This document shows positions 1 to 64,000 of a DNA stretch of 64,000 nt, piece by piece. The position numbers were made by a program, and so were the translations under genes. Location of the stretch: positions 535,018-599,017 of the forward strand of contig NZ_CP049785.1 in NCBI RefSeq assembly GCF_011290385.1. The letters are read 5' to 3'. This DNA is from Blattabacterium sp. DPU. GTDB lineage: Bacteria > Bacteroidota > Bacteroidia > Flavobacteriales > Blattabacteriaceae. The notes beneath the pieces were generated by a model. The model was given only the letters and a program-made list of their open reading frames with translations, did no database searches and was not told the origin of the DNA. Every line of letters starts with the position of its first letter. Position 1 is the first letter of the stretch.

Positions 1-941
1 TTGTATAAAAAAAGTATTTTATTTTTATTTTTTTCTATTAATGTTTTTTGATTATCATCAAAAAAAAATTGAGAATAAAATATTCCTTTTTGAATATTTT
101 TTTCAATACGTTTATTAAACGGATTAAAAAATATATTTCCGTTTTGAAATTTTTGGAACAATCTTGGTAAATCTAAATAAACAAATGAATGTTTTTGAAT
201 AGATGTTTTTTCCAAAAGTTGAAAAAATTCTTCTCCTTTTTTTTTACATTTTTTTTCAAATATTTTAGTTCTTTTGATTAAAAGATTTTTTAACTGAACA
301 AAATCTTCCAAAGAGTAATTTTCTATTTTTTTTATATAAAAAAAATTATTTTCTTCAAGTATTATGTGAACTATTTTGAATAATTCTTTTCTTAAATCCC
401 AATTTCTTCCTTCTTTTATATTTTCTAGGGAAGATTGAATCAAAACATTCGACCATTTCTCAGAATTTTTTAATCTACATAATATATTATCTACAATTTT
501 CAATAAAAATCGATCTGCATCCATTTCTAAATTTACTTCTCTATCATATAAAAAAGATCTTATAATATTATAAGTAAATTTATCTATTGTACTTATATTT
601 TTAGAAAAAGAATAAAAATTCTGCAATATAGAGAACAATATTTTTTCAGAACGTTGATATAATTGGTATTTTGTTAAACGAAAATTTTTCGTGATAGAAT
701 CAAATAAGAAACGATATTCTTTTTTAACTTTTTTATTTGAAAATTCTTTTATACATTGTAAAATACGGTTTTTCATTTCTTCTGAAGCTTTTTTAGTAAA
801 AGTTAAAGCTAAAACTTTTTTAAATTCATCAGGATAAGGACTTTTTAATAAAACATAAAGATAATTGATAACTAAAAAAGTAGTTTTTCCCGAACCTGCT
901 GAAGCATTGTATATTTCTAATGTAGAAGGCATAACGAGCAT
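1..941 (-). CDS. RecB/AddA-like UvrD-family helicase, N-terminal part
   Basis: The reading frame is open from an ATG at 941 to the left edge, about 313 residues, so the C-terminal part lies outside the window. The N-terminus has a Walker A of superfamily 1 helicases, ASAGSGKT at about residues 13-20, followed by a motif Ia-like TFTKKASEEM at about 47-56. The ASAGSGKT form is typical of the RecB/AddA-like helicase-nucleases of Bacteroidota that act in recombinational repair of DNA ends. The region after residue 60 is lysine-rich and poorly conserved. An in-frame ATG at 932 is an equally possible start. It is divergent from fbaA. The helicase identity is firm; the exact subfamily is inferred. 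Confidence 0.82.
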   Translation of the reverse strand, partial: MLVMPSTLEIYNASAGSGKTTFLVINYLYVLLKSPYPDEFKKVLALTFTKKASEEMKNRILQCIKEFSNKKVKKEYRFLFDSITKNFRLTKYQLYQRSEKILFSILQNFYSFSKNISTIDKFTYNIIRSFLYDREVNLEMDADRFLLKIVDNILCRLKNSEKWSNVLIQSSLENIKEGRNWDLRKELFKIVHIILEENNFFYIKKIENYSLEDFVQLKNLLIKRTKIFEKKCKKKGEEFFQLLEKTSIQKHSFVYLDLPRLFQKFQNGNIFFNPFNKRIEKNIQKGIFYSQFFFDDNQKTLIEKNKNKILFLY

Positions 942-1051
942 AGGTATATTGGTATATTGAATTTGATTCAAATCAAAAATTTTTTTATATATTAAAAATA
1001 CTTTTTTTTACATTTGTTAATCCTTTTAATTAAAAAATAAATTTTACACAC

Positions 1052-2119
1052 ATGTCTAGAAAATTTCCTTTTGGAGTGGCTACTGGTAATCTTGTGAAAG
1101 AAATATTTGAATATGCTAAGGAAAATGTATTTTCCATACCTGCTGTAAATGTAATTGGATCTAATACTATGAATGCTGTTATGGAAACTGCTGCAGAAAT
1201 AAATTCTCCTGTTATTATTCAATTATCTAATGGAGGGGCTATTTTTAATGCGGGAAAAGGATTAAGCAATGATAAACAAAAAGCAGCAATTCAAGGTTCT
1301 ATAGCTTGTGCTATGCATATTCATGAATTGGCCTCATACTATAAAACAACGGTTATTCTTCATACAGATCATTGTTATAAACCTCTTCTTCCATGGATAG
1401 ATGGATTGATAGAAACTAATGAAAAATATTATAAACGTTTTGGAAAAACGTTGTTTAGTTCACATATGTTAGATCTTTCTCAAGAATCTTTAATAGATAA
1501 TATTAATATTTGTGAACAATATTTTTACAGAATGAATAAAAGTAAAATGACTCTTGAAATAGAACTTGGTGTTACGGGAGGAGAAGAAGATGGAATAGAT
1601 AATTCTAATGTAGAAAACAAGAAACTTTATACTCAACCAGAAGAAGTTGGTTATGCTTATGAAAAATTAACTAAAATCAGCAACAATTTTATTATAGCAG
1701 CATCTTTTGGAAATGTACATGGAGTATATAGACCTGGAAATGTTGTACTTTGTCCTGATATTTTGAAGAATACACAAGAATATATACAAAGAAAATTTCA
1801 TACTAATCCTAAACCAGTTTCTTTAGTTTTTCATGGAGGATCAGGGTCTACCGAAAAGGAAATACAAAAAGCTATTAGTTATGGAGTTGTGAAAATGAAT
1901 GTAGATACTGACTTGCAATATGCTTTTGCTTGTGGAGTTCGAGATTATATGAATATAAATAAGGAATATTTAAAAAAACAGATAGGAAATCCAAAAGGAA
2001 AACATATTCCTAATAAAAAATATTATGATCCTAGAATATGGTTAAGAGAAGGAGAAAAATATTTCAAAAAGATTTTAAAAAAATATTTTGAACTCATGAA
2101 TAATATTAATACTTTATAA
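1052..2119 (+). CDS. fbaA: Class II fructose-bisphosphate aldolase
   Basis: Zinc-dependent aldolase that interconverts fructose 1,6-bisphosphate with glyceraldehyde 3-phosphate and dihydroxyacetone phosphate in the cytosol. The 355 residues match the long E. coli-type class II A enzyme. Visible motifs are HTDHC (about residues 104-108), the GGEEDG loop with the catalytic glutamate (about 176-181), the zinc ligand in NVHG (about 223) and HGGSGS (about 261-266). The next gene, accD, starts 7 bases after the stop. With fbp at 39560 it suggests the pathway runs towards sugars, which is an inference. The short C-terminal tail is lysine-rich. Confidence 0.97.
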
Positions 2120-2126
2120 AATAACC

Positions 2127-2966
2127 ATGGCTTGGTTTTTAAGAAAAAAAAAGAATATTTTAACATCTACAAATGAAAGAAAGGATTTACCAAAAGGGAT
2201 TTGGTATAGGACTCCTAGTGGAAAAATTATAGATTCTGAAGAATTAAAAAAAAATGCATATGTAAGTCCAGAAGATGGATATCATGTAAGAATTCATAGT
2301 AAAGAATATTTTGAAATTCTTTTTGATCATGGTGAATTTTTAGAAATGAACGTAAAGATGATGAGTAAAGATCCTATAAAATGGGAAGATTATAAAAAGT
2401 ATACAGATCGAATTCAAGAAGCACGAAAAAAAACAAATTTATATGATGCAATTCGAACAGGAATTGGAAAAATTAAAACTATAAAAGTTGTGATATCTTG
2501 CATGGATTTTTCATTTATAGGAGGATCTATGGGATCCGTAGTAGGAGAAAAAATATCTAGAGCCATAAAATATTGTATCGATAAAAAATATCCATATATT
2601 TTAATTTCTAAATCTGGAGGGGCAAGAATAATGGAATCCTCTTTTTCATTAATGCAAATGGCTAAAACTATAGCTAGATTAACCCAATTACGTGATGCTA
2701 AAATTCCGTATATTTCTGTTTTAACGGATCCAACTACGGGAGGCGTTACTGCTTCTTACTCTTTACTTGGAGATATTAATATAGCTGAACCAGGAGCTCT
2801 TATTGGATTTGCAGGCCCTAGAGTTATTAGAGAAATAATAGGCAAAGATCTTCCAGAAGGATTTCAAACTGCAGAATTCTTAATGGACCATGGATTTATA
2901 GATTTAATTTCTCCTAGAACAGAATTAAAAAAAAATATATATAATTTAGTTTCTATGATGATATAA
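2127..2966 (+). CDS. accD: Acetyl-CoA carboxylase carboxyltransferase beta subunit
   Basis: Beta subunit of the carboxyltransferase that moves CO2 from carboxybiotin to acetyl-CoA, the first step of fatty acid synthesis. The 279 residues carry the crotonase-like core with [23 protein letters not shown] and a [11 protein letters not shown] oxyanion-hole region. The N-terminal zinc ribbon is unusual: the four cysteines of the E. coli protein align with T29, G32, S47 and D50, so the metal site is gone although the surrounding fold sequence remains. I recall the same loss in free-living Flavobacteria, so it is probably a lineage trait. accB and accC are at 45772-47631; accA is not in the window. 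It ends 3 bases before the convergent guaA. Confidence 0.96.
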
Positions 2967-2969
2967 AAA

Positions 2970-4523
2970 TCATTCCCATTCAATAGTTGATGGAGGTTTA
3001 GAAGTGATGTCATATGCTATTCTATTAATTTCTTCTACTTCATTAGTAATTCTGCTTGAAACTTTTTCTAAAAAATTGTATGATAAATGAGCGAAAGTTG
3101 CGGTCATAAAATCTTCAGTATTAATTACACGTAATATAGCTGCATATTCATATGTTCTTTTATCTCCTTTTATTCCTACAGATTTTATAGGCAATAAAAC
3201 AATAAAAGCTTGACTTACAGAATTATAAATTTCTGAATTTATTAATTCTTGTAACAAAATATCCTCTGCTTTTCTTATAAGGAAAATTTTTTTTTCATTT
3301 ATTTCTCCAATAACACGAATACCTAACCCCGGTCCAGGAAATGGATGACGATATAAAATTTCTTTTGGAAATCCCAATTTTTGTCCTATTTTTCTGACTT
3401 CATCTTTAAATAATTCTTTTAAAGGTTCAACGAGTTTTAATTTCATTAATTTTTTTGGAAGTCCTCCTACATTATGATGAGATTTTATAGAACAACTTAT
3501 TGAATTATTTGAATAAACAGAAGATTCAATAACATCTGAATATATGGTTCCTTGTGCTAAAAATTCAACATCTTTAATTTTTTCTGATTCTTTTTGAAAA
3601 ATATAAATAAATTCTTCACCTATAATTTTCCTTTTTATTTCAGGATCGATAATTCCAGTTAATTTAGATAAAAAATGATTTTTAGCATCTATTATTTTTA
3701 TAGGAAAATGCATTTTTTGACATAAAGAATATATTTTTTCTTCTTCATTTTTTAATAAAAGTCCTGTATCTACGAAAATACAATTTAAAGAATTTCCAAT
3801 AGCTTGATAAATAATATAAGCAGTAACAAAAGAATCTACTCCTCCAGAAAAACCTAAAATAACTTTTTTTTTCCCAACACGTTTTTTAATATCATATATC
3901 GTATTTTGTACAAAATTGTTCAATTTCCAATTAGAATCACATTTGCAAATGTGAAAAACAAAATTTTTCAACATAGATATTCCATATTCTGTATTTTTTA
4001 CTTCTGGATGAAATTGTACTGCATAAATATCTTTACTGATATGACTAAAAGCTGCAATATGACAAGATGATGTATGTCCGATAACTTGAAATTCTTTTGG
4101 GAGATTTTTAATTTCGTCGAAATGACTCATCCAAACAATAGATTTTTCGGGAATTCCATAAAATATATTGTTATTAGGATGATCTATGATTAAACAGGAT
4201 TTTCCATATTCTTTATATTTTGATTTTTTTACTTTTCCTCCAAAAAGAAAAGAAATAAGTTGCATTCCATAACAAATTCCAAATATAGGAATATTAAGTT
4301 GAAAAATATCTTTAGATATTAATGGAGAACCTGTTTCATAAACAGAAAAAGGTCCTCCTGATAAAATCAATCCTTTAGGTTTGTTTTTTGAAATTATATG
4401 TAATATACGAATATCATTATAATGATATAATAAAGTATATACTCCTATATCTCGAATTCTTCTAGCTATCATATGACTATATTGAGATCCAAAATCTAAT
4501 ATGAGTATAAAATCTTTTTTCAT
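2970..4523 (-). CDS. guaA: GMP synthase (glutamine-hydrolysing)
   Basis: Converts XMP to GMP using ATP and glutamine. The N-terminal class I glutamine amidotransferase domain has the nucleophile in GICYGMQ (Cys84) and a QFHPE-type histidine-glutamate pair in AVQFHPEV. The central ATP pyrophosphatase domain has the PP-loop GFSGGVDS, and the C-terminal dimerisation domain ends in PPSTIEWE. I chose the ATG at 4523 (517 residues, MKKDFILILDFGSQ) over an in-frame ATG at 4607, because the family begins here and the longer form would run into purD. It is the last gene of the leftward purine cluster, 16 bases after purD. Confidence 0.97.
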   Translation of the reverse strand: MKKDFILILDFGSQYSHMIARRIRDIGVYTLLYHYNDIRILHIISKNKPKGLILSGGPFSVYETGSPLISKDIFQLNIPIFGICYGMQLISFLFGGKVKKSKYKEYGKSCLIIDHPNNNIFYGIPEKSIVWMSHFDEIKNLPKEFQVIGHTSSCHIAAFSHISKDIYAVQFHPEVKNTEYGISMLKNFVFHICKCDSNWKLNNFVQNTIYDIKKRVGKKKVILGFSGGVDSFVTAYIIYQAIGNSLNCIFVDTGLLLKNEEEKIYSLCQKMHFPIKIIDAKNHFLSKLTGIIDPEIKRKIIGEEFIYIFQKESEKIKDVEFLAQGTIYSDVIESSVYSNNSISCSIKSHHNVGGLPKKLMKLKLVEPLKELFKDEVRKIGQKLGFPKEILYRHPFPGPGLGIRVIGEINEKKIFLIRKAEDILLQELINSEIYNSVSQAFIVLLPIKSVGIKGDKRTYEYAAILRVINTEDFMTATFAHLSYNFLEKVSSRITNEVEEINRIAYDITSKPPSTIEWE

Positions 4524-4539
4524 TTTTGGATTTTTTAAA

Positions 4540-5778
4540 TTATAAACCAATATCTTTTCTAAAATACATGTTTTCAAATTTAATTTTTTGAACCTGATCA
4601 TAAGCATTTTTTCTAGCTTCTTGAAAAGAATTCCCTATTCCTACTATATTGAGTACTCGTCCACTTGATGTAATCCATTTTTTTTGTTCCTTTTTTGCTC
4701 CAGCAATATAAAAAGGTTCCTTTAAAAAATTTAAACCTGTTATAATTTTTCCGATTTCATATTTTTCAGGATATCCTTTAGATGATAAAACTACACAGCA
4801 AGAACATAATTTTTTCCAATCAATAGATATCTTTTTATGTATAAAGGAAGATTGAATAATTTTTAAAAAATTACTTTTCATTAATGGAAATAAAGTTTGA
4901 GCTTCAGGATCACCTATGCGAGTATTGTATTCTAATAGGTAAACTTTGTTATGACTTATCATTAATCCAAAATATAAGAATCCAAAAAAAGTTAATTTTT
5001 CCATAAGCAATCCTTCCAAAGTAGGTTCTAAAATGTTTTTTTTAAAATCTATCCAAATAGAATCTGTCATATATGGATTGGGAACAATAGATCCCATTCC
5101 TCCAGTATTTAATCCTTTTTCATTTTCTATAATTTTTTTATAATCTTTGGCCGATAAAAAAGGAATAATGTTTTTTCCATTAAAAATAGATATAATAGAA
5201 ACTTCTTTTCCTTGCAAAAATTCTTCTATGATAATTTGATTTCCAGATTTTCCAAATTTTTTTTTTATCATAATATTTTTTAAAGCTTTTATAGCTTCAT
5301 TTTTATCATGGACTAAAATAACACCTTTTCCTGCAGCTATTCCATTTGTTTTAATAGCTACAGAATTCATATCCTTTTTTAAAAAAAAATTAAGAGCCTT
5401 TTCATAGCAATAAAAAATTTCATATTTAGGAGTACGAATTCCATATTTTTTCATAAAAGATTTAGCAAAAATTCGGTCTCCTTCAAGTTGAGCAGCTGAA
5501 TAATGTGGCCCCACTATTTTTAGTCCAAAATTTTGAAAAATATCAACAACTCCTTCTAATAAAAAGATTTCGGATCCTACAATAGTTATATCTATTGCAT
5601 TTTTTTTAGCAAAAAAACCTAAATCCAATGCCGTATTATGGTTTTCAAGATTTTTTCCTATGATACTTGTTCCTCCATTACCGGGATAAAAATAAAGTTG
5701 TATTGAATGATTATCTTCCAATAATTTTTTCCCCATAGCATGTTCACGTCCTCCGCTTCCAAGAATCAATATTTTCAT
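4540..5778 (-). CDS. purD: Phosphoribosylamine-glycine ligase (GAR synthetase)
   Basis: ATP-grasp ligase joining glycine to phosphoribosylamine, step 2 of IMP synthesis. The 412-residue protein starts with the typical MKILILGSGGREHA; an upstream in-frame ATG at 5838 lies inside purH and is rejected. Family signatures include GIAAGKGV in the ATP-grasp region, GLNTGGMGS and EYNTRIGDPEAQ. The start lies four bases after the purH stop, so translational coupling is likely. The length is close to the roughly 430 residues usual for the family. Confidence 0.97.
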   Translation of the reverse strand: MKILILGSGGREHAMGKKLLEDNHSIQLYFYPGNGGTSIIGKNLENHNTALDLGFFAKKNAIDITIVGSEIFLLEGVVDIFQNFGLKIVGPHYSAAQLEGDRIFAKSFMKKYGIRTPKYEIFYCYEKALNFFLKKDMNSVAIKTNGIAAGKGVILVHDKNEAIKALKNIMIKKKFGKSGNQIIIEEFLQGKEVSIISIFNGKNIIPFLSAKDYKKIIENEKGLNTGGMGSIVPNPYMTDSIWIDFKKNILEPTLEGLLMEKLTFFGFLYFGLMISHNKVYLLEYNTRIGDPEAQTLFPLMKSNFLKIIQSSFIHKKISIDWKKLCSCCVVLSSKGYPEKYEIGKIITGLNFLKEPFYIAGAKKEQKKWITSSGRVLNIVGIGNSFQEARKNAYDQVQKIKFENMYFRKDIGL

Positions 5779-5782
5779 AATT

Positions 5783-7318
5783 TTAGTGTTTAAAGTGTCT
5801 TTTTCCAGTAAAAGCCATTGCGATTCCATAGTCATCACAAGCTTTCACAGATTCTTCATCACGTATAGACCCACCTGGTTGAAGAATAGCACGGATACCA
5901 CCATAACGAGCTGCTTCATCTACAACATCTCGAAAGGGGAAGAAAGCATCGGAAACAAGAACTAATCCATCTTTACTTTTTTCTAAAGCTCTTTCTATAG
6001 CTTGACGAGCTGCCCAAATTCTATTAGTTTGACCTCCAGAAATCCCTAAAGTTTGTGTTCCTTTAGCTACAACTATAGCATTAGATTTTACATATTTTAC
6101 TACTTTTTGAGCAAAAAATAATGATTTCAACTCTTGATCACTAAATTTTTTTTTAGTAACTATTTTATAATTTTCCTCATAAGGAGAAGAATCATCTGAT
6201 TCTTGTACTAAAATTCCTCCATCTACTTGTACATATTCTAATCTATCTGATATAGGGTCATTGATTTTAATAATTCTAAGATTTTTTTTAATTTTTAAAA
6301 TATTTAAAACATCTGTTTCGTAACTAGGTGAAATAACCACTTCTAAAAAAATGTGATTTATTTCTTTTGATAGTTCTTTTGTTATTGGAACATTAACAGC
6401 CATTATTCCTCCAAAAGATGAAACTGTGTCAGCGTAATAAGTTTTTTGAAATGCTTCAATAATATTTTTTCCTAACGCCACACCACAAGGTGTAGAATGT
6501 TTTACAGTACAACAAGCAGGTTCAGAAAATTGAGTAACGACTTTCCACGCTATATCCATATCTTTTAAATTATTAAATGATAGTTCTTTTCCATGTAATT
6601 GATGAAAATTCCGCATGGATCCTTTATGAATTGTATGAACGTAATAAGCTGCTTTTTGATGAGGATTTTCTCCATAACGGAGATTCATTTTTCTTTCATA
6701 AGAAGAATGTAAATAAATAGGAAATTTATCATCTATATCATCTAAAAGATATTGAGAAATAGCAGAATCGTAAGCAGAAGTAAAATTAAAGGCTTTTCCT
6801 GCTAATTTTTTCCTCAATTTTAATGAAGGGAATCCATAATGTTCTATTTCATATTGAACGAGTTCATAATCATTATTGTCTATAATAGCAGTTACATGTA
6901 AAAAATTTTTAGCAGCAGCTCTAAGTACGGATGGGCCACCAATGTCAATGAATTCTATTAAGGAATTAATATCAATAGATTTTTGATGTATTTTTTCAAA
7001 AAATGGATAAAAATTAACCAATACAACATCAATAAGATGAATATTATGAGAATGAATAGATTTCATATGTTTTTCAATGTAACGATTGGCTAAAATACCT
7101 CCATATATATTAGGATGAATGGTTTTGACTCTTCCATCTAAGATTTCAGGAAAAGAAGTAAGATCAGAAATATCTATAATATTTGATATCCCTTTTTTAA
7201 TAAAATATTGATAGGTACCACCAGTAGAAACTATTTGATATCCTTTTTTATCTAAAAAATTTACAAAATTAAATAATTTTTCATTTTTATTATAAACACT
7301 AATCAAAGCTCTTTTCAT
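5783..7318 (-). CDS. purH: Bifunctional AICAR transformylase/IMP cyclohydrolase
   Basis: Catalyses the last two steps of IMP synthesis: formylation of AICAR with 10-formyl-tetrahydrofolate, then ring closure. The N-terminal methylglyoxal-synthase-like cyclohydrolase domain (about residues 1-190) shows STGGTYQYF and GRVKTIHPNIYGG. The transformylase domain has RYGENPHQKAAYY, the catalytic KHSTPCG region and the C-terminal SDAFFPFRD and RHFKH. The length of 511 residues is normal. It sits between purN and purD in the leftward cluster. Confidence 0.97.
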   Translation of the reverse strand: MKRALISVYNKNEKLFNFVNFLDKKGYQIVSTGGTYQYFIKKGISNIIDISDLTSFPEILDGRVKTIHPNIYGGILANRYIEKHMKSIHSHNIHLIDVVLVNFYPFFEKIHQKSIDINSLIEFIDIGGPSVLRAAAKNFLHVTAIIDNNDYELVQYEIEHYGFPSLKLRKKLAGKAFNFTSAYDSAISQYLLDDIDDKFPIYLHSSYERKMNLRYGENPHQKAAYYVHTIHKGSMRNFHQLHGKELSFNNLKDMDIAWKVVTQFSEPACCTVKHSTPCGVALGKNIIEAFQKTYYADTVSSFGGIMAVNVPITKELSKEINHIFLEVVISPSYETDVLNILKIKKNLRIIKINDPISDRLEYVQVDGGILVQESDDSSPYEENYKIVTKKKFSDQELKSLFFAQKVVKYVKSNAIVVAKGTQTLGISGGQTNRIWAARQAIERALEKSKDGLVLVSDAFFPFRDVVDEAARYGGIRAILQPGGSIRDEESVKACDDYGIAMAFTGKRHFKH

Positions 7319-7357
7319 AATTACTTTTTTTGAATATATAGGATCATTAATTTCTTA

Positions 7358-7927
7358 TCATTTTAAAAGTTGATTAATAGATTGAATTAATATTTTTTTT
7401 TCTATTATAGAAACTTTTTCTGATAAAGATGTTAAAGTCTCCTTGGAATTAATTTCACATGTTTCTTGTAAAATTATATCTCCTGAATCCACATCTTTTG
7501 TGACATAATGAACTGTAGCTCCTGATATTCTTTCCTTATTTTTCAAAACTTTTTTATGTATTTTTGTTCCATACATTCCTTTTCCCCCATATTTAGGTAA
7601 TAAAGAAGGATGAATATTTATAACTTTATCAAACCATTTTTCGCAAAATTCAGCATCAAGTATAGAAAGAAATCCTGAAAGAACTATAATATCCGGAATA
7701 TATCTTATCAGTATATGGTTTATTTCTTTAGAAAAAAATTTTTTATTAGTTCTTATTAAAGAAAATACTGTGATATTTTTTTTCAATGCATGTTGAATTG
7801 CTTTACACCATCTATCAGAAATTACTAAATTTACTACAGAATTATAAAGTATTCCACTTTCAATTGCTTGAAAAATATGCTGCATATTGGTCCCTTTTCC
7901 AGAAACTAAAATAGTTATTTTTTTCAT
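7358..7927 (-). CDS. purN: Phosphoribosylglycinamide formyltransferase
   Basis: Folate-dependent GAR transformylase, step 3 of IMP synthesis. The 189 residues begin with ITILVSGKGTNMQ and contain the catalytic region INIHPSLLPKYGGKGMYG, where the Asn-His pair activates 10-formyl-tetrahydrofolate. They also contain SGATVHYVTKDVDSGDII, with the downstream catalytic aspartate. The length matches PurN, not the formate-dependent PurT. It lies 15 bases after purM and 39 before purH. Confidence 0.96.
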   Translation of the reverse strand: MKKITILVSGKGTNMQHIFQAIESGILYNSVVNLVISDRWCKAIQHALKKNITVFSLIRTNKKFFSKEINHILIRYIPDIIVLSGFLSILDAEFCEKWFDKVINIHPSLLPKYGGKGMYGTKIHKKVLKNKERISGATVHYVTKDVDSGDIILQETCEINSKETLTSLSEKVSIIEKKILIQSINQLLK

Positions 7928-7942
7928 GGAAATATTTTATAT

Positions 7943-8932
7943 TTATTTCAAAAATACTCTTTTATTTCCTTTCACAATATTACCTAAAATAAAAGGTTTT
8001 TCTCCTAAAATATGAAGCCTTTTTAAAATAGAATTTTTTTTTTCAAAAGAGATTGCTATAATCATTCCTACTCCCATATTAAAAGTTTTCCACATTTCAT
8101 CTTCAGATAGATTTCCTGTTTTTTGAATATAATTGAAAACAGGTTGAATAGGAATTTTTTCTTTTTTCACTACAGCTGATAAACCTTCTGGAATAATTCT
8201 ATATAGATTATCTAAAATTCCTCCTCCGGTAATGTGAGCTAATCCGTGAATCACAAATTCTTTTAATAAAATATGAATAGGAAAATGATAAATTCTAGTT
8301 GGAATTAAAAGCGTTTTATAAAACGGTTCTCCTTGAAAAGATTTAACAAAATCTTCTGTAGAAAAAATATTCCTAATTACAGAAAAACCATTACTATGTA
8401 CACCTGATGAAGGTAGTCCTATTAAAATATCTCCTTCTTCAATTAATTTTTTACCATCTACAAGATGGTTTTTTTCTACAATACCTACACAAAATCCAGC
8501 GATATCATAATCATTTTCTTTGTAAATTCCAGGCATTTCTGCTGTTTCTCCTCCAATTAGACAAGTATTAGTTTTTTTGCAAGAAATAGCTATTCCTTGT
8601 ATAATTTTTTCCACAATAATAGAGTCCAATTTTCCACAAGCTAAATAATCTAAAAAAAATAAAGGAATAGCCCCATGACATAAAACATCATTTGCACACA
8701 TTGCAAAACAATCTTCTCCAATAACATTATATTTTTTATAATCTATAGCTAAACGTAATTTAGTTCCTACCCCATCTACTCCAGATACTAAAATAGGGTC
8801 TTGATATCCACATTCATATATTCTATAAAAACTAGAAAAATGATCTAATGTACTCATGACTCTATTATTATAAGTATTTTCTAAAATTTTACTCATCTTG
8901 CATATAATCATGTTGTTTTTTTTCCCTTTCAT
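7943..8932 (-). CDS. purM: AIR synthetase (phosphoribosylformylglycinamidine cyclo-ligase)
   Basis: ATP-dependent ring closure of FGAM to AIR, step 5 of purine synthesis. The 329-residue protein has strong signatures: VSGVDGVGTKLRLA, CANDVLCHGAIPLFFLDY, IGGETAEMPG, AHITGGG and FNMGVGMIIA. The N-terminus is odd. The region that normally carries YKDAGVDIDAG is replaced by a lysine- and asparagine-rich stretch, and only 20 bases separate the start from purF, so it cannot be recovered upstream. In-frame ATGs at 8911 and 8896 are alternative starts. The product is sure; the exact start is not. Confidence 0.94.
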   Translation of the reverse strand: MKGKKNNMIICKMSKILENTYNNRVMSTLDHFSSFYRIYECGYQDPILVSGVDGVGTKLRLAIDYKKYNVIGEDCFAMCANDVLCHGAIPLFFLDYLACGKLDSIIVEKIIQGIAISCKKTNTCLIGGETAEMPGIYKENDYDIAGFCVGIVEKNHLVDGKKLIEEGDILIGLPSSGVHSNGFSVIRNIFSTEDFVKSFQGEPFYKTLLIPTRIYHFPIHILLKEFVIHGLAHITGGGILDNLYRIIPEGLSAVVKKEKIPIQPVFNYIQKTGNLSEDEMWKTFNMGVGMIIAISFEKKNSILKRLHILGEKPFILGNIVKGNKRVFLK

Positions 8933-8952
8933 ATTATTTATTTATATATTAA

Positions 8953-10416
8953 TCAATTTTTTTGAACTGGATAAATTCCTGTAAAACAACCAAAACAATA
9001 ATGAATACTTCCAAGTATGTCTATAAAATTATCCATACTTAAGAATTCTAAACTATCTACATTTAGAATTTTTGCTATACTTTTTTTATCAACATAATTG
9101 TATGATATGAGATCCTTTTTAGTTGGAGTATCGACTCCTAAATAACATGGGCCTATAATAGGAGGAGATGCACTTCTAAAATGAATTTCTTTAGCTCCTG
9201 CTTTTCTTAATATGTAAACTAATCTACGACTGGTAGTTCCACGGACTATAGAATCATCAATGATAACAATCCGTTTTCCTTTTATTTCATCTAATATAGG
9301 ATTTAATTTCAAGTTTACCATTTTCTCTCGCATTTCCTGTTTGGGTAGAATAAAAGATCTCCCAATATATTTATTTTTTACTAAAATTGGTTTAAAAGGA
9401 ATTCCAGAAGCTTTAGAATACCCAATAGAAGCTGGAACTCCAGAATCTGGGACTCCAATAACTACATCCGCTTTTACTGGATGTTGTTCATAAAGTTTTT
9501 CTCCACTTTTTTCACGAATTTTATAAACATTTATATTTTCAATTGAGGAATCAGGACGAGAAAAATAAATATATTCAAAAGAACATATTCTTTTTTTTGT
9601 ATTTATCTTTTCTGTAAGTAGAGAGAATTGAACTGATTTTTTCTCCACAATTATAATTTCTCCTGGAAATAAATCTCTAACGTAAAATCCCCCAACAGAA
9701 TCAATACCACAAGTTTCAGAGCTAAATATATAAGTTTCTTCATTTAACATTCCATAACATAAAGGACGTATTCCATTTGGATCTCTAAATGCAGCCATTT
9801 TATTATCCATAAGTACAATCACAGAATATGCTCCTTTAATATCAATTGTTGTTTTTTGAATAGCTTTTTCTAGATTATTACCAGATTCTGGTAAATATTT
9901 TTGTATTAAACGTAATATAACTTCGGAATCTGAATATTCGGATATAAAATTGATTCCTTTGGATTCTAATTTTTTACGAATCTTTTGAGCATTCACTAAA
10001 TTTCCATTATGAACAATAGATATTGTACTCTTTCCAAAAGAATCTTCTCCAAAAAAAGGTTGAATATTTTTTTTACTTTGTCCTCCTTCTGTAGAATAAC
10101 GAGTATGTCCAATTACAGCATTTCCATGATAACATTTAGAATTCGAAATTTTTCGAAAAAAATCTAAAACAAGACCTTCGCTTTTATGTGAGATAATAAA
10201 TCCATCTCGTAAAACAGAAAAACCACAAGCTTCTTGTCCTCTATGTTGTAATGCAAATAAGCCAAATTGAATTAAAGAAAAGGTGTCTACTTTATAAGGA
10301 GAATAAATCCCAAAAACACCACATTCATCATGAAATTTATCAAAATAATTATTTTCCAGAATAAAAGGGAATAATTGAGATATCATCTTTTTGGAAAAAG
10401 AATATCTTTGTCCCAT
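8953..10416 (-). CDS. purF: Amidophosphoribosyltransferase
   Basis: First committed step of purine synthesis: glutamine and PRPP give phosphoribosylamine. The N-terminal nucleophile domain starts with the catalytic cysteine in CGVFGIYS at about residue 32, so an N-terminal propeptide of about 31 residues is predicted to be cleaved. LQHRGQE, GHTRYSTEGG and HNGNLVN mark the Ntn amidotransferase. The PRPP-binding loop is IVIIDDSIVRGTTSRR. Cysteines in the C-terminal half (CSFEY, CYLG, CFGCFTG) suggest the Fe-S cluster type seen in Bacillus. This is an inference. Confidence 0.97.
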   Translation of the reverse strand: MGQRYSFSKKMISQLFPFILENNYFDKFHDECGVFGIYSPYKVDTFSLIQFGLFALQHRGQEACGFSVLRDGFIISHKSEGLVLDFFRKISNSKCYHGNAVIGHTRYSTEGGQSKKNIQPFFGEDSFGKSTISIVHNGNLVNAQKIRKKLESKGINFISEYSDSEVILRLIQKYLPESGNNLEKAIQKTTIDIKGAYSVIVLMDNKMAAFRDPNGIRPLCYGMLNEETYIFSSETCGIDSVGGFYVRDLFPGEIIIVEKKSVQFSLLTEKINTKKRICSFEYIYFSRPDSSIENINVYKIREKSGEKLYEQHPVKADVVIGVPDSGVPASIGYSKASGIPFKPILVKNKYIGRSFILPKQEMREKMVNLKLNPILDEIKGKRIVIIDDSIVRGTTSRRLVYILRKAGAKEIHFRSASPPIIGPCYLGVDTPTKKDLISYNYVDKKSIAKILNVDSLEFLSMDNFIDILGSIHYCFGCFTGIYPVQKN

Positions 10417-10422
10417 TATGGA

Positions 10423-11151
10423 TTAACTTACATTTAACCTTTTTAATATCTCCATATAAATATCAAATACTTCTTCTTTTTCTTTTTTTTCCATTCTAAA
10501 TAAATCTTTATCCAGTTTTTTCATTGTTATTTTATCCCAAAAACGACAAGTATCTGGACTGATTTCGTCAGAAAGTAGTATCTCGTTTTTATGATTTCTT
10601 CCAAATTCTGTTTTAAAATCTACTAATATAATGTTTTTATCTAAAAAGTATTTTTTTAGAATATGGTTAATTTTTGATATTATGCCATAAATGGTATTTA
10701 ATTCTTCATAAGAAATAATTTTCAGAAATACTGCATGATGGTCATTAATTAAGGGGTCTTTTAATTGATCATTTTTATAAAATATTTCAAAAATAGGATT
10801 ATATAAATCAATTCCTTCTCTAACTCCTAAACGTTTAGACATACTTCCGGAAACAATATTACGAACAACAAATTCCAAAGGAATTATATCTACTTTATGA
10901 CATAATTGTTCTCTATTATTTTTTTTTCGTATAAAATGGGTTTTAATTCCACAGGAATTTAAAAATTTAAAAATTAATGTAGATATTTCATTATTTAAAA
11001 TTCCTTTATCTTGCAATAACTTTTTTTTCAATCCATTTAAAGCAGTTATATCATCCTTATGATGAATTAATACCTCTATAGGATTATTAGTCGTATATAT
11101 TTTTTTAGTCTTTCCTTCCAATAAAAGATTTTTTTTAATTATGCAGCTCAT
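10423..11151 (-). CDS. purC: SAICAR synthetase
   Basis: Joins aspartate to CAIR in purine synthesis. The 242 residues match the short bacterial PurC, with LLLEGKTKKIY at the N-terminus, VVRNIVSGSMSKRLGVREG, a YKNDQLKDPLINDHHA stretch and LSDEISPDTCRFWDK. The wording of these motifs is closest, from memory, to Clostridia and Bacillus proteins rather than to the longer PurC I associate with many Bacteroidota. Its ATG overlaps the purE stop by four bases, a sign of translational coupling. Confidence 0.96.
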   Translation of the reverse strand: MSCIIKKNLLLEGKTKKIYTTNNPIEVLIHHKDDITALNGLKKKLLQDKGILNNEISTLIFKFLNSCGIKTHFIRKKNNREQLCHKVDIIPLEFVVRNIVSGSMSKRLGVREGIDLYNPIFEIFYKNDQLKDPLINDHHAVFLKIISYEELNTIYGIISKINHILKKYFLDKNIILVDFKTEFGRNHKNEILLSDEISPDTCRFWDKITMKKLDKDLFRMEKKEKEEVFDIYMEILKRLNVS

Positions 11152-11642
11152 AGTAATAAACGTTGCTTAATTTCAGTTATTAATTTATCTTTTTTTTTCA
11201 TTCTGAATTTTAGCAATAATTTTCTGATATCTTTATATTTTATGGATAAAATATGAATAGCTAACAAAGCAGCATTATAGGAATTATTTATACCAACTGT
11301 AGCAACGGGAACATCTTTCGGCATTTGTATCATAGATAAAAGAGCATCTATTCCTCCTAAAGATCCATAATTATTATTGCAATGAATAGGTACTCCTATA
11401 ACAGGAATAATTGTTTTAGAAGAAATAAATCCAGGTAAATGAGCAGATAATCCAGCTCCTGCAATAATTACATCTATACCTTCAGATTCTATTTCTTTTA
11501 TAATGTTTGATAAAATATCTGGTAATCTATGTGCGGAAATTACATAAGACTTATAATTTATGTTAAATTGTTTGAGTACTTCCGCTGTTATTTTCATAAT
11601 TGATTTGTCAGAAATACTACCAAAAAATATAGCCACTTTCAT
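11148..11642 (-). CDS. purE: N5-carboxyaminoimidazole ribonucleotide mutase
   Basis: Class I PurE, which moves the carboxyl group of N5-CAIR to give CAIR. The 164 residues show VAIFFGSISDKS, SAHRLPD, AGAGLSAHLPGF and the substrate loop region SLGGIDALLSMIQMP, with a C-terminal basic tail. The class I enzyme normally needs PurK to make N5-CAIR; purK is not in this window. The stop overlaps the purC start (ATGA). Confidence 0.95.
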   Translation of the reverse strand: MKVAIFFGSISDKSIMKITAEVLKQFNINYKSYVISAHRLPDILSNIIKEIESEGIDVIIAGAGLSAHLPGFISSKTIIPVIGVPIHCNNNYGSLGGIDALLSMIQMPKDVPVATVGINNSYNAALLAIHILSIKYKDIRKLLLKFRMKKKDKLITEIKQRLLL

Positions 11643-11664
11643 ATTTCATAAGTTATTTACAGTT

Positions 11665-14600
11665 TTATAAAAAATATTGTATAGCATTTTTGAAAATTGA
11701 ATGTTCATGAACATTAGGTATATTTTTTAATAATCCATGTTCATAACGTTCTGGATGAGTCATTCTTCCATAAATTTTGCCATCTTCACTTAATACCCCT
11801 TCAACGGCTCCAATGGATCCATTAGGATTATATAATCTATCTAAACTAGGAATTCCTTCCAAATCTACATATTGTGCAGCAATTTGATTTTTATCTAATA
11901 AAATATTTATTGTTTTTTTACTCGCATAAAATCTTCCTTCACTGTGAGATATAGGAAGAGTATATATTTTATTTTTCATGCCATTTAACCATGGAGAATG
12001 ATCAGAAATTACTTTGATATGAACACATTGGGATATATGTTTTTTTGTATTATTGAATGTCAATGTAGGAGAATTATGATTTCTTAAACATATTTTACCA
12101 TCAGGTAATAATCCAGATTTTATTAATCCTTGAAATCCATTACAAATTCCTAAAATTAATCCATCTTGATCAAGAAAATATTTAATAGCATCTTGAATAT
12201 ATGGATTATGTAATATAGATACAATAAACTTAGCAGATCCATCCGGTTCATCTCCAGCACTAAAACCTCCACAAAGCATAAAAATTTGTGCAGACTCTAT
12301 ATTTTTTTTAAAAAAAAACATGGATTCTATAATATTTTTATTATCTAGATTTTTAAATACTAAAGTATTCACTATAGATCCTTCTTTCTCAAATGCACGA
12401 ATTGATTCAAATTCACTATTTGTACCAGGAAATATAGGAATAAATACACGAGGTTTTCCTTTTTTTTTAAATTTACATTTCCATGAGATAGAATTATATT
12501 TTTCTTCTTTTTTTACATTTTTTTTTACATTACTTTTTTCTTTTTTTTCATATTCATGAAAGGAAAAAATAGAAGGAAAAGTTTTTAACCAATTTTTTAT
12601 AGATTCTTCTATATCAATACAGATTCCATTAAAATTTAAATATTCATAAGGAATGATTTCTCCTATTGGAATGAAATTATCATATGAAATGGCAGATGTA
12701 GATTCTATAATTAAGGAACCTATGTTTGTTTCAAGCAAATGATTTTTATAATCAATAACTGCTCCTAAACGATTTCCAAAAGACATTTTCGCAATAGCAA
12801 CAGAAATTCCTCCATCTTTTACTGTTTTTACCGAAACAATTTTTCCAGAACAAATTCCTTTAAAAATATGATCATAGGCTTTTTTGATAGAATCAAAATC
12901 TGGCATTTCATTTTCTAATGAATTGTGATAATACAAATAAATTTTATTTCCTACTTTTTTAAATTCAGGAGATGTAATATTAAAACAAAAACCTGTAGAT
13001 ACACCAAAAACAATCAATGTAGGTGGAACATGCAAATTTTTATACGTTCCAGACATAGAATCTTTTCCCCCTATAGAAGCTAATTCTAACGACATCTGAG
13101 CATGATAAGCTCCTAGTAAAGCAGAAAAAGGGATTCCCCAATGTTCTGGATTATTTCCCAATTTTTGATAATATTCTTGAAAGCTGAAATAAGTATTCCT
13201 GTAATTTCCTCCCATAGAAACAATTTTAGAAATACATTCTACAATAGCATAAGCTCCTCCATGAAAAGGACTCCAAGTAGATACTTCAGGATGAAAGCCC
13301 CAAGAAACTAAACTAACTGTATTTGTATTTCCTATCAAAACAGGAATTTTTTGTGCACTTCCTTCAGATGGAGTCATTTGATATTTTCCTCCAAAAGGCA
13401 TTAAAACTGTAGTTCCTCCTACAGTACTATCAAACATCTCTACTAAACTTTTTTGAGAAGCTATATTTAATTTAGAAAGAGTATTTAAAAATGTTTCTTT
13501 ACTAAAAATGATTTTTTTTGATTTATTAAAAGGAGAAATTGAAATTGGGGAATTCACGAGAACAGATTTTTCTTTATGATATCCCCGTGTATTTAAAAAA
13601 GAACTTTTTACATTAAAAATTTTTTTTCCTTTATAATCAAAAATGATACGTTTATTATCCGTGATTTCACCAATAGGAACAGCTATAATATTTTCTTCAC
13701 GAGAAAAATGAATAAATTTTTTAACATTTTTAGGATCTAATATTACAGCCATACGTTCTTGAGATTCAGAAAGAGCAATTTCTATAGCCTTTATGTTTTT
13801 TGCATTTTTTTTAATTGGTATTTTATCTAAATAAAGAACTAAACTATCGTGTAATTCACCTACAGCTACGGAAGCTCCTCCTGCTCCAAAATCATTACAT
13901 TTTTTTATCAAAGAAATAACCTCTTTTTTTCTAAAAAATCTTTGAATTTTTCTTTCTATGATAGGATCTCCTTTTGCTTGAACATTATTATTTTTGAAAT
14001 CTAAATTCTGTTCTTTAGAGGAATCAGTAGCTCCTCCTATTCCTTCTTTTCCTGTTAATCCTCCAATTAATAAAATGATGTCTCCTTTTTTTGGTTTATC
14101 TTGCTTTATGAAATCAATAGGAACAGCTCCAACAACCATTCCCACCTCCATTCTTTTTGCTTTATATCCCTCATGATAAATTTCTTGTACATGAGTTGTT
14201 GCTAGTCCTACTTGATTTCCATAAGAACTATAACCACGAGCTGATTCAAAACAAATATGATGTTGAGGTAATTTACCATTAATAATTTTTGATTGAATAG
14301 GATCAGCTGCTCCACTTAATCTTATCCCCTGATAAACAAATGCTCTACCAGATAGAGGATCACGAATAGCTCCTCCTATACAAGTAGAAGCTCCTATAAA
14401 AGGATTCATTTCAGTAGGATGATTATGAGTTTCATTTTTAAATAATAAATACCATTTTTCTTTTTTTTTATTTTCAGTGAAATCTACATTTATGGTCATC
14501 ATACATGCATTATGTTCATATGACGAAACATAATTTCTTAATTTTCCCTTTTGATAAAGAATTTTAGAAGGAATATTGGATAAATCCATAAGATTAATAG

Positions 14601-15342
14601 GAGATTTTGATCTCCCTACTGAATCTCTATCCTTTAAATATCTGTTAAAAATATTTTGATATGTTTTTTTTAATGAACCATCAAAAGATATATCTTTCAA
14701 TGTAGTAAAAAATGTTGTATGACGACAATGATCAGACCAATAAACATCAAATATCCGTAATTCTGCTCGTGTCGGGTTTCGTTTTTCTTTATAAAAATAT
14801 TTTTGAATAAAAAATAAATCATTAATTTCCATAGAAAAATTCCACTTACGATGGATTTTTATGATTTCATTAACAGATAAATTTATAAAGTTATCTATGA
14901 TTTTGGTGTCATTTTTTTTATTTTTTCCAGTTGTATATAAACATGATTTTGTATAAAATTTTTTAATTTTATAAAAATCATCTTGTTTTTTCATTCCAAT
15001 TAATTTTATTAATTGTCCAGCTTTTATGGATACCAACGATTTAGGATCTATAACTTTTATGCATTGTACAGCTGCATAAGCTCTAGATTCATATCTTTCT
15101 GGAAAATATTCTATACATGAAGTGGTCAAATGTATTTTTCTATGTAAAATATCTGTAATAGGATCTACAAAAACTTTTGATAAACTTTCCAAAAAAAGTT
15201 TTTCATTTATATTAAATATATCATATATATAATAAATAACTATATTAGACAATGAAATATTCATATTTTTTAATTCATTGTATAATTTTCTAGAATTAAT
15301 ATCAAAAGGACTTTTTTTTTGTATATAAATTCTGAAATTCAT
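11665..15342 (-). CDS. purL: Phosphoribosylformylglycinamidine synthase, single-chain
   Basis: Glutamine-dependent conversion of FGAR to FGAM. The 1225 residues make a full-length fused enzyme: an N-terminal PurS-like part, two PurM-like ATPase halves and a C-terminal glutamine amidotransferase with the catalytic cysteine in GICNGFQGL and the SHSEGRFYA and MTHPERYEH regions. Motifs such as YWSDHCRHTTF, KNETHNHPTE and GGAIRDPLSG look, from memory, like the long Clostridia-type PurL rather than the E. coli form. No internal stop or obvious truncation. It lies 7 bases after purB and 22 before purE. Confidence 0.96.
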   Translation of the reverse strand: MNFRIYIQKKSPFDINSRKLYNELKNMNISLSNIVIYYIYDIFNINEKLFLESLSKVFVDPITDILHRKIHLTTSCIEYFPERYESRAYAAVQCIKVIDPKSLVSIKAGQLIKLIGMKKQDDFYKIKKFYTKSCLYTTGKNKKNDTKIIDNFINLSVNEIIKIHRKWNFSMEINDLFFIQKYFYKEKRNPTRAELRIFDVYWSDHCRHTTFFTTLKDISFDGSLKKTYQNIFNRYLKDRDSVGRSKSPINLMDLSNIPSKILYQKGKLRNYVSSYEHNACMMTINVDFTENKKKEKWYLLFKNETHNHPTEMNPFIGASTCIGGAIRDPLSGRAFVYQGIRLSGAADPIQSKIINGKLPQHHICFESARGYSSYGNQVGLATTHVQEIYHEGYKAKRMEVGMVVGAVPIDFIKQDKPKKGDIILLIGGLTGKEGIGGATDSSKEQNLDFKNNNVQAKGDPIIERKIQRFFRKKEVISLIKKCNDFGAGGASVAVGELHDSLVLYLDKIPIKKNAKNIKAIEIALSESQERMAVILDPKNVKKFIHFSREENIIAVPIGEITDNKRIIFDYKGKKIFNVKSSFLNTRGYHKEKSVLVNSPISISPFNKSKKIIFSKETFLNTLSKLNIASQKSLVEMFDSTVGGTTVLMPFGGKYQMTPSEGSAQKIPVLIGNTNTVSLVSWGFHPEVSTWSPFHGGAYAIVECISKIVSMGGNYRNTYFSFQEYYQKLGNNPEHWGIPFSALLGAYHAQMSLELASIGGKDSMSGTYKNLHVPPTLIVFGVSTGFCFNITSPEFKKVGNKIYLYYHNSLENEMPDFDSIKKAYDHIFKGICSGKIVSVKTVKDGGISVAIAKMSFGNRLGAVIDYKNHLLETNIGSLIIESTSAISYDNFIPIGEIIPYEYLNFNGICIDIEESIKNWLKTFPSIFSFHEYEKKEKSNVKKNVKKEEKYNSISWKCKFKKKGKPRVFIPIFPGTNSEFESIRAFEKEGSIVNTLVFKNLDNKNIIESMFFFKKNIESAQIFMLCGGFSAGDEPDGSAKFIVSILHNPYIQDAIKYFLDQDGLILGICNGFQGLIKSGLLPDGKICLRNHNSPTLTFNNTKKHISQCVHIKVISDHSPWLNGMKNKIYTLPISHSEGRFYASKKTINILLDKNQIAAQYVDLEGIPSLDRLYNPNGSIGAVEGVLSEDGKIYGRMTHPERYEHGLLKNIPNVHEHSIFKNAIQYFL

Positions 15343-15349
15343 TATTTAT

Positions 15350-16786
15350 TTAAATTTTTTTATCCATATTGGATATATCAGAATCAATTAGATGATGAAA
15401 ACGATTTAATATAGGATTAACTATTGTATCAATAAATTCTAAAGTTTGATCTGAAGAAAATCCTGTCAAATTTTTAGGATTTAGAATTTGATTCATTTTT
15501 TCTTCATGAATTGGTATTTTTTTATCATGTAAAATACGTTTAATAAAATCATTTTCCATTCCTTCTAATTTAATTTTATTATTTGTTTCCATAGAATGGA
15601 CTCGTATTCTTTCATGGATTTTTTGCCTATCTGCTCCATTTTTTACACATTCTACAATAATATATTCAGTAATTAAAAAAGGAAGTTCTTCTTTTATATG
15701 TTTATCGATAATTTTAGGATATACTATAATATTTTCTAATATATTATTCCAAATCATTAAAATTGAATCTACAGCTAAGAATGATTGTCCAATGACCAAC
15801 CTCCTATTTGCAGAATCATCTAAAGTCCGTTCCAACCATTGAGTTGCAGCAACTAATGCTGAACTATTAGATAAAGAAATAACATATTTTGCTAAAGAAG
15901 CCATACGTTCACTTTGTATTGGATTCCGTTTATAAGCCATTGCACTAGACCCAATTTGTTCTTTTTCAAAAGGTTCTTCCATTTCTTTTAAATTTTGTAA
16001 CAATCGTAAATCATTACTAAATTTATGAGATGATTGAGATATATTGGATAAGACATTTAATATTTGAGCATCTACCTTTCTATCATAAGTTTGTCCTGTT
16101 ATAGGAAAAATATTTTGAAATCCAAACTTACTAGATAATTTTTTTTCTAAATTTTTTACTTTTTGTAAATCTCCATTAAATAATTTTTTAAAACTATCTG
16201 CTGAACCTACAGTTCCTTTTACTCCTCTAAAATGAATATTTTTCAATCTAAATTCTAACTCTTCTAAATCTAGAAGTAAACTTTGTAACCATAAAGCAGA
16301 ACGTTTTCCTACAGTGATTAATTGAGCAGGTTGATAATGAGTAAAAGCTAAAGTAGGAATATCATGATATTCTAGGGTAAAATTTCTAAGACGGAAAATT
16401 ACATTAATCAATTTTTTCAATAAAATTTCCAATCCATCACGAATTAAAATAATATCTGTATTGTCTCCTAAAAATGCACTCGTAGCTCCCAAATGAATAA
16501 TAGGTCTAGCAATGGGTGCTTTTTCCCCGAAAGCATATAAATGAGCCATGACATCATGTCTAAATTTTTTTTCATAAAAAGAAACTCTATCCCAATCAAT
16601 ATCATACAAATGATTTTTTAAATCAAGAATCTGTTCTTTACTAATATTTAATCCTAATTCTTTTTGAATTTCCGCTAAGTATAACCATAATTTTCTCCAC
16701 AAAATAAATTTTTTTTTTGGAGAAAAATTATATAACATTTCTTTGCTACTATATCGTTCTACTAAAGGATTTTTATACTTTTTCAC
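15350..16786 (-). CDS. purB: Adenylosuccinate lyase
   Basis: Releases fumarate from SAICAR and from adenylosuccinate, serving both IMP and AMP synthesis. The 478 residues belong to the long lyase clade that, as I recall, includes Clostridia and animal enzymes: IHLGATSAFLGDNTD, FTHYQPAQLITVGKR, the flexible signature loop GSSAMAYKRNP near residue 290 and ERTLDDSANRR. The shorter E. coli-type PurB lacks several of these. The fumarate could be used by FumC or by the class 1A dihydroorotate dehydrogenase. It lies 12 bases after purA. Confidence 0.96.
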   Translation of the reverse strand: MKKYKNPLVERYSSKEMLYNFSPKKKFILWRKLWLYLAEIQKELGLNISKEQILDLKNHLYDIDWDRVSFYEKKFRHDVMAHLYAFGEKAPIARPIIHLGATSAFLGDNTDIILIRDGLEILLKKLINVIFRLRNFTLEYHDIPTLAFTHYQPAQLITVGKRSALWLQSLLLDLEELEFRLKNIHFRGVKGTVGSADSFKKLFNGDLQKVKNLEKKLSSKFGFQNIFPITGQTYDRKVDAQILNVLSNISQSSHKFSNDLRLLQNLKEMEEPFEKEQIGSSAMAYKRNPIQSERMASLAKYVISLSNSSALVAATQWLERTLDDSANRRLVIGQSFLAVDSILMIWNNILENIIVYPKIIDKHIKEELPFLITEYIIVECVKNGADRQKIHERIRVHSMETNNKIKLEGMENDFIKRILHDKKIPIHEEKMNQILNPKNLTGFSSDQTLEFIDTIVNPILNRFHHLIDSDISNMDKKI

Positions 16787-16798
16787 AAGAAAATTTTT

Positions 16799-18094
16799 TT
16801 AATTAAAAATTTTTAAAAATAGTGATTTATTTTTAATAATATTTTGATTTCTTTCAGAACCCACAGAAATTAATATAATTTCTAAATTCAGAAAATTTTC
16901 AATAAATCCTATGTATTTTTGACAATTTATTGGCAAATCTTCGTATTTATGAATAGAAGATATATCTTTTTTCCATCCAGGAAAATCTATGTAAACTCCT
17001 TTTACATTTTTTATTATATCTGCTGGAAAATATTGAATAATGTCATTATTATATTTATACTTTACACACACTTTAATAATTTTCAATTCACTTAAAACAT
17101 CTAATTTTGTAATAACTAAATAATTAATTCCGTTAATCATACAAGAATATTTAAGAGCAATCAAATCTAACCATCCGCATCGTCTTGGGCGTTTTGTTGT
17201 TGCTCCATACTCATTTCCTTTTTGACGAATTACATCCCCAATTTCATTTTCTATTTCTGTAGGAAAAGGACCAAATCCTACACGAGTACAATATGCCTTT
17301 GATATTCCTATAAAATTTTTTAAAAAGTGAGGAGGGATTCCAGATCCTGTACATACTCCTCCTGTAGAAGTAGAAGAAGTGGTTACATATGGATATGTTC
17401 CATAATTTATATCTAATAACATAGCTTGAGCTCCTTCAAATAGAATCTTTTTTTTATTATGAAAAGCTTTATGAATTTCATAAACTCCGTCTATTATTCG
17501 ATCAGAAATAGTTTTTGCATATTCTATATATTCTTCATAAATAGATTTAAAAGAAAGAGTTTTTTTTTGAAAAATTTTTGTAAAAATTTGATTTTTTAAA
17601 TCAATATTGTATTTTAATTTTTTATAAAAAATGTCTAAATCCAATAAATCTAAAACACGAATCCCTATACGAGCAATTTTATCTTCATAAGTAGGACCAA
17701 TTCCTTTGTGTGTTGTTCCTATTGATTTTTTTCCTAAAGATTCTTCTTTATACTGATCTAATAAACGATGGTAAGGCATAGTGATGTGTGCTCTTTTTGC
17801 TAATAATACATTAGATGTATTCATTCCCATTGATTCTAGATTTTGTATTTCTTTTATAAAAGATTTAGGATCAACCACCACTCCAGGACCGATAATACAT
17901 TTCACTCCAGAATAAATAACTCCAGAAGGAACTAAATGAAGAATAAAATAACGATTTTTAATATGAATAGAATGACCTGAGTTATTTCCTCCTTGATAAC
18001 GGATTACATAATCCGAATTTTTAGCAAGTAAGTCTGTAATTTTTCCTTTTCCCTCGTCACCCCATTGGAGACCAACAATAACATTTGAAGGCAT
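16799..18094 (-). CDS. purA: Adenylosuccinate synthetase
   Basis: GTP-dependent addition of aspartate to IMP, the first step to AMP. The 431-residue form from the ATG at 18094 starts MPSNVIVGLQWGDEGKGK, which holds the GTP-binding P-loop. An in-frame ATG at 18127 would add 11 atypical residues. Other signatures are YQGGNNSGHSI, GTTHKGIGPTYEDK, a VGFGPFPTE motif and TTKRPRRCGWLD. It is followed by purB and preceded by ruvB, 72 bases upstream. Confidence 0.97.
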   Translation of the reverse strand: MPSNVIVGLQWGDEGKGKITDLLAKNSDYVIRYQGGNNSGHSIHIKNRYFILHLVPSGVIYSGVKCIIGPGVVVDPKSFIKEIQNLESMGMNTSNVLLAKRAHITMPYHRLLDQYKEESLGKKSIGTTHKGIGPTYEDKIARIGIRVLDLLDLDIFYKKLKYNIDLKNQIFTKIFQKKTLSFKSIYEEYIEYAKTISDRIIDGVYEIHKAFHNKKKILFEGAQAMLLDINYGTYPYVTTSSTSTGGVCTGSGIPPHFLKNFIGISKAYCTRVGFGPFPTEIENEIGDVIRQKGNEYGATTKRPRRCGWLDLIALKYSCMINGINYLVITKLDVLSELKIIKVCVKYKYNNDIIQYFPADIIKNVKGVYIDFPGWKKDISSIHKYEDLPINCQKYIGFIENFLNLEIILISVGSERNQNIIKNKSLFLKIFN

Positions 18095-18166
18095 GATTGT
18101 ACATTTTGATATTGATTCTTTTAACAAAGTTAATTCTTATGAACATATAATAAAAGATATTTTAGT

Positions 18167-19132
18167 CTATTTTTTTTTTAAATTTTTTTTAATATGATGA
18201 TAAGCTAATTTCGTTACTTTTCTTCCTCTTGGTGTTCTAATTAAATATCCTTCTTGAATAAGAAAAGGTTCATAAACTTCTTCTATTGTATCAGAATTTT
18301 CACTAACAGCTATTGCTATAGTATTAATTCCCACAGGGCCTCCTTTAAAATGATCTATAATATATGAAAGAATTCTATTATCCATTTCATCTAATCCATA
18401 TTTATCTACATTAAGAGCTTGTAACCCTAGATTACATATATTGATATCAATGATTCCATTTCCTTTGATTTGTGCAAAATCACGGATTCTACGTAATAAA
18501 GCATTGGCAATACGTGGAGTTCCACGACTTCTATTTGCTATTTCATAAGATGCTTTTTCTGTTATTGGAATATTTAGCAATTTTGCACTACGATTGACAA
18601 TATTGTTTAATAATTTTTTTTCATAATAATTAAGACGAAAATTAATACCAAATCTAGAACGCATAGGAGCTGTTAATAAACCTGATCTTGTAGTTGCTCC
18701 TATTAAAGTAAAAGGAGATAAATCTATTTTAACAGATCTAGCATTAGATCCAGAATCTATGATAATGTCTATTTTATAATTATCCATAGCTGAATACAAA
18801 TATTCCTCTACAACTGGAGAAAGACGATGAATTTCATCAATAAAAATTACATCATTCATTTTTAAATGAATTAATAGTCCAGCTAAATCTCCAGGTTTAT
18901 CTAGAACAGATCCAGAAGTTACAGTAATATTCACACATAATTCATTAGCCACAATATGAGCAAGTGTTGTTTTTCCTAATCCTGGAGGTCCATGAAATAA
19001 AATATGATCTAAAGCTTCTTTTCTTTTTTTAGCAGCCTGAATAAAAATCTTCAGATTATTCAATATTTCATATTGTCCAACAAAATCTTGAATTGTTTTA
19101 GGATTTAAAGATCCTTCTAAAAAAGATGACAT
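18167..19132 (-). CDS. ruvB: Holliday junction helicase RuvB
   Basis: AAA+ motor that drives branch migration with RuvA. Walker A is HGPPGLGKTTLAH, Walker B IFIDEIHRLSP, sensor 1 region LIGATTRSGLL with the arginine finger in MRSRFG, followed by a winged-helix C-terminus (GGPVGINTIA, RTPRGR). I chose the ATG at 19132 (321 residues, MSSFLEGSLNPKT). The frame stays open up to 19270, but that stretch lies inside surE. ruvA is not in the window. It lies 14 bases after surE. Confidence 0.96.
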   Translation of the reverse strand: MSSFLEGSLNPKTIQDFVGQYEILNNLKIFIQAAKKRKEALDHILFHGPPGLGKTTLAHIVANELCVNITVTSGSVLDKPGDLAGLLIHLKMNDVIFIDEIHRLSPVVEEYLYSAMDNYKIDIIIDSGSNARSVKIDLSPFTLIGATTRSGLLTAPMRSRFGINFRLNYYEKKLLNNIVNRSAKLLNIPITEKASYEIANRSRGTPRIANALLRRIRDFAQIKGNGIIDINICNLGLQALNVDKYGLDEMDNRILSYIIDHFKGGPVGINTIAIAVSENSDTIEEVYEPFLIQEGYLIRTPRGRKVTKLAYHHIKKNLKKK

Positions 19133-19146
19133 ATATTTTATCAAAT

Positions 19147-19947
19147 TCAGAATAAACATAAAACAAATAATACAACAAAATTCCAAGACTTTAAAAAATT
19201 TAAAATAGTATAATTTGTCATATCTAATTGAATAGGGACAATAGATACATATCCATTTTTTAAAGCCCATTCATCTGTATCTTCCTTTTTATCCAAATTC
19301 AAAAAATCTCCGACTAACCAATAATAAGTTTTTCCACTAGGATTATAACGTTTATCAAAACTTTCTATCCATTTAGACTCTGCTTGTCTACATATTTTAA
19401 TTCCTTTAATTTGTTTTTTTCCTAATTTAGGAATATTAACATTCAATGTGATTATTTTTTCCGGAATAGGATTATAAAGAATTTTTTTAACAATCTGACA
19501 TACATATTTTTTGGATGGTTCAAAATCTGCATTCCAATCAAAATCCGATAGAGAAAATCCTACAGATGAAATTCCCTCTATACTAGCTTCAATAACTGCA
19601 GAAATAGTTCCAGAATACATAATATTAATAGAAGAGTTTGACCCATGATTAATTCCTGATACACAAATATCAGGTTTACGGGGAAGTATCTCACTAATTG
19701 CTAATTTAACACAATCTACTGGAGTACCAGAACACTCCCATTCTTTTTGATGTCCATTATCTATTTTTACAGAATCACAAAATAATACTGTATTCATTGT
19801 TATTGCATGGCCCACTCCAGATTGAGGTTTATTTGGAGCCACTACATACACATCTCCTAATAAATTCATATAATGAACAAGTGCTCTAATACCTGGAGCT
19901 ATGATTCCATCATCATTTGTAACTAAAATAATTGGTTTTTTATTCAT
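19147..19947 (-). CDS. surE: 5'/3'-nucleotidase SurE
   Basis: Metal-dependent phosphatase acting on nucleoside monophosphates. The 266 residues start with ILVTNDDGI, which carries the metal-binding Asp-Asp pair, followed by VSGINHGSN and MYSGTISAVIEAS. The C-terminus ends in a short hydrophobic stretch with no family counterpart that I recall. It is the first gene of the leftward cluster that continues through ruvB and the purine genes, so the promoter for that unit is probably in the 51-base gap before the protease gene at 19999. Confidence 0.95.
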   Translation of the reverse strand: MNKKPIILVTNDDGIIAPGIRALVHYMNLLGDVYVVAPNKPQSGVGHAITMNTVLFCDSVKIDNGHQKEWECSGTPVDCVKLAISEILPRKPDICVSGINHGSNSSINIMYSGTISAVIEASIEGISSVGFSLSDFDWNADFEPSKKYVCQIVKKILYNPIPEKIITLNVNIPKLGKKQIKGIKICRQAESKWIESFDKRYNPSGKTYYWLVGDFLNLDKKEDTDEWALKNGYVSIVPIQLDMTNYTILNFLKSWNFVVLFVLCLF

Positions 19948-19998
19948 TTTATAAAAACTTATATAATTTTACTAATATTTTTCAATCAATGCATTATT

Positions 19999-22140
19999 GT
20001 GAATTTTAAAATAAAAAAGCTGAATAATATAAAATATATAATAATTGGTTTTTTATTCATTTTTTCATTCAGCCTTTGTACCCCATTAGGAGAACAGGAA
20101 AAACATCGTATAATACTTAAAATAATATATAAAACACTTTACTTTTTGTATCCAAATCCTATTTCTATAGATAATGATTTTTCAAATAAAGTATATCAAA
20201 AATATTTTGAAAAACTAGATAATCAAAAACGATTTTTTATTCAAAAGGATGTGGAAGAACTTTCTTTATATAAAGAAAAAATAGACGATTTTTGGATTCA
20301 TGGAGATACTACTTTTTTTAATATTGTTATGGAACGTTTTTTTCAAAGAATAAAAGAAGCGGAATCTATGTGTCTTCAAATATTGAAAACCCCTTTCGAT
20401 TTTAATAAAAAAGAAATATATATGTTGGAAGAACAAAAATTATTTTTTTCAAAAAATAGAAAAGAATGGATCGAAAAATGGAGAAAACATTTAAAATATT
20501 TGACATTATTAGAAATAATCACTTCCAAAAATCAAAAAAAAATCACTTCCAAAAATCAAAAAAAAATCACTTCCAAAAATCAAAAAAAAATTTGGAAAAA
20601 TGCATTTTTTAATAACGAGAAAACATCAAGAAAAAAAGTAGAAGAATATATTCGGGAATATTTTAGAAAATTAAAAATGAAAAAAAAATCCGATTGGTTT
20701 TCTACATATGTTAATACTATTACTACTCAATATGACCCTCATACTAATTATTTTTCTCCTAAAGAAAAAGAAATATTTGATTCAAATATATCTGGACAAA
20801 TAGAAGGAATTGGTGTCAAATTAGAAGATGATAAAGGATATCCAACAGTTATTAAACTTATTATTGGTGGACCTGCATGGAAAAATAAAAAAATAGAAAT
20901 AGGAGATAAAATCATACGAGTAGCAAAAAACGTTAATTCAGAATCTAAAAATATTGTAGGAATGTTATTAGAAAATTCGATTCGTTTAATAAGAGGAAAA
21001 AAAGGAAGTAAAGTTAAACTAACTATTCAAAAAAAAAATGGATCTATAGAAGATGTAATTCTCACCAGAGAGATAATTGAAAAAAAAGAAATTTTTGCAA
21101 AAAGTGTTATAATTTTGGATAAAAATCAGGATAAATATGGATTGATCTACTTACCAGAATTTTATTTCAATCCTGAAAATAAAAATGGAAAAAATGCAGC
21201 TGAAGATATGAAAAAAATCATACAAAAATTGAAAAAGGAAAATATAAAAGGAATTCTAATAGATATCAGAAATAATGGAGGAGGATCTTTAAATTCTGTA
21301 ATAGAAATTGCTGGTTTTTTTTTAGGAAAAAAACCTATCCTACAGATAGGAAAACCTAATAAACAAAAAAAGAGACTTGAAAGCCATAAAAATAAAATTC
21401 TATGGACGGGTCCTCTTGTAGTTCTTGTGAATGAATTATCAGCTTCTGCTTCTGAAATTTTAGCTGCAGCTATAAAAGATTATAAAAGAGGAATTATAGT
21501 TGGAAGTACTCAAACATATGGAAAGGGAACAATACAAACTATTTATCCATTAAATAGATTTTTATTTTATAATGAAAAACTAGGATCCTTAAAATTTACC
21601 ATAAATAAATTTTATCGTGTTAATGGAAGTTCAACTCAATTAAAGGGAGTAAATTCTGATATAGTTATTACAAACAATATGACAAATTTAAAATTTGTGG
21701 AAAAAAATCAAACTAATCCTATGAAATGGGATAATACGGATCCTATTCCTTTTCTTCATTCTTCTTATTATTATAATAATTTTTTTTTAGAAAAAGTAAA
21801 ACACAAAAGCATAGAACGGTTGAAAAAAAATAGGAATTTCATTATGATTTATAAAACAATCCAATCATTAGAAAAAAAAGTTTCTAACAAAAAACAGGTT
21901 CCTTTAAACTGGGAAAAATTTTATTATGAAAATTTAGAAATAAAAAAAAGAAATAAATATTTTAAAAAATTAATGAACTATTTGAATACATATGGATTCC
22001 GATCATTTTATTCTTCTTACAAAATCATTTCAAATGCAAAAGAATCAGAGGAACAAAAAGAATGGGAAAAAAATATTAGGAAAGATTTTTCTATAGCAGA
22101 ATGTATGAATATATTACGAGATTTTAATGAAATTCCATAA
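19999..22140 (+). CDS. Prc-like carboxy-terminal processing protease (S41)
   Basis: Periplasmic serine protease of the tail-specific S41 family. Residues 8-27 form a hydrophobic signal or anchor. A PDZ domain lies at about 270-355 ([20 protein letters not shown]). The protease core follows, with the catalytic serine in SASASEI and the lysine in YGKGTIQ. The length of 713 residues fits the large Prc type. The start is GTG; no in-frame ATG is near. Residues 174-197 contain three perfect copies of ITSKNQKK, encoded by a 24-base tandem repeat. The 3' end overlaps the convergent gyrA by 17 bases. Confidence 0.92.
20518..20589 (+). repeat. Three tandem copies of a 24-base unit inside the protease gene
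   Basis: The unit starting ATCACTTCC and ending in eight A residues is repeated three times without mismatch, at 20518, 20542 and 20566. It stays in frame and encodes ITSKNQKK three times, in a linker upstream of the PDZ domain. The perfect identity suggests recent slippage expansion. The copy number may differ between strains. Confidence 0.95.
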
Positions 22141-24589
22141 TAGGTTTATAAACTTTTGCCACATCAGCTATAGCATCGTTATCTTTTAAATTAATTAATC
22201 TAACTCCTTGAGTTGTTCTTCCCATTACTCTTATATCCGATATAGGAATACGTATAATAATACCTGATTTTTTAATAATCATTAAATCATCTTGATCCGT
22301 TACATATTTGATAGAAATCAAATTTCCTGTTTTTTGAGTTATATTTATTGTTTTAATTCCTTTTCCACCACGATTGGTAATGCGATAATCTTTTATATGG
22401 GATCTTTTTCCAAATCCTTTTTCAGAAACTACTAATAAATGTCCTTTTTCTTTTTCTTCTACATTTACGCATATCATTCCAATAACTAAATCTTTATCAT
22501 TAATATTAATTCCTATAACTCCCGAAGAAGTTCTTCCAGTTAAACGAACTTGATTTTCTAAAAAACGAATAATTCTTCCACTTTTTATTGCAATAAAAAC
22601 ATGACTATTTCCTATAGTCAGAATAGCTTCCAATAAAGAATCTCCTTTCCGAATCACAATAGCATTGATCCCATCTTTTCTAGGACGAGAATAATTTTCT
22701 AAAGATGTTTTTTTAATAATACCTTTTTGCGTAATCATCATCACATAATAATCTTTAACATATTTCTTATTAGTTAGATCTCCTGTTAATATGAAAGCAT
22801 TGACTTTATCATCTTGTTGAATACGAATAATATTTTGTATAGCTCTACCTTTAGAAATTTTAGATCCTTCTGGAATTTCATATACTCTCAACCAAAAACA
22901 TTTTCCTTTTTCTGTAAAAAAAAGTAGATATTGATGATTGGTTGCAATAAGTAAATGTTTGAAAAAATCAGATTCTCTAGCAGTAGCTCCTCTATTTCCG
23001 ATTCCTCCTCTCCCTTGACGTTTATATTCTGATAGAGATGTTCTTTTAATATAGCCAGCATGGGAAATTGTGAGAACAACCTGTTCGTTTTCAATCAAAT
23101 CTTCTACGTTGACCTTATCTCCAGAATAATCAATTTGTGTTCTACGTATATCTTGATACTTTTTTTGAATTTCTAAAAGTTCTTCTTTAATAATTTTAGT
23201 TCTTGTGGAATGCTTCTCTAAAACATTTTTCAAAAATTCTATTTTTTTCACAAGTTCATCATATTCTTTTTTAAGTTTCTTGATTTCTAAAGACGTGAGA
23301 TTTTGCAATCTCATGTCTAAAATGGATTTAGATTGATTTTTTGATATTTTAAATTTTTGAATTAATCTATCACAAGCGTCATAATGATTTCTAGATTTTT
23401 GAATTAATTGAATCATAATATCTAAATAATCTAATACTTTTAGAAAGCCTAACAAAATATGAACGCGATTATGATACTTTTTAAGTTCGTATTTAGTTCT
23501 ACGAATAATAACATTATGTCTATGATCAACAAAATGTTGAATCATATTTTTTATATTTAACTGAACAGGTTTCCCATTAACTAATGCTATATTGTTTACA
23601 TTAAAATAAGTTTGTAAAGAAGTATATTGAAACAGTTTATTTAATAATATATTAGGATTTGTATTTTGTTTCAAAATATATACAATGCGTAATCCATTTC
23701 TATCCGATTCGTCACGAATTTGATAAATTCCCTCCATTTTTCCTTCTTTTATCAATTCCACTGTTTTAGCAATCATATCCGCTTTATTGACTTGATAAGG
23801 AATTTCATTTACAACAATACATTGTCTACCATGAATTTCTTCAAATTGTACTTTCGCACGTAAAACAATGCGTCCTTTACCGGTACGAAAAGCATTTTGA
23901 ACTCCATCGTATCCGTAAATAATACCACCTGTAGGAAAATCAGGGGCTTTAATATATTTCATAATTTGTTCTATAGATAAATCATTATGATCTATATATG
24001 CGCAAATAGCATTTATAGTTTCTTTTAAATTATGAGGAGGGATATTAGTTGCCATTCCAACTGCAATACCAGAAGATCCATTAATCAAAAGATTAGGAAT
24101 TCGTGTGGGTAAAACTGTAGGTTCTTCTAAAGAATCATCAAAATTTAATTGCATATCTATTGTTTCTTTTTTGATATCCAATAGCATTTCTTCAGATATT
24201 TTTTTCATTCTTACTTCCGTATAACGCATAGCAGCAGGAGGATCTGCATCCAGTGATCCAAAATTTCCCTGTCCATCTATTAATGGATAACGTAATGTCC
24301 ATTTTTGAGCCATACGAACCATAGTATCATAGACAGAAACATCTCCATGGGGATGATATTTTCCTAACACTTCTCCAACAATGCGAGCAGATTTTTTATA
24401 AGAACTATTAGAAATAATTCCTAGTTGATACATTCCATAAAGAACTCTTCTGTGTACAGGTTTTAATCCATCTCTAACATCAGGAAGAGCTCTAGATACA
24501 ATTACAGACATAGAATAATCTATATAAGATGATTTCATTTCATCTTCAATATTAATAGAAATTAATTTTTCTCCTTCACTTTCATTCAT
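22124..24589 (-). CDS. gyrA: DNA gyrase subunit A
   Basis: Breakage-reunion subunit of the type II topoisomerase that introduces negative supercoils. The 821 residues show [22 protein letters not shown], the catalytic tyrosine in MRYTEVRM (about residue 122) and the coiled-coil arm. The six-blade C-terminal domain has a GyrA-box-like QGRGGIG, less basic than the E. coli QRRGGKG; I recall QGRGG as common in Bacteroidota. The C-terminus is short, without an acidic tail. It overlaps the convergent protease gene by 17 bases. Confidence 0.97.
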
Positions 24590-24617
24590 TTTTTTGAAAA
24601 TATTAATTAAAAAACAT

Positions 24618-25676
24618 TTAGTTTAAAAAACTTTCCTTAATTAAGGGATACGGAACTGAACAATTATATGAACATTTTCCTATTTCTTTTAATAAGGAAA
24701 ATTGAATTTTATTTTTTTCATTTTTTTTGTCATGTTCCATAATTAACAATAATTTTTGAAATTCTAAATCAGAAATCTTATTTATGGGACATAATGTAGA
24801 AAGTGCATATTTAATTTCTTTGTAATCAGATATAGATAAACCATTAATTTTATAAGAAATCCATGATTCATAAATCATTCCCATAGTTACAGCAACTCCA
24901 TGTAATATTTTGTTAATATTCATGAAATAACTTTCTAAAGCATGTCCAATAGTGTGGCCAAAATTAAGGATTTTTCTTAATCCTTTTTCTTTAGGATCTT
25001 GATCTACAATTTTTTGTTTAATTAAAATAGATTTTTGAATTAAATGAGTCCATTGATTTTCATCTTGAATGATATTTTTTTGTATTTGATTCATTTGTTT
25101 CCAAAAATTTTTATCAGCTATCAATCCATGTTTTAACATTTCTGCCATTCCAGAAAAAATTTCTTCATTGGGAAGAGTTTTTAGAAAATGAGTATCAATG
25201 ATTAAAAATTCTGGAATATAAAAAGATCCTATTTCATTTTTTATAGAGTCTAAATTCACTCCTGTTTTATATCCTATAGCAGCATCAACCATGCCTAATA
25301 AAGTAGTAGGAATATTAATAAAACGAATTCCTCGTTTAAAGATGGAAGCGACAAAACCTCCAATATCAGTTATAACTCCTCCTCCTAAATTGAGAATTAA
25401 ACTTTTTCTAGTTGCTTTAAATTTTTCTAGACTTTTACATATTTGAATACATGTGTCAATATTTTTTTCTTTTTCTCCAGATTTAATCTGAATAAGATTA
25501 GATTTTTTTAAAAAATCTATTTTCTGAAAAAGAATGGGAAGACAATGTGTGTAGGTAATATCATCTATTAAAATAAATATATTTTTTATGGAGTCTACTT
25601 GATGTAGTAAGTAATTTTCCAATACATTATAAGCTTTTTCATTAAAGTGGACATAATCTCCCCTTTTTTTGTACAT
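24618..25676 (-). CDS. aroB: 3-dehydroquinate synthase
   Basis: NAD- and metal-dependent enzyme of the shikimate pathway that cyclises DAHP. The 352 residues have [32 protein letters not shown], a KTGVNL motif, the zinc ligands in [10 protein letters not shown] (about Glu179 and His182) and [12 protein letters not shown]. The pathway leads to aromatic amino acids and folate precursors. It lies 28 bases upstream of gyrA and could be co-transcribed with it. Confidence 0.96.
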
Positions 25677-25718
25677 GAGTTTATCATTCGTTTAACAACA
25701 AAATTAACCAATTTTTTA

Positions 25719-25838
25719 TTAATCAATAAAATAAAATATTTTATATAACCAAAAAATGATAAAAATAAAACCTACTACAAAAAAAAATATATTAGGAATC
25801 CATCCCATAATACTAATGAATTTTAATAAACATTCCAT
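25719..25838 (-). CDS. Possible 39-residue membrane protein upstream of aroB
   Basis: An ATG-to-TAA frame encodes 39 residues that begin MECLLKFISIMGWIPN and continue as one hydrophobic helix of about 20 residues with a short charged end (WLYKIFYFID). It fills most of an otherwise empty 218-base gap and has the same strand as aroB, 42 bases away. Flavobacteria have several small single-helix proteins of unknown role; I cannot assign this one. In DNA this AT-rich, a hydrophobic frame of this size can arise by chance. Confidence 0.35.
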   Translation of the reverse strand: MECLLKFISIMGWIPNIFFFVVGFIFIIFWLYKIFYFID

Positions 25839-25894
25839 AATTAATAATATATTAGTTTTTTTCGAATGAATAGGAATATAAATATTTTTAGTTA

Positions 25895-26590
25895 ATGGAA
25901 ATATTTAACTTTGAATTTCATCATCATGTTTGTAAAATGTCAGATATTTGGGATTTTTTTCAGCATTTTTTTAATCCTAGATGGATATTTTTATATTTTG
26001 GAAATACAGCTTTTTTTATTTTATTAGCTATTGTTTTTGCGGAAACAGGATTTTTTATTGGCTTTTTTTTACCTGGAGATTCTCTATTATTTACAGCTGG
26101 AATCTTTGGGAAAGATCTATGTAAAAATTTTTATAACGTTCCTTTTTTTGTAATTATTTTAATTGTAGCAGGTGTAGCTATTCTTGGAAACATGCAAGGA
26201 TACTGGTTAGGATATAAATCTGGGAACCTGTTATATAAAAAAAAAGATTCCTTTTTTTTTAAAAAAAAACATTTGATTTTAGCAAAATTATTTTATAATA
26301 AGTATAAAACAACGGCTCTAATCATAAGTCGTTTTTTGCCCATGTTTCGTTCTTTTGCTCCTATTGTAGCAGGAGCCATTCGCATAGATTTTAAAAAATT
26401 TATGATATATAATGTTATTGGAGCACTTGCTTGGACTTTTTCTATTATGTTATCGGGACATTATTTAAATAAAAGTTTTCCGGAACTAAAAAATCATCTC
26501 GAATGGATTATTTTATTAATTGTATTGATTACTACTTTTCCAATTATTTTTAAAATGAGAAAAAAAAAGAAAAAAAAAATATTTATCTAA
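25895..26590 (+). CDS. DedA family membrane protein
   Basis: Inner-membrane protein of the DedA/SNARE-associated superfamily; several members are lipid carrier flippases. The 231 residues contain several hydrophobic segments and the family motifs FLPGDSLLFTAGIFG, GNMQGYWLGYKSG and SRFLPMFRSFAPIVAGA, with the conserved glutamate in FAETGFF and arginines in the second half. An ATG at 25937 (residue 15) is an alternative start. The tail is very lysine-rich. It overlaps the convergent tadA by four bases. Confidence 0.93.
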   Translation: MEIFNFEFHHHVCKMSDIWDFFQHFFNPRWIFLYFGNTAFFILLAIVFAETGFFIGFFLPGDSLLFTAGIFGKDLCKNFYNVPFFVIILIVAGVAILGNMQGYWLGYKSGNLLYKKKDSFFFKKKHLILAKLFYNKYKTTALIISRFLPMFRSFAPIVAGAIRIDFKKFMIYNVIGALAWTFSIMLSGHYLNKSFPELKNHLEWIILLIVLITTFPIIFKMRKKKKKKIFI

Positions 26591-27042
26591 ATTTTTTTAG
26601 ATTTATAAATTCTTTTTTTACAGAAAAATTTTTGTATAAGAGATTTACATTGATTTTCCATTATTCCAGATACAAATTCTGTTTTAGGATGCAATTTAAT
26701 GCCAGAACATAAAAATCCTCTTTCGGAAGGATTAGAAGCTCCACAAACAACTCTTCCTATTTGAGACCAAAATAAAGCTCCTGCACACATAACACATGGT
26801 TCTAGAGTGACATATAAAGTACATTTTTGGATATATTTTTTTTTAAAATAATTAGATGCTAAGTGAATCACTAACATTTCTGCATGTGCTGTAATATCAC
26901 ATAAAGTTTCAGTTAAATTATGAGCTTTTGCTATAACCATATTTTGATATGTTATTGCAGCACCTATTGGAATTTCATTTTTATGAAAAGCAATAAAAGC
27001 CTCTTTCAAAGCGATTTTCATAAAATAAAAATCTAAAGACAT
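26587..27042 (-). CDS. tadA: tRNA-specific adenosine deaminase
   Basis: Converts wobble adenosine 34 to inosine in tRNA-Arg(ACG). The 151 residues carry the zinc deaminase motifs HAEM (about residues 53-56) and PCVMCAGAL, with an N-terminal helix typical of TadA. Its start shares one base with the stop of rplY, so the two are tightly coupled. Confidence 0.94.
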   Translation of the reverse strand: MSLDFYFMKIALKEAFIAFHKNEIPIGAAITYQNMVIAKAHNLTETLCDITAHAEMLVIHLASNYFKKKYIQKCTLYVTLEPCVMCAGALFWSQIGRVVCGASNPSERGFLCSGIKLHPKTEFVSGIMENQCKSLIQKFFCKKRIYKSKKI

Positions 27043-27653
27043 TATTCCTTTTTTTGTTTTTTATCCTCTTTTTTTTCCTGATTTTCTTCTTCTTGAGAAC
27101 CTTTAATGATACGGGAATTTTTTACACTTGCTATTAATGTATGAGATGGATGTAATATAGTATATCGATCGTTGGATAAGTTTTCTACTATTATTTTATC
27201 TCCTATATTTAAAGAATTAATATCTAATTTAATGTATTCTGGCATATTATCTATATATGCTTTTACTTTCAATTTTCTAATAGCAAAATGATATACTCCT
27301 CCTTTTGCTACTCCGATAGGTCTACCAAAAGATTTTACAGGAATTTCTAATATAATAGGTTTTAATTCATCAATTTTATAAAAATCTACATGTAATATTT
27401 TTTCATCAACAGGATCAAATTGAATTTCTTTTCGAATGGCATTGATCTTCTGATCATATCCTTCTATATTAAGAATAATACCATATGATTCTGTAGTGTA
27501 TATTATTTTTTTTAAACTATCTAATGAAGCAGAAAATGGAACATTTATATTTTTTCCATACAAAATACATGGTATTTTTCCATTTATTCGAATAGAACGA
27601 ACTGCTTTTCGTCCAATATCTCTTTTATAACCGTATATATTTACGTATCTCAT
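27042..27653 (-). CDS. rplY: 50S ribosomal protein L25 (general stress protein Ctc type)
   Basis: Binds 5S rRNA in the large subunit. The 203 residues are the long two-domain form: an N-terminal L25 domain (RKAVRSIRINGKIPCILYG, then ILHVDFYKID) and a C-terminal TL5-type beta domain (PVKSFGRPIGVAKGG). The tail is a charged glutamate/lysine run. It lies 4 bases after prs and 1 base overlaps tadA, forming a prs-rplY-tadA leftward unit. prs-rplY adjacency is common in bacteria. Confidence 0.95.
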   Translation of the reverse strand: MRYVNIYGYKRDIGRKAVRSIRINGKIPCILYGKNINVPFSASLDSLKKIIYTTESYGIILNIEGYDQKINAIRKEIQFDPVDEKILHVDFYKIDELKPIILEIPVKSFGRPIGVAKGGVYHFAIRKLKVKAYIDNMPEYIKLDINSLNIGDKIIVENLSNDRYTILHPSHTLIASVKNSRIIKGSQEEENQEKKEDKKQKKE

Positions 27654-27657
27654 ATTA

Positions 27658-28596
27658 TTAAATTACAAATTTATTACTAATAGATTCGTCTTTATGTACT
27701 GATTTCATAACTTCTGCAAAAAGCGGAGCACAAGATAAAATTTTAATTTTTTGATTGGGCTTCATTTTATTTATAGGAATCGTATCTGTAACAACCAACT
27801 CTTCAATTGCAGATTGATCTATTTTTTCATATGAATTTCCTGATAAAACAGGATGAGTAGCTATAGCTCGTACACTTTTGGCGCCTTGTTTTTTGATTAA
27901 ATTTGCCGCTTCTGTTAAAGTACCAGCCGTATCTACCATATCATCTATAAGTATGATATTCTTTCCTTTTACATTTCCTATAAGATTCATGAATTCTATT
28001 TCATTTGCTTTTTTTCTTTCTTTATAACAAATAACAACATCTGTACCTAAATAACCTGCATAACTTCTAGCTCTTTTAGCTCCTCCCATATCTGGAGAAG
28101 CAAAGGTAAGTTGATCTATATTTAATTTTTTTACATAATCAATAAATATTCTAGATGCATATAAATGATCTACTGGTATATCAAAAAATCCTTGAATTTG
28201 ATCCGCATGTAAATCCATAGTCATGACTCTAGTAGCTCCTGAAGCTACTATTAAATTTGCTATAAGTTTTGCGGCAATGGGAGTTCTAGGTTGATCTTTA
28301 TGATCTTGCCTCGCCCATCCAAAATATGGAATCACAAGTGTAATGTTATAAGCAGAAGCTCTACGAGCTGCATCGCACATTAATAATAATTCCATTAAAT
28401 TATCTACTGGAGGAGAAGTTGACCCTATCAAAAATACTTTCGTTCCACGAACAGATTGTTCAAAACAAGGAGTATATTCTCCATCACTAAATTCTAAAAA
28501 TTTTACTTTTCCAAGAAAATTTCCATAATAATAAGCTATATTTTCTGATAATTTCAATCCCCGTCTTGTAGAAAAAAAGAGAACCTTTTGATCCAT
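27658..28596 (-). CDS. prs: Ribose-phosphate pyrophosphokinase
   Basis: Makes PRPP from ribose 5-phosphate and ATP, feeding purine, pyrimidine and histidine synthesis. Signatures are FSDGEYTPCFEQSVRG, PYFGWARQD, the MDLHADQIQGFFD region and the PRPP-binding loop NIILIDDMVDTAGT. I chose the ATG at 28596 (312 residues, MDQKVLFFS), because Bacteroidota homologues start there as I recall; an ATG at 28614 would add six residues. A TAnnTTTG-type box lies at 28612-28619. Confidence 0.96.
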   Translation of the reverse strand: MDQKVLFFSTRRGLKLSENIAYYYGNFLGKVKFLEFSDGEYTPCFEQSVRGTKVFLIGSTSPPVDNLMELLLMCDAARRASAYNITLVIPYFGWARQDHKDQPRTPIAAKLIANLIVASGATRVMTMDLHADQIQGFFDIPVDHLYASRIFIDYVKKLNIDQLTFASPDMGGAKRARSYAGYLGTDVVICYKERKKANEIEFMNLIGNVKGKNIILIDDMVDTAGTLTEAANLIKKQGAKSVRAIATHPVLSGNSYEKIDQSAIEELVVTDTIPINKMKPNQKIKILSCAPLFAEVMKSVHKDESISNKFVI

Positions 28597-28611
28597 AGTT
28601 ATATTTTTATA

Positions 28612-28619
28612 CAAAAATA
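28612..28619 (-). promoter_or_regulatory. Candidate Bacteroidota -7 box for prs
   Basis: On the minus strand the octamer TATTTTTG matches the Bacteroidota -7 consensus TAnnTTTG and lies 15 bases before the chosen prs start. It would overlap the alternative start at 28614, supporting the shorter protein. I see no clear TTG element at the expected upstream distance, and such an octamer is not rare in AT-rich DNA. Confidence 0.3.
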
Positions 28620-28656
28620 CTTTTTATATTAAAAAAAATGAATACATATTGTAGTT

Positions 28657-29451
28657 ATGAAACAATATTTAAATTTATTAAAAAACGTATTAAAAAATGG
28701 AATCAAAAGAAAAGATCGTACTGGCGTAGGAACAATAAGTCTATTTGGACACCAAATGAGATTTGATTTAGAAAAAGGGTTTCCTCTTTTGACCACTAAA
28801 AAATTAAATATACGATCTATTATTTATGAACTATTATGGTTCTTAAAAGGAGATACAAATGTTCGATTCTTAATAAAGAAAAAAGTTAATATTTGGAATA
28901 AGTGGGCAGATGATAATGGAGAATTAGGTCCAATATATGGATTTCAATGGAGAAAATGGCCTACTTACGATGGCCATTTTATTGATCAAATAGTTAATCT
29001 TATACAAGAAATTAAGTCAAATCCTGATTCTAGACGTTTAATTGTTTCTTCCTGGAATGTAGGAATGATACAAAATATGGCATTACCTCCTTGTCATTTA
29101 TTGTTTCAATTTTATGTATGTGAAAAAAAATTATCGTTACTTTTATATCAAAGAAGTGCTGATATTTTTATTGGATTACCATTTAATATAGCTTCTTATG
29201 CTTTATTACTATCTATGTTAGCTAAAACTCTTAATTTAAAAGAAAAAGAATTTATTCATACAATAGGAGATGCTCATATTTATATGAATCATATAAAACA
29301 AGTGAAATTACAGATGGAAAGAACTCCAAGACCACTTCCTAAAATAATTATTAACTCTTCTGTAAAGAATATTTTTCAATTTTGTTTTGAAGATTTTGAA
29401 TTAAAGGATTATAATCCCTTTCCTCATATTAAGGGGGACGTTGCCTTTTAA
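28657..29451 (+). CDS. thyA: Thymidylate synthase
   Basis: Methylates dUMP to dTMP with methylene-tetrahydrofolate. The 264 residues equal the E. coli length. Motifs include [14 protein letters not shown], the catalytic cysteine in [13 protein letters not shown] (about residue 146), [18 protein letters not shown] and [16 protein letters not shown]. It is divergent from prs with 60 bases between the chosen starts. The dUMP it needs would come partly from the dCMP deaminase at 36925, which is frameshifted. Confidence 0.97.
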
Positions 29452-29454
29452 AAT

Positions 29455-30771
29455 TCATTTTTTTTCTAAAAACCAACTCTTAAATACATTGAAATCTTTA
29501 GATAAAGATATTTTTTGTATAGTCTTTTTCTTTTTTAAAAAAATTTCCAATTCCTTAGTAGGAACAATTTTTTTTTGTAAAATAGGTGGCATGTTATCTA
29601 GAAATTTAATAGGATGAGCTGTTTCTAAAAAAATACCTGGTTCTAAAGTATTATTCATTTCTTGTAAATATTGTCTAAGACCTAAATAACCAATAGCTCC
29701 ATGTGGATCTAATATATATTTATATTTTTTCCATATCTTTTTTATAATGGATAAAGTTTCTTCATCTGTGAATTTATAGGAAAATAGTTTTTTTCTTAAT
29801 TGAAATATATTTTTTTTATATAAATGCCAAATTCTAGAAAAATTACTTGGATCAGAAATATCCATAGCATTTGATATAGTTTTTTTTACCGGAAGGGGAT
29901 GGTATTTTTCATTTCTTAAAAATCTAGGGATCGTATCATTAATATTTGTAGATGCAATAAAAAATTTTATGGGTAATCCCATTTTTTCAGCCATCATCCC
30001 TGCGCAAATATTCCCAAAATTTCCACTTGGAACTGAAAAAATTAATTCTATTGGATCTTTTACTATTATTTGTTTATAAGCTACAAAATAATAAAACATT
30101 TGAGGGAGCCATCTTCCTACATTGATAGAATTAGCAGAAGTTAATGTATATTTTTTATTTATTTCTTTATCTAAAAAAGCTTTTTTAACCATTTTCTGAC
30201 AATCATCAAAATTACCATGTATTTCTACAGCTAATATATTAGCTCCTAATGAAGTAATTTGTTCTTCTTGTAAAGAACTGACTCCATTATATGGATATAA
30301 AATAATGACTTCTATTCCAGGTTTTTTATGAAATCCTTTAGCAACAGCACCTCCGGTGTCTCCTGAAGTAGCGACTAAAACTGTAACATTTTTTTCTAAT
30401 TTTTCAGAAAAAAAACTTAAGCATCCTGCCATAAACTTAGCTCCCACATCTTTAAAAGCCAAAGTCGGACCATGAAAAAGTTCTAATACATGAATATTAT
30501 TATGTACTTTTTTTAAAGGGAAAGAAAAATTCAAAGTATCATGAATAATATTATCAATAAATTTTTCGGGAATGTTTTTTCCAATATAGGGTTTGATAAT
30601 AGACATGGCAATTGTATGAATATCATAAGTTGGAAGTTTTTTAATAAATTTAGGTTTTAATTTAGGAATACATTTAGGCATATATAATCCTCCATCAGGC
30701 GATAAACCTGTTAAAACAGCATCTTCAAAAGAAACTAAATTCTTATGATTTTTCAAACTATAATACAACAT
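29455..30771 (-). CDS. thrC: Threonine synthase
   Basis: Pyridoxal phosphate enzyme converting phosphohomoserine to threonine. The 438 residues have HGPTLAFKDVGAKFM, with the PLP lysine at about residue 110, TSGDTGGAVAKGF and SVPSGNFGNICAGM. It is the last gene of the thrA-thrB-thrC order, 23 bases after thrB, as in E. coli. It ends 3 bases after the convergent thyA. Confidence 0.97.
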   Translation of the reverse strand: MLYYSLKNHKNLVSFEDAVLTGLSPDGGLYMPKCIPKLKPKFIKKLPTYDIHTIAMSIIKPYIGKNIPEKFIDNIIHDTLNFSFPLKKVHNNIHVLELFHGPTLAFKDVGAKFMAGCLSFFSEKLEKNVTVLVATSGDTGGAVAKGFHKKPGIEVIILYPYNGVSSLQEEQITSLGANILAVEIHGNFDDCQKMVKKAFLDKEINKKYTLTSANSINVGRWLPQMFYYFVAYKQIIVKDPIELIFSVPSGNFGNICAGMMAEKMGLPIKFFIASTNINDTIPRFLRNEKYHPLPVKKTISNAMDISDPSNFSRIWHLYKKNIFQLRKKLFSYKFTDEETLSIIKKIWKKYKYILDPHGAIGYLGLRQYLQEMNNTLEPGIFLETAHPIKFLDNMPPILQKKIVPTKELEIFLKKKKTIQKISLSKDFNVFKSWFLEKK

Positions 30772-30794
30772 ATAATTAATTTATTTATATAAAC

Positions 30795-31742
30795 TTACAA
30801 TATTTTAGCCCATTTAATTCCTTGTTGGTTAATAGGAGAAGTATAGGTTTTATAATCGATTTTTAACGGAGAATATACTTTATTCATGACTTCGGTTACT
30901 TTTTCCGCCATTTGTGGTCCTTTACTAAGCATGAAAACAGAAGGACCTGAACCAGAAATCCCTCCACCTAAAGCTCCTATTTCTTTACATTTTATTTTTA
31001 ATTCATAAAAAGCTGGAATGAGCATAGCTCGTATGGGTTCTACAATAACATCTTCCAAAGCCCTACTTATTAATTCATAATCTTCTCGATATAAACCCGC
31101 AACTAATGCTCCTACATTCCCCCATTGTTTAATAGCGTCTGTCATCAATATTTTTTGTTTTAAAATTTCTCTAGCATCTGATGTTTTGACTTCAATTTGA
31201 GGATGTATAACGCTAACCCATAATTCTTTGGGATTATGTAATTTAGTTATATCTAATGGTTGATAACTTCTAACTAATGTAACTCCTCCCATAATAGCGG
31301 GAGCTACATTATCTGCATGAGCAGTTCCACTTGCTATACGTTCTCCTTCCATAGCAAAACGGACTAATTGCATAGTGTTGAAAGGGTTTTCCAATAGAAT
31401 ATTAGCTCCATAAACAATTCCTGCAGCACTAGCTGCACTAGATCCTATTCCACTTCCAGGATGAATATTTTTAGTTAATTCAATTTCAAATCCTATTTTT
31501 TCTTTATCCTCTTTTTTTTGTTGATATTTTTTCAACAAAAACTGTAGAGCAACAAAAGCTACGTTTTTTTTTGGATCATTAGGTAACGATGATCCACATA
31601 TTCGATTGATATGTATCCCTGGAGTATGAGATTTATATAAAAAAATTTCATCTTTAGGAAAATCTAAAGCTAATCCAATAATATCAAAACCACAAGCTAA
31701 ATTAGCAACAGTAGCTGGTGAAAATATTTTTATTCCCTTCAT
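30795..31742 (-). CDS. thrB: Homoserine kinase
   Basis: GHMP-family kinase phosphorylating homoserine. The 315 residues show SPATVANLACGFDIIGLAL at the N-terminus, the nucleotide-binding HPGSGIGSSAASAAG loop and the C-terminal GGGISGSGPSVF. It lies 5 bases after thrA and 23 before thrC. Confidence 0.96.
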   Translation of the reverse strand: MKGIKIFSPATVANLACGFDIIGLALDFPKDEIFLYKSHTPGIHINRICGSSLPNDPKKNVAFVALQFLLKKYQQKKEDKEKIGFEIELTKNIHPGSGIGSSAASAAGIVYGANILLENPFNTMQLVRFAMEGERIASGTAHADNVAPAIMGGVTLVRSYQPLDITKLHNPKELWVSVIHPQIEVKTSDAREILKQKILMTDAIKQWGNVGALVAGLYREDYELISRALEDVIVEPIRAMLIPAFYELKIKCKEIGALGGGISGSGPSVFMLSKGPQMAEKVTEVMNKVYSPLKIDYKTYTSPINQQGIKWAKIL

Positions 31743-31747
31743 GATTT

Positions 31748-34195
31748 TTATTTAGTAGCTTTAATAATATCTGAAAAAACTCCAGATGCAGTAACTTCTG
31801 CCCCTGCTCCTGCTCCTTTTATAATAAGGGGTTGTTCAGCATAACGATATGTATTATATAAAACCATATTATCTTTTCCTTCTAATTGAAAAAATGGATG
31901 AATTTGTTTTACTGATTCTAGTCCAACAGAAGCTACTCCATTTTCATAACGTGCAATAAAACGTAAACGTTTTTGATCTTTTTCCGCTTTATTTCTAATT
32001 CCAAAAAAATAATTTTTGTATTTGTGTAATTCATTATAAAAATCATTTATAGAAGTTGAATGAAAACAAGTTTCCGGTAAAAATGATTTTTGATGAATAT
32101 CACTCAATTCTAATGGAGAACCGCATTCTCTAGCTAAAATTAGTATTTTCCGCATAACATCTAATCCACTTAAATCAATTCTAGGATCAGGTTCTGTATA
32201 TCCTTTTAATTGGGCTTCTTTTACGACTTCTAAAAAAGATTTTTCTCCTATAAAATGATTAAATATAAAATTTAGACTTCCTGATAACACAGCTTCTATT
32301 TTATTAATTTTATCTCCACTATTAATTAGATCATTCAATGTACTAATAACGGGAAGACTAGCTCCTACATTAGTTTCAAATAAAAATGGAGCTTTGAAAT
32401 GTCTGGAAAGTGTTTTTAGTTTTTTATAATGATTATAATCGGATGAACAAGCTATTTTATTACAAGTAATAACTCCTATTCCATTTTTTAAAAATTTATC
32501 ATAGGTCATAGCCATTTCTTCACTAGCTGTATTATCTACAAATAAACTATTTCTTAGATTAAATTTCCATACTTTTTCCATAAAGGAATATATATTCATA
32601 TTAATGCCTTTTTGGTTTAGATATTTTTTCCAATCATTTAAATTGATTCCATGATCATTAAAATACATTTTTTTGCTGTTAGCAAATCCAATAACTCTAA
32701 CTTGAAGTTTCAATTTTTCCAATAAATAATTTTGTTGTTGATCTAATTGTTCAAGTAATTTACTTCCTACTTTTCCTACTCCACAAATGAAAAGATTAAT
32801 TTGTTTTGGGGGCCTTTCAAAAAAAGCTTCATGTAAAGTATTGAGTGCTTTTTTAAAATCGATTTTTCTAATAACGGCTGATATATTTTTTTCAGTAGAA
32901 CCTTGTGCTATAGCTCTAACATTAATGCTATTTCTGCCTAAAGAAGCAAACATTTTTCCACTAGTTCCATGAAGATTTTTCATATTATCTCCTACTACAG
33001 CAATAATACAAAGATCCTTTTCTATTCTTAATGGATCAATCCGTCTTTGATGGATTTCTTGAGCAAATTCGCTATCTATTACAGCTTTTGCTTTAATGAC
33101 ATCTGTTTCATGAATTCCTGTTGTAATTGAATGTTCCGAAGAACTTTGAGTGATAAATATTACATTTATTTTTTCACGTGATAATGCTTCAAATAAACGT
33201 TTGGAATATCCAGGAATTCCTACCATTCCACTCCCTTCTAGGGTAAGTAATGCCATATTCTGAATTCCAGATATACCAGTAACAGGTTGACTGATATTTG
33301 TGTTTTTATTAATATAAATCAAAGTTCCTGGATCTATAGGAGAAAAAGTATTTTTAATTTGTATTGGAATATGTTTTTTCATAGCAGGTTGAATTGTAGG
33401 AGGATAAATAACTTTTGCTCCAAAATGTGATAATTCCATTGCTTCTTCATAGGATATTTCTTTTATAGGAAAAGCTTGATTCACTATTTTTGGATTAGCT
33501 GTCATCATTCCACTTACATCCGTCCATATTTCAAGTAAACTTGCAGATATAGCAGCAGCTAAAATTGCTGCAGTATAATCAGAACCCCCTCTACCCAGAG
33601 TCGTAGTTTCGTTTTCTAACGTAGAACCTATAAATCCTGGCAAAACAATATATTCTGATGTTTTTTCACGAAAAAATTGAATAATATGATGATTACTTGT
33701 AATAAAATCTACTTGTGCACATCCAAATTGAGCATCCGTAATAATTAAATCTCTACTATCTTTGCAAATAGCATCTAATCCAGATTGTTTCAATTTTTCT
33801 GAAATAAGAAAAGAAGAACTTAATTCTCCAAAACTCATAATTTTATCTAGAGAGCGTTTTGAAAGTTCTTCTACTTGAAAAATTCCATCACATAAACTTT
33901 CTAAATCATTTATATTTCTTTTCATCCAACTAATTAAATGACTCTGATAGGTAATAGGAAATAATTCTCTTATAACATTAAGATGTCGAATTTCGATTTC
34001 CTCTAATATATTTTTATATATATTTTTTCTTTCAGAAGCCAATTGACCACATTGTATTAACTGATCCGTGATATTTCCTAATGCAGATACAACAATAGCA
34101 TATCTTCCTTTTGGTTTTTTTTCTAATAAAGAACAAATACGTTTTATAGCATCAGAATGAGCTACGGAACTACCCCCAAATTTTAAAACTTGCAT
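31748..34195 (-). CDS. thrA: Bifunctional aspartokinase/homoserine dehydrogenase
   Basis: Fused enzyme catalysing the first and third steps from aspartate to threonine. The aspartokinase domain (about residues 1-290) has VLKFGGSSVAHSD and TTLGRGGSDYTA. The middle holds two ACT-type regulatory repeats (about 300-460). The homoserine dehydrogenase domain begins at LFICGVGKVGSKLLEQL and contains ETNVGASLPVI, GSLNFI and DPRIDLSGLDVMRK. The length of 815 residues is normal. Retained ACT domains suggest feedback by threonine. I see no leader-peptide attenuator. Confidence 0.97.
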   Translation of the reverse strand: MQVLKFGGSSVAHSDAIKRICSLLEKKPKGRYAIVVSALGNITDQLIQCGQLASERKNIYKNILEEIEIRHLNVIRELFPITYQSHLISWMKRNINDLESLCDGIFQVEELSKRSLDKIMSFGELSSSFLISEKLKQSGLDAICKDSRDLIITDAQFGCAQVDFITSNHHIIQFFREKTSEYIVLPGFIGSTLENETTTLGRGGSDYTAAILAAAISASLLEIWTDVSGMMTANPKIVNQAFPIKEISYEEAMELSHFGAKVIYPPTIQPAMKKHIPIQIKNTFSPIDPGTLIYINKNTNISQPVTGISGIQNMALLTLEGSGMVGIPGYSKRLFEALSREKINVIFITQSSSEHSITTGIHETDVIKAKAVIDSEFAQEIHQRRIDPLRIEKDLCIIAVVGDNMKNLHGTSGKMFASLGRNSINVRAIAQGSTEKNISAVIRKIDFKKALNTLHEAFFERPPKQINLFICGVGKVGSKLLEQLDQQQNYLLEKLKLQVRVIGFANSKKMYFNDHGINLNDWKKYLNQKGINMNIYSFMEKVWKFNLRNSLFVDNTASEEMAMTYDKFLKNGIGVITCNKIACSSDYNHYKKLKTLSRHFKAPFLFETNVGASLPVISTLNDLINSGDKINKIEAVLSGSLNFIFNHFIGEKSFLEVVKEAQLKGYTEPDPRIDLSGLDVMRKILILARECGSPLELSDIHQKSFLPETCFHSTSINDFYNELHKYKNYFFGIRNKAEKDQKRLRFIARYENGVASVGLESVKQIHPFFQLEGKDNMVLYNTYRYAEQPLIIKGAGAGAEVTASGVFSDIIKATK

Positions 34196-34469
34196 TTTTT
34201 AATTATTTTTTTGAACAATTTTCCCATCATTTAACGATGTAAACAAAAATAATGATAATTTATGGAGGTGCGTTTTTTTATTTTTTTATATGTAGGTGTA
34301 ATTTTTTCTATCAAAGTTTATGGTAAAATATTTTGAAACTAAATAAAAACCAAAAACGATGGAAAATGATTCTATTTATCTTTCATTATTATTTCATAAC
34401 TTTAAATACATACAAACTATTGTTTGTTGTAATGAATATTATGTTTATGAATAAAATTAAAGAAAGTAT
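34196..34469. other. Intergenic region between thrA and ureAB
   Basis: This 274-base divergent gap holds no convincing gene. On the minus strand, TATTTTTG at 34244-34251 matches the Bacteroidota -7 consensus about 49 bases before thrA. On the plus strand, an inverted repeat ACAAAC-TATT-GTTTGT lies at 34412-34427, about 43 bases before ureAB. Very short frames of 15 and 24 codons exist but look like chance. Confidence 0.5.
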
Positions 34470-35099
34470 ATGCATTTAACTTTTTATGAAAAGGAAAAAA
34501 TTCTTCTACATATGGCTGGAGAATTAGCAAAGAAACGTTTAAAAAGAGGACTAAAATTGAATTATCCTGAATCTTTAGCTTTAATCACTCATTATGTCAT
34601 GGAAGGAGCTCGTGATGGAAAAACAGTCAAAGATCTCATGCATGAAGCAGGAAATATTCTAAACGATGAACAAGTAATGGATGGAGTATATGAATTACTT
34701 AATAATGTTCAAGTAGAAGCTACTTTTCCTGATGGAACAAAATTAGTAACCGTACATCATCCTATAAAAAAAAATGGGAAAAAAAATTCTAATTTAATTC
34801 CAGGACAATACAATCTTTTAAAAGAAGATATTGTATTATTCCCTGGTAGATCTCGTATAGAAAGAACTGTATCCAATAAGGGAACTAGACCTATTCAAAT
34901 AGGTTCTCATTTTCATTTTTACGAAACAAATTCTGCTCTTCTTTTTGAAAGAGAAGGAACTAAAGGATATAGACTTGATCTTCCTTCTGGAAGATCTATT
35001 CGTTTCGAACCAGGAGAAACAAAAAAAGTTGTATTGGTAGAAATTGGAGGAAGTAAAAAAATTTATGGATTTTCAGGAAAAGAAAATACACCTATATGA
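34470..35099 (+). CDS. ureAB: Fused urease gamma/beta subunit
   Basis: Residues 1-100 are urease gamma (Ure[41 protein letters not shown]). Residues from about 110 are urease beta (Ure[21 protein letters not shown]-like [35 protein letters not shown]). A short lysine- and asparagine-rich linker joins them. Similar gamma-beta fusions are known in Helicobacter and, as I recall, in Blattabacterium. With UreC it forms the nickel enzyme that splits urea to ammonia and CO2. Its stop overlaps the ureC start by four bases. Confidence 0.97.
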
Positions 35100-36802
35100 A
35101 AAAAATAGATAGAGAATCTTATGCAAATATGTACGGCCCCACTAAAGGAGATAAAATTCGTTTAGGAGATACATCTTTATGGATTGAGATCGAAAAAGAC
35201 CATACTATTTATGGAGATGAGTGTGTTTTTGGAGGAGGAAAAGTTATTAGAGATGGGATGGGTCAACATCCTTTTGCAACAAGAGATGAAGGAGTTTTAG
35301 ATTTAGTATTGACCAATGCTATTATTATAGATTATTGGGGAATTATAAAAGCAGATATAGGAATTAAAAATGGAATTATTGTTGGTATAGGAAAAGCCGG
35401 TAATCCATATTTTATGGATGAAGTGACTCCTAACATGTATATTGGAACAGGAACAGAAGTTATTTCTTCAGAAAATATTATAGTAACAGCTGGAAGTGTA
35501 GATAGTCATGTTCATTATATATGTCCCCAATTGTTTGAGGTAGCATTGGAAAGTGGGACAACTACTATTATTGGTGGAGGATCGGGGCCCGCTACTGGAA
35601 CTATGGCTACAAATTGTACTTCAGGAATATGGAATATTCAAAGAATGTTAAAAAGTACAGATCATATTCCAATTAATTTTATTTTTCTTGCAAATGGAAA
35701 TAGTTCTAGACAAGAAGCTTTAATTGAGCAAATTAAAGCTGGTGCAGGAGGATTAAAAATACATGAAGATTGGGGTAGTACTTTGCATGTTATAGATCAA
35801 TGTCTGAATGTAGCAGAAAAATTGGATATACAAGTAAACATACATACAGATTCTCTAAATGAATCCGGTTATGTAGAAGATACCTTAAAAATATTTAAAA
35901 ATAGAACAATTCATACTTATCATACGGAAGGAGCTGGGGGGGGGCATGCTCCTGATTTATTGAAAGTAATATCATTTTCTAATATTTTACCTTCATCAAC
36001 AAGTCCTACTATGCCTTATACTTGTAACACGATAGATGAACATTTAGACATGTTAATGATTTGTCATCATTTGGATTCTAATTTACCAGAAGATATAGCT
36101 TTTGCTAAATCACGTATAAGATCTGAAACTATTAGTGCAGAAGGAGTTTTACATGATATAGGGGCCATTAGTATGACCAGCTCAGATTCTCAAGCTATGG
36201 GACGAATAGGGGAGATAGTAAAACGAACATGGCAAACAGCTGATAAAATGAAAAAACAAAGAGGAGCTCTCAATGGAGATCATTTCAAATATGATAATTT
36301 TAGGGTTAAGAGATATATTTCAAAATATACTATAAATCCTGCGATTACTCATGGTATTTCTGAATATGTAGGATCGATTCATGTTGGAAAAATGGCTGAT
36401 TTGGTATTATGGAAACCTTCTTTTTTTGGAGTAAAACCTGAATTAGTTATAAAAAGTGGAATGATTGTCTATGCTAGTATGGGTGATCCTAATGCTACAA
36501 TACCTACACCTCAACCATTTATGTATAGAAAAATGTTTGGATATTTTGAACCTAAACTAAGTAGCATTTTTGTATCAATAAATGCCATCAATAATGGTTT
36601 TTTTGAAAAAAATGAAATCAAAAAACAAATAAAACTAGTAAAAGGATGCCGGGGATTATCCAAAAAAAATATGATATTAAATGGAGAGATTCCCAATTTA
36701 GAAGTAGATCCAAAAACATATAATGTTTATATAAATGGAGAAAAAATAATATCTCGTCCTTCTGATGTTTTACCACTATCTCAAAGATATTTTTTATTCT
36801 GA
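35096..36802 (+). CDS. ureC: Urease alpha subunit
   Basis: Catalytic subunit of urease, 568 residues. All active-site residues are visible: nickel ligands H138 and H140 (SHVH), the carbamylated lysine K221 (GLKIHEDWG), H250 and H276, flap residues C323 and H324 (MICHHLD) and D364 ([10 protein letters not shown]). The enzyme therefore looks active. No accessory genes ureD, E, F or G follow; a tRNA-Leu on the other strand comes next, so nickel loading must depend on genes elsewhere in the genome. Confidence 0.98.
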
Positions 36803-36813
36803 TTTTTTAAAAA

Positions 36814-36896
36814 TACCCAGAGCGGGATTCGAACCCGCATGATGTAAAATCACTGGATTTTGAGTCCAGCGCGTCTCCCTGTTCCGCCATCTGGGT
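36814..36896 (-). tRNA. tRNA-Leu (anticodon CAA)
   Basis: A class II tRNA. The acceptor stem pairs ACCCAGA with TCTGGGT, followed by the discriminator A. The anticodon loop CTCAAAA, closed by CTGGA/TCCAG, gives CAA, which reads UUG. There is a long variable arm and a T arm with GGTTCGAATCC. CCA is not encoded. It lies 11 bases beyond ureC on the opposite strand. Confidence 0.96.
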
Positions 36897-36924
36897 TTTT
36901 TTATAAAAAAAACCATAAAAATAT

Positions 36925-37361
36925 CTAAAATGGATATATAAGTTTTTTCATTTCAATTTTCAATTTTCTTAAAAAAGAAAATTTTTCATGTTCTTCATCA
37001 TTTTTTTCATATAAATAAACAACTCTTTTTATATTAGATAAAAAAATTAGTTTACAACATTCTGTACATGGAAAATGAGTGATATATATGGAAGCGCCTT
37101 TACAAGATAAATAATAATGAGATATTTTTAATATTGCATTTGCTTCTGCATGTATAACATACCATTTTGTATTTCCGTTTTGATCTTCACAAGAATCATC
37201 GAATCCGTTAGGAGTACGATTATATCCATATGATATGATTTGGTTATTGTTAACTATAACAGCTCCTACTTTTTTTTTTTACAAAAAGAAAATTTGGATT
37301 GTTCAATTGCTATATTCATATATACGGTATCATCGTATTTTTTATAAATTTTATAAATCAT
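36925..37361 (-). pseudogene. dCMP deaminase with a one-base frameshift in an A11 tract
   Basis: Zinc deaminase converting dCMP to dUMP (ComEB/dCMP deaminase family). The 5' part runs from the ATG at 37361 and ends SFCKKKK before a premature TAG, just after a run of 11 A residues (T at 37270-37280 on the plus strand). The next frame continues without a break as VGAVIVNNNQIISYGYNRTP and on to the stop at 36925. It carries the zinc motif HAEANAIL and PCTECCKLI intact. Twelve A residues would restore one frame of about 146 residues with the family sequence CKKKKVGA. It may be a pseudogene, a sequencing error or a gene rescued by slippage. The start lies 9 bases from the divergent SpoU gene. Confidence 0.85.
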
Positions 37362-37370
37362 TATACATAT

Positions 37371-38180
37371 ATGAAAAAAATACACAATATCCAAAATACA
37401 AAAATTAAAGATTTGATAAAAATTTACCAAAAAAAAAATCACATGAATATTTTTTTTGTTGAAGGAATAAAAGAATTTAAAATGGCTATAAAAGGGAATT
37501 ATTCCCCAATAAGAATATTTATATGTAAAGAAATATTTCATGAATATAATATGATTCAGTCTTTTCATTCTATCATCTCTTTTATTCATATAAAAACTTT
37601 TGAAAAATTAGCATATAGGGAGAGTTCAGGCGGGATTGTTGCTTTATTAAAGGAAAAAAAATATATAAATCAATTAAAAAATATAAAAATTTCTAATAAA
37701 AATTCTTCTTTAATACTTATACTAGATGGAATAGAAAAACCTGGGAATATAGGAGCTATGTTAAGAATAGCTGATGCAACAAATATTCATATTATTATAT
37801 TATGTAATATGAAAACTTATGTGTATAATTCTAATATCATCAGATGTAGTTTAGGAAGTATTTTTACAAGAAAGATTTTTATAGAAAAAAAAATAGAATC
37901 AATTGTGTATTGGTTACAAAAAAATAAAATATCAATTTTAACAACAGGATTTCAAAAACATAAAAAAGCGATGAATTTATATCATACTCAATTTTTACAT
38001 TATAATAATATAGCTATTGTTTTTGGTTCTGAAAATAAAGGAGTATCCAATATTTGGTTCAAAAAAGCGAATAAAATCATAACTATTCCTATGTTTGGAA
38101 ATATAGATTCGTTAAATGTTAGTAACGCTATGTCTATCATCGTATATGAAATTATTAGACAAAGAAATTATGCTAGATAA
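37371..38180 (+). CDS. SpoU/TrmH-family RNA 2'-O-methyltransferase
   Basis: SPOUT methyltransferase that probably modifies a ribose in 23S rRNA, RlmB-like. From the ATG at 37371 it has 269 residues: an N-terminal substrate-binding part (FFVEGIKEFKMAI) and a C-terminal knot domain with motif 1 LDGIEKPGNIGAMLRIAD, motif 2 VFGSENKGVSN and motif 3 SLNVSNAMSIIVYEI. The frame is open up to 37299, but that stretch overlaps the divergent dCMP deaminase. The exact target cannot be read from the sequence. Confidence 0.9.
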   Translation: MKKIHNIQNTKIKDLIKIYQKKNHMNIFFVEGIKEFKMAIKGNYSPIRIFICKEIFHEYNMIQSFHSIISFIHIKTFEKLAYRESSGGIVALLKEKKYINQLKNIKISNKNSSLILILDGIEKPGNIGAMLRIADATNIHIIILCNMKTYVYNSNIIRCSLGSIFTRKIFIEKKIESIVYWLQKNKISILTTGFQKHKKAMNLYHTQFLHYNNIAIVFGSENKGVSNIWFKKANKIITIPMFGNIDSLNVSNAMSIIVYEIIRQRNYAR

Positions 38181-38186
38181 TATTTA

Positions 38187-38660
38187 TTATATCTGTTGTT
38201 CGTATACGTGATCTATTTTTAAAAACCTTTTTTGGGAAGCTATTGAAGATAATCGATCGCAATAATCATTGATATAATGAGAATTATGACTTTTTATCCA
38301 ATAAAACATAATAGAATGTTTATAAAAAAAATATAAAAATCTTTTCCATAAATCCACGTTTTTTTTATTACGAAAATTGTTTTTTTCCCATTTATAAATC
38401 CATTTATTTTGAATTGTATTTACTATGTATTTAGAATCAGTAAAAATAACAATATTTTGTTTTTTATTTTTTATTTCTTCTAATCCTACTATCACTGATA
38501 ATAATTCCATTCTATTATTAGTTGTATAACGATATCCTTCTGAAATTATTTTTCTATTATACAAATGACCAAAAAATGTTTCTATAAAAATTCCATATCC
38601 TCCTGGTCCAGGATTTCCTTTTGAAGAACCATCAGTATAAATATGAATTTTTTTATTCAC
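38187..38660 (-). CDS. rnhA: Ribonuclease HI
   Basis: Removes RNA from RNA-DNA hybrids. The 157 residues have the catalytic set: D10 in IYTDGSSKGNPGPGGYG, the glutamate in NNRMELLSVIVGLE, the aspartate in IFTDSKYIVNTI and the last aspartate in NDYCDRLSS after the flexible IKSHNSH loop. It lies 18 bases after plsC and ends 6 bases after the convergent methyltransferase. Confidence 0.96.
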   Translation of the reverse strand: MNKKIHIYTDGSSKGNPGPGGYGIFIETFFGHLYNRKIISEGYRYTTNNRMELLSVIVGLEEIKNKKQNIVIFTDSKYIVNTIQNKWIYKWEKNNFRNKKNVDLWKRFLYFFYKHSIMFYWIKSHNSHYINDYCDRLSSIASQKRFLKIDHVYEQQI

Positions 38661-38677
38661 AATTTTGTAAAAATATT

Positions 38678-39430
38678 TTATTTTTCACGTTCAAATTTTT
38701 CTAATTGATATTTTATTAAATTGAAACATTTTTCCTTCAAATTATCTTTATCTTTTAAAGATAAATTCTTTGTTTGTATGGAATGATGTTGTTTGATCCT
38801 GATTTTTCCTGGTCCTCCTTTTATAATAGAATAATTGGGAAACTTTGTTTTTATATCAGCTATGGTAAAAGGAATAATAGGAATTTTTTTTATAATAGCA
38901 ATAAAAAACGCTCCACTTTTAAAATGGTCCAATAGAATATAAGGGTTAGGAACCCCTCCTTCTGGAAAAATACAAACACTTTTTCCAGAATCCACTTTTT
39001 TTTCTATTTTCTTAAATACTTGCATACAACTAGATAAATTTTTTCTATCAAGAAGAATATTACTTTTTTTGTAAACAAATCCGAAAAAAGGAAGCTTAGC
39101 TAATTCTTCTTTTCCTACGAAAACCAAAGGATGATTCCTCATTAAAGAATAAATTAACATAATATCCATAATAGAACTGTGATTACTAATAATTACATAT
39201 TGTTTATTTTTATCTAATATCTCTTTTTCTTTTTCTAGTACATACCAAAAACCCATGAGAAAAAGATTACTTCTAGCCCACATTTGGTGAAACCAATATG
39301 CAATTGGATAATGTTTTTCTTTAAAAAGAAATGGGATAGAAGCACCCGCCCATAAGGGAATCAAAAATATATTAATAATAAAAAACCATGTACGCCATAA
39401 TAATATTAATAATGTTTGTATAATTTTCAT
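38678..39430 (-). CDS. plsC: 1-acyl-sn-glycerol-3-phosphate acyltransferase
   Basis: Membrane enzyme making phosphatidic acid. The 250 residues begin with a hydrophobic segment (about 6-30). Acyltransferase motif I is NHSSIMD (HX4D), motif II LDRKNLSSCMQ, and motif III is FPEGG rather than the usual FPEGT, a variant I associate with Bacteroidota. With pssA and the acc/fab genes it supports phospholipid synthesis. Confidence 0.93.
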   Translation of the reverse strand: MKIIQTLLILLWRTWFFIINIFLIPLWAGASIPFLFKEKHYPIAYWFHQMWARSNLFLMGFWYVLEKEKEILDKNKQYVIISNHSSIMDIMLIYSLMRNHPLVFVGKEELAKLPFFGFVYKKSNILLDRKNLSSCMQVFKKIEKKVDSGKSVCIFPEGGVPNPYILLDHFKSGAFFIAIIKKIPIIPFTIADIKTKFPNYSIIKGGPGKIRIKQHHSIQTKNLSLKDKDNLKEKCFNLIKYQLEKFEREK

Positions 39431-39559
39431 TAAACAATAAAATTAACAGAAATATATAAAATTCGTGATAACTTTAGAAAGTTTATTAATTATATTTTAG
39501 AAACATAACATGAAATTTTTAAAAAAATCTGATCTTTATGTAAAGAAAGTATTTTCTGT

Positions 39560-40552
39560 ATGTATACATTAGGAGAGTTTGTTATAGAAAACAGTTCGCA
39601 TTCAACCGAAGCATTATTGCGATTATTTAGCTCTATTAAATTAGCTTCTAAAGCGATTCATAAAGAAGTCAATAAGGCAGGTTTAACAGAAAAAATTATA
39701 GGAAATTCTGGTATTACTAACGTTCAAGGAGAAAATCAAAAAAAATTGGATGATTTTGCTCATAGAGCTTTCATTGAATCTTTTAAAAGTAGAAATGTTG
39801 TTTGTGGAATAGCGTCTGAAGAAAGCGAAAATTTTATAGTAATACAAAAAAAACAAGAAAATGATTTTAAAAATCAATATATAGTTTTAATAGATCCACT
39901 TGATGGTTCTTCTAATATAGATGTAAATGTCTCTATTGGAACTATATTTTCTGTATATATAAGAAAATCTCCTATTCAAATGAATTTAACAATAGAAGAT
40001 TTTTTGCAAAAAGGGAATCAACAAATTCTTGCAGGATATATTATTTATGGATCTTCAACTATACTGGTGTATAGTACAGGAAATGGAGTTCATGGATTTA
40101 CTTTAGATCCTTCAGTTGGGACATTTTATTTATCTCATTATAATCTTCATTTTCCTAAAAAAGAAAAAATTTATTCTATTAATGAAGGAAATTATGCTAA
40201 ATTTTCTGATGGAATTAGAAAATTTATCAGATATTGTCAAGAAAAAAAAGAGAATAGACCTTATACAGCAAGATATATAGGTTCTTTAGTAGGAGATTTT
40301 CATAGAAATATGATACAAGGAGGGATATATATTTATCCCAAAACAGCTTCTTATCCAGAAGGAAAATTAAGATTATTATACGAATGTAATCCTATGTCTT
40401 TTTTAGCAGAACAAGCTGGAGGAAAAGCTTCTGATGGAAAAAAACGAATCCTCGATATTGAACCCACTCGATTACATCAAAGAACTCCATTTATTTGTGG
40501 TCCCACAGGATTGGTATCCAAGTTAGAAGAATTTATGATATATTGCGAATAA
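39560..40552 (+). CDS. fbp: Fructose-1,6-bisphosphatase class I
   Basis: Hydrolyses fructose 1,6-bisphosphate, the committed step of gluconeogenesis. The 330 residues include EVNKAGL, a metal site with SEESENF and [25 protein letters not shown] and the substrate-binding [20 protein letters not shown]. The ATG at 39560 agrees with the usual LGEFIIEN-type N-terminus. Confidence 0.97.
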
Positions 40553-40576
40553 ATTTTGATTTAAAAATGCAATTTA

Positions 40577-40940
40577 ATGCAATTTAAAGAAGATAAAATT
40601 TTTGAAAAAATAATAAAAAATGGAAAATATATATTAATATATCCTGTTTTGTCTGTTTTTTTATATAAAAAAAGAAATTTTGAAAAAAATTTACCAATAA
40701 ATCTTGTAGGAACTATAGTAAAAAAAAAATTTTAAAAAATCAGTTCATAGAAATAGAATCAAACGTTTATTGAAAGCTTCTTTTTTTGTAAATAAATCAA
40801 TTTTAGAAAAACATATTACCAATATAAATCGTAATTATTACATAATTTTAATTTATAAAGCTTATTACTTACCTGAATTTAAGGATATCAATGAGTCTAT
40901 TATAAATATTTTCAATAAAATAAAATTATTGTTGAAATAA
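40577..40940 (+). pseudogene. rnpA: RNase P protein component with a one-base frameshift
   Basis: Protein subunit of RNase P, which removes 5' leaders from pre-tRNAs. The first frame (ATG at 40577) gives 51 residues ending NLVGTIVKKKF and then TAA at 40733. The break follows a run of A10 then T4 (40720-40733). The downstream frame (from 40740) reads SVHRNRIKRLLKASF, the RNA-binding signature, and continues to TAA at 40938. Deleting one base in the A10T4 tract restores VKKKFKKSVHRNRIKR. The signature is intact, so this is either very recent decay, a sequencing error, or slippage. A 10-base direct repeat AATGCAATTT lies at the start. The end overlaps the convergent marC by 15 bases. Confidence 0.85.
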
Positions 40941-41501
40941 TTGACCTGCATTTGCTCCAAAAATTTTTACGGCAAAAGCTAATAAAACAATTCCAAATAT
41001 CTTCTTTAAAATATCCAATCCATTATTTCCTATTTTTTGGGCTATGAAATCACATCTATCTATTACAAAATAAACAACTATCATATTTAAGATAAGAGAT
41101 AAAAGAATAATATTTACGTCATAAGTTGCTCTTAACGAAATTAAAGTAGTTAAAGATCCAGGACCAGCTATAAGTGGAAAAGCGATTGGAACAATAGAAG
41201 TTTGAGCATTTTCAGTACTTTTATGAAGATCTATTCCTAATATCATTTCTAACCCAATTAAAAATAACACTACAGATCCCGCAATAGAAAAAGAATGAAC
41301 ATCAATTCCAATGATTTTAAGCATAGGTTGTCCTAAAAAAAGAAAAGATAAAAATATTACAAGAGAAGTAATTATAACTTTATTAGTCTCTATAATGTTC
41401 CCTTTTGATTTAAATCCCATAATGATGGGAGCATTTCCTAATATGTCTATAATGCTAAAAAGTATCATAAAACAACTAATTAATGAATTTATCCATTCCA
41501 T
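40926..41501 (-). CDS. MarC family integral membrane protein
   Basis: Six-helix inner-membrane protein of the MarC/UPF0056 family; the function of the family is not established. The 191 residues show FSIIDILGNAPIIMGF, GLEMILGI, the central IVPIAFPLIAGPGSLTTLI and a hydrophobic C-terminus. Despite the family name there is no sequence link here to antibiotic resistance. It overlaps the end of rnpA by 15 bases. Confidence 0.93.
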   Translation of the reverse strand: MEWINSLISCFMILFSIIDILGNAPIIMGFKSKGNIIETNKVIITSLVIFLSFLFLGQPMLKIIGIDVHSFSIAGSVVLFLIGLEMILGIDLHKSTENAQTSIVPIAFPLIAGPGSLTTLISLRATYDVNIILLSLILNMIVVYFVIDRCDFIAQKIGNNGLDILKKIFGIVLLAFAVKIFGANAGQLFQQ

Positions 41502-41538
41502 ACTAAAAATTTATTCAAAAAATTTTTTATGATTGAAA

Positions 41539-41556
41539 CACATTTTTTTAAATGTG
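41539..41556. other. Small hairpin between marC and the OPRT-OMPDC gene
   Basis: CACATTT and AAATGTG pair perfectly around a TTTT loop in a 139-base gap that otherwise holds nothing I can assign. It is downstream of the fused pyrimidine gene and upstream of marC, both leftward, so it could act as a terminator for the former. There is no strong U run after it in that direction. Confidence 0.3.
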
Positions 41557-41640
41557 ATTATATACAAATTAAATAAAAATATAATCAGTACCATTAATTT
41601 TTTTTAAAAAACTCATATCATGTAAATAGAATATAATAAT

Positions 41641-43005
41641 TCAAAGTCCTTTTTCATAAGCTTTCCATCCTGCTTCTCTATATTCTTCAACCGTTATTTT
41701 TGGATTTTCAGATTGGGAAATAGCTTTTCCTACAATAATAAAATCACTTCCATTTTTTTCAAAAGCTTTAACAGGATGAATGTAGCTATTCCCTTTATTA
41801 TTCATTTTTTCATAAAAATGTATACCAGGTGTAAATAATAATAATCGATCGTCTACTTTTCTTTGTGCAACAGTACCAATCACTTTTGGATTTTTCAAAG
41901 AAATATTTAGTGCTTTTCTTATGTAATCATCATCAGATAATCTTCCATAAGAAGACATTTCAGATATTGTAATTAATCCCATATTAGGAGGAATATTTAA
42001 GTTTTGTATACTCATACTTCCAGCAAGCAAGTGTACTGTAATGATATCAGCCCAAGAAGAAATTTTGTGGATTCCATAATGTAATTGAAGATAATTAGTA
42101 GGCCCAACATCACATAATTTTCTATCTTCGAATAGTAAAAAATTTTTTTCAATAGAAATCTTTTTAAGACAATTTATGAATGAATATGAAAAATCATTTA
42201 TAATATCTACATGAAGTTTTAATCCACAAATTCTATCTCCAATTAAATTGACTAATTCTAAAATATTTCTAGTATATATTAAATCAGCAGAAACTATTAA
42301 GTTTGTTTTTTTTTTCAATGTAATATCTATAAGTTTTTTTCCTATAGAATGAGAAATTGTTTCTTTTTTTTTTTCATAAGAAATTCTCTTTTTTTGAAGG
42401 AAATTCATATTTTTTTTTTTGAAAAAAAATTGAATCATATGTATTTCTTTTTCCTTCAAAAAATGTTTTTTTTTTAGTATTTTAAATACTTCTCCTATAC
42501 GAAATAAAGTTCGTATATTATATCCTCTTTTTTTTATATTTTCAATTCCTCCTTGTTCTCTATCAAGAATAGACATAATATTTTGAATTATTAAACCTTC
42601 TTTTTCAAGATCTATTACAGTTTTTAATAAACTATCTCCACTTGTAATCACATCTTCTATAATCAAGCAGTTTTGTCCTTTTTGATATATTCCTTCAATC
42701 ATTCGTTCTGTTCCATATCCTTTATTTTCTTTTCTTTTAATAATTAACGGAATTTTGGATCTCAAAGATAAAGTGGTAGCTATGGGTAAAGCAGCGTATG
42801 GAACTCCACAAATTAATTCAAAATTATAAGAAGGAACTTCATGGATTAATAAATCCGATAACTTGATTAATAAATTTGGTCTAGAAGCAATTGGACGAAA
42901 ATCTATATATATAGGAGATTCCATTCCACTTTTCAGTGTAAAATTTCCAAATTTTATGATTCCTAAATTATAAATTTCTAAAAAAAATTGTTCTTTTTCT
43001 TCCAT
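41641..43005 (-). CDS. Fused orotate phosphoribosyltransferase/OMP decarboxylase (UMP synthase)
   Basis: Catalyses the last two steps to UMP in one chain of 454 residues. Residues 1-195 are OPRT: FGNFTLKSGMESPIYIDFR, GVPYAALPIATT and the PRPP loop IIEDVITSGDS (about 115-125). Residues 215-454 are OMP decarboxylase: lysine in LKLHVDI (K263) and the catalytic D294-K296-D299 set in FEDRKLCDVG, then SSWADIITVH and FTPGI. The domain order OPRT-OMPDC and the FEDRK wording are those of animal and plant UMP synthase. I recall free-living Flavobacteria as having separate pyrE and a different pyrF type. It is divergent from pyrD. Confidence 0.94.
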   Translation of the reverse strand: MEEKEQFFLEIYNLGIIKFGNFTLKSGMESPIYIDFRPIASRPNLLIKLSDLLIHEVPSYNFELICGVPYAALPIATTLSLRSKIPLIIKRKENKGYGTERMIEGIYQKGQNCLIIEDVITSGDSLLKTVIDLEKEGLIIQNIMSILDREQGGIENIKKRGYNIRTLFRIGEVFKILKKKHFLKEKEIHMIQFFFKKKNMNFLQKKRISYEKKKETISHSIGKKLIDITLKKKTNLIVSADLIYTRNILELVNLIGDRICGLKLHVDIINDFSYSFINCLKKISIEKNFLLFEDRKLCDVGPTNYLQLHYGIHKISSWADIITVHLLAGSMSIQNLNIPPNMGLITISEMSSYGRLSDDDYIRKALNISLKNPKVIGTVAQRKVDDRLLLFTPGIHFYEKMNNKGNSYIHPVKAFEKNGSDFIIVGKAISQSENPKITVEEYREAGWKAYEKGL

Positions 43006-43062
43006 AAAAAAGCTGTTTTAGTAAAGTTAAAAATTTTATACTTGGATATTATTACAATTGAT
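43006..43062. promoter_or_regulatory. Short divergent control region between UMP synthase and pyrD
   Basis: Fifty-seven bases separate the two divergent start codons, so promoters for both genes must lie here or inside the opposite coding region. The rightward strand has TATACTTG, one mismatch from the Bacteroidota TAnnTTTG box. No operator-like repeat stands out. Confidence 0.35.
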
Positions 43063-44010
43063 ATGATTATGAAAAAAATAGATATTTCTTCTAATATAAA
43101 TGGGATTAAACTTCCATTATGTATCATGAATGCTTCAGGAGTTCTTTGTTCAACAGATAAAGAATTATCCAATTTGTTACATAGTTTTTCTGGAGGAGTT
43201 GTAACAAAAAGTTGTACTTATAAACCAAGAAAAGGAAATGTTTTGCCTAGATATTTTGAATGGAGTAGAGGGAGTATAAATTCTATGGGATTACCTAATT
43301 TTGGAATTAATTTTTATTTAAATTTTTTAGAAAGAAAAAAAATAAATAAGCCTATTTTTCTTTCTATATCTGGATTATCTGCAAAAGAAAATTATTTTCT
43401 TATACAAAAAGCAAACGAATCTTCAAAAGTTACTGCTATAGAATTAAATTTATCTTGTCCGAATCTTCTTGAAAAAGAAGATATGTTAGGTTATGATTTT
43501 GATAAAGTTTCAAATTTTATAGAAAATATATTTAAATTTAACAATAAACCTTTAGGAATTAAATTGCCTCCTTATTTTCAAGATGCACATATTAAAAATA
43601 TAGCTTTGATTTTAAATCAGTTTCCTATTTTTTTTATTACTTGTATCAATAGTTTACCTAACGGTCTATTTATTGATGTAAATAAAGAATCAGTAGTTAT
43701 ACGACCTAAAAAAGGATTTGGAGGAATAGGCGGATCAATTATAAAACCTTTTGCTTTAGCTAATATTCATAAATTTTATACTTATCTCCGTAAAGACATT
43801 TCTATAATAGGATGTGGGGGGATTTCTTCTGGGAAAGACATTTTTGAACACATATTATGTGGCGCATCTGCTGTTCAAATTGGAACACAATTTATGAAAG
43901 AGGGAATTTCAGTGTTTGAAAGATTGAAAAAAGAATTGACCCTTTTTTTAGAAAAGAAAAATTATTCATCGATAAATAGTTTTAAAGGAAAACTAAAAAA
44001 TATTCAATAA
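43063..44010 (+). CDS. pyrD: Dihydroorotate dehydrogenase, class 1A
   Basis: FMN enzyme oxidising dihydroorotate to orotate. The 315 residues match the soluble fumarate-dependent class 1A: MNASGVLCSTDKEL, TKSCTYKPRKGNVLPRY, the INSMGLPNFG signature, the catalytic cysteine C132 in ELNLSCPN, KLPPYF and GFGGIGG. Class 2 (quinone-linked) enzymes carry an N-terminal membrane helix, absent here. I start at ATG 43063; ATG 43069 is equally possible, and an open frame upstream overlaps the divergent gene. FumC at 61174 could supply fumarate. It overlaps the convergent proS by 7 bases. Confidence 0.95.
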   Translation: MIMKKIDISSNINGIKLPLCIMNASGVLCSTDKELSNLLHSFSGGVVTKSCTYKPRKGNVLPRYFEWSRGSINSMGLPNFGINFYLNFLERKKINKPIFLSISGLSAKENYFLIQKANESSKVTAIELNLSCPNLLEKEDMLGYDFDKVSNFIENIFKFNNKPLGIKLPPYFQDAHIKNIALILNQFPIFFITCINSLPNGLFIDVNKESVVIRPKKGFGGIGGSIIKPFALANIHKFYTYLRKDISIIGCGGISSGKDIFEHILCGASAVQIGTQFMKEGISVFERLKKELTLFLEKKNYSSINSFKGKLKNIQ

Positions 44011-45473
44011 GATTTAGAAAAAACTACCCTTTGCAAAGAGGGATTTCCAGAATAAATACATTTTCCTTTTTCTTGTTCATTATATATAGGAATACAACGG
44101 ATAGTTGCTTCTGTTTCTTCTTGAATTTTTTTTCCTGTATTTTTTGTTCCATCCCAATGAGCATAAATAAATCCTCCTGAATGATTTATTTGATTTTTAA
44201 AATCATTATAATGATCTAATTTAATGATTAATTTTTGAGTTCGTTGAAAAGCTTTTTGATAAATATTTTTTTGTATTTCATCTAGTAATTTTGGTATTGA
44301 ATTTTTCAAATCGATCCAAGATAAATACGTTTTTTCACATGTATCTCTTCTAAAAATTTCTACTTTTTCATTTTGGATTTCATTTTTTCCTATACTAATT
44401 CGTATAGGAATTCCTTTCATTTCATATTCATGAAATTTCCATCCAGGAGTAAATGTAATTCTATTATCATATTTAACTTTTATTCCTTTATTTTTTAATA
44501 TATTTAAAATTTTTATAGATATTTCATTAACAATATTATCCTTATTTTTAGGATAAATAGGAATAATAACAATTTGTATAGGAGCTATTTTTGGAGGCAA
44601 AATTAATCCTTTATCATCAGAATGAGACATGATTAATCCACCTATTAATCTAGTAGATACGCCCCATGAAGTAGACCATACATATTCTTTTTTTCCGTTA
44701 TGATTAGTAAATTTTACATCAAAAGCTTTCGAAAAATTTTGTCCTAAAAAATGTGAAGTACCAATTTGTAATGCTTTTCCATCTTGCATCAGCGCTTCGA
44801 TGCAATATGTTTTTTCTGAACCCGAAAATTTGTCCATATATGGTTTTATTCCTTGTAATACAGGAATAGCCATAAACTTTTCTGAAAAATCGGTATAAAT
44901 GTTTAATATTTTTATAGTTTCTTCTATTGCTTCTTTTTTTGTAGAATGAGCAGTATGTCCTTCTTGCCATAAAAATTCAGTAGTCCTAAGAAATAAACGT
45001 GTTCGCATTTCCCATCTTAGTGCATTTCCCCATTGATTAAACAAAATAGGTAAATCTCTATAAGATTGAATCCAACGTTTATAAGTTTTCCATATAATAC
45101 TTTCTGAAGTAGGTCTAATTACTAATTCTTCTGGCAATTTTGATTCAGGATCAACGATTAATTTTTCTTGTTCTTTATATTTTTTAAATCTAGAATGTGT
45201 AACCACTGCACATCCCTCAGAAAAAATTTCAGTATGTTCTTTTTGTTTTGAAAAAGTAGATTTTGGGATCAGTAAAGGAAAATAAACATTTTTATGTCCA
45301 GTCATTTGTAACATTTTATCTAGTATTGTTTTCATTCTATCCCATAAAGAGTATCCATATGGTTTAATTATCATAAAACCGCGTATTCCGGAAAATTCTG
45401 CTAAACCGGATTTAACAACAATTTCATTGTACCATTTCGAGTAATTTTCACTACGTTTAGTTAATTGACTCAT
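44004..45473 (-). CDS. proS: Prolyl-tRNA synthetase (short, archaeal/eukaryotic type)
   Basis: Class II aminoacyl-tRNA synthetase charging tRNA-Pro. The 489 residues lack the editing insertion of the long bacterial form. Motifs include FSGIRGFMIIKPYGYSLWD, VIRPTSESIIW, motif 2 region LRWEMRTRLFLRTTEFLWQEGH and SWGVSTRLIGGLIM, then a C-terminal anticodon-binding domain and a zinc-like tail. This short type is common in Bacteroidota. It overlaps pyrD by 7 bases. Confidence 0.96.
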   Translation of the reverse strand: MSQLTKRSENYSKWYNEIVVKSGLAEFSGIRGFMIIKPYGYSLWDRMKTILDKMLQMTGHKNVYFPLLIPKSTFSKQKEHTEIFSEGCAVVTHSRFKKYKEQEKLIVDPESKLPEELVIRPTSESIIWKTYKRWIQSYRDLPILFNQWGNALRWEMRTRLFLRTTEFLWQEGHTAHSTKKEAIEETIKILNIYTDFSEKFMAIPVLQGIKPYMDKFSGSEKTYCIEALMQDGKALQIGTSHFLGQNFSKAFDVKFTNHNGKKEYVWSTSWGVSTRLIGGLIMSHSDDKGLILPPKIAPIQIVIIPIYPKNKDNIVNEISIKILNILKNKGIKVKYDNRITFTPGWKFHEYEMKGIPIRISIGKNEIQNEKVEIFRRDTCEKTYLSWIDLKNSIPKLLDEIQKNIYQKAFQRTQKLIIKLDHYNDFKNQINHSGGFIYAHWDGTKNTGKKIQEETEATIRCIPIYNEQEKGKCIYSGNPSLQRVVFSKSY

Positions 45474-45555
45474 AAAACATAATAAATGATTTTATTTATA
45501 AAAGATATAAAAATTTTTATTTCTAAATTAGCAATTTATTAAATATGTTATTTTT

Positions 45556-45750
45556 ATGGCCCATCCCAAAAGAAGACAATCAAAATCTAGAAAAAATAAG
45601 AGAAGAAGTCATCTGAAAATAAAAGAACCTTTATTAACAAAATGTATTTTAACAAATCAAAAACATTTATATCATCATGCATACTGGCATGAAAATAAAC
45701 TTTATTATAGAGGTAAAATTGTATATGATCGAAATAAAAAAAGAATATAA
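45556..45750 (+). CDS. rpmF: 50S ribosomal protein L32
   Basis: Small basic ribosomal protein of 64 residues starting MAHPKRRQSKSRKNKRRSH, as in other Bacteroidota L32 proteins, and ending YYRGKIVYDRNKKRI. Only one cysteine remains, so the zinc-binding form is not present. It leads into accB and accC on the same strand, 21 bases upstream of accB. Confidence 0.95.
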   Translation: MAHPKRRQSKSRKNKRRSHLKIKEPLLTKCILTNQKHLYHHAYWHENKLYYRGKIVYDRNKKRI

Positions 45751-45771
45751 TCTCCATAAAAAGATAAAATT

Positions 45772-46248
45772 ATGGATTTAAAAAAAATTAAATCATTGAT
45801 TCAGTTTATTTCGGATTCTAATATTGATGAGATCAAGATAAAAATGGGAAATACTGAAATTTACATGAAAAATAGAACATTTATAAAAAACGAAAAACGT
45901 TCATGGAATCCTCCTTATCCTACTCAAATATCTTCATCATCATCTTCTTCAATTTCGGATTTTTATGATAAATTTTATAAAACAGAAGAAAAAAACAAAA
46001 ATAAATATTTAACCATAAAGTCTCCTATGATTGGAACATTTTATAGAAAACCTCATCCAGATCAAGAACCTTTTGTAAAAATAGGAGATAAAATAAAAAT
46101 AGGAACAAAAGTTTGTGTAATCGAAGCAATGAAATTATTTAACGACATAGAATCTGAAGTAGAAGGAAAACTGATTAAAGTTTTAGTGGAAGATGCTTCT
46201 CCTGTTGATTATGATCAACCTTTATTTCTTTTAGATCCTAACTATTAA
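45772..46248 (+). CDS. accB: Biotin carboxyl carrier protein of acetyl-CoA carboxylase
   Basis: Carries carboxybiotin between AccC and the AccA/AccD transferase. The 158 residues have an N-terminal helical part, a low-complexity serine-rich linker (about 45-65) and a C-terminal biotinyl domain with the biotinylated lysine in EAMKLFNDI (about residue 122). It is 15 bases upstream of accC. Confidence 0.96.
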   Translation: MDLKKIKSLIQFISDSNIDEIKIKMGNTEIYMKNRTFIKNEKRSWNPPYPTQISSSSSSSISDFYDKFYKTEEKNKNKYLTIKSPMIGTFYRKPHPDQEPFVKIGDKIKIGTKVCVIEAMKLFNDIESEVEGKLIKVLVEDASPVDYDQPLFLLDPNY

Positions 46249-46263
46249 TTTTTATGTTTAAAA

Positions 46264-47631
46264 ATGTTTAAAAAAATATTAATAGCTAATCGTGGAGAAA
46301 TTGCTTTACGAATTATACGTACAGTCAAAGAAATGGGAATTAAAACTGTAGCTGTTTATTCTACAGCAGATCAACATAGTCTACATGTTTATTTTGCGGA
46401 TGAAGCTGTATGCATTGGTCCTCCTTACCCATATCAATCTTATTTGAATATTCCTAATTTAATTTCTGCAGCAGAAATTACAAATGCAGATGCAATTCAT
46501 CCTGGATATGGATTTTTGTCTGAAAATGCATATTTTTCTTCTATGTGCCAAAAACATGGCATAAAATTTATAGGAGCGAAACCGAATCATATGATTCAAA
46601 TGGGAAATAAAATTTCAGCCAAAAAAACTATGAAAAAAATTGGAATTTCTTGTTTACCTGGATCTGATTGTTTTGTAGAATCTTCTTATAAAGAGATAGA
46701 AAAAATTGCAGATAAAATAGGATATCCAATTATTATAAAAGCTGTTTCTGGGGGAGGAGGAAAAGGAATACGATCTGTTTTAGACAAAAATCATTTAAAA
46801 AATTATTGGGAAGAAGCTAAAAAAGAGGCTTGGTCTTTTTTTGGAAAGAAAGACATGTATATAGAAAAATTAATATTGAATCCAAGACATATAGAAATTC
46901 AAATTCTAGGAGATAAATATGGAAGAATATGTCATTTATCAGAAAGAGATTGTTCCATTCAAAGAAGAAATCAAAAATTAGTGGAAGAAGCTCCTTCTCC
47001 ATTTTTAACTCCATCTCTTAGAAAAAAAATGGGAGAAATTGCCGTAAAAGCGGCTAAATCTATTCATTATGAAGGAGTGGGAACTATAGAATTTTTAGTA
47101 GATAAAAACAAAAATTTTTATTTTATGGAAATGAATCCTAGAATACAAGTAGAACATACTATTACTGAAGAAATAACTGGTTTAGATTTAATTCAAGAAC
47201 AAATATTTTTAGCATTTGGAAAAAAACTTTCTATAAAAAAAAATTTTTATCCCAAAATGTATTCAATAGAATGTAGAATTAACGCAGAAGAACCATATTA
47301 TAATTTTCGTCCAGTTCCTGGAAAAATCACTCAAATGCATTTACCTGGAGGAAAAGGAGTACGTATTGACACACATATTTATGCAGGATATTTTGTTCCA
47401 CATTATTATGATTCTATGATTGCTAAAATTATTACTACAGCAAAAACTAGAAAAGAAACTATTGAAAAAATGCGTCGTTCTTTAGATGAGTTTGTCATAG
47501 AAGGAATCCAAACAACTATTCCTTTTCATATAAAACTTATGCAAAATAATGATTTTTTAAAGGGAAACTATAATACAAATTTTTTGGATAATCAAGATTT
47601 AAACTTGGTATCAAATACAAATATAGAATAA
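46264..47631 (+). CDS. accC: Biotin carboxylase subunit of acetyl-CoA carboxylase
   Basis: ATP-grasp enzyme that carboxylates biotin on AccB. The 455 residues show KILIANRGEIALRIIRT, HPGYGFLSENA, the glycine-rich ATP loop SGGGGKGIR, ERDCSIQRRNQKL and MNPRIQVEHT. The length equals that of typical AccC. Together with accB and the distant accD, three of the four acetyl-CoA carboxylase genes are visible. Confidence 0.97.
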   Translation: MFKKILIANRGEIALRIIRTVKEMGIKTVAVYSTADQHSLHVYFADEAVCIGPPYPYQSYLNIPNLISAAEITNADAIHPGYGFLSENAYFSSMCQKHGIKFIGAKPNHMIQMGNKISAKKTMKKIGISCLPGSDCFVESSYKEIEKIADKIGYPIIIKAVSGGGGKGIRSVLDKNHLKNYWEEAKKEAWSFFGKKDMYIEKLILNPRHIEIQILGDKYGRICHLSERDCSIQRRNQKLVEEAPSPFLTPSLRKKMGEIAVKAAKSIHYEGVGTIEFLVDKNKNFYFMEMNPRIQVEHTITEEITGLDLIQEQIFLAFGKKLSIKKNFYPKMYSIECRINAEEPYYNFRPVPGKITQMHLPGGKGVRIDTHIYAGYFVPHYYDSMIAKIITTAKTRKETIEKMRRSLDEFVIEGIQTTIPFHIKLMQNNDFLKGNYNTNFLDNQDLNLVSNTNIE

Positions 47632-47638
47632 TAAAATA

Positions 47639-48718
47639 TTATTTTTTTTCAAATAATTTTAATAGATTGATCATTTCTTGAATATTTCCATTCATAAATT
47701 CTGTAAGATTATAAATAGATTTATGAATTCTATGATCCGTGATTCTGTTTTTAGGATAATTATAAGTACGAATTTTTACAGAACGATCTCCTGTAGAGAC
47801 TAAAGATTTTCTTTTTGTAGACATTTTTTTTAATCTTTTTTCTTTTTCTTTTTGATAAATACGAGATCGTAAAACACTTATAGCTTTTTCAAAATTTTTA
47901 TGTTGAGAACGTTCTTCTTGACATTCTACTGTGATTTTACTTGGAATATGAGTTAATCGTACAGCAGATTCTGTTTTATTTACATGCTGACCTCCAGATC
48001 CACTAGATCTAAAAGTATCTTTCTTTATATCAGATAAATTGAGATTAACTTCTATATCTTTTACTTTAGGAAGTACCGCTACGGTTATAGCAGATGTATG
48101 GACTCTTCCTTGAGATTCTGTTTTTGGTATTCTTTGTACTCTGTGAACTCCAGATTCAAATTTTAAATTTCCAAAAACTCCTTTTTCTCCATTTATATCT
48201 AAAATAATTTCTTTATATCCTTTTATTCCTCCTTTTTGAACGTGTATAATTCTATATTTCCACCCTGATTTTTTAAAATACATTGTGTACATTCTTAATA
48301 CATCTTCAACAAAAAGACATGCTTCATCTCCTCCTGTTCCAGAACGGAGTTCCAATATAGCACCATTTCTATAATCTTCTGTATCAGATTCATATTTTGA
48401 TGAAAGTAGAAGATTATAGGATTCTTTTTCGATAGAAGATAAATTATCTAAAATATTGTATTTTTCTGTTGAGGCAAGTTCTTTCATTTCTATATCTGAA
48501 TCATTTTCTAAAATGAAATTTATTTCTTGAAGTACAGCCAATTTTTTTTTGTATTCTTCATAAAAAGAAACTATTTTTTCTAATTTTGTATATTTGTTTA
48601 ATAATATTCTGTATTTTTTCTGATTAGATATAATATTGGGTTGTGTAATGAGTTTTGAAATTTCATGAAATTCTTTTTTTGAAACTTCCAATTTTTGAAT
48701 GAATGAAGTTTTTTTCAT
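47639..48718 (-). CDS. prfA: Peptide chain release factor 1
   Basis: Recognises stop codons UAA and UAG and triggers peptide release. The 359 residues contain the GGQ motif in RSSGSGGQHVNKTES (about residue 235), which contacts the peptidyl-transferase centre, and RVHTSAITVAVLP. Length and order are normal. UAG occurs at the premature stop in the dCMP deaminase gene. It faces accC with 7 bases between. Confidence 0.96.
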   Translation of the reverse strand: MKKTSFIQKLEVSKKEFHEISKLITQPNIISNQKKYRILLNKYTKLEKIVSFYEEYKKKLAVLQEINFILENDSDIEMKELASTEKYNILDNLSSIEKESYNLLLSSKYESDTEDYRNGAILELRSGTGGDEACLFVEDVLRMYTMYFKKSGWKYRIIHVQKGGIKGYKEIILDINGEKGVFGNLKFESGVHRVQRIPKTESQGRVHTSAITVAVLPKVKDIEVNLNLSDIKKDTFRSSGSGGQHVNKTESAVRLTHIPSKITVECQEERSQHKNFEKAISVLRSRIYQKEKEKRLKKMSTKRKSLVSTGDRSVKIRTYNYPKNRITDHRIHKSIYNLTEFMNGNIQEMINLLKLFEKK

Positions 48719-48766
48719 TTTTAAAAACTTTATAAAAACTTTTGAAATTAAGAATATTTAATCATT

Positions 48767-49168
48767 TCATCGTATTCTATTTATAGAATCAATTAATTTT
48801 ATATCTTTTTTTATGGCTTTATTTGTAAGATATAAAATACATATGCATAATATAAAAAACAGAAACATGATTAATGTTGTATATTTATTTAATTGAGTAT
48901 ATGAAAAAAAAAGAATTATTACATAACTAGTATTAGTAAGTATATTAATTTTATTACAAAAAATTTGTAATTTATTTCTATTGAAAAGTAAAAAACTTAA
49001 AATAGATATAAATAAACATATAATTATAATAAATAAAATTATTTTTTTCAAATACAGATTCAAATAGAAAAAATCAGTTATATTTTCATGATTTAATAAA
49101 AAATATATGAAAACAGAATAAATAAAAATAGAAATAAGGGAATATAATGTTTGTATTCTATATAACAT
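48767..49168 (-). CDS. DUF4293 family membrane protein
   Basis: A 133-residue protein with four predicted membrane helices, starting MLYRIQTLYSLISI and ending in the family tail TNKAIKKDIKLIDSINRIR. The match to DUF4293 is from memory: this tail and the position divergent from rho are typical of Bacteroidota. The function is unknown. It lies 48 bases upstream of prfA on the same strand. Confidence 0.85.
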   Translation of the reverse strand: MLYRIQTLYSLISIFIYSVFIYFLLNHENITDFFYLNLYLKKIILFIIIICLFISILSFLLFNRNKLQIFCNKINILTNTSYVIILFFSYTQLNKYTTLIMFLFFILCICILYLTNKAIKKDIKLIDSINRIR

Positions 49169-49321
49169 AATAAAAAATTAAATTAAATTGTTTTTATAAT
49201 TTCCTATTTAATTATTTAAGTTCAAATTAATTTTTTGTATAATTGCATTTATCGTTTCTAAGTTATTTTTCAACTAATAAAGTATATTACTTACCAAGCA
49301 TATATAAAACCCAATCATTTT

Positions 49322-50896
49322 ATGTTTGATATTACTGAATTAAAAAGTAAAAAACTTTTTGAATTACAGGAGATTGCTCGTTCTTCAGGATTAAAAAAAT
49401 GTACACAATTACGAAAAAACGAACTCCTAGAAAAAATTATTACTATTATCAATAATAAGAATACTTCTTTCAATAATAAGAATACTTCTGCCCATTCAAA
49501 AAGGGAAAATCCTTTAAAAAAAGGATTTAGAATGCGAAAAAACACTGAATCTAAATTATCAGAAAACAAAAGCATAAATGGTAAAAAAAATTCTCAAGAA
49601 CATTTAAAAATTATTAATTCGAAACTTTCGGAAGAATCTACAAAATTTCAAAAAAAGCATCAAAATTTTTGGAAAAAAAATGATAGATTAGAAGTTTTAA
49701 ACACATCGTCATCTCACGGAATTGAAATCGGATCACAAAAAAAAATATCTTCCAATAAATATCGTACTCCTGAATATGAATTTGAAGGAATAATAATAAG
49801 TGAAGGAGTATTAGAAATCATGCTAGAAAATTACGGATTTTTGAGATCTTCCGATTTTAATTATTTATCATCTCCTGATGATATTTATGTTTCACAATCT
49901 CAAATCAGACTTTTTGGAATGAAAACAGGAGATACAATCAGAGGAGAAGTTCGTCCTCCTAAAGATGGAGAAAAATATTTTCCTCTAATTAAAATTCTTG
50001 AGATCAATGGAAGATCTCCTTCTTTTGTAAGGGATAGAGATTCTTTTGAACATTTGACTCCATTATTTCCAAATGAAAAATTTAAATTAGCTGAAAGAAA
50101 TGCAACTCTTTCTACAAGAATTGTAGATCTTTTTACTCCCATAGGAAAAGGACAGAGAGGAATGATTGTGGCTCCTCCAAAAACAGGAAAAACTACTTTA
50201 TTAAAAGAAATAGCTAATGCTATTGCGGCTAATCATCCTGAAGTATATCTAATTATATTATTAATAGATGAACGTCCAGAAGAAGTAACAGATATGCAGA
50301 GAAATGTCAAAGGAGAGGTCATTGCATCTACTTTTGATGAGCCAGCAGATAGACATGTTAAAGTTGCCAATATTGTTTTACAAAAAGCAAAAAGAATGGT
50401 GGAAAGTTCACATGACGTAGTTATATTGTTAGATTCTATAACACGTTTAGCACGAGCTTATAACACGGTTGCTCCTGCATCTGGTAAGGTATTATCAGGA
50501 GGAGTAGATGCAAATGCATTACACAAACCCAAAAGATTTTTTGGAGCGGCTAGAAATATAGAAAATGGAGGATCCTTATCTATAATTGCCACAGCTATGA
50601 TCGATACAGGATCAAAAATGGATGAAGTAATTTTTGAAGAATTTAAAGGAACAGGAAATAAAGAACTTCAATTAGATAGAAAAATAGCCAATAAACGAAT
50701 TTATCCAGCTATTGATCTTGTCTCTTCTAGTACAAGAAAAGATGATCTTTTACTTGACCCTAAAACATTACAAAGAATGTGGATTTTGCGGAAACATCTT
50801 TCCGATATGAATCCAGTAGAAGCTATGGAATTTTTAAGATCTAGGATGTCTAGAACCCAAAATAATGAGGAATTTTTAATATCTATGAATGGATGA
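49322..50896 (+). CDS. rho: Transcription termination factor Rho
   Basis: Hexameric RNA helicase that ends transcription. The 524 residues have a Rho N-terminal helical domain (1-40), a low-complexity lysine/asparagine/serine insertion (about 45-145), the RNA-binding cold-shock-like domain (about 155-230) and the ATPase with Walker A in APPKTGKTT (284-292). Walker [17 protein letters not shown] and the Q-loop region follow. The insertion contains a perfect duplication NNKNTS-NNKNTS. Rho presence fits the near lack of clear intrinsic terminators here. Confidence 0.97.
49451..49489 (+). repeat. 21-base direct duplication inside rho
   Basis: AATAATAAGAATACTTCT occurs twice in tandem with a period of 21 bases (starts at 49451 and 49472), encoding NNKNTSF then NNKNTSA. 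It lies in the low-complexity insertion between the N-terminal and RNA-binding domains and keeps the frame. Confidence 0.9.
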
Positions 50897-50962
50897 ATAA
50901 ATTTTTTAATATTTGATTTTGTATTTGTAAATGAAAAACATTATATTAACGAATATAATATT

Positions 50963-51035
<73 letters not shown>

Positions 51036-51054
51036 TTTTTTCTTCATGATTTAA

Positions 51055-52230
51055 ATGTATTATTCATTTATATTTATTAGTTTCTTTATTTTTTTCATAT
51101 GCATATATTTTTTTAGAAAATTAGAACTTTTTTTTAGAAAAGAATTTAAAGATCAACAAAATGAAATTCATAAATTATCTAAATGTAGTAAAAATGAAAT
51201 GGATGATTCTTTAATTGATATGAAAAATGGTTTAATACAAAATATAAAAATTATTCAGGATACTATTGATCAAAAAATTCAATTTTATTTCGATTATCAA
51301 AATCAAAAATTAAATTCTGTTCATGCATCACAAGATAAACTTATTCAAGTTATTGAGAAAAAACTAGAGGAAATCAAAGAAAATGTTAATGATAAGCTTC
51401 AAACTTCTTTAAATGTCCATTTGGGAAAATCATTTGAAATAATTGGAAATCAATTATTTTTTTTACAAGAAGGGTTAGGAGAAATGAAAATTTTAGCTAA
51501 AGATGTAAGTTCTTTAAAAAGAACCTTAAATCATGTGAAAATATGTGGAAGTTTTAGTGAAATGCAACTTTCCATGCTTTTAGAACAGATTTTATCTCCA
51601 GAACAATATGCTTCTAATGTTATTACTAAATCTAATACAAATTTTGTCGTAGAATTTGCGATTAAACTTCCAGGACTTGAAAATGGAAATATGATCTGGT
51701 TACCTATTGATGTTAAGTTTCCAAAGGAAACTTATGAAAAAGTACAAAAAGCTTATCATAATGGAGAAAAAAAGAATATAGAAATAGCCATAAAAAATAT
51801 GGAATCTGTACTTAAAAAAATGTCAAAAGATATTCTAGAAAAGTATATAGATCCTCCACATACTACTGATTTTGCTATTCTTTTTTTACCTTTTGAAGGA
51901 ATATATGCTGAAATAACAAGAAATTCTGGATTATTGGAAGAATTATTAAGAAAATATAAAACAGTAATAGCAGGTCCGTCGACATTAGCTGCTGTATTAA
52001 ATAGCTTACAAATTGGATTTAGAACTTTAGCTATTCAAAAAAGAAGTTCTGAAGTATGGAAAATTTTAGAAACGGTAAAACAGGAATTCAAAAAATTTGG
52101 ATTGTTACTTCATCAAGCTCAAAATAAATTACAAGGGGCTTCTAAAGACATAGATCGATTATTAGGGATTAGGACTAATTTGATAGAAAAACAACTAGAA
52201 GATATAGAAAAATTCCAAAAAAATAAATAA
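51055..52230 (+). CDS. rmuC: RmuC-like DNA recombination protein
   Basis: The 391 residues start with a membrane segment (about 3-22), then a coiled coil (about 30-130), then the RmuC nuclease-like domain with WLPIDVKFPKETYEK, FAILFLPFEGIYAEI and VIAGPSTLAAVLNSLQIGFR. The family limits inversions in E. coli; its biochemical role is not settled. It ends 2 bases before the tRNA-Ser gene on the other strand. Confidence 0.93.
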   Translation: MYYSFIFISFFIFFICIYFFRKLELFFRKEFKDQQNEIHKLSKCSKNEMDDSLIDMKNGLIQNIKIIQDTIDQKIQFYFDYQNQKLNSVHASQDKLIQVIEKKLEEIKENVNDKLQTSLNVHLGKSFEIIGNQLFFLQEGLGEMKILAKDVSSLKRTLNHVKICGSFSEMQLSMLLEQILSPEQYASNVITKSNTNFVVEFAIKLPGLENGNMIWLPIDVKFPKETYEKVQKAYHNGEKKNIEIAIKNMESVLKKMSKDILEKYIDPPHTTDFAILFLPFEGIYAEITRNSGLLEELLRKYKTVIAGPSTLAAVLNSLQIGFRTLAIQKRSSEVWKILETVKQEFKKFGLLLHQAQNKLQGASKDIDRLLGIRTNLIEKQLEDIEKFQKNK

Positions 52231-52232
52231 AG

Positions 52233-52316
52233 CGGAGAGAAAGGGATTCGAACCCTTGACACTTTTTGTGAACACGCTTTCCAGACGTGCGCCTTAATCC
52301 TCTCGGCCATCTCTCC
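52233..52316 (-). tRNA. tRNA-Ser (anticodon GGA)
   Basis: Class II tRNA: the acceptor stem GGAGAGA pairs with TCTCTCC, the discriminator is G as expected for serine tRNAs, the anticodon loop CTGGAAA gives GGA (reads UCU/UCC), there is a long variable arm, and the T arm is GGTTCGAATCC. CCA is not encoded. Its 5' end lies only four bases after the predicted 3' end of the RNase P RNA on the same strand. Confidence 0.96.
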
Positions 52317-52320
52317 CAAA

Positions 52321-52606
52321 AGTAAAATTGTAAGCCGGATTCTGTTTTAACCCTATCATTTATCTAGGACCTAGGTTACCCATGATCTCAATCTGCCTAC
52401 CCCCCGGTTTCAACCGAGCTAGTTTTCCGGTATACATGGCATTTCACCACACAGAGTTTACATGATTTCACTACAGCAATTAATCTGTACATTCTTTCTG
52501 TTGCACTATTCCTCACCTTTCGATGGATGGGCGTTACCCATTGTGTTGCTCTACGGTGTCCGGACTTTCCTCATTTTTTTTTTTAAATGCGATAGGACAT
52601 TTTACT
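52321..52606 (-). ncRNA. rnpB: RNase P RNA
   Basis: Catalytic RNA of RNase P. On the minus strand the universally conserved GAGGAAAGTCCGG (plus 52560-52572) and ACAGAATCCGGCTTA (plus 52331-52345) are both present, as are GGGTAACGCCC and a GAAATGCCAT-like core. The ends pair as AGTAAAAT with ATTTTACT, which I take as helix P1; that sets the boundaries. About 286 bases is short for a bacterial type A RNA, suggesting trimmed peripheral helices. The 5' end overlaps the yebC stop codon, and the 3' end abuts tRNA-Ser. Confidence 0.93.
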
Positions 52607-53318
52607 TTTTATTATCATGTAAATTTGAGTAAATATTTTCTACATCTTCATTTAGATAAATTTTTTCAATTAAATTTAAAACTTTATTTTTCTTTTCTTC
52701 TGAAATACATTTAATTTGTTTAGGTATACATTTGATTTTATATTCGTATAGTATTTTTAACTTTTCTAAATTGTTTTTCATAGCCCCAAAATATTCAAAA
52801 TCTGTATACAAATAAACCATAGAATGGTCTATCGTAAAATTTAAAGCTCCAAAATCTATTGACATTAATTCAAAATCTTCCATTGAAAAATGAATATCTT
52901 TTTTTTTTATGCAAAAAACACCCATTTTTTGAAAAAAATGAGTTAATTCCCCATTATGACATAATCTTCCTCCATTTTTATTAAAAATAGCTCTAATATT
53001 GGAAGTTGTTCTAATACTATTGTTCGTCATACATTCTATAATAATGCTAATTCCATGAATTAATCCTTCTAAATTTATATTTTTGTAATTATCCGTTCTT
53101 ATCTGTAAAGCTTTTTTTATAGCTTTTTCTATAGTATTTTTAGGAATATTGAGGGATTTTGCATTTAAAATAGCATTTTTAAATCGAGAATTATTTGTTC
53201 CTGATTTTTTTACAGCTGTATAAATTTCTTTAATGATTTTTGAAAATTTTTTAGATTTTTTGAAATCCTGATTTGATTTTCTATGTTGTATATTTGACCA
53301 TTTACTATGTCCTGACAT
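52602..53318 (-). CDS. YebC/PmpR family regulatory protein
   Basis: The 238 residues begin MSGHSKWSNIQHRKSNQD, the hallmark of the YebC/TACO1 family, followed by NIPKNTIEKAI and NGGRLCHNGE, where the usual form is GGxLGxxGSV. Members act as transcription regulators or assist translation of proline-rich stretches. The tail is lysine-rich. It is directly upstream of rnpB, and its stop codon lies inside the predicted P1 helix, so the two are probably co-transcribed. Confidence 0.93.
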   Translation of the reverse strand: MSGHSKWSNIQHRKSNQDFKKSKKFSKIIKEIYTAVKKSGTNNSRFKNAILNAKSLNIPKNTIEKAIKKALQIRTDNYKNINLEGLIHGISIIIECMTNNSIRTTSNIRAIFNKNGGRLCHNGELTHFFQKMGVFCIKKKDIHFSMEDFELMSIDFGALNFTIDHSMVYLYTDFEYFGAMKNNLEKLKILYEYKIKCIPKQIKCISEEKKNKVLNLIEKIYLNEDVENIYSNLHDNKK

Positions 53319-53377
53319 GAAATGTCTTTATAATTTATTTATATTAGCTATTTTGGCAAGTTAAAAAAAAAATTATT

Positions 53378-53605
53378 ATGTCAAAAATTTGTGAATTAAC
53401 AGGAAAAAAAGCAATGATAGGAAATAGAGTTTCTCATGCAAATAACAAAAAAAAACGTCGTTTCAACATTAATTTATGTAAAAAACGTTTTTTTTTAATA
53501 AAAGAAAAAAAATGGATCACTTTAAAAATTTGTACTTCTACTATAAAACTTATCAATAAAATAGGAATAGAAAAAGTTTTAAAACGTTTTAAATATAAAT
53601 TATAA
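53378..53605 (+). CDS. rpmB: 50S ribosomal protein L28
   Basis: Basic 75-residue ribosomal protein starting [20 protein letters not shown] with KKRRFNINL; Bacteroidota L28 has this form. It starts a rightward rpmB-rpmG-DUF4295-ftsY unit with 16 bases to rpmG. Confidence 0.95.
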
Positions 53606-53621
53606 TTAAATTTTAAATAAA

Positions 53622-53804
53622 ATGGGAAAAAAAGGAAATAGAATACAAGTTATATTAGAATGTGTTGAACAAAGAAAAATTGGGATTTCTGGTTGTTCTA
53701 GATATATTACAACAAAAAATAAAAAAAATACTCCAAACAGAATCGAGCTAAAAAAATATAATCCAGTATTAAAAAAATATACAATTCATAAAGAAATCAA
53801 ATAA
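53622..53804 (+). CDS. rpmG: 50S ribosomal protein L33
   Basis: Sixty-residue basic ribosomal protein: [14 protein letters not shown], then [20 protein letters not shown] and [14 protein letters not shown]. Only scattered cysteines remain, so this is the form without a zinc ribbon. It lies three bases upstream of the DUF4295 gene. Confidence 0.95.
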
Positions 53805-53807
53805 AAA

Positions 53808-53984
53808 ATGTCTAAAAAAGGAATAAAAAACAACCAAAACAAAAAGGTTTTGAAAAAAATGACTTTGGCTATAAAAATAGTCAAATCTAACAAATCTGGG
53901 TGTTACGTTTTTGTAAATAAAATGATTTCTGATGAAAAATTGAAAAATTTTTTTATAAAAAATAAAAATTTACAATGTTTTTGA
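53808..53984 (+). CDS. DUF4295 family protein
   Basis: A 58-residue basic protein that begins MSKKGIKNNQNKKVLKKM and contains TLAIKIVKSNKSGCYVF, which resembles the AIKMVKSPKTGAY core of DUF4295 as I recall it. In Bacteroidota this small gene follows rpmG and precedes ftsY, exactly as here, which supports the call. Role unknown, possibly ribosome-associated. Its last 10 bases overlap ftsY in another frame. Confidence 0.85.
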   Translation: MSKKGIKNNQNKKVLKKMTLAIKIVKSNKSGCYVFVNKMISDEKLKNFFIKNKNLQCF

Positions 53985-54919
53985 AAAAAGAAACAAATCA
54001 AACATTCAATTATGAGCATGAGTTAGAAAAAACTAAAGAATCTTTTTTCTCTAAACTAAAAAATCTTTTCTCTAAAAAATCAAACATAGATATCAATGTA
54101 ATTGATCGTATAGAAGAGATATTATTATCTGCAGACATAGGAACAAAAACTACTATTAAAATTATCAATAACTTAGAGAAAAAAGTTAAAAAAGAAAAAT
54201 ATGAAAATTCTCAAAATATTTATAATTTTCTTAAGGAAGAAATTAAAAATCTTTTTATAGATATTGAAAATATTTGTTTAGAAAAAAAAATAAAAAAAAG
54301 TATCGAAAAACCATATGTTATTTTAATGGTAGGAGTCAATGGAGTAGGAAAAACAACTACAATTGGTAAATTAGCTTTTTTTCTAAAAAAAAAGGGTTTT
54401 CATGTTATTATAGGTGCAGCAGATACATTTAGAGCGGCCGCTATAGATCAACTTGAAATATGGTCAAATAAAGCTGGAGTTCCTTTAGTAAAACAACATA
54501 TACATGCAGATCCGGCGTCTGTGGCATATGATACTTTACAATCTGCAAAATCTAAAAAAAAAGATGTGGTATTAATTGATACAGCTGGACGATTACAAAA
54601 TCGAGTTAGTCTTATGGAAGAGCTTTCTAAAATAAGTAGAGTCACGAAAAAAATAATGTCCAAATCCCCTCATGAAATTATACTTGTTTTAGATGCAACA
54701 ACGGGCCAAAATGCTTTTGAACAAGTTAGACAATTTACCTATTTCATTCCAATTTCTTCCATTATTTTAACTAAAATAGAAGGAACAGCTAAAGGAGGAG
54801 TAGGAATTGGAATCATGAATCAATTTAAAATTCCTATACAATATTTAGGTATAGGAGAAAAAATACAAGATTTAAAAGTATTTGATGAAAACAAATTTGT
54901 TAATTATTTTTTTGAGTAA
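53975..54919 (+). CDS. ftsY: Signal recognition particle receptor FtsY
   Basis: GTPase that receives SRP-ribosome complexes at the inner membrane. The 314 residues have a short N domain after a charged N-terminus and a G domain with GVNGVGKTTTIGKLA (G1), DTFRAAA, DTAGR (G3) and TKIEGTAKGG (G4/G5 region). The acidic A domain of E. coli FtsY is absent, as in many Bacteroidota. It starts inside the DUF4295 gene. Confidence 0.96.
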   Translation: MFLKKETNQTFNYEHELEKTKESFFSKLKNLFSKKSNIDINVIDRIEEILLSADIGTKTTIKIINNLEKKVKKEKYENSQNIYNFLKEEIKNLFIDIENICLEKKIKKSIEKPYVILMVGVNGVGKTTTIGKLAFFLKKKGFHVIIGAADTFRAAAIDQLEIWSNKAGVPLVKQHIHADPASVAYDTLQSAKSKKKDVVLIDTAGRLQNRVSLMEELSKISRVTKKIMSKSPHEIILVLDATTGQNAFEQVRQFTYFIPISSIILTKIEGTAKGGVGIGIMNQFKIPIQYLGIGEKIQDLKVFDENKFVNYFFE

Positions 54920-54932
54920 AACCAAATTGAAC

Positions 54933-54945
54933 TGTCATATTGACA
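54933..54945. promoter_or_regulatory. Palindrome in the htpG upstream region
   Basis: TGTCA-TAT-TGACA is a perfect inverted repeat 69 bases before the htpG start. Its right arm is part of TTGACA (54940-54945), and TATAAT follows at 54960-54965 with a 14-base spacer, shorter than the usual 17. It could be an operator over a promoter, but the short spacer argues against a standard housekeeping promoter. Confidence 0.35.
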
Positions 54946-55014
54946 TAGTATTTATATGGTATAATTTTTGTTTATAATGCTTTACGTTGGTTTTTCTGTA
55001 TAATTACGTATTCT

Positions 55015-56862
55015 ATGGTAAATAATAAAATTAGTGTTACTTCAGATAATATTTTTCCTATTATTAAAAAATTTCTTTATTCGGATCAAGAAGTTTTTTT
55101 GCGTGAATTAGTTTCTAATGCTGTAGATGCTATTGTCAAATTAAAAACTTTAATAAAATTAGAAAATTTATATGATATCATTAACGATTTTAAAGTTAAA
55201 GTAGTCATAGATAAAATGAATAACACATTTCATGTTATAGATAATGGAATAGGGATGACTGAAGAAGAAGTGGATAAGTATATTAATCAAATAGCTTTTT
55301 CTGGAGCGGAAGAATTTGTTAAAAAATATAAAAAAACAACGGATTTTTCTAATATTATTGGACATTTTGGATTAGGTTTTTATTCTTCTTTTATGGTAGC
55401 AAATAAAGTAACAATACTGACTCAATCTTATAAAAAAAACGCATCATCCATATTTTGGTCTTGTGAAGGAAATCCAAATTTCATCATGGAAAAAACTGAA
55501 AAAAGAGATAGAGGTACAGAAATTATTTTATTTCTTAATGAAGAAGACAAAAAATTTCTAGAACATGATTACGTTTTAAAATTATTGCATAAATACTGTA
55601 AATTTATGCCTATAACAATCTCTTTATCATCTATCGATGAAAAAGAAAAAGAAATTGTTATTAATAATGTGAATCCTGCTTGGAAAAAAAGTCCCCTTCA
55701 ATTGAACGATAAAAATTATTTAGATTTTTATCATGAATTATATACAAATCAATTAGAAGATCCTTTATTTTGGGTTCATTTAAATATAGATCATCCTTTT
55801 CATTTAACAGGAATTTTATATTTTCCTAAAATAGAAAAAAGAATAGATATACAAAAAGATAAAATTCATTTGTATCAAAATCAGGTTTATATTACGGATA
55901 ATTTGGAAGGAATTGTTCCAGATTTTCTTAGTTTATTAAGAGGAGTCATAGACTCTCCAGATATTCCTCTTAATGTATCACGTTCTCATTTACAATCTGA
56001 TGCATCTGTTAAAAATATATCTAAATATATCACAAGAAAAGTGGCAGATAAACTAGAAACTATGTTTCTAAATAATAGAACAGATTTTCAAAAAAAATGG
56101 AAAGATATCAAAATTATAGTGGAATATGGAATGATTAGTTCACAAAATTTTTTCGATAAGGTTATCAAATTTTTTGTTTTTTATACTATAAATAAAAATT
56201 ATTTTACTCTGGAAGAGTTTAGGGAAAAAATAAAAAACACTCAAAAAAATAAAAAAGGAAAAATTGTTTTTCTTTATTATTCAGATGCAGATAAACAATA
56301 TAGTTCTATTAAAGAAGCTCAAGATAGATGCTATGAAGTTTTGATTTTTGATAGTCCTCTTTCAGTTCATTTAATCCATAAATTAGAATTATCTTATCAA
56401 GATATTTGTTTTGTTCGAGTTGACTCAGATCATATTGATAAATTAATTGATTATAAAAAAGAAGAAAAATTAAATTCAGAACTTTCTGAGAAAGAAAAAC
56501 AAGATTTAAAAAATATCATCCTCAATCATATCATGGATAATTATCAATTTTCCATACAATTAGAAGATTTGTCAATAAAAGATAATCCTTTTTTAATTAT
56601 CATTCCAGAATTTATAAGAAGAATAGAAGAAATGAATTCTACTCTAGGACAAGAAAAAGTAAAAAAAGATAAACATTATCAATTAATCGTAAATACAAAT
56701 CATTCTTTGATGAAAAAAATATTAAAAGAAATATCAGAAGAAAAAAGAAAAAAAATAATACAAGAAGCTTTAGATTTGACTCTGTTATCCAAAGATTTAC
56801 TACATGGTAAAAATCTTGCGAATTTTATATCAACGAAATTAAAAGATCTTAATCAAAAATAA
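55015..56862 (+). CDS. htpG: Molecular chaperone HtpG (Hsp90)
   Basis: ATP-dependent chaperone, 615 residues. The GHKL ATP-binding domain shows LRELVSNAVDAI, VIDNGIGMTEEEV and IGHFGLGFYSSFMVA. The middle domain has GVIDSPDIPLNVSRSHLQ with the catalytic arginine. The C-terminal dimerisation domain is lysine-rich. The ATG at 55015 follows a 95-base gap that contains the palindrome at 54933. Confidence 0.97.
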   Translation: MVNNKISVTSDNIFPIIKKFLYSDQEVFLRELVSNAVDAIVKLKTLIKLENLYDIINDFKVKVVIDKMNNTFHVIDNGIGMTEEEVDKYINQIAFSGAEEFVKKYKKTTDFSNIIGHFGLGFYSSFMVANKVTILTQSYKKNASSIFWSCEGNPNFIMEKTEKRDRGTEIILFLNEEDKKFLEHDYVLKLLHKYCKFMPITISLSSIDEKEKEIVINNVNPAWKKSPLQLNDKNYLDFYHELYTNQLEDPLFWVHLNIDHPFHLTGILYFPKIEKRIDIQKDKIHLYQNQVYITDNLEGIVPDFLSLLRGVIDSPDIPLNVSRSHLQSDASVKNISKYITRKVADKLETMFLNNRTDFQKKWKDIKIIVEYGMISSQNFFDKVIKFFVFYTINKNYFTLEEFREKIKNTQKNKKGKIVFLYYSDADKQYSSIKEAQDRCYEVLIFDSPLSVHLIHKLELSYQDICFVRVDSDHIDKLIDYKKEEKLNSELSEKEKQDLKNIILNHIMDNYQFSIQLEDLSIKDNPFLIIIPEFIRRIEEMNSTLGQEKVKKDKHYQLIVNTNHSLMKKILKEISEEKRKKIIQEALDLTLLSKDLLHGKNLANFISTKLKDLNQK

Positions 56863-56866
56863 ATAT

Positions 56867-57634
56867 TTATTGATTAAATTTTTTTAATTTAATTCCTGTT
56901 AATATTTTTTTTGTATATAATGGAAAATCTGAATTCTGTATCCATCCATAATAATTAGGGTCTTTTTCAAAGATTTCAAAAACTTTTTCTCCTTTATATT
57001 TTCCAAAATTGAATATTTCATTTCCTTCTTCATCTATTTTTACGAATCCTGCTAAATCTGCTATATTTTTTTGATGAGAAAATTGATTTAAACTTTTGAC
57101 ATCTTTTTTTAGATTTTCATATTTTTCCAATTGTGCCAATAGTATTTCATATGTAGCAAATGTATCAGCTTTAGAACTATGAGCTTTCATAAGATTTTTA
57201 TTACAATAATATTTGTAAGCAGCAGAAAGTGTTCTAGGTTCCATTTTATGAAAAATCACTTGTACATCTATAGTTTTATATTTTTTGATATCAAAAGATA
57301 TTCCTGCACGAAGCATTTCTTCTGCTAAAATTGGAATATCAAATCTGTTAGAATTATATCCTGCTAAATCTGTATTTTCAATCATTTTAAAAATAGAAGA
57401 AGCCACATCTTTAAATTTCATTTTTCCCGCTACATCTTCATTTTTGATTCCATGAATAGCGGTAGATTGTGGAGGAATAGGGATTCCGGGATAAATTAAC
57501 CAAGTTTTATCTTCTTGACTCCCATTGGGAAATATTTTTAATATAGATATCTCTATAATTCTATCTTTTCCTATATTAATTCCTGTTGCTTCTATATCAA
57601 AAAAACAAATAGGACGATGAAGTTTTAATTTCAT
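56867..57634 (-). CDS. DEDDh 3'-5' exonuclease (DNA polymerase III epsilon-like)
   Basis: The 255 residues carry Exo I FFDIEATGIN (Asp and Glu), Exo II GYNSNRFDIPIL and Exo III HSSKADTFA with the DEDDh histidine. A C-terminal module FGKYKGEKVFEIFEKDPNYYGWI resembles the tail seen in Bacteroidota exonucleases of this group. It probably gives proofreading or repair; I do not see enough to call it dnaQ. It is convergent with htpG, 4 bases away. Confidence 0.9.
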   Translation of the reverse strand: MKLKLHRPICFFDIEATGINIGKDRIIEISILKIFPNGSQEDKTWLIYPGIPIPPQSTAIHGIKNEDVAGKMKFKDVASSIFKMIENTDLAGYNSNRFDIPILAEEMLRAGISFDIKKYKTIDVQVIFHKMEPRTLSAAYKYYCNKNLMKAHSSKADTFATYEILLAQLEKYENLKKDVKSLNQFSHQKNIADLAGFVKIDEEGNEIFNFGKYKGEKVFEIFEKDPNYYGWIQNSDFPLYTKKILTGIKLKKFNQ

Positions 57635-57641
57635 ATTTTAA

Positions 57642-58334
57642 TTATGAATTTTTTTTGTGAAAATAAATTGAAGTTATTATATAATAAATAATAATACATG
57701 GTAAAGCCATTATATGTAAAGTTAATAAAAGAAATATACTAATTAATAAAAAAACATAACGTATTTTGTTCTTTTTCCAAGAAAAATCTTCAAAATTGAA
57801 AGAAAGCATTTTCATCTGAGATACTAAAAAATAACAAGAAAAAAATATCATAAAAAGCATTGTAATAAAATATATAATTTTTTGATTTATAAAAAAAAGA
57901 GTATCATTTGTAATTATGATAGATAAAGAAGAAAAAAATAAGGTATTCATGGGAGTTGTTAGTCCGATTATATAATTATTGTGAGGCGTAATATTAAATT
58001 TAGCTAAACGATATGCAGAAAAAATGGAAATAAAAAAAGCTAAATACTCAACAAATGGAATTGGAGTTTTATTTTCTAATAAAAGAAAAACTATAATAGA
58101 TGGAACTACCCCAAAAGAAACCATATCTGCTAAAGAATCTAATTCTTTTCCAAATTTATTTTTATTTTTTATTAATCTAGAAAAAAAACCATCCAAAAAA
58201 TCAAAGATTATTGAAAATAAAGTAAACATAGCAGAATAATTAAAATTTTTAGATTGTAATAATATTATAGAGATACATCCAAAAAATAAATTTAATAAAG
58301 TAAATATATTAGGAATGATTTTTTTTGTAATCAA
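57642..58334 (-). CDS. pssA: CDP-diacylglycerol-serine O-phosphatidyltransferase
   Basis: Integral membrane enzyme making phosphatidylserine, the precursor of phosphatidylethanolamine. The 230 residues contain a CDP-alcohol phosphatidyltransferase motif at about 46-70 (DGFFSRLIKN, then GKELDSLAD) and about seven hydrophobic segments. It lies 7 bases upstream of the exonuclease gene and is divergent from ybeY with 45 bases between. Confidence 0.92.
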   Translation of the reverse strand: MITKKIIPNIFTLLNLFFGCISIILLQSKNFNYSAMFTLFSIIFDFLDGFFSRLIKNKNKFGKELDSLADMVSFGVVPSIIVFLLLENKTPIPFVEYLAFFISIFSAYRLAKFNITPHNNYIIGLTTPMNTLFFSSLSIIITNDTLFFINQKIIYFITMLFMIFFSCYFLVSQMKMLSFNFEDFSWKKNKIRYVFLLISIFLLLTLHIMALPCIIIYYIITSIYFHKKNS

Positions 58335-58379
58335 AACATGTAAATTTTTAATTCCTAAAATAGGAAATATTATTTGATA

Positions 58380-58796
58380 ATGATTAGATTATTTTATGAA
58401 ATTTCTGATTTCTACCTTAAAAAAGGATCTTTATTGATTAAAGAAATCTGTATTATATTAAATAATGAAGGAGTATATATTGGAAATATTAACTATATTT
58501 TTTGTACTGACAATTTTCTTTTAGATTTAAATCGAAAATATTTGAAAAAAAATTTTTATACAGATGTGCTTACGTTTAATTATTCAATTAATAAATCCAT
58601 TTCTGGAGATGTATTTATTAGTGTAGATAGGATTTATGAAAATTCCAAACAATGGAATCAATATTTTATGTATGAATTAAAACGTGTTATGATCCATGCT
58701 ATATTACATCTTTTAAGATATGATGACCATAATTTTACAGATAAAAAAATTATGAAAAAAAAAGAAGAGTTTTATTTAAATTTATTTCAATTTTAA
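58380..58796 (+). CDS. ybeY: Endoribonuclease YbeY
   Basis: Zinc-dependent rRNA maturation and quality-control RNase. The 138 residues have TDVLTFNY, SGDVFIS and the metal site HAILHLLRYDDH, a variant of HGxLHLxGYDH with all three histidines kept. I chose the ATG at 58380 over a TTG at 58374. mnmG starts 6 bases downstream. Confidence 0.93.
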   Translation: MIRLFYEISDFYLKKGSLLIKEICIILNNEGVYIGNINYIFCTDNFLLDLNRKYLKKNFYTDVLTFNYSINKSISGDVFISVDRIYENSKQWNQYFMYELKRVMIHAILHLLRYDDHNFTDKKIMKKKEEFYLNLFQF

Positions 58797-58802
58797 AAAT
58801 TC

Positions 58803-60677
58803 ATGTTTTCAAACATATATGATGTTATTGTAGTTGGAGGAGGACATGCTGGAATTGAAGCGGCTTCTGCAGCTTCTAATATGGGATCTAAAACTTTGCT
58901 TATTACTACTAATTTGCAAACTATAGGTCAAATGTCATGTAATCCCGCTATGGGAGGAATTGCTAAAGGTCAGATTATTAGAGAAATAGATGCTTTGGGT
59001 GGATATTCTGGAATAATTACAGATTATAGCACCATTCAATTTAGAATGCTGAATCAATCTAAGGGACCTGCTATGTGGAGCCCTAGAGCTCAATGTGATA
59101 GAAAACTATTTTCCTACTATTGGAGATTTCTTATAGAAAAAAATGCTCAATTAGACTTATACCAAGATACAGTTACATCTTTAATAATAGAAAAAAATAA
59201 AGTTACAGGAGTTCAAACTTATTTTGGATTAAAAATTAAAGGAAAATCAGTAATCCTTACAAACGGAACTTTTTTAAATGGAAAAATACATATTGGTAAA
59301 AAAAAATTTCATGGAGGAAGAATAGCGGAGCAAGAAGTAAAAGGAATTACGGAGCAATTAACTGAAAATTTTGGATTTAAATTTGGAAGAATGAAAACAG
59401 GAACGTCCCCAAGAGTAGATGGACGTTCTTTAAATTATGATAAAATGAAATCTCAAAATGGAGATATAGATCCAAAAAAATTTTCATTTTTTTATAAAAC
59501 AAAAAAATTAGAAAAACAAAAAAAATGTTATATTACTTACACCAATAAAAGAGTACATGATTTTATACGTCATAATTTCAATCATTCTCCAATTTATACA
59601 GGTTCCATTCAAGGAATTAGTCCTAGATATTGTCCTTCTATAGAAGAAAAAGTTTTCCGATTTTCGGATAAAAAAGAACATACCATTTTTGTTGAACCAG
59701 AAGGATGGAATACTGTGGAAGTATATGTCAATGGTTTTTCCACTTCTTTTCCAGAAGAAATACAATATCAATCTTTAAAGCAAATTTCAGGTTTTGAAGA
59801 AGTAAAAATATTAAAACCTGGATATGCTATCGAATATGATTATTTTCCACCGGAACAATTAAAAATTACTTTAGAAAGTAAAATCATAGAAAATCTTTTT
59901 TTTGCGGGACAAATTAATGGAACTACTGGATATGAAGAGGCTGCGGCTCAAGGATTAATAGCAGGGATTAATGTTCATTTAAAAATTCATAAAAAAGAAC
60001 CTTTTATTCTTAAAAGGAATCAGGCTTATATTGGAGTTTTAATAGATGATTTGATTACAAAAGGAACAAAAGAACCTTATCGAATGTTTACTTCAAGAGC
60101 TGAATATAGAATGTTATTACGACAAGATAATGCTGATGAAAGATTGACTCCTATGGGATATAATATAGGTTTAATTTCAGAAGATAAAATGATACTGTTA
60201 AATAAAAAAAAATATAAAATAGAAAAATGTATGCATTTATTTCAAAATAAAAATTTTGAACCAAAAACTATAAATCCTATATTACATTCTAAAAAATCTC
60301 CTAAAATACATCAGGAAAAAAAAATAGATACTATTTTATCTCGTTCTGAAATTGATATTAAAGACATTATTTATATTCCATTTTTAATGGAGGAAATTAA
60401 AAAAAACAGTTTTACCCAGGAAATATTAGAACAAGTTTCAATTAGAATCAAATATAAGGGATATATAAATAGAGAAAAAGAAAATGCAAAAAAATTATTA
60501 AGATTGGAAAATATTAAAATTCCAAATAATTTTGATTACAAATCAATAAAATCTCTTTCTTCAGAAGCAAGAGAAAAATTGGATTATTATCGTCCAATAT
60601 CATTAGCTCAAGCTTCAAGAATTAGTGGAATCTCTCCTTCAGATTTAAGTATTTTACTCATTTATATGGGACGTTAG
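58803..60677 (+). CDS. mnmG: tRNA uridine 5-carboxymethylaminomethyl modification enzyme MnmG
   Basis: FAD enzyme that, with MnmE, modifies wobble uridine 34 of several tRNAs. The 624 residues start with the FAD-binding [15 protein letters not shown], have [25 protein letters not shown], a [18 protein letters not shown] signature and a C-terminal helical domain ending [16 protein letters not shown]. The length fits the family. Its end overlaps the convergent ftsB-like gene by 24 bases. Confidence 0.97.
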
Positions 60678-60983
60678 ATTGTATTTTCGATTGCATCTAG
60701 AAACAATAAATAAATCTTCATCTTTTTTTTTCATATAAAATTTTTCTCTTGCTATTTTTTCAAGATATTTAGAATCTGCAGTTAATTTTTTTAATAGAAT
60801 CCCTTCCAATGAAATTTTTTTTTTCAAAAAATTTCTATTATATGTCATTTCCTGAATATTTCTCTGAAATTTGTAATGTAGAATTAAAGAGTTAGAATCA
60901 AAAAAAGACATCCATATAAAGAAAAAAATACTAATCCAAAAATATTTATTTTTAAATATTCCGTATTTTTTTTCTTTTAACAT
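60654..60983 (-). CDS. FtsB/DivIC-like septum formation protein
   Basis: A 109-residue bitopic protein: a basic N-terminus, one membrane helix (about 14-28, [13 protein letters not shown]), then a coiled coil (about 35-70) and a C-terminal [19 protein letters not shown] followed by EDLFIV, the FtsB/DivIC signature. It would act in divisome assembly. Overlap with mnmG is 24 bases. Confidence 0.88.
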
Positions 60984-61128
60984 ATTTAAACTTAAAATAA
61001 ATTGTCAATATATTAATCAATATACTCATAATCCAGTAAATGCTAAAAAAAGATAAAAAAAATACGCACCAAAAACCAGATATAGTTATGAGTAAAAAAA
61101 ACAAAAAGCCTATAAATTTAAGAATCAT
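60952..61128 (-). CDS. Possible 58-residue membrane protein upstream of the ftsB-like gene
   Basis: An ATG-to-TAA frame (MILKFIGFLFFLL start) encodes 58 residues with two hydrophobic segments and a basic tail [11 protein letters not shown]. It covers most of the 190-base gap before fumC and overlaps the ftsB-like start by 32 bases in another frame. I recognise no family. In such AT-rich DNA a hydrophobic frame of this length can be accidental. Confidence 0.35.
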   Translation of the reverse strand: MILKFIGFLFFLLITISGFWCVFFLSFFSIYWIMSILINILTIYFKFKYVKRKKIRNI

Positions 61129-61173
61129 ATATGAGTTATAATTTATTATATAATTTCGTAAAAAAATAGAATA

Positions 61174-62559
61174 ATGACATATAGAATAGAAAAAGATACT
61201 TTAGGAATCGTAAAAGTACCTATCAATAAATATTGGGGAGCACAAACAGAAAGATCTAGAAATAATTTTGTAATTGGTCCAAAGGCTTCTATGCCTATTG
61301 AAATAATTCATGCATATGGTTTTTTAAAAAAAGCTGCTGCTCATGTTAATTTTGAATTGGGTTTTTTATCCAAAAAAAAGAAAGATATGATATCCTTAGT
61401 TTGTGACGAAATTATAAAGGAAAAATTAAATGATCAGTTTCCTTTAGTTATATGGCAAACAGGTTCAGGAACTCACACAAATATGAATGTTAATGAGGTT
61501 ATTTCTAACAGAGCTCATGTTTTAATGGGAGGAAAATTAGGAACTCTCCCATCTTTTATTCATCCTAATGATGATGTAAATATGTCTCAATCATCCAATG
61601 ATACTTTTCCTACAGCTATGCATATAGCCTCTTATCAAAAATTAGTTAAAAAAACTATTCCTTCTATACAAAAATTAAAAGAAACTTTGGAAGAGAAATC
61701 CAAATTATTTCATAATATTATTAAAATAGGAAGAACTCATCTTATGGATGCAACTCCTATTACTTTAGGACAAGAATTTTCCGGATATGTTTCCCAAATA
61801 GATCATGGATTAAATGCTATAAAAAAAACTTTAGATCATCTTTCTGAATTAGCCATAGGAGGAACAGCCGTAGGAACGGGATTGAATGCTCCTAAAGGAT
61901 ATGACATAAAAATAACTGAGTATATATCTAAATATACTGGTTTACCTTTTAAAATAGCGAAAAATAAGTTTGAAGCAATTGCATCTCATGATGCTATAGT
62001 GGGATCTCATTCAGCTCTTAAACAAATAGCTATTTCTTTAATGAAAATTTCAAATGACATTCGTTTTTTATCTTCTGGACCACGTTCTGGTATTGGAGAA
62101 ATTTATATTCCAGAAAATGAACCTGGATCTTCTATAATGCCAGGTAAGGTAAATCCTACTCAATGTGAAGCTATTATTATGGTTTGTACTCAAATTATAG
62201 GAAATGATACAGTTATTTCTATAGCGGGTTCTTCAGGAAATTATGAATTAAATGTTTCTAAACCATTAATGGCATATAATTTTTTACAATCTTCCCAACT
62301 TCTTGCAGATGCTTGTACTTCTTTTTCTTCTTTATGTGTCAAAGGAATAAAACCAAACCATCATAGAATTAAAGAATTTTTGGATAAATCTTTGATGTTA
62401 GTTACAGCACTTAATAGTCATATTGGATATGAAAAATCAGCAAAAATTGCAAAATCTGCTTATGAAAATAATAGTACCTTAAAAAAAGAAGCGATTCGAT
62501 TAGGATATTTAACAATTGATGAATTTGAAAAATTAGTTAATCCATCTAAAATGGTATGA
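61174..62559 (+). CDS. fumC: Fumarate hydratase class II
   Basis: Iron-free fumarase interconverting fumarate and malate. The 461 residues show [37 protein letters not shown] and the flexible signature loop [11 protein letters not shown]. It is the only TCA-cycle enzyme in the window. Fumarate is also made by purB and may be used by the class 1A pyrD. Confidence 0.97.
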
Positions 62560-62574
62560 AAAATTTTTTTCTTT

Positions 62575-63342
62575 TTAAAAAAATAATTTTTCTACATTCA
62601 AATGAATAATATCGGATATTTTTTCTTCTGATGTAGAATAGATATGTGATAGTTTTTTTAAAATTATTCTCAAATTTTCCGGTTCATTTCTTTTCCCTCT
62701 AAAAGGATGTGGAGAAAGATAAGGAGAATCTGTTTCTAATACTATGTGATTCAAACTTATTTTATGTAAAAATTGACTAATAAGATTATTTTTAAAAGTA
62801 ATCATCCCCCCAATACCTAATTTGATTCCAAAATCAATAATTCTTTTAGCTTGGTCTAAAGTTCCTGAGAAACAATGAAAAACACCTTTTAGATAAGAAT
62901 TTTTTTCTTTTAATAAAATATCAAAAACTTGATCAAAAGCTTTTCTACAATGTATAACTACGGGAAGTTTTTTTTGTTTTGCCCATTGTATTTGAGTTTT
63001 AAAAGCATATTCCTGTTCTAAGACAAATTTTTTCCCTAAATGTAGATCCATTCCAATTTCTCCTATAGAAATAAAGGAATGGTTATCTAACCATATTTTT
63101 ATATTTTGTAATTCTTTTTCTAAATTAAATGAATTAATTTTACTAGGATGCAATCCTACCATGGGAAAACATACATTAGGATATTTTTTTTCTAATTTTA
63201 ATATATTAGGAACAGTAGAACTATCTATTGAGGGAAGTAGAAATCTATTGATTCCTTTATGAAAGGCTTTTTGTATTACAAAATGAATATCTTCATCAAA
63301 TTCTTTCATGTATAAATGTGTATGGGTATCAGTGATTTTCAT
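62575..63342 (-). CDS. TatD family metal-dependent hydrolase
   Basis: TIM-barrel DNase-like protein, 255 residues. Metal ligands are visible in DTHTHLYM, GEIGMDLH, VIHCRKAFDQ, FHCFSGTLDQA and LETDSPYLSPHPFRGKRNEP. It could act in DNA repair or 3' processing; the substrate is not clear from sequence. It faces fumC and is divergent from fabD with 32 bases between. Confidence 0.94.
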   Translation of the reverse strand: MKITDTHTHLYMKEFDEDIHFVIQKAFHKGINRFLLPSIDSSTVPNILKLEKKYPNVCFPMVGLHPSKINSFNLEKELQNIKIWLDNHSFISIGEIGMDLHLGKKFVLEQEYAFKTQIQWAKQKKLPVVIHCRKAFDQVFDILLKEKNSYLKGVFHCFSGTLDQAKRIIDFGIKLGIGGMITFKNNLISQFLHKISLNHIVLETDSPYLSPHPFRGKRNEPENLRIILKKLSHIYSTSEEKISDIIHLNVEKLFF

Positions 63343-63374
63343 GTAATAATTAATTTAAAAATTTTTTTATCAAT

Positions 63375-64000
63375 ATGAAAGCTTATCTATTTCCTGGTCA
63401 AGGATCTCAATTCGTAGGAATGGGAAAAGATTTATACAAAAATTCTCATTTAGCAAAGAAATTATTTCAATTATCTGACGAGGTTTTGGGTTTCCGAATG
63501 ACATCTATTATGTTTGAAGGATCTATGGAAACTTTAAAAAATACAATATATACACAATTAGCTATTTATATATATTCAGTTATAAAAGCAAAAATATCAA
63601 ATAATTTTAATCCTGATATGGTAGCTGGACATTCTCTAGGAGAATTATCTGCCTTAGCTGCAATTAAGGTATTTTCTTTTGAAGATGGATTAAAATTAGT
63701 GAATCAAAGAGCATCAATTATGCAAAATATTTGTGAATCCACTCATGGAGGTATGGCTGTTATATTTGGATTAAAAGATTCCATTATAGAAGAAGTTTGT
63801 AAAAAAGATCGGGGCATTATAGTTCCATCTAATTATAATAGTCCTGAACAATTAGTAATTTCTGGAGAAATTCAAGCTTTGAAAAGAGTTTGTTTTTTTC
63901 TAAAAAAAATAGGAGCTAAAAAAATATTTATTCTTCCTGTTCATGGAGCTTTTCATTCTCCGATTATGGAGCCAGCTAAAAAAAAATTTCAAAAAATTGT
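63375..64000 (+). CDS. fabD: Malonyl-CoA:ACP transacylase, N-terminal part
   Basis: Loads malonyl groups onto ACP for fatty acid elongation. The frame runs from the ATG at 63375 off the right edge, so only about 208 residues are seen. Motifs are YLFPGQGSQFVGMG, the serine nucleophile elbow GHSLGE (about residues 79-84), a QRASIMQ arginine region and the histidine motif VHGAFHSP. Confidence 0.96.
   Translation, partial: MKAYLFPGQGSQFVGMGKDLYKNSHLAKKLFQLSDEVLGFRMTSIMFEGSMETLKNTIYTQLAIYIYSVIKAKISNNFNPDMVAGHSLGELSALAAIKVFSFEDGLKLVNQRASIMQNICESTHGGMAVIFGLKDSIIEEVCKKDRGIIVPSNYNSPEQLVISGEIQALKRVCFFLKKIGAKKIFILPVHGAFHSPIMEPAKKKFQKI

Follow-up and report, generated by a model that had tools for sequence, protein, structure and literature searches.

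A dCMP deaminase gene one A short of its reading frame in most Blattabacterium species, and its probable rescue by slippage on the poly(A) run

According to later accounts of the original work, frameshifts in poly(A) runs that are rescued by slippage of the RNA polymerase are known in Buchnera and Blochmannia (Tamas et al. 2008, via PMC5009743 and PMC3017870), and selection has preserved ancient homopolymer frameshifts in Blochmannia (Wernegreen et al. 2010, via PMC3017870 and PMC4389277), where each genome carries 4–8 such genes (PMC4389277). The same was suggested for Walczuchella, a flavobacterial symbiont (PMC3971599). Corrected transcripts are reported to make up 12–50% in the case of frameshifted poly(A) genes from symbionts of aphids and ants (reviewed in PMC5009743). 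Homopolymers accounted for 151 of 157 transcription insertions recorded in Buchnera; the insertions rose exponentially with the length of the run and outnumbered homopolymer deletions, of which there were 16 (PMC5574713). For Blattabacterium, our literature search, which was incomplete in coverage, found no report of slippage-rescued poly(A) frameshifts. Here we describe a dCMP deaminase gene of Blattabacterium sp. DPU that is split by a run of 11 A residues, and we compare this locus with its counterparts throughout the genus.

The dCMP deaminase locus and its occurrence in the genus

Blattabacterium lives in cockroaches as their obligate symbiont. The genome of Blattabacterium sp. DPU (G000) is a single contig of 623,008 bases, and the window, meaning the whole stretch of 64,000 bases that was analysed, comprises positions 535018-599017 of this contig. 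The relevant features are listed in Table 1. The dCMP deaminase gene is flanked by a tRNA-Leu gene on one side and by a divergent SpoU-type methyltransferase gene on the other. Its first frame specifies 31 residues, MIYKIYKKYDDTVYMNIAIEQSKFSFCKKKK, ending with CKKKK and a stop. The second frame, one base off the first, reads VGAVIV...HAEANAIL...PCTECC and is here without a start codon of its own upstream of the catalytic motif. The first-pass annotation had placed the break at this A11 run, and its coordinates proved accurate to the nucleotide, the coding strand being the minus strand. As it had also described, the translation of the neighbouring frame opens precisely at VGAVIV, and HAEANAIL and PCTECC are both intact in that second frame.

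Table 1. Features of the dCMP deaminase locus and of the rnpA and murD breaks in Blattabacterium sp. DPU (window coordinates unless a contig is named)
Feature	Position	Strand	Remarks
tRNA-Leu	36814-36896		neighbour of the dCMP deaminase gene
dCMP deaminase, second part	36925..37269	-	VGAVIV..., zinc-site HAEANA + PCTECC; 114 codons + stop (36925-36927)
TAG stop of first frame	37266..37268	-	directly 3' of run
A11 run, site of frame break	37270..37280	-	exactly 11 T on + strand; in-phase context TGT AAA AAA AAA AAG TAG
dCMP deaminase, first part	37281..37361	-	ATG at 37361; 27 codons up to run; MIYKIYKKYDDTVYMNIAIEQSKFSFC
rnpA (RNase P protein)	40587..40922	+	frame broken at A10 run 40720-40729
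murD run	G000:C1:448100-448108		outside window; A9 instead of A10

When the two halves were joined, the resulting reading matched PF00383 (dCMP/cytidine deaminase) over residues 11–117 with E=4e-24. The second half alone matched with E=8e-21, 10 bits below the joined reading, and the first half alone had no Pfam match. Moreover, the alignment of the joined reading with dCMP deaminases of solved structure starts ahead of the run and extends to the end (4p9c, E=3e-25), and the full-length match expected of this family was found together with the H-A-E and P-C-x-x-C zinc-site motifs. Since thymidylate synthase (thyA) is encoded in this genome, while our searches of the same genome found no dCTP deaminase and no dUTPase that passed, dCMP deaminase is probably its main source of dUMP. 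Some relatives that have the A11 break do possess a dUTPase (G002). Specifically, it was undetected in G000 and G015 and present in G002 and G043, being located near rnpA in the former and on a second contig in the latter.

To place the break in the genus, the junction was taken from each of 49 species genomes of Blattabacterium. The dCMP deaminase gene was present in all 49. The run was a pure A11 in 30 genomes, a pure A10 in two (G047 and G007) and otherwise disrupted in one (G046), while the remaining 16 species were in frame, either with a pure A12 (nine species) or with a 12-base run that contains G, C or T (seven species). A13 or longer was found at this run in none of the 49 species. 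A pure-run break of the dCMP deaminase gene is therefore common to 32 of the 49 genomes, which exceeds chance, given that only about 5% of the coding A11 runs break a frame in four whole genomes. In 48 of the 49 genomes, the first segment is conserved and stays in frame as far as the run. In G046 (L035), a tandem duplication has affected the first part of the gene just upstream of the run, and a TAG precedes the A10 run; this looks like the only species with a truly disrupted dCMP deaminase gene, or else like a misassembly. Because the nearest less reduced relative in the same family (G050, 1.3 Mb) is in frame with CNRKQVGA, which has four residues between C and V, the in-frame state is ancestral to the stem of the genus, with four codons as the family length.

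The history of the run was followed on a 49-genome tree built from 5.5 kb per genome, with a rooted check based on the MurD protein. The state changed between broken and in frame at least 11 times, which parsimony resolved as seven repairs and four breaks. The branch length that could be assigned amounted to 5.4 substitutions per site in the broken state versus 1.26 in frame, and in one clade of eight deep-branching, fast lineages the run was A11 throughout.

Both parts of the gene were open over the full length of the family in all 32 broken pure-run species. Pooled pN/pS after the run was 0.33 for pairs of broken species versus 0.28 for in-frame pairs. Before the run, 14 codons gave a value of 0.20 for broken pairs, which, with so few synonymous sites, is usable only as being well below 1. 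Nonsynonymous change is thus as constrained in broken as in in-frame species, and both halves are under purifying selection while the gene is broken. Apart from the break the gene is intact, with its catalytic motifs kept. The run itself was uninterrupted in 32 of 32 broken pure-run species and interrupted in seven of the 16 in-frame species (Fisher P = 1.6e-4, for species that are not independent). This supports a role for the pure run, short of proof, as interrupted runs mutate less and stay in frame. In the A11 species, the wobble positions of the lysine codons in the run were not clearly slower than the rest of the gene, a comparison of little power since AAG makes up just 3.5% of the lysine codons outside the run.

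Frame breaks at other long A runs

The first-pass annotation had called for a genome-wide scan at long A runs, and four genomes (G000, G002, G028 and G033) were scanned in full for genes that are split at a homopolymer into two frames in the genome under study but read as a single frame in a relative. A break was counted only if a relative had the gene intact, the raw list of short peptides at runs of nine or more being dominated by gene boundaries. One hit (244844) was left out: in its region the genomes match each other in the open frames of both strands, and it does not resemble a protein gene. The dCMP deaminase gene, which is broken in all four genomes, is invisible to such a scan and was added to the counts per genome. 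In this way we identified 37 cases of coding A runs of nine or more that break the frame. The share of coding runs that do so grew with length from A9 to A12: 5 of ∼1474 A9 runs (0.3%), 11 of ∼572 A10 runs (2%), 8 of 168 A11 runs (5%) and 9 of 77 A12 runs (12%), with 4 of 49 among runs of A13 or longer. Including dCMP deaminase, the number of broken genes was 11, 6, 12 and 12 in G000, G002, G028 and G033, respectively. The refuting outcome named in the first-pass annotation, that no further genes of this sort exist, did not occur, as 11 genes of this genome are broken at A runs of nine or more and the break recurs in the genus. To speak of a genome-wide mode of expression is too strong, as only about 2–12% of the coding A10–A13 runs are out of frame and most are in frame. 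For T runs of 10 or more, about one clear break was found among ∼90 coding runs, which is too few to judge an asymmetry between A and T.

As judged by Pfam, the broken genes of G000 include murD, pth, a prmC-like gene, a nadE-like gene and rnpA, as well as genes for a Sua5/YrdC protein, a GHMP kinase, a dnaX-like clamp-loader protein and an FtsX-like permease; the prmC-like and dnaX-like labels rest on domain and length. Two species have a break in the peptidyl-tRNA hydrolase gene (pth), each at another A run within the gene (G000:C1:107610-107619 and G028:C1:602678-602689), and the frameshifted genes listed for Blochmannia vafer include pth as well (PMC3017870). With regard to direction, 33 of the 37 cases were one A short (or need a −1 shift), and four need the opposite shift. 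Such an excess of genes that are one A short would be explained either by a rescue that adds one A or by a replication that deletes more than it inserts.

Two of these genes were followed through the genus. The cell-wall synthesis gene murD was broken at one and the same A run in about 23 of the 49 genomes as judged from its match pattern. Direct classification showed it to lack one A in 21 of them, mostly with ATA followed by A9 versus A10 when in frame. The rnpA gene had been put forward as a second case within the window, and its break is real. However, rnpA of this genome needs the opposite shift to that of dCMP deaminase, namely one A fewer or two more, all three phases occur across species, and the rnpA gene of strain Bge was published as the only pseudogene of that genome (PMC2768785). 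Among the 27 species in which both halves could be placed, the junction was in frame in seven and in each of the other two phases in ten. Constraint on rnpA also looks weaker, with rough pN/pS values of 0.56 and 0.82 in which indels are unhandled. A near-uniform phase combined with recognisable halves is what frame-indifferent expression and slow decay would give alike.

Possible routes to the full-length enzyme

From the comparison of genomes, it is very probable that the cell corrects the frame while copying or reading the dCMP deaminase gene. We consider it likely that this is a functional gene of which the genomic run is one A short and of which the frame is restored in a fraction of the products by slippage, mainly through an RNA polymerase that adds one A. 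The polymerase would slip on A11 and thereby generate a mixed pool of transcripts, of which those with one extra A (12 in total) would be read through as CKKKKVGAVIV... to give active enzyme, and the remaining ones would yield only the peptide of 31 residues. Some of the enzyme may also come from a ribosomal −1 slip on A AAA AAG. If slippage covers both lengths, the run could move between A12, which is in frame, and A11 at little cost, with A11 as the commoner state, and about ten other genes per genome may be in a like situation to a lesser degree. The absence of A13 or longer would be expected if the addition of one A is the usual correction. Also in favour are the growing share of frame-breaking runs with length, the Buchnera insertion data and the corrected transcripts of other symbionts cited above, and the probable role of dCMP deaminase as the main source of dUMP. 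Against this reading, a large survey of Buchnera transcripts encountered no transcription error that restored a frame (PMC5574713), and a deletion bias in replication could also yield the excess of genes that are one A short. The earlier claim that slippage adding one A would lead to a working enzyme nevertheless stands as the best explanation for a gene that is selected while broken, even though ribosomal −1 frameshifting would give an identical protein.

Such frameshifting could take place on the in-phase A AAA AAG, the dnaX slippery sequence, and would allow an A11 mRNA to yield the full-length enzyme without being altered. The heptamer is in phase with a stop directly after it, the peptide would be the same as the slippage product, and the 33:4 bias towards genes that need a −1 shift fits as well. 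However, RNAalifold predicted no pairs (energy 0) in the 90 downstream bases of 33 broken species. Furthermore, only the last seven bases are needed for frameshifting, yet the entire run is pure in the 32 broken species, and the opposite shift is needed by as many rnpA lineages as the −1 shift (10 versus 10), which −1 frameshifting could not provide. On these three grounds RNA polymerase slippage is favoured as the main route, and we regard ribosomal frameshifting as an unlikely substitute.

It is highly unlikely that we are dealing with a young pseudogene that was broken independently and is being lost. Genomes of this kind do lose genes via homopolymer indels, G046 carries a further stop as well as the duplication, and there is the precedent of the rnpA pseudogene in strain Bge. 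Yet the state is common to 32 species with both parts open and a pN/pS of 0.33, the catalytic motifs persisted along broken branches totalling 5.4 substitutions per site, and all eight species of the deep-branching clade share A11. Neither relaxed constraint nor further disabling changes were found, with the exception of G046. Conservation of both halves would also be seen if two separate polypeptides assembled into one enzyme, but this is very improbable, as the join lies immediately before the VGA strand of the family and the protein is a single chain in 16 species. In addition, 26 of the 33 broken species lack any ATG, GTG or TTG upstream of HAE in the second frame, for which reason the C-terminal half was rejected as an independent gene. 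Lastly, homopolymer assembly or sequencing errors, to which long A runs are prone, are hardly credible and were rejected because the pattern is non-random: A11 recurs in 30 of the 49 genomes while ∼95% of the other coding A11 runs are in frame (four genomes), and random errors would scatter and include A13.

Polymerase slippage as the probable rescue of the dCMP deaminase gene also permits a broader and more doubtful idea. Blattabacterium might have become partly indifferent to frame at long A runs, in which case genes such as dCMP deaminase, murD and rnpA would normally be expressed through slippage, throughout the genus and since very early times. The length of the run would then drift freely, as in the near-uniform phases of rnpA, and A11 of dCMP deaminase may even be favoured as a fixed means of setting the enzyme dose.

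Genes that are broken in the same way as dCMP deaminase are labelled as pseudogenes by automatic annotation. Published lists for Blattabacterium call even such central genes as metG, gltX, dnaN and atpG pseudogenes (PMC6039017); if these are poly(A) breaks, the reconstructions of gene loss and metabolism in which they are taken as lost could be mistaken. With 49 lineages, Blattabacterium also represents a natural experiment on how long frame-broken genes persist and what level of slippage is sufficient.

Comparison with described systems

As a protein, the joined product resembles the deoxycytidylate deaminase family (PF00383; 4p9c, 2w4l, 2hvv) over the whole length of the fold and in the HAE and PCxxC zinc-site motifs, and differs from it in being encoded in two frames in this Blattabacterium genome. 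With dnaX-type programmed −1 frameshifting the gene has in common the in-phase A AAA AAG, the nearby stop and the direction of the shift. In contrast to dnaX, it lacks a conserved downstream structure as judged by RNAalifold and seems to need one full-length product, and some species need no shift.

The closest likeness is to the poly(A) frameshifts of Buchnera and Blochmannia, with which the dCMP deaminase gene shares a one-base break in a long A run, an otherwise intact gene, an AT-rich obligate insect symbiont as its bearer and the fact that some breaks are common to several species. Three features of a slippage-rescued poly(A) gene were found here, namely a one-base break in an A or T run of about nine or more, purifying selection on an otherwise intact gene while broken, and occurrence of the break in relatives. 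Like the frameshifts of the type described by Wernegreen et al. in Blochmannia, those of Blattabacterium are long retained and under purifying selection, and they affect a similar number of genes per genome, 6–12 versus 4–8. However, the set of genes is different, many more species were compared in Blattabacterium, and its association with the host is older, at >200 My (PMC9603385) versus ∼40 My for Blochmannia (PMC4389277). Buchnera and Blochmannia are Gammaproteobacteria, whereas Blattabacterium belongs to the Bacteroidota; here, the broken state forms the majority among 49 species and flips back and forth. What is new beside the Buchnera and Blochmannia cases is therefore the phylum, the recurrence across the genus and the prevalence of the broken state, and the Blattabacterium case is unusual in being widespread, old and changeable.
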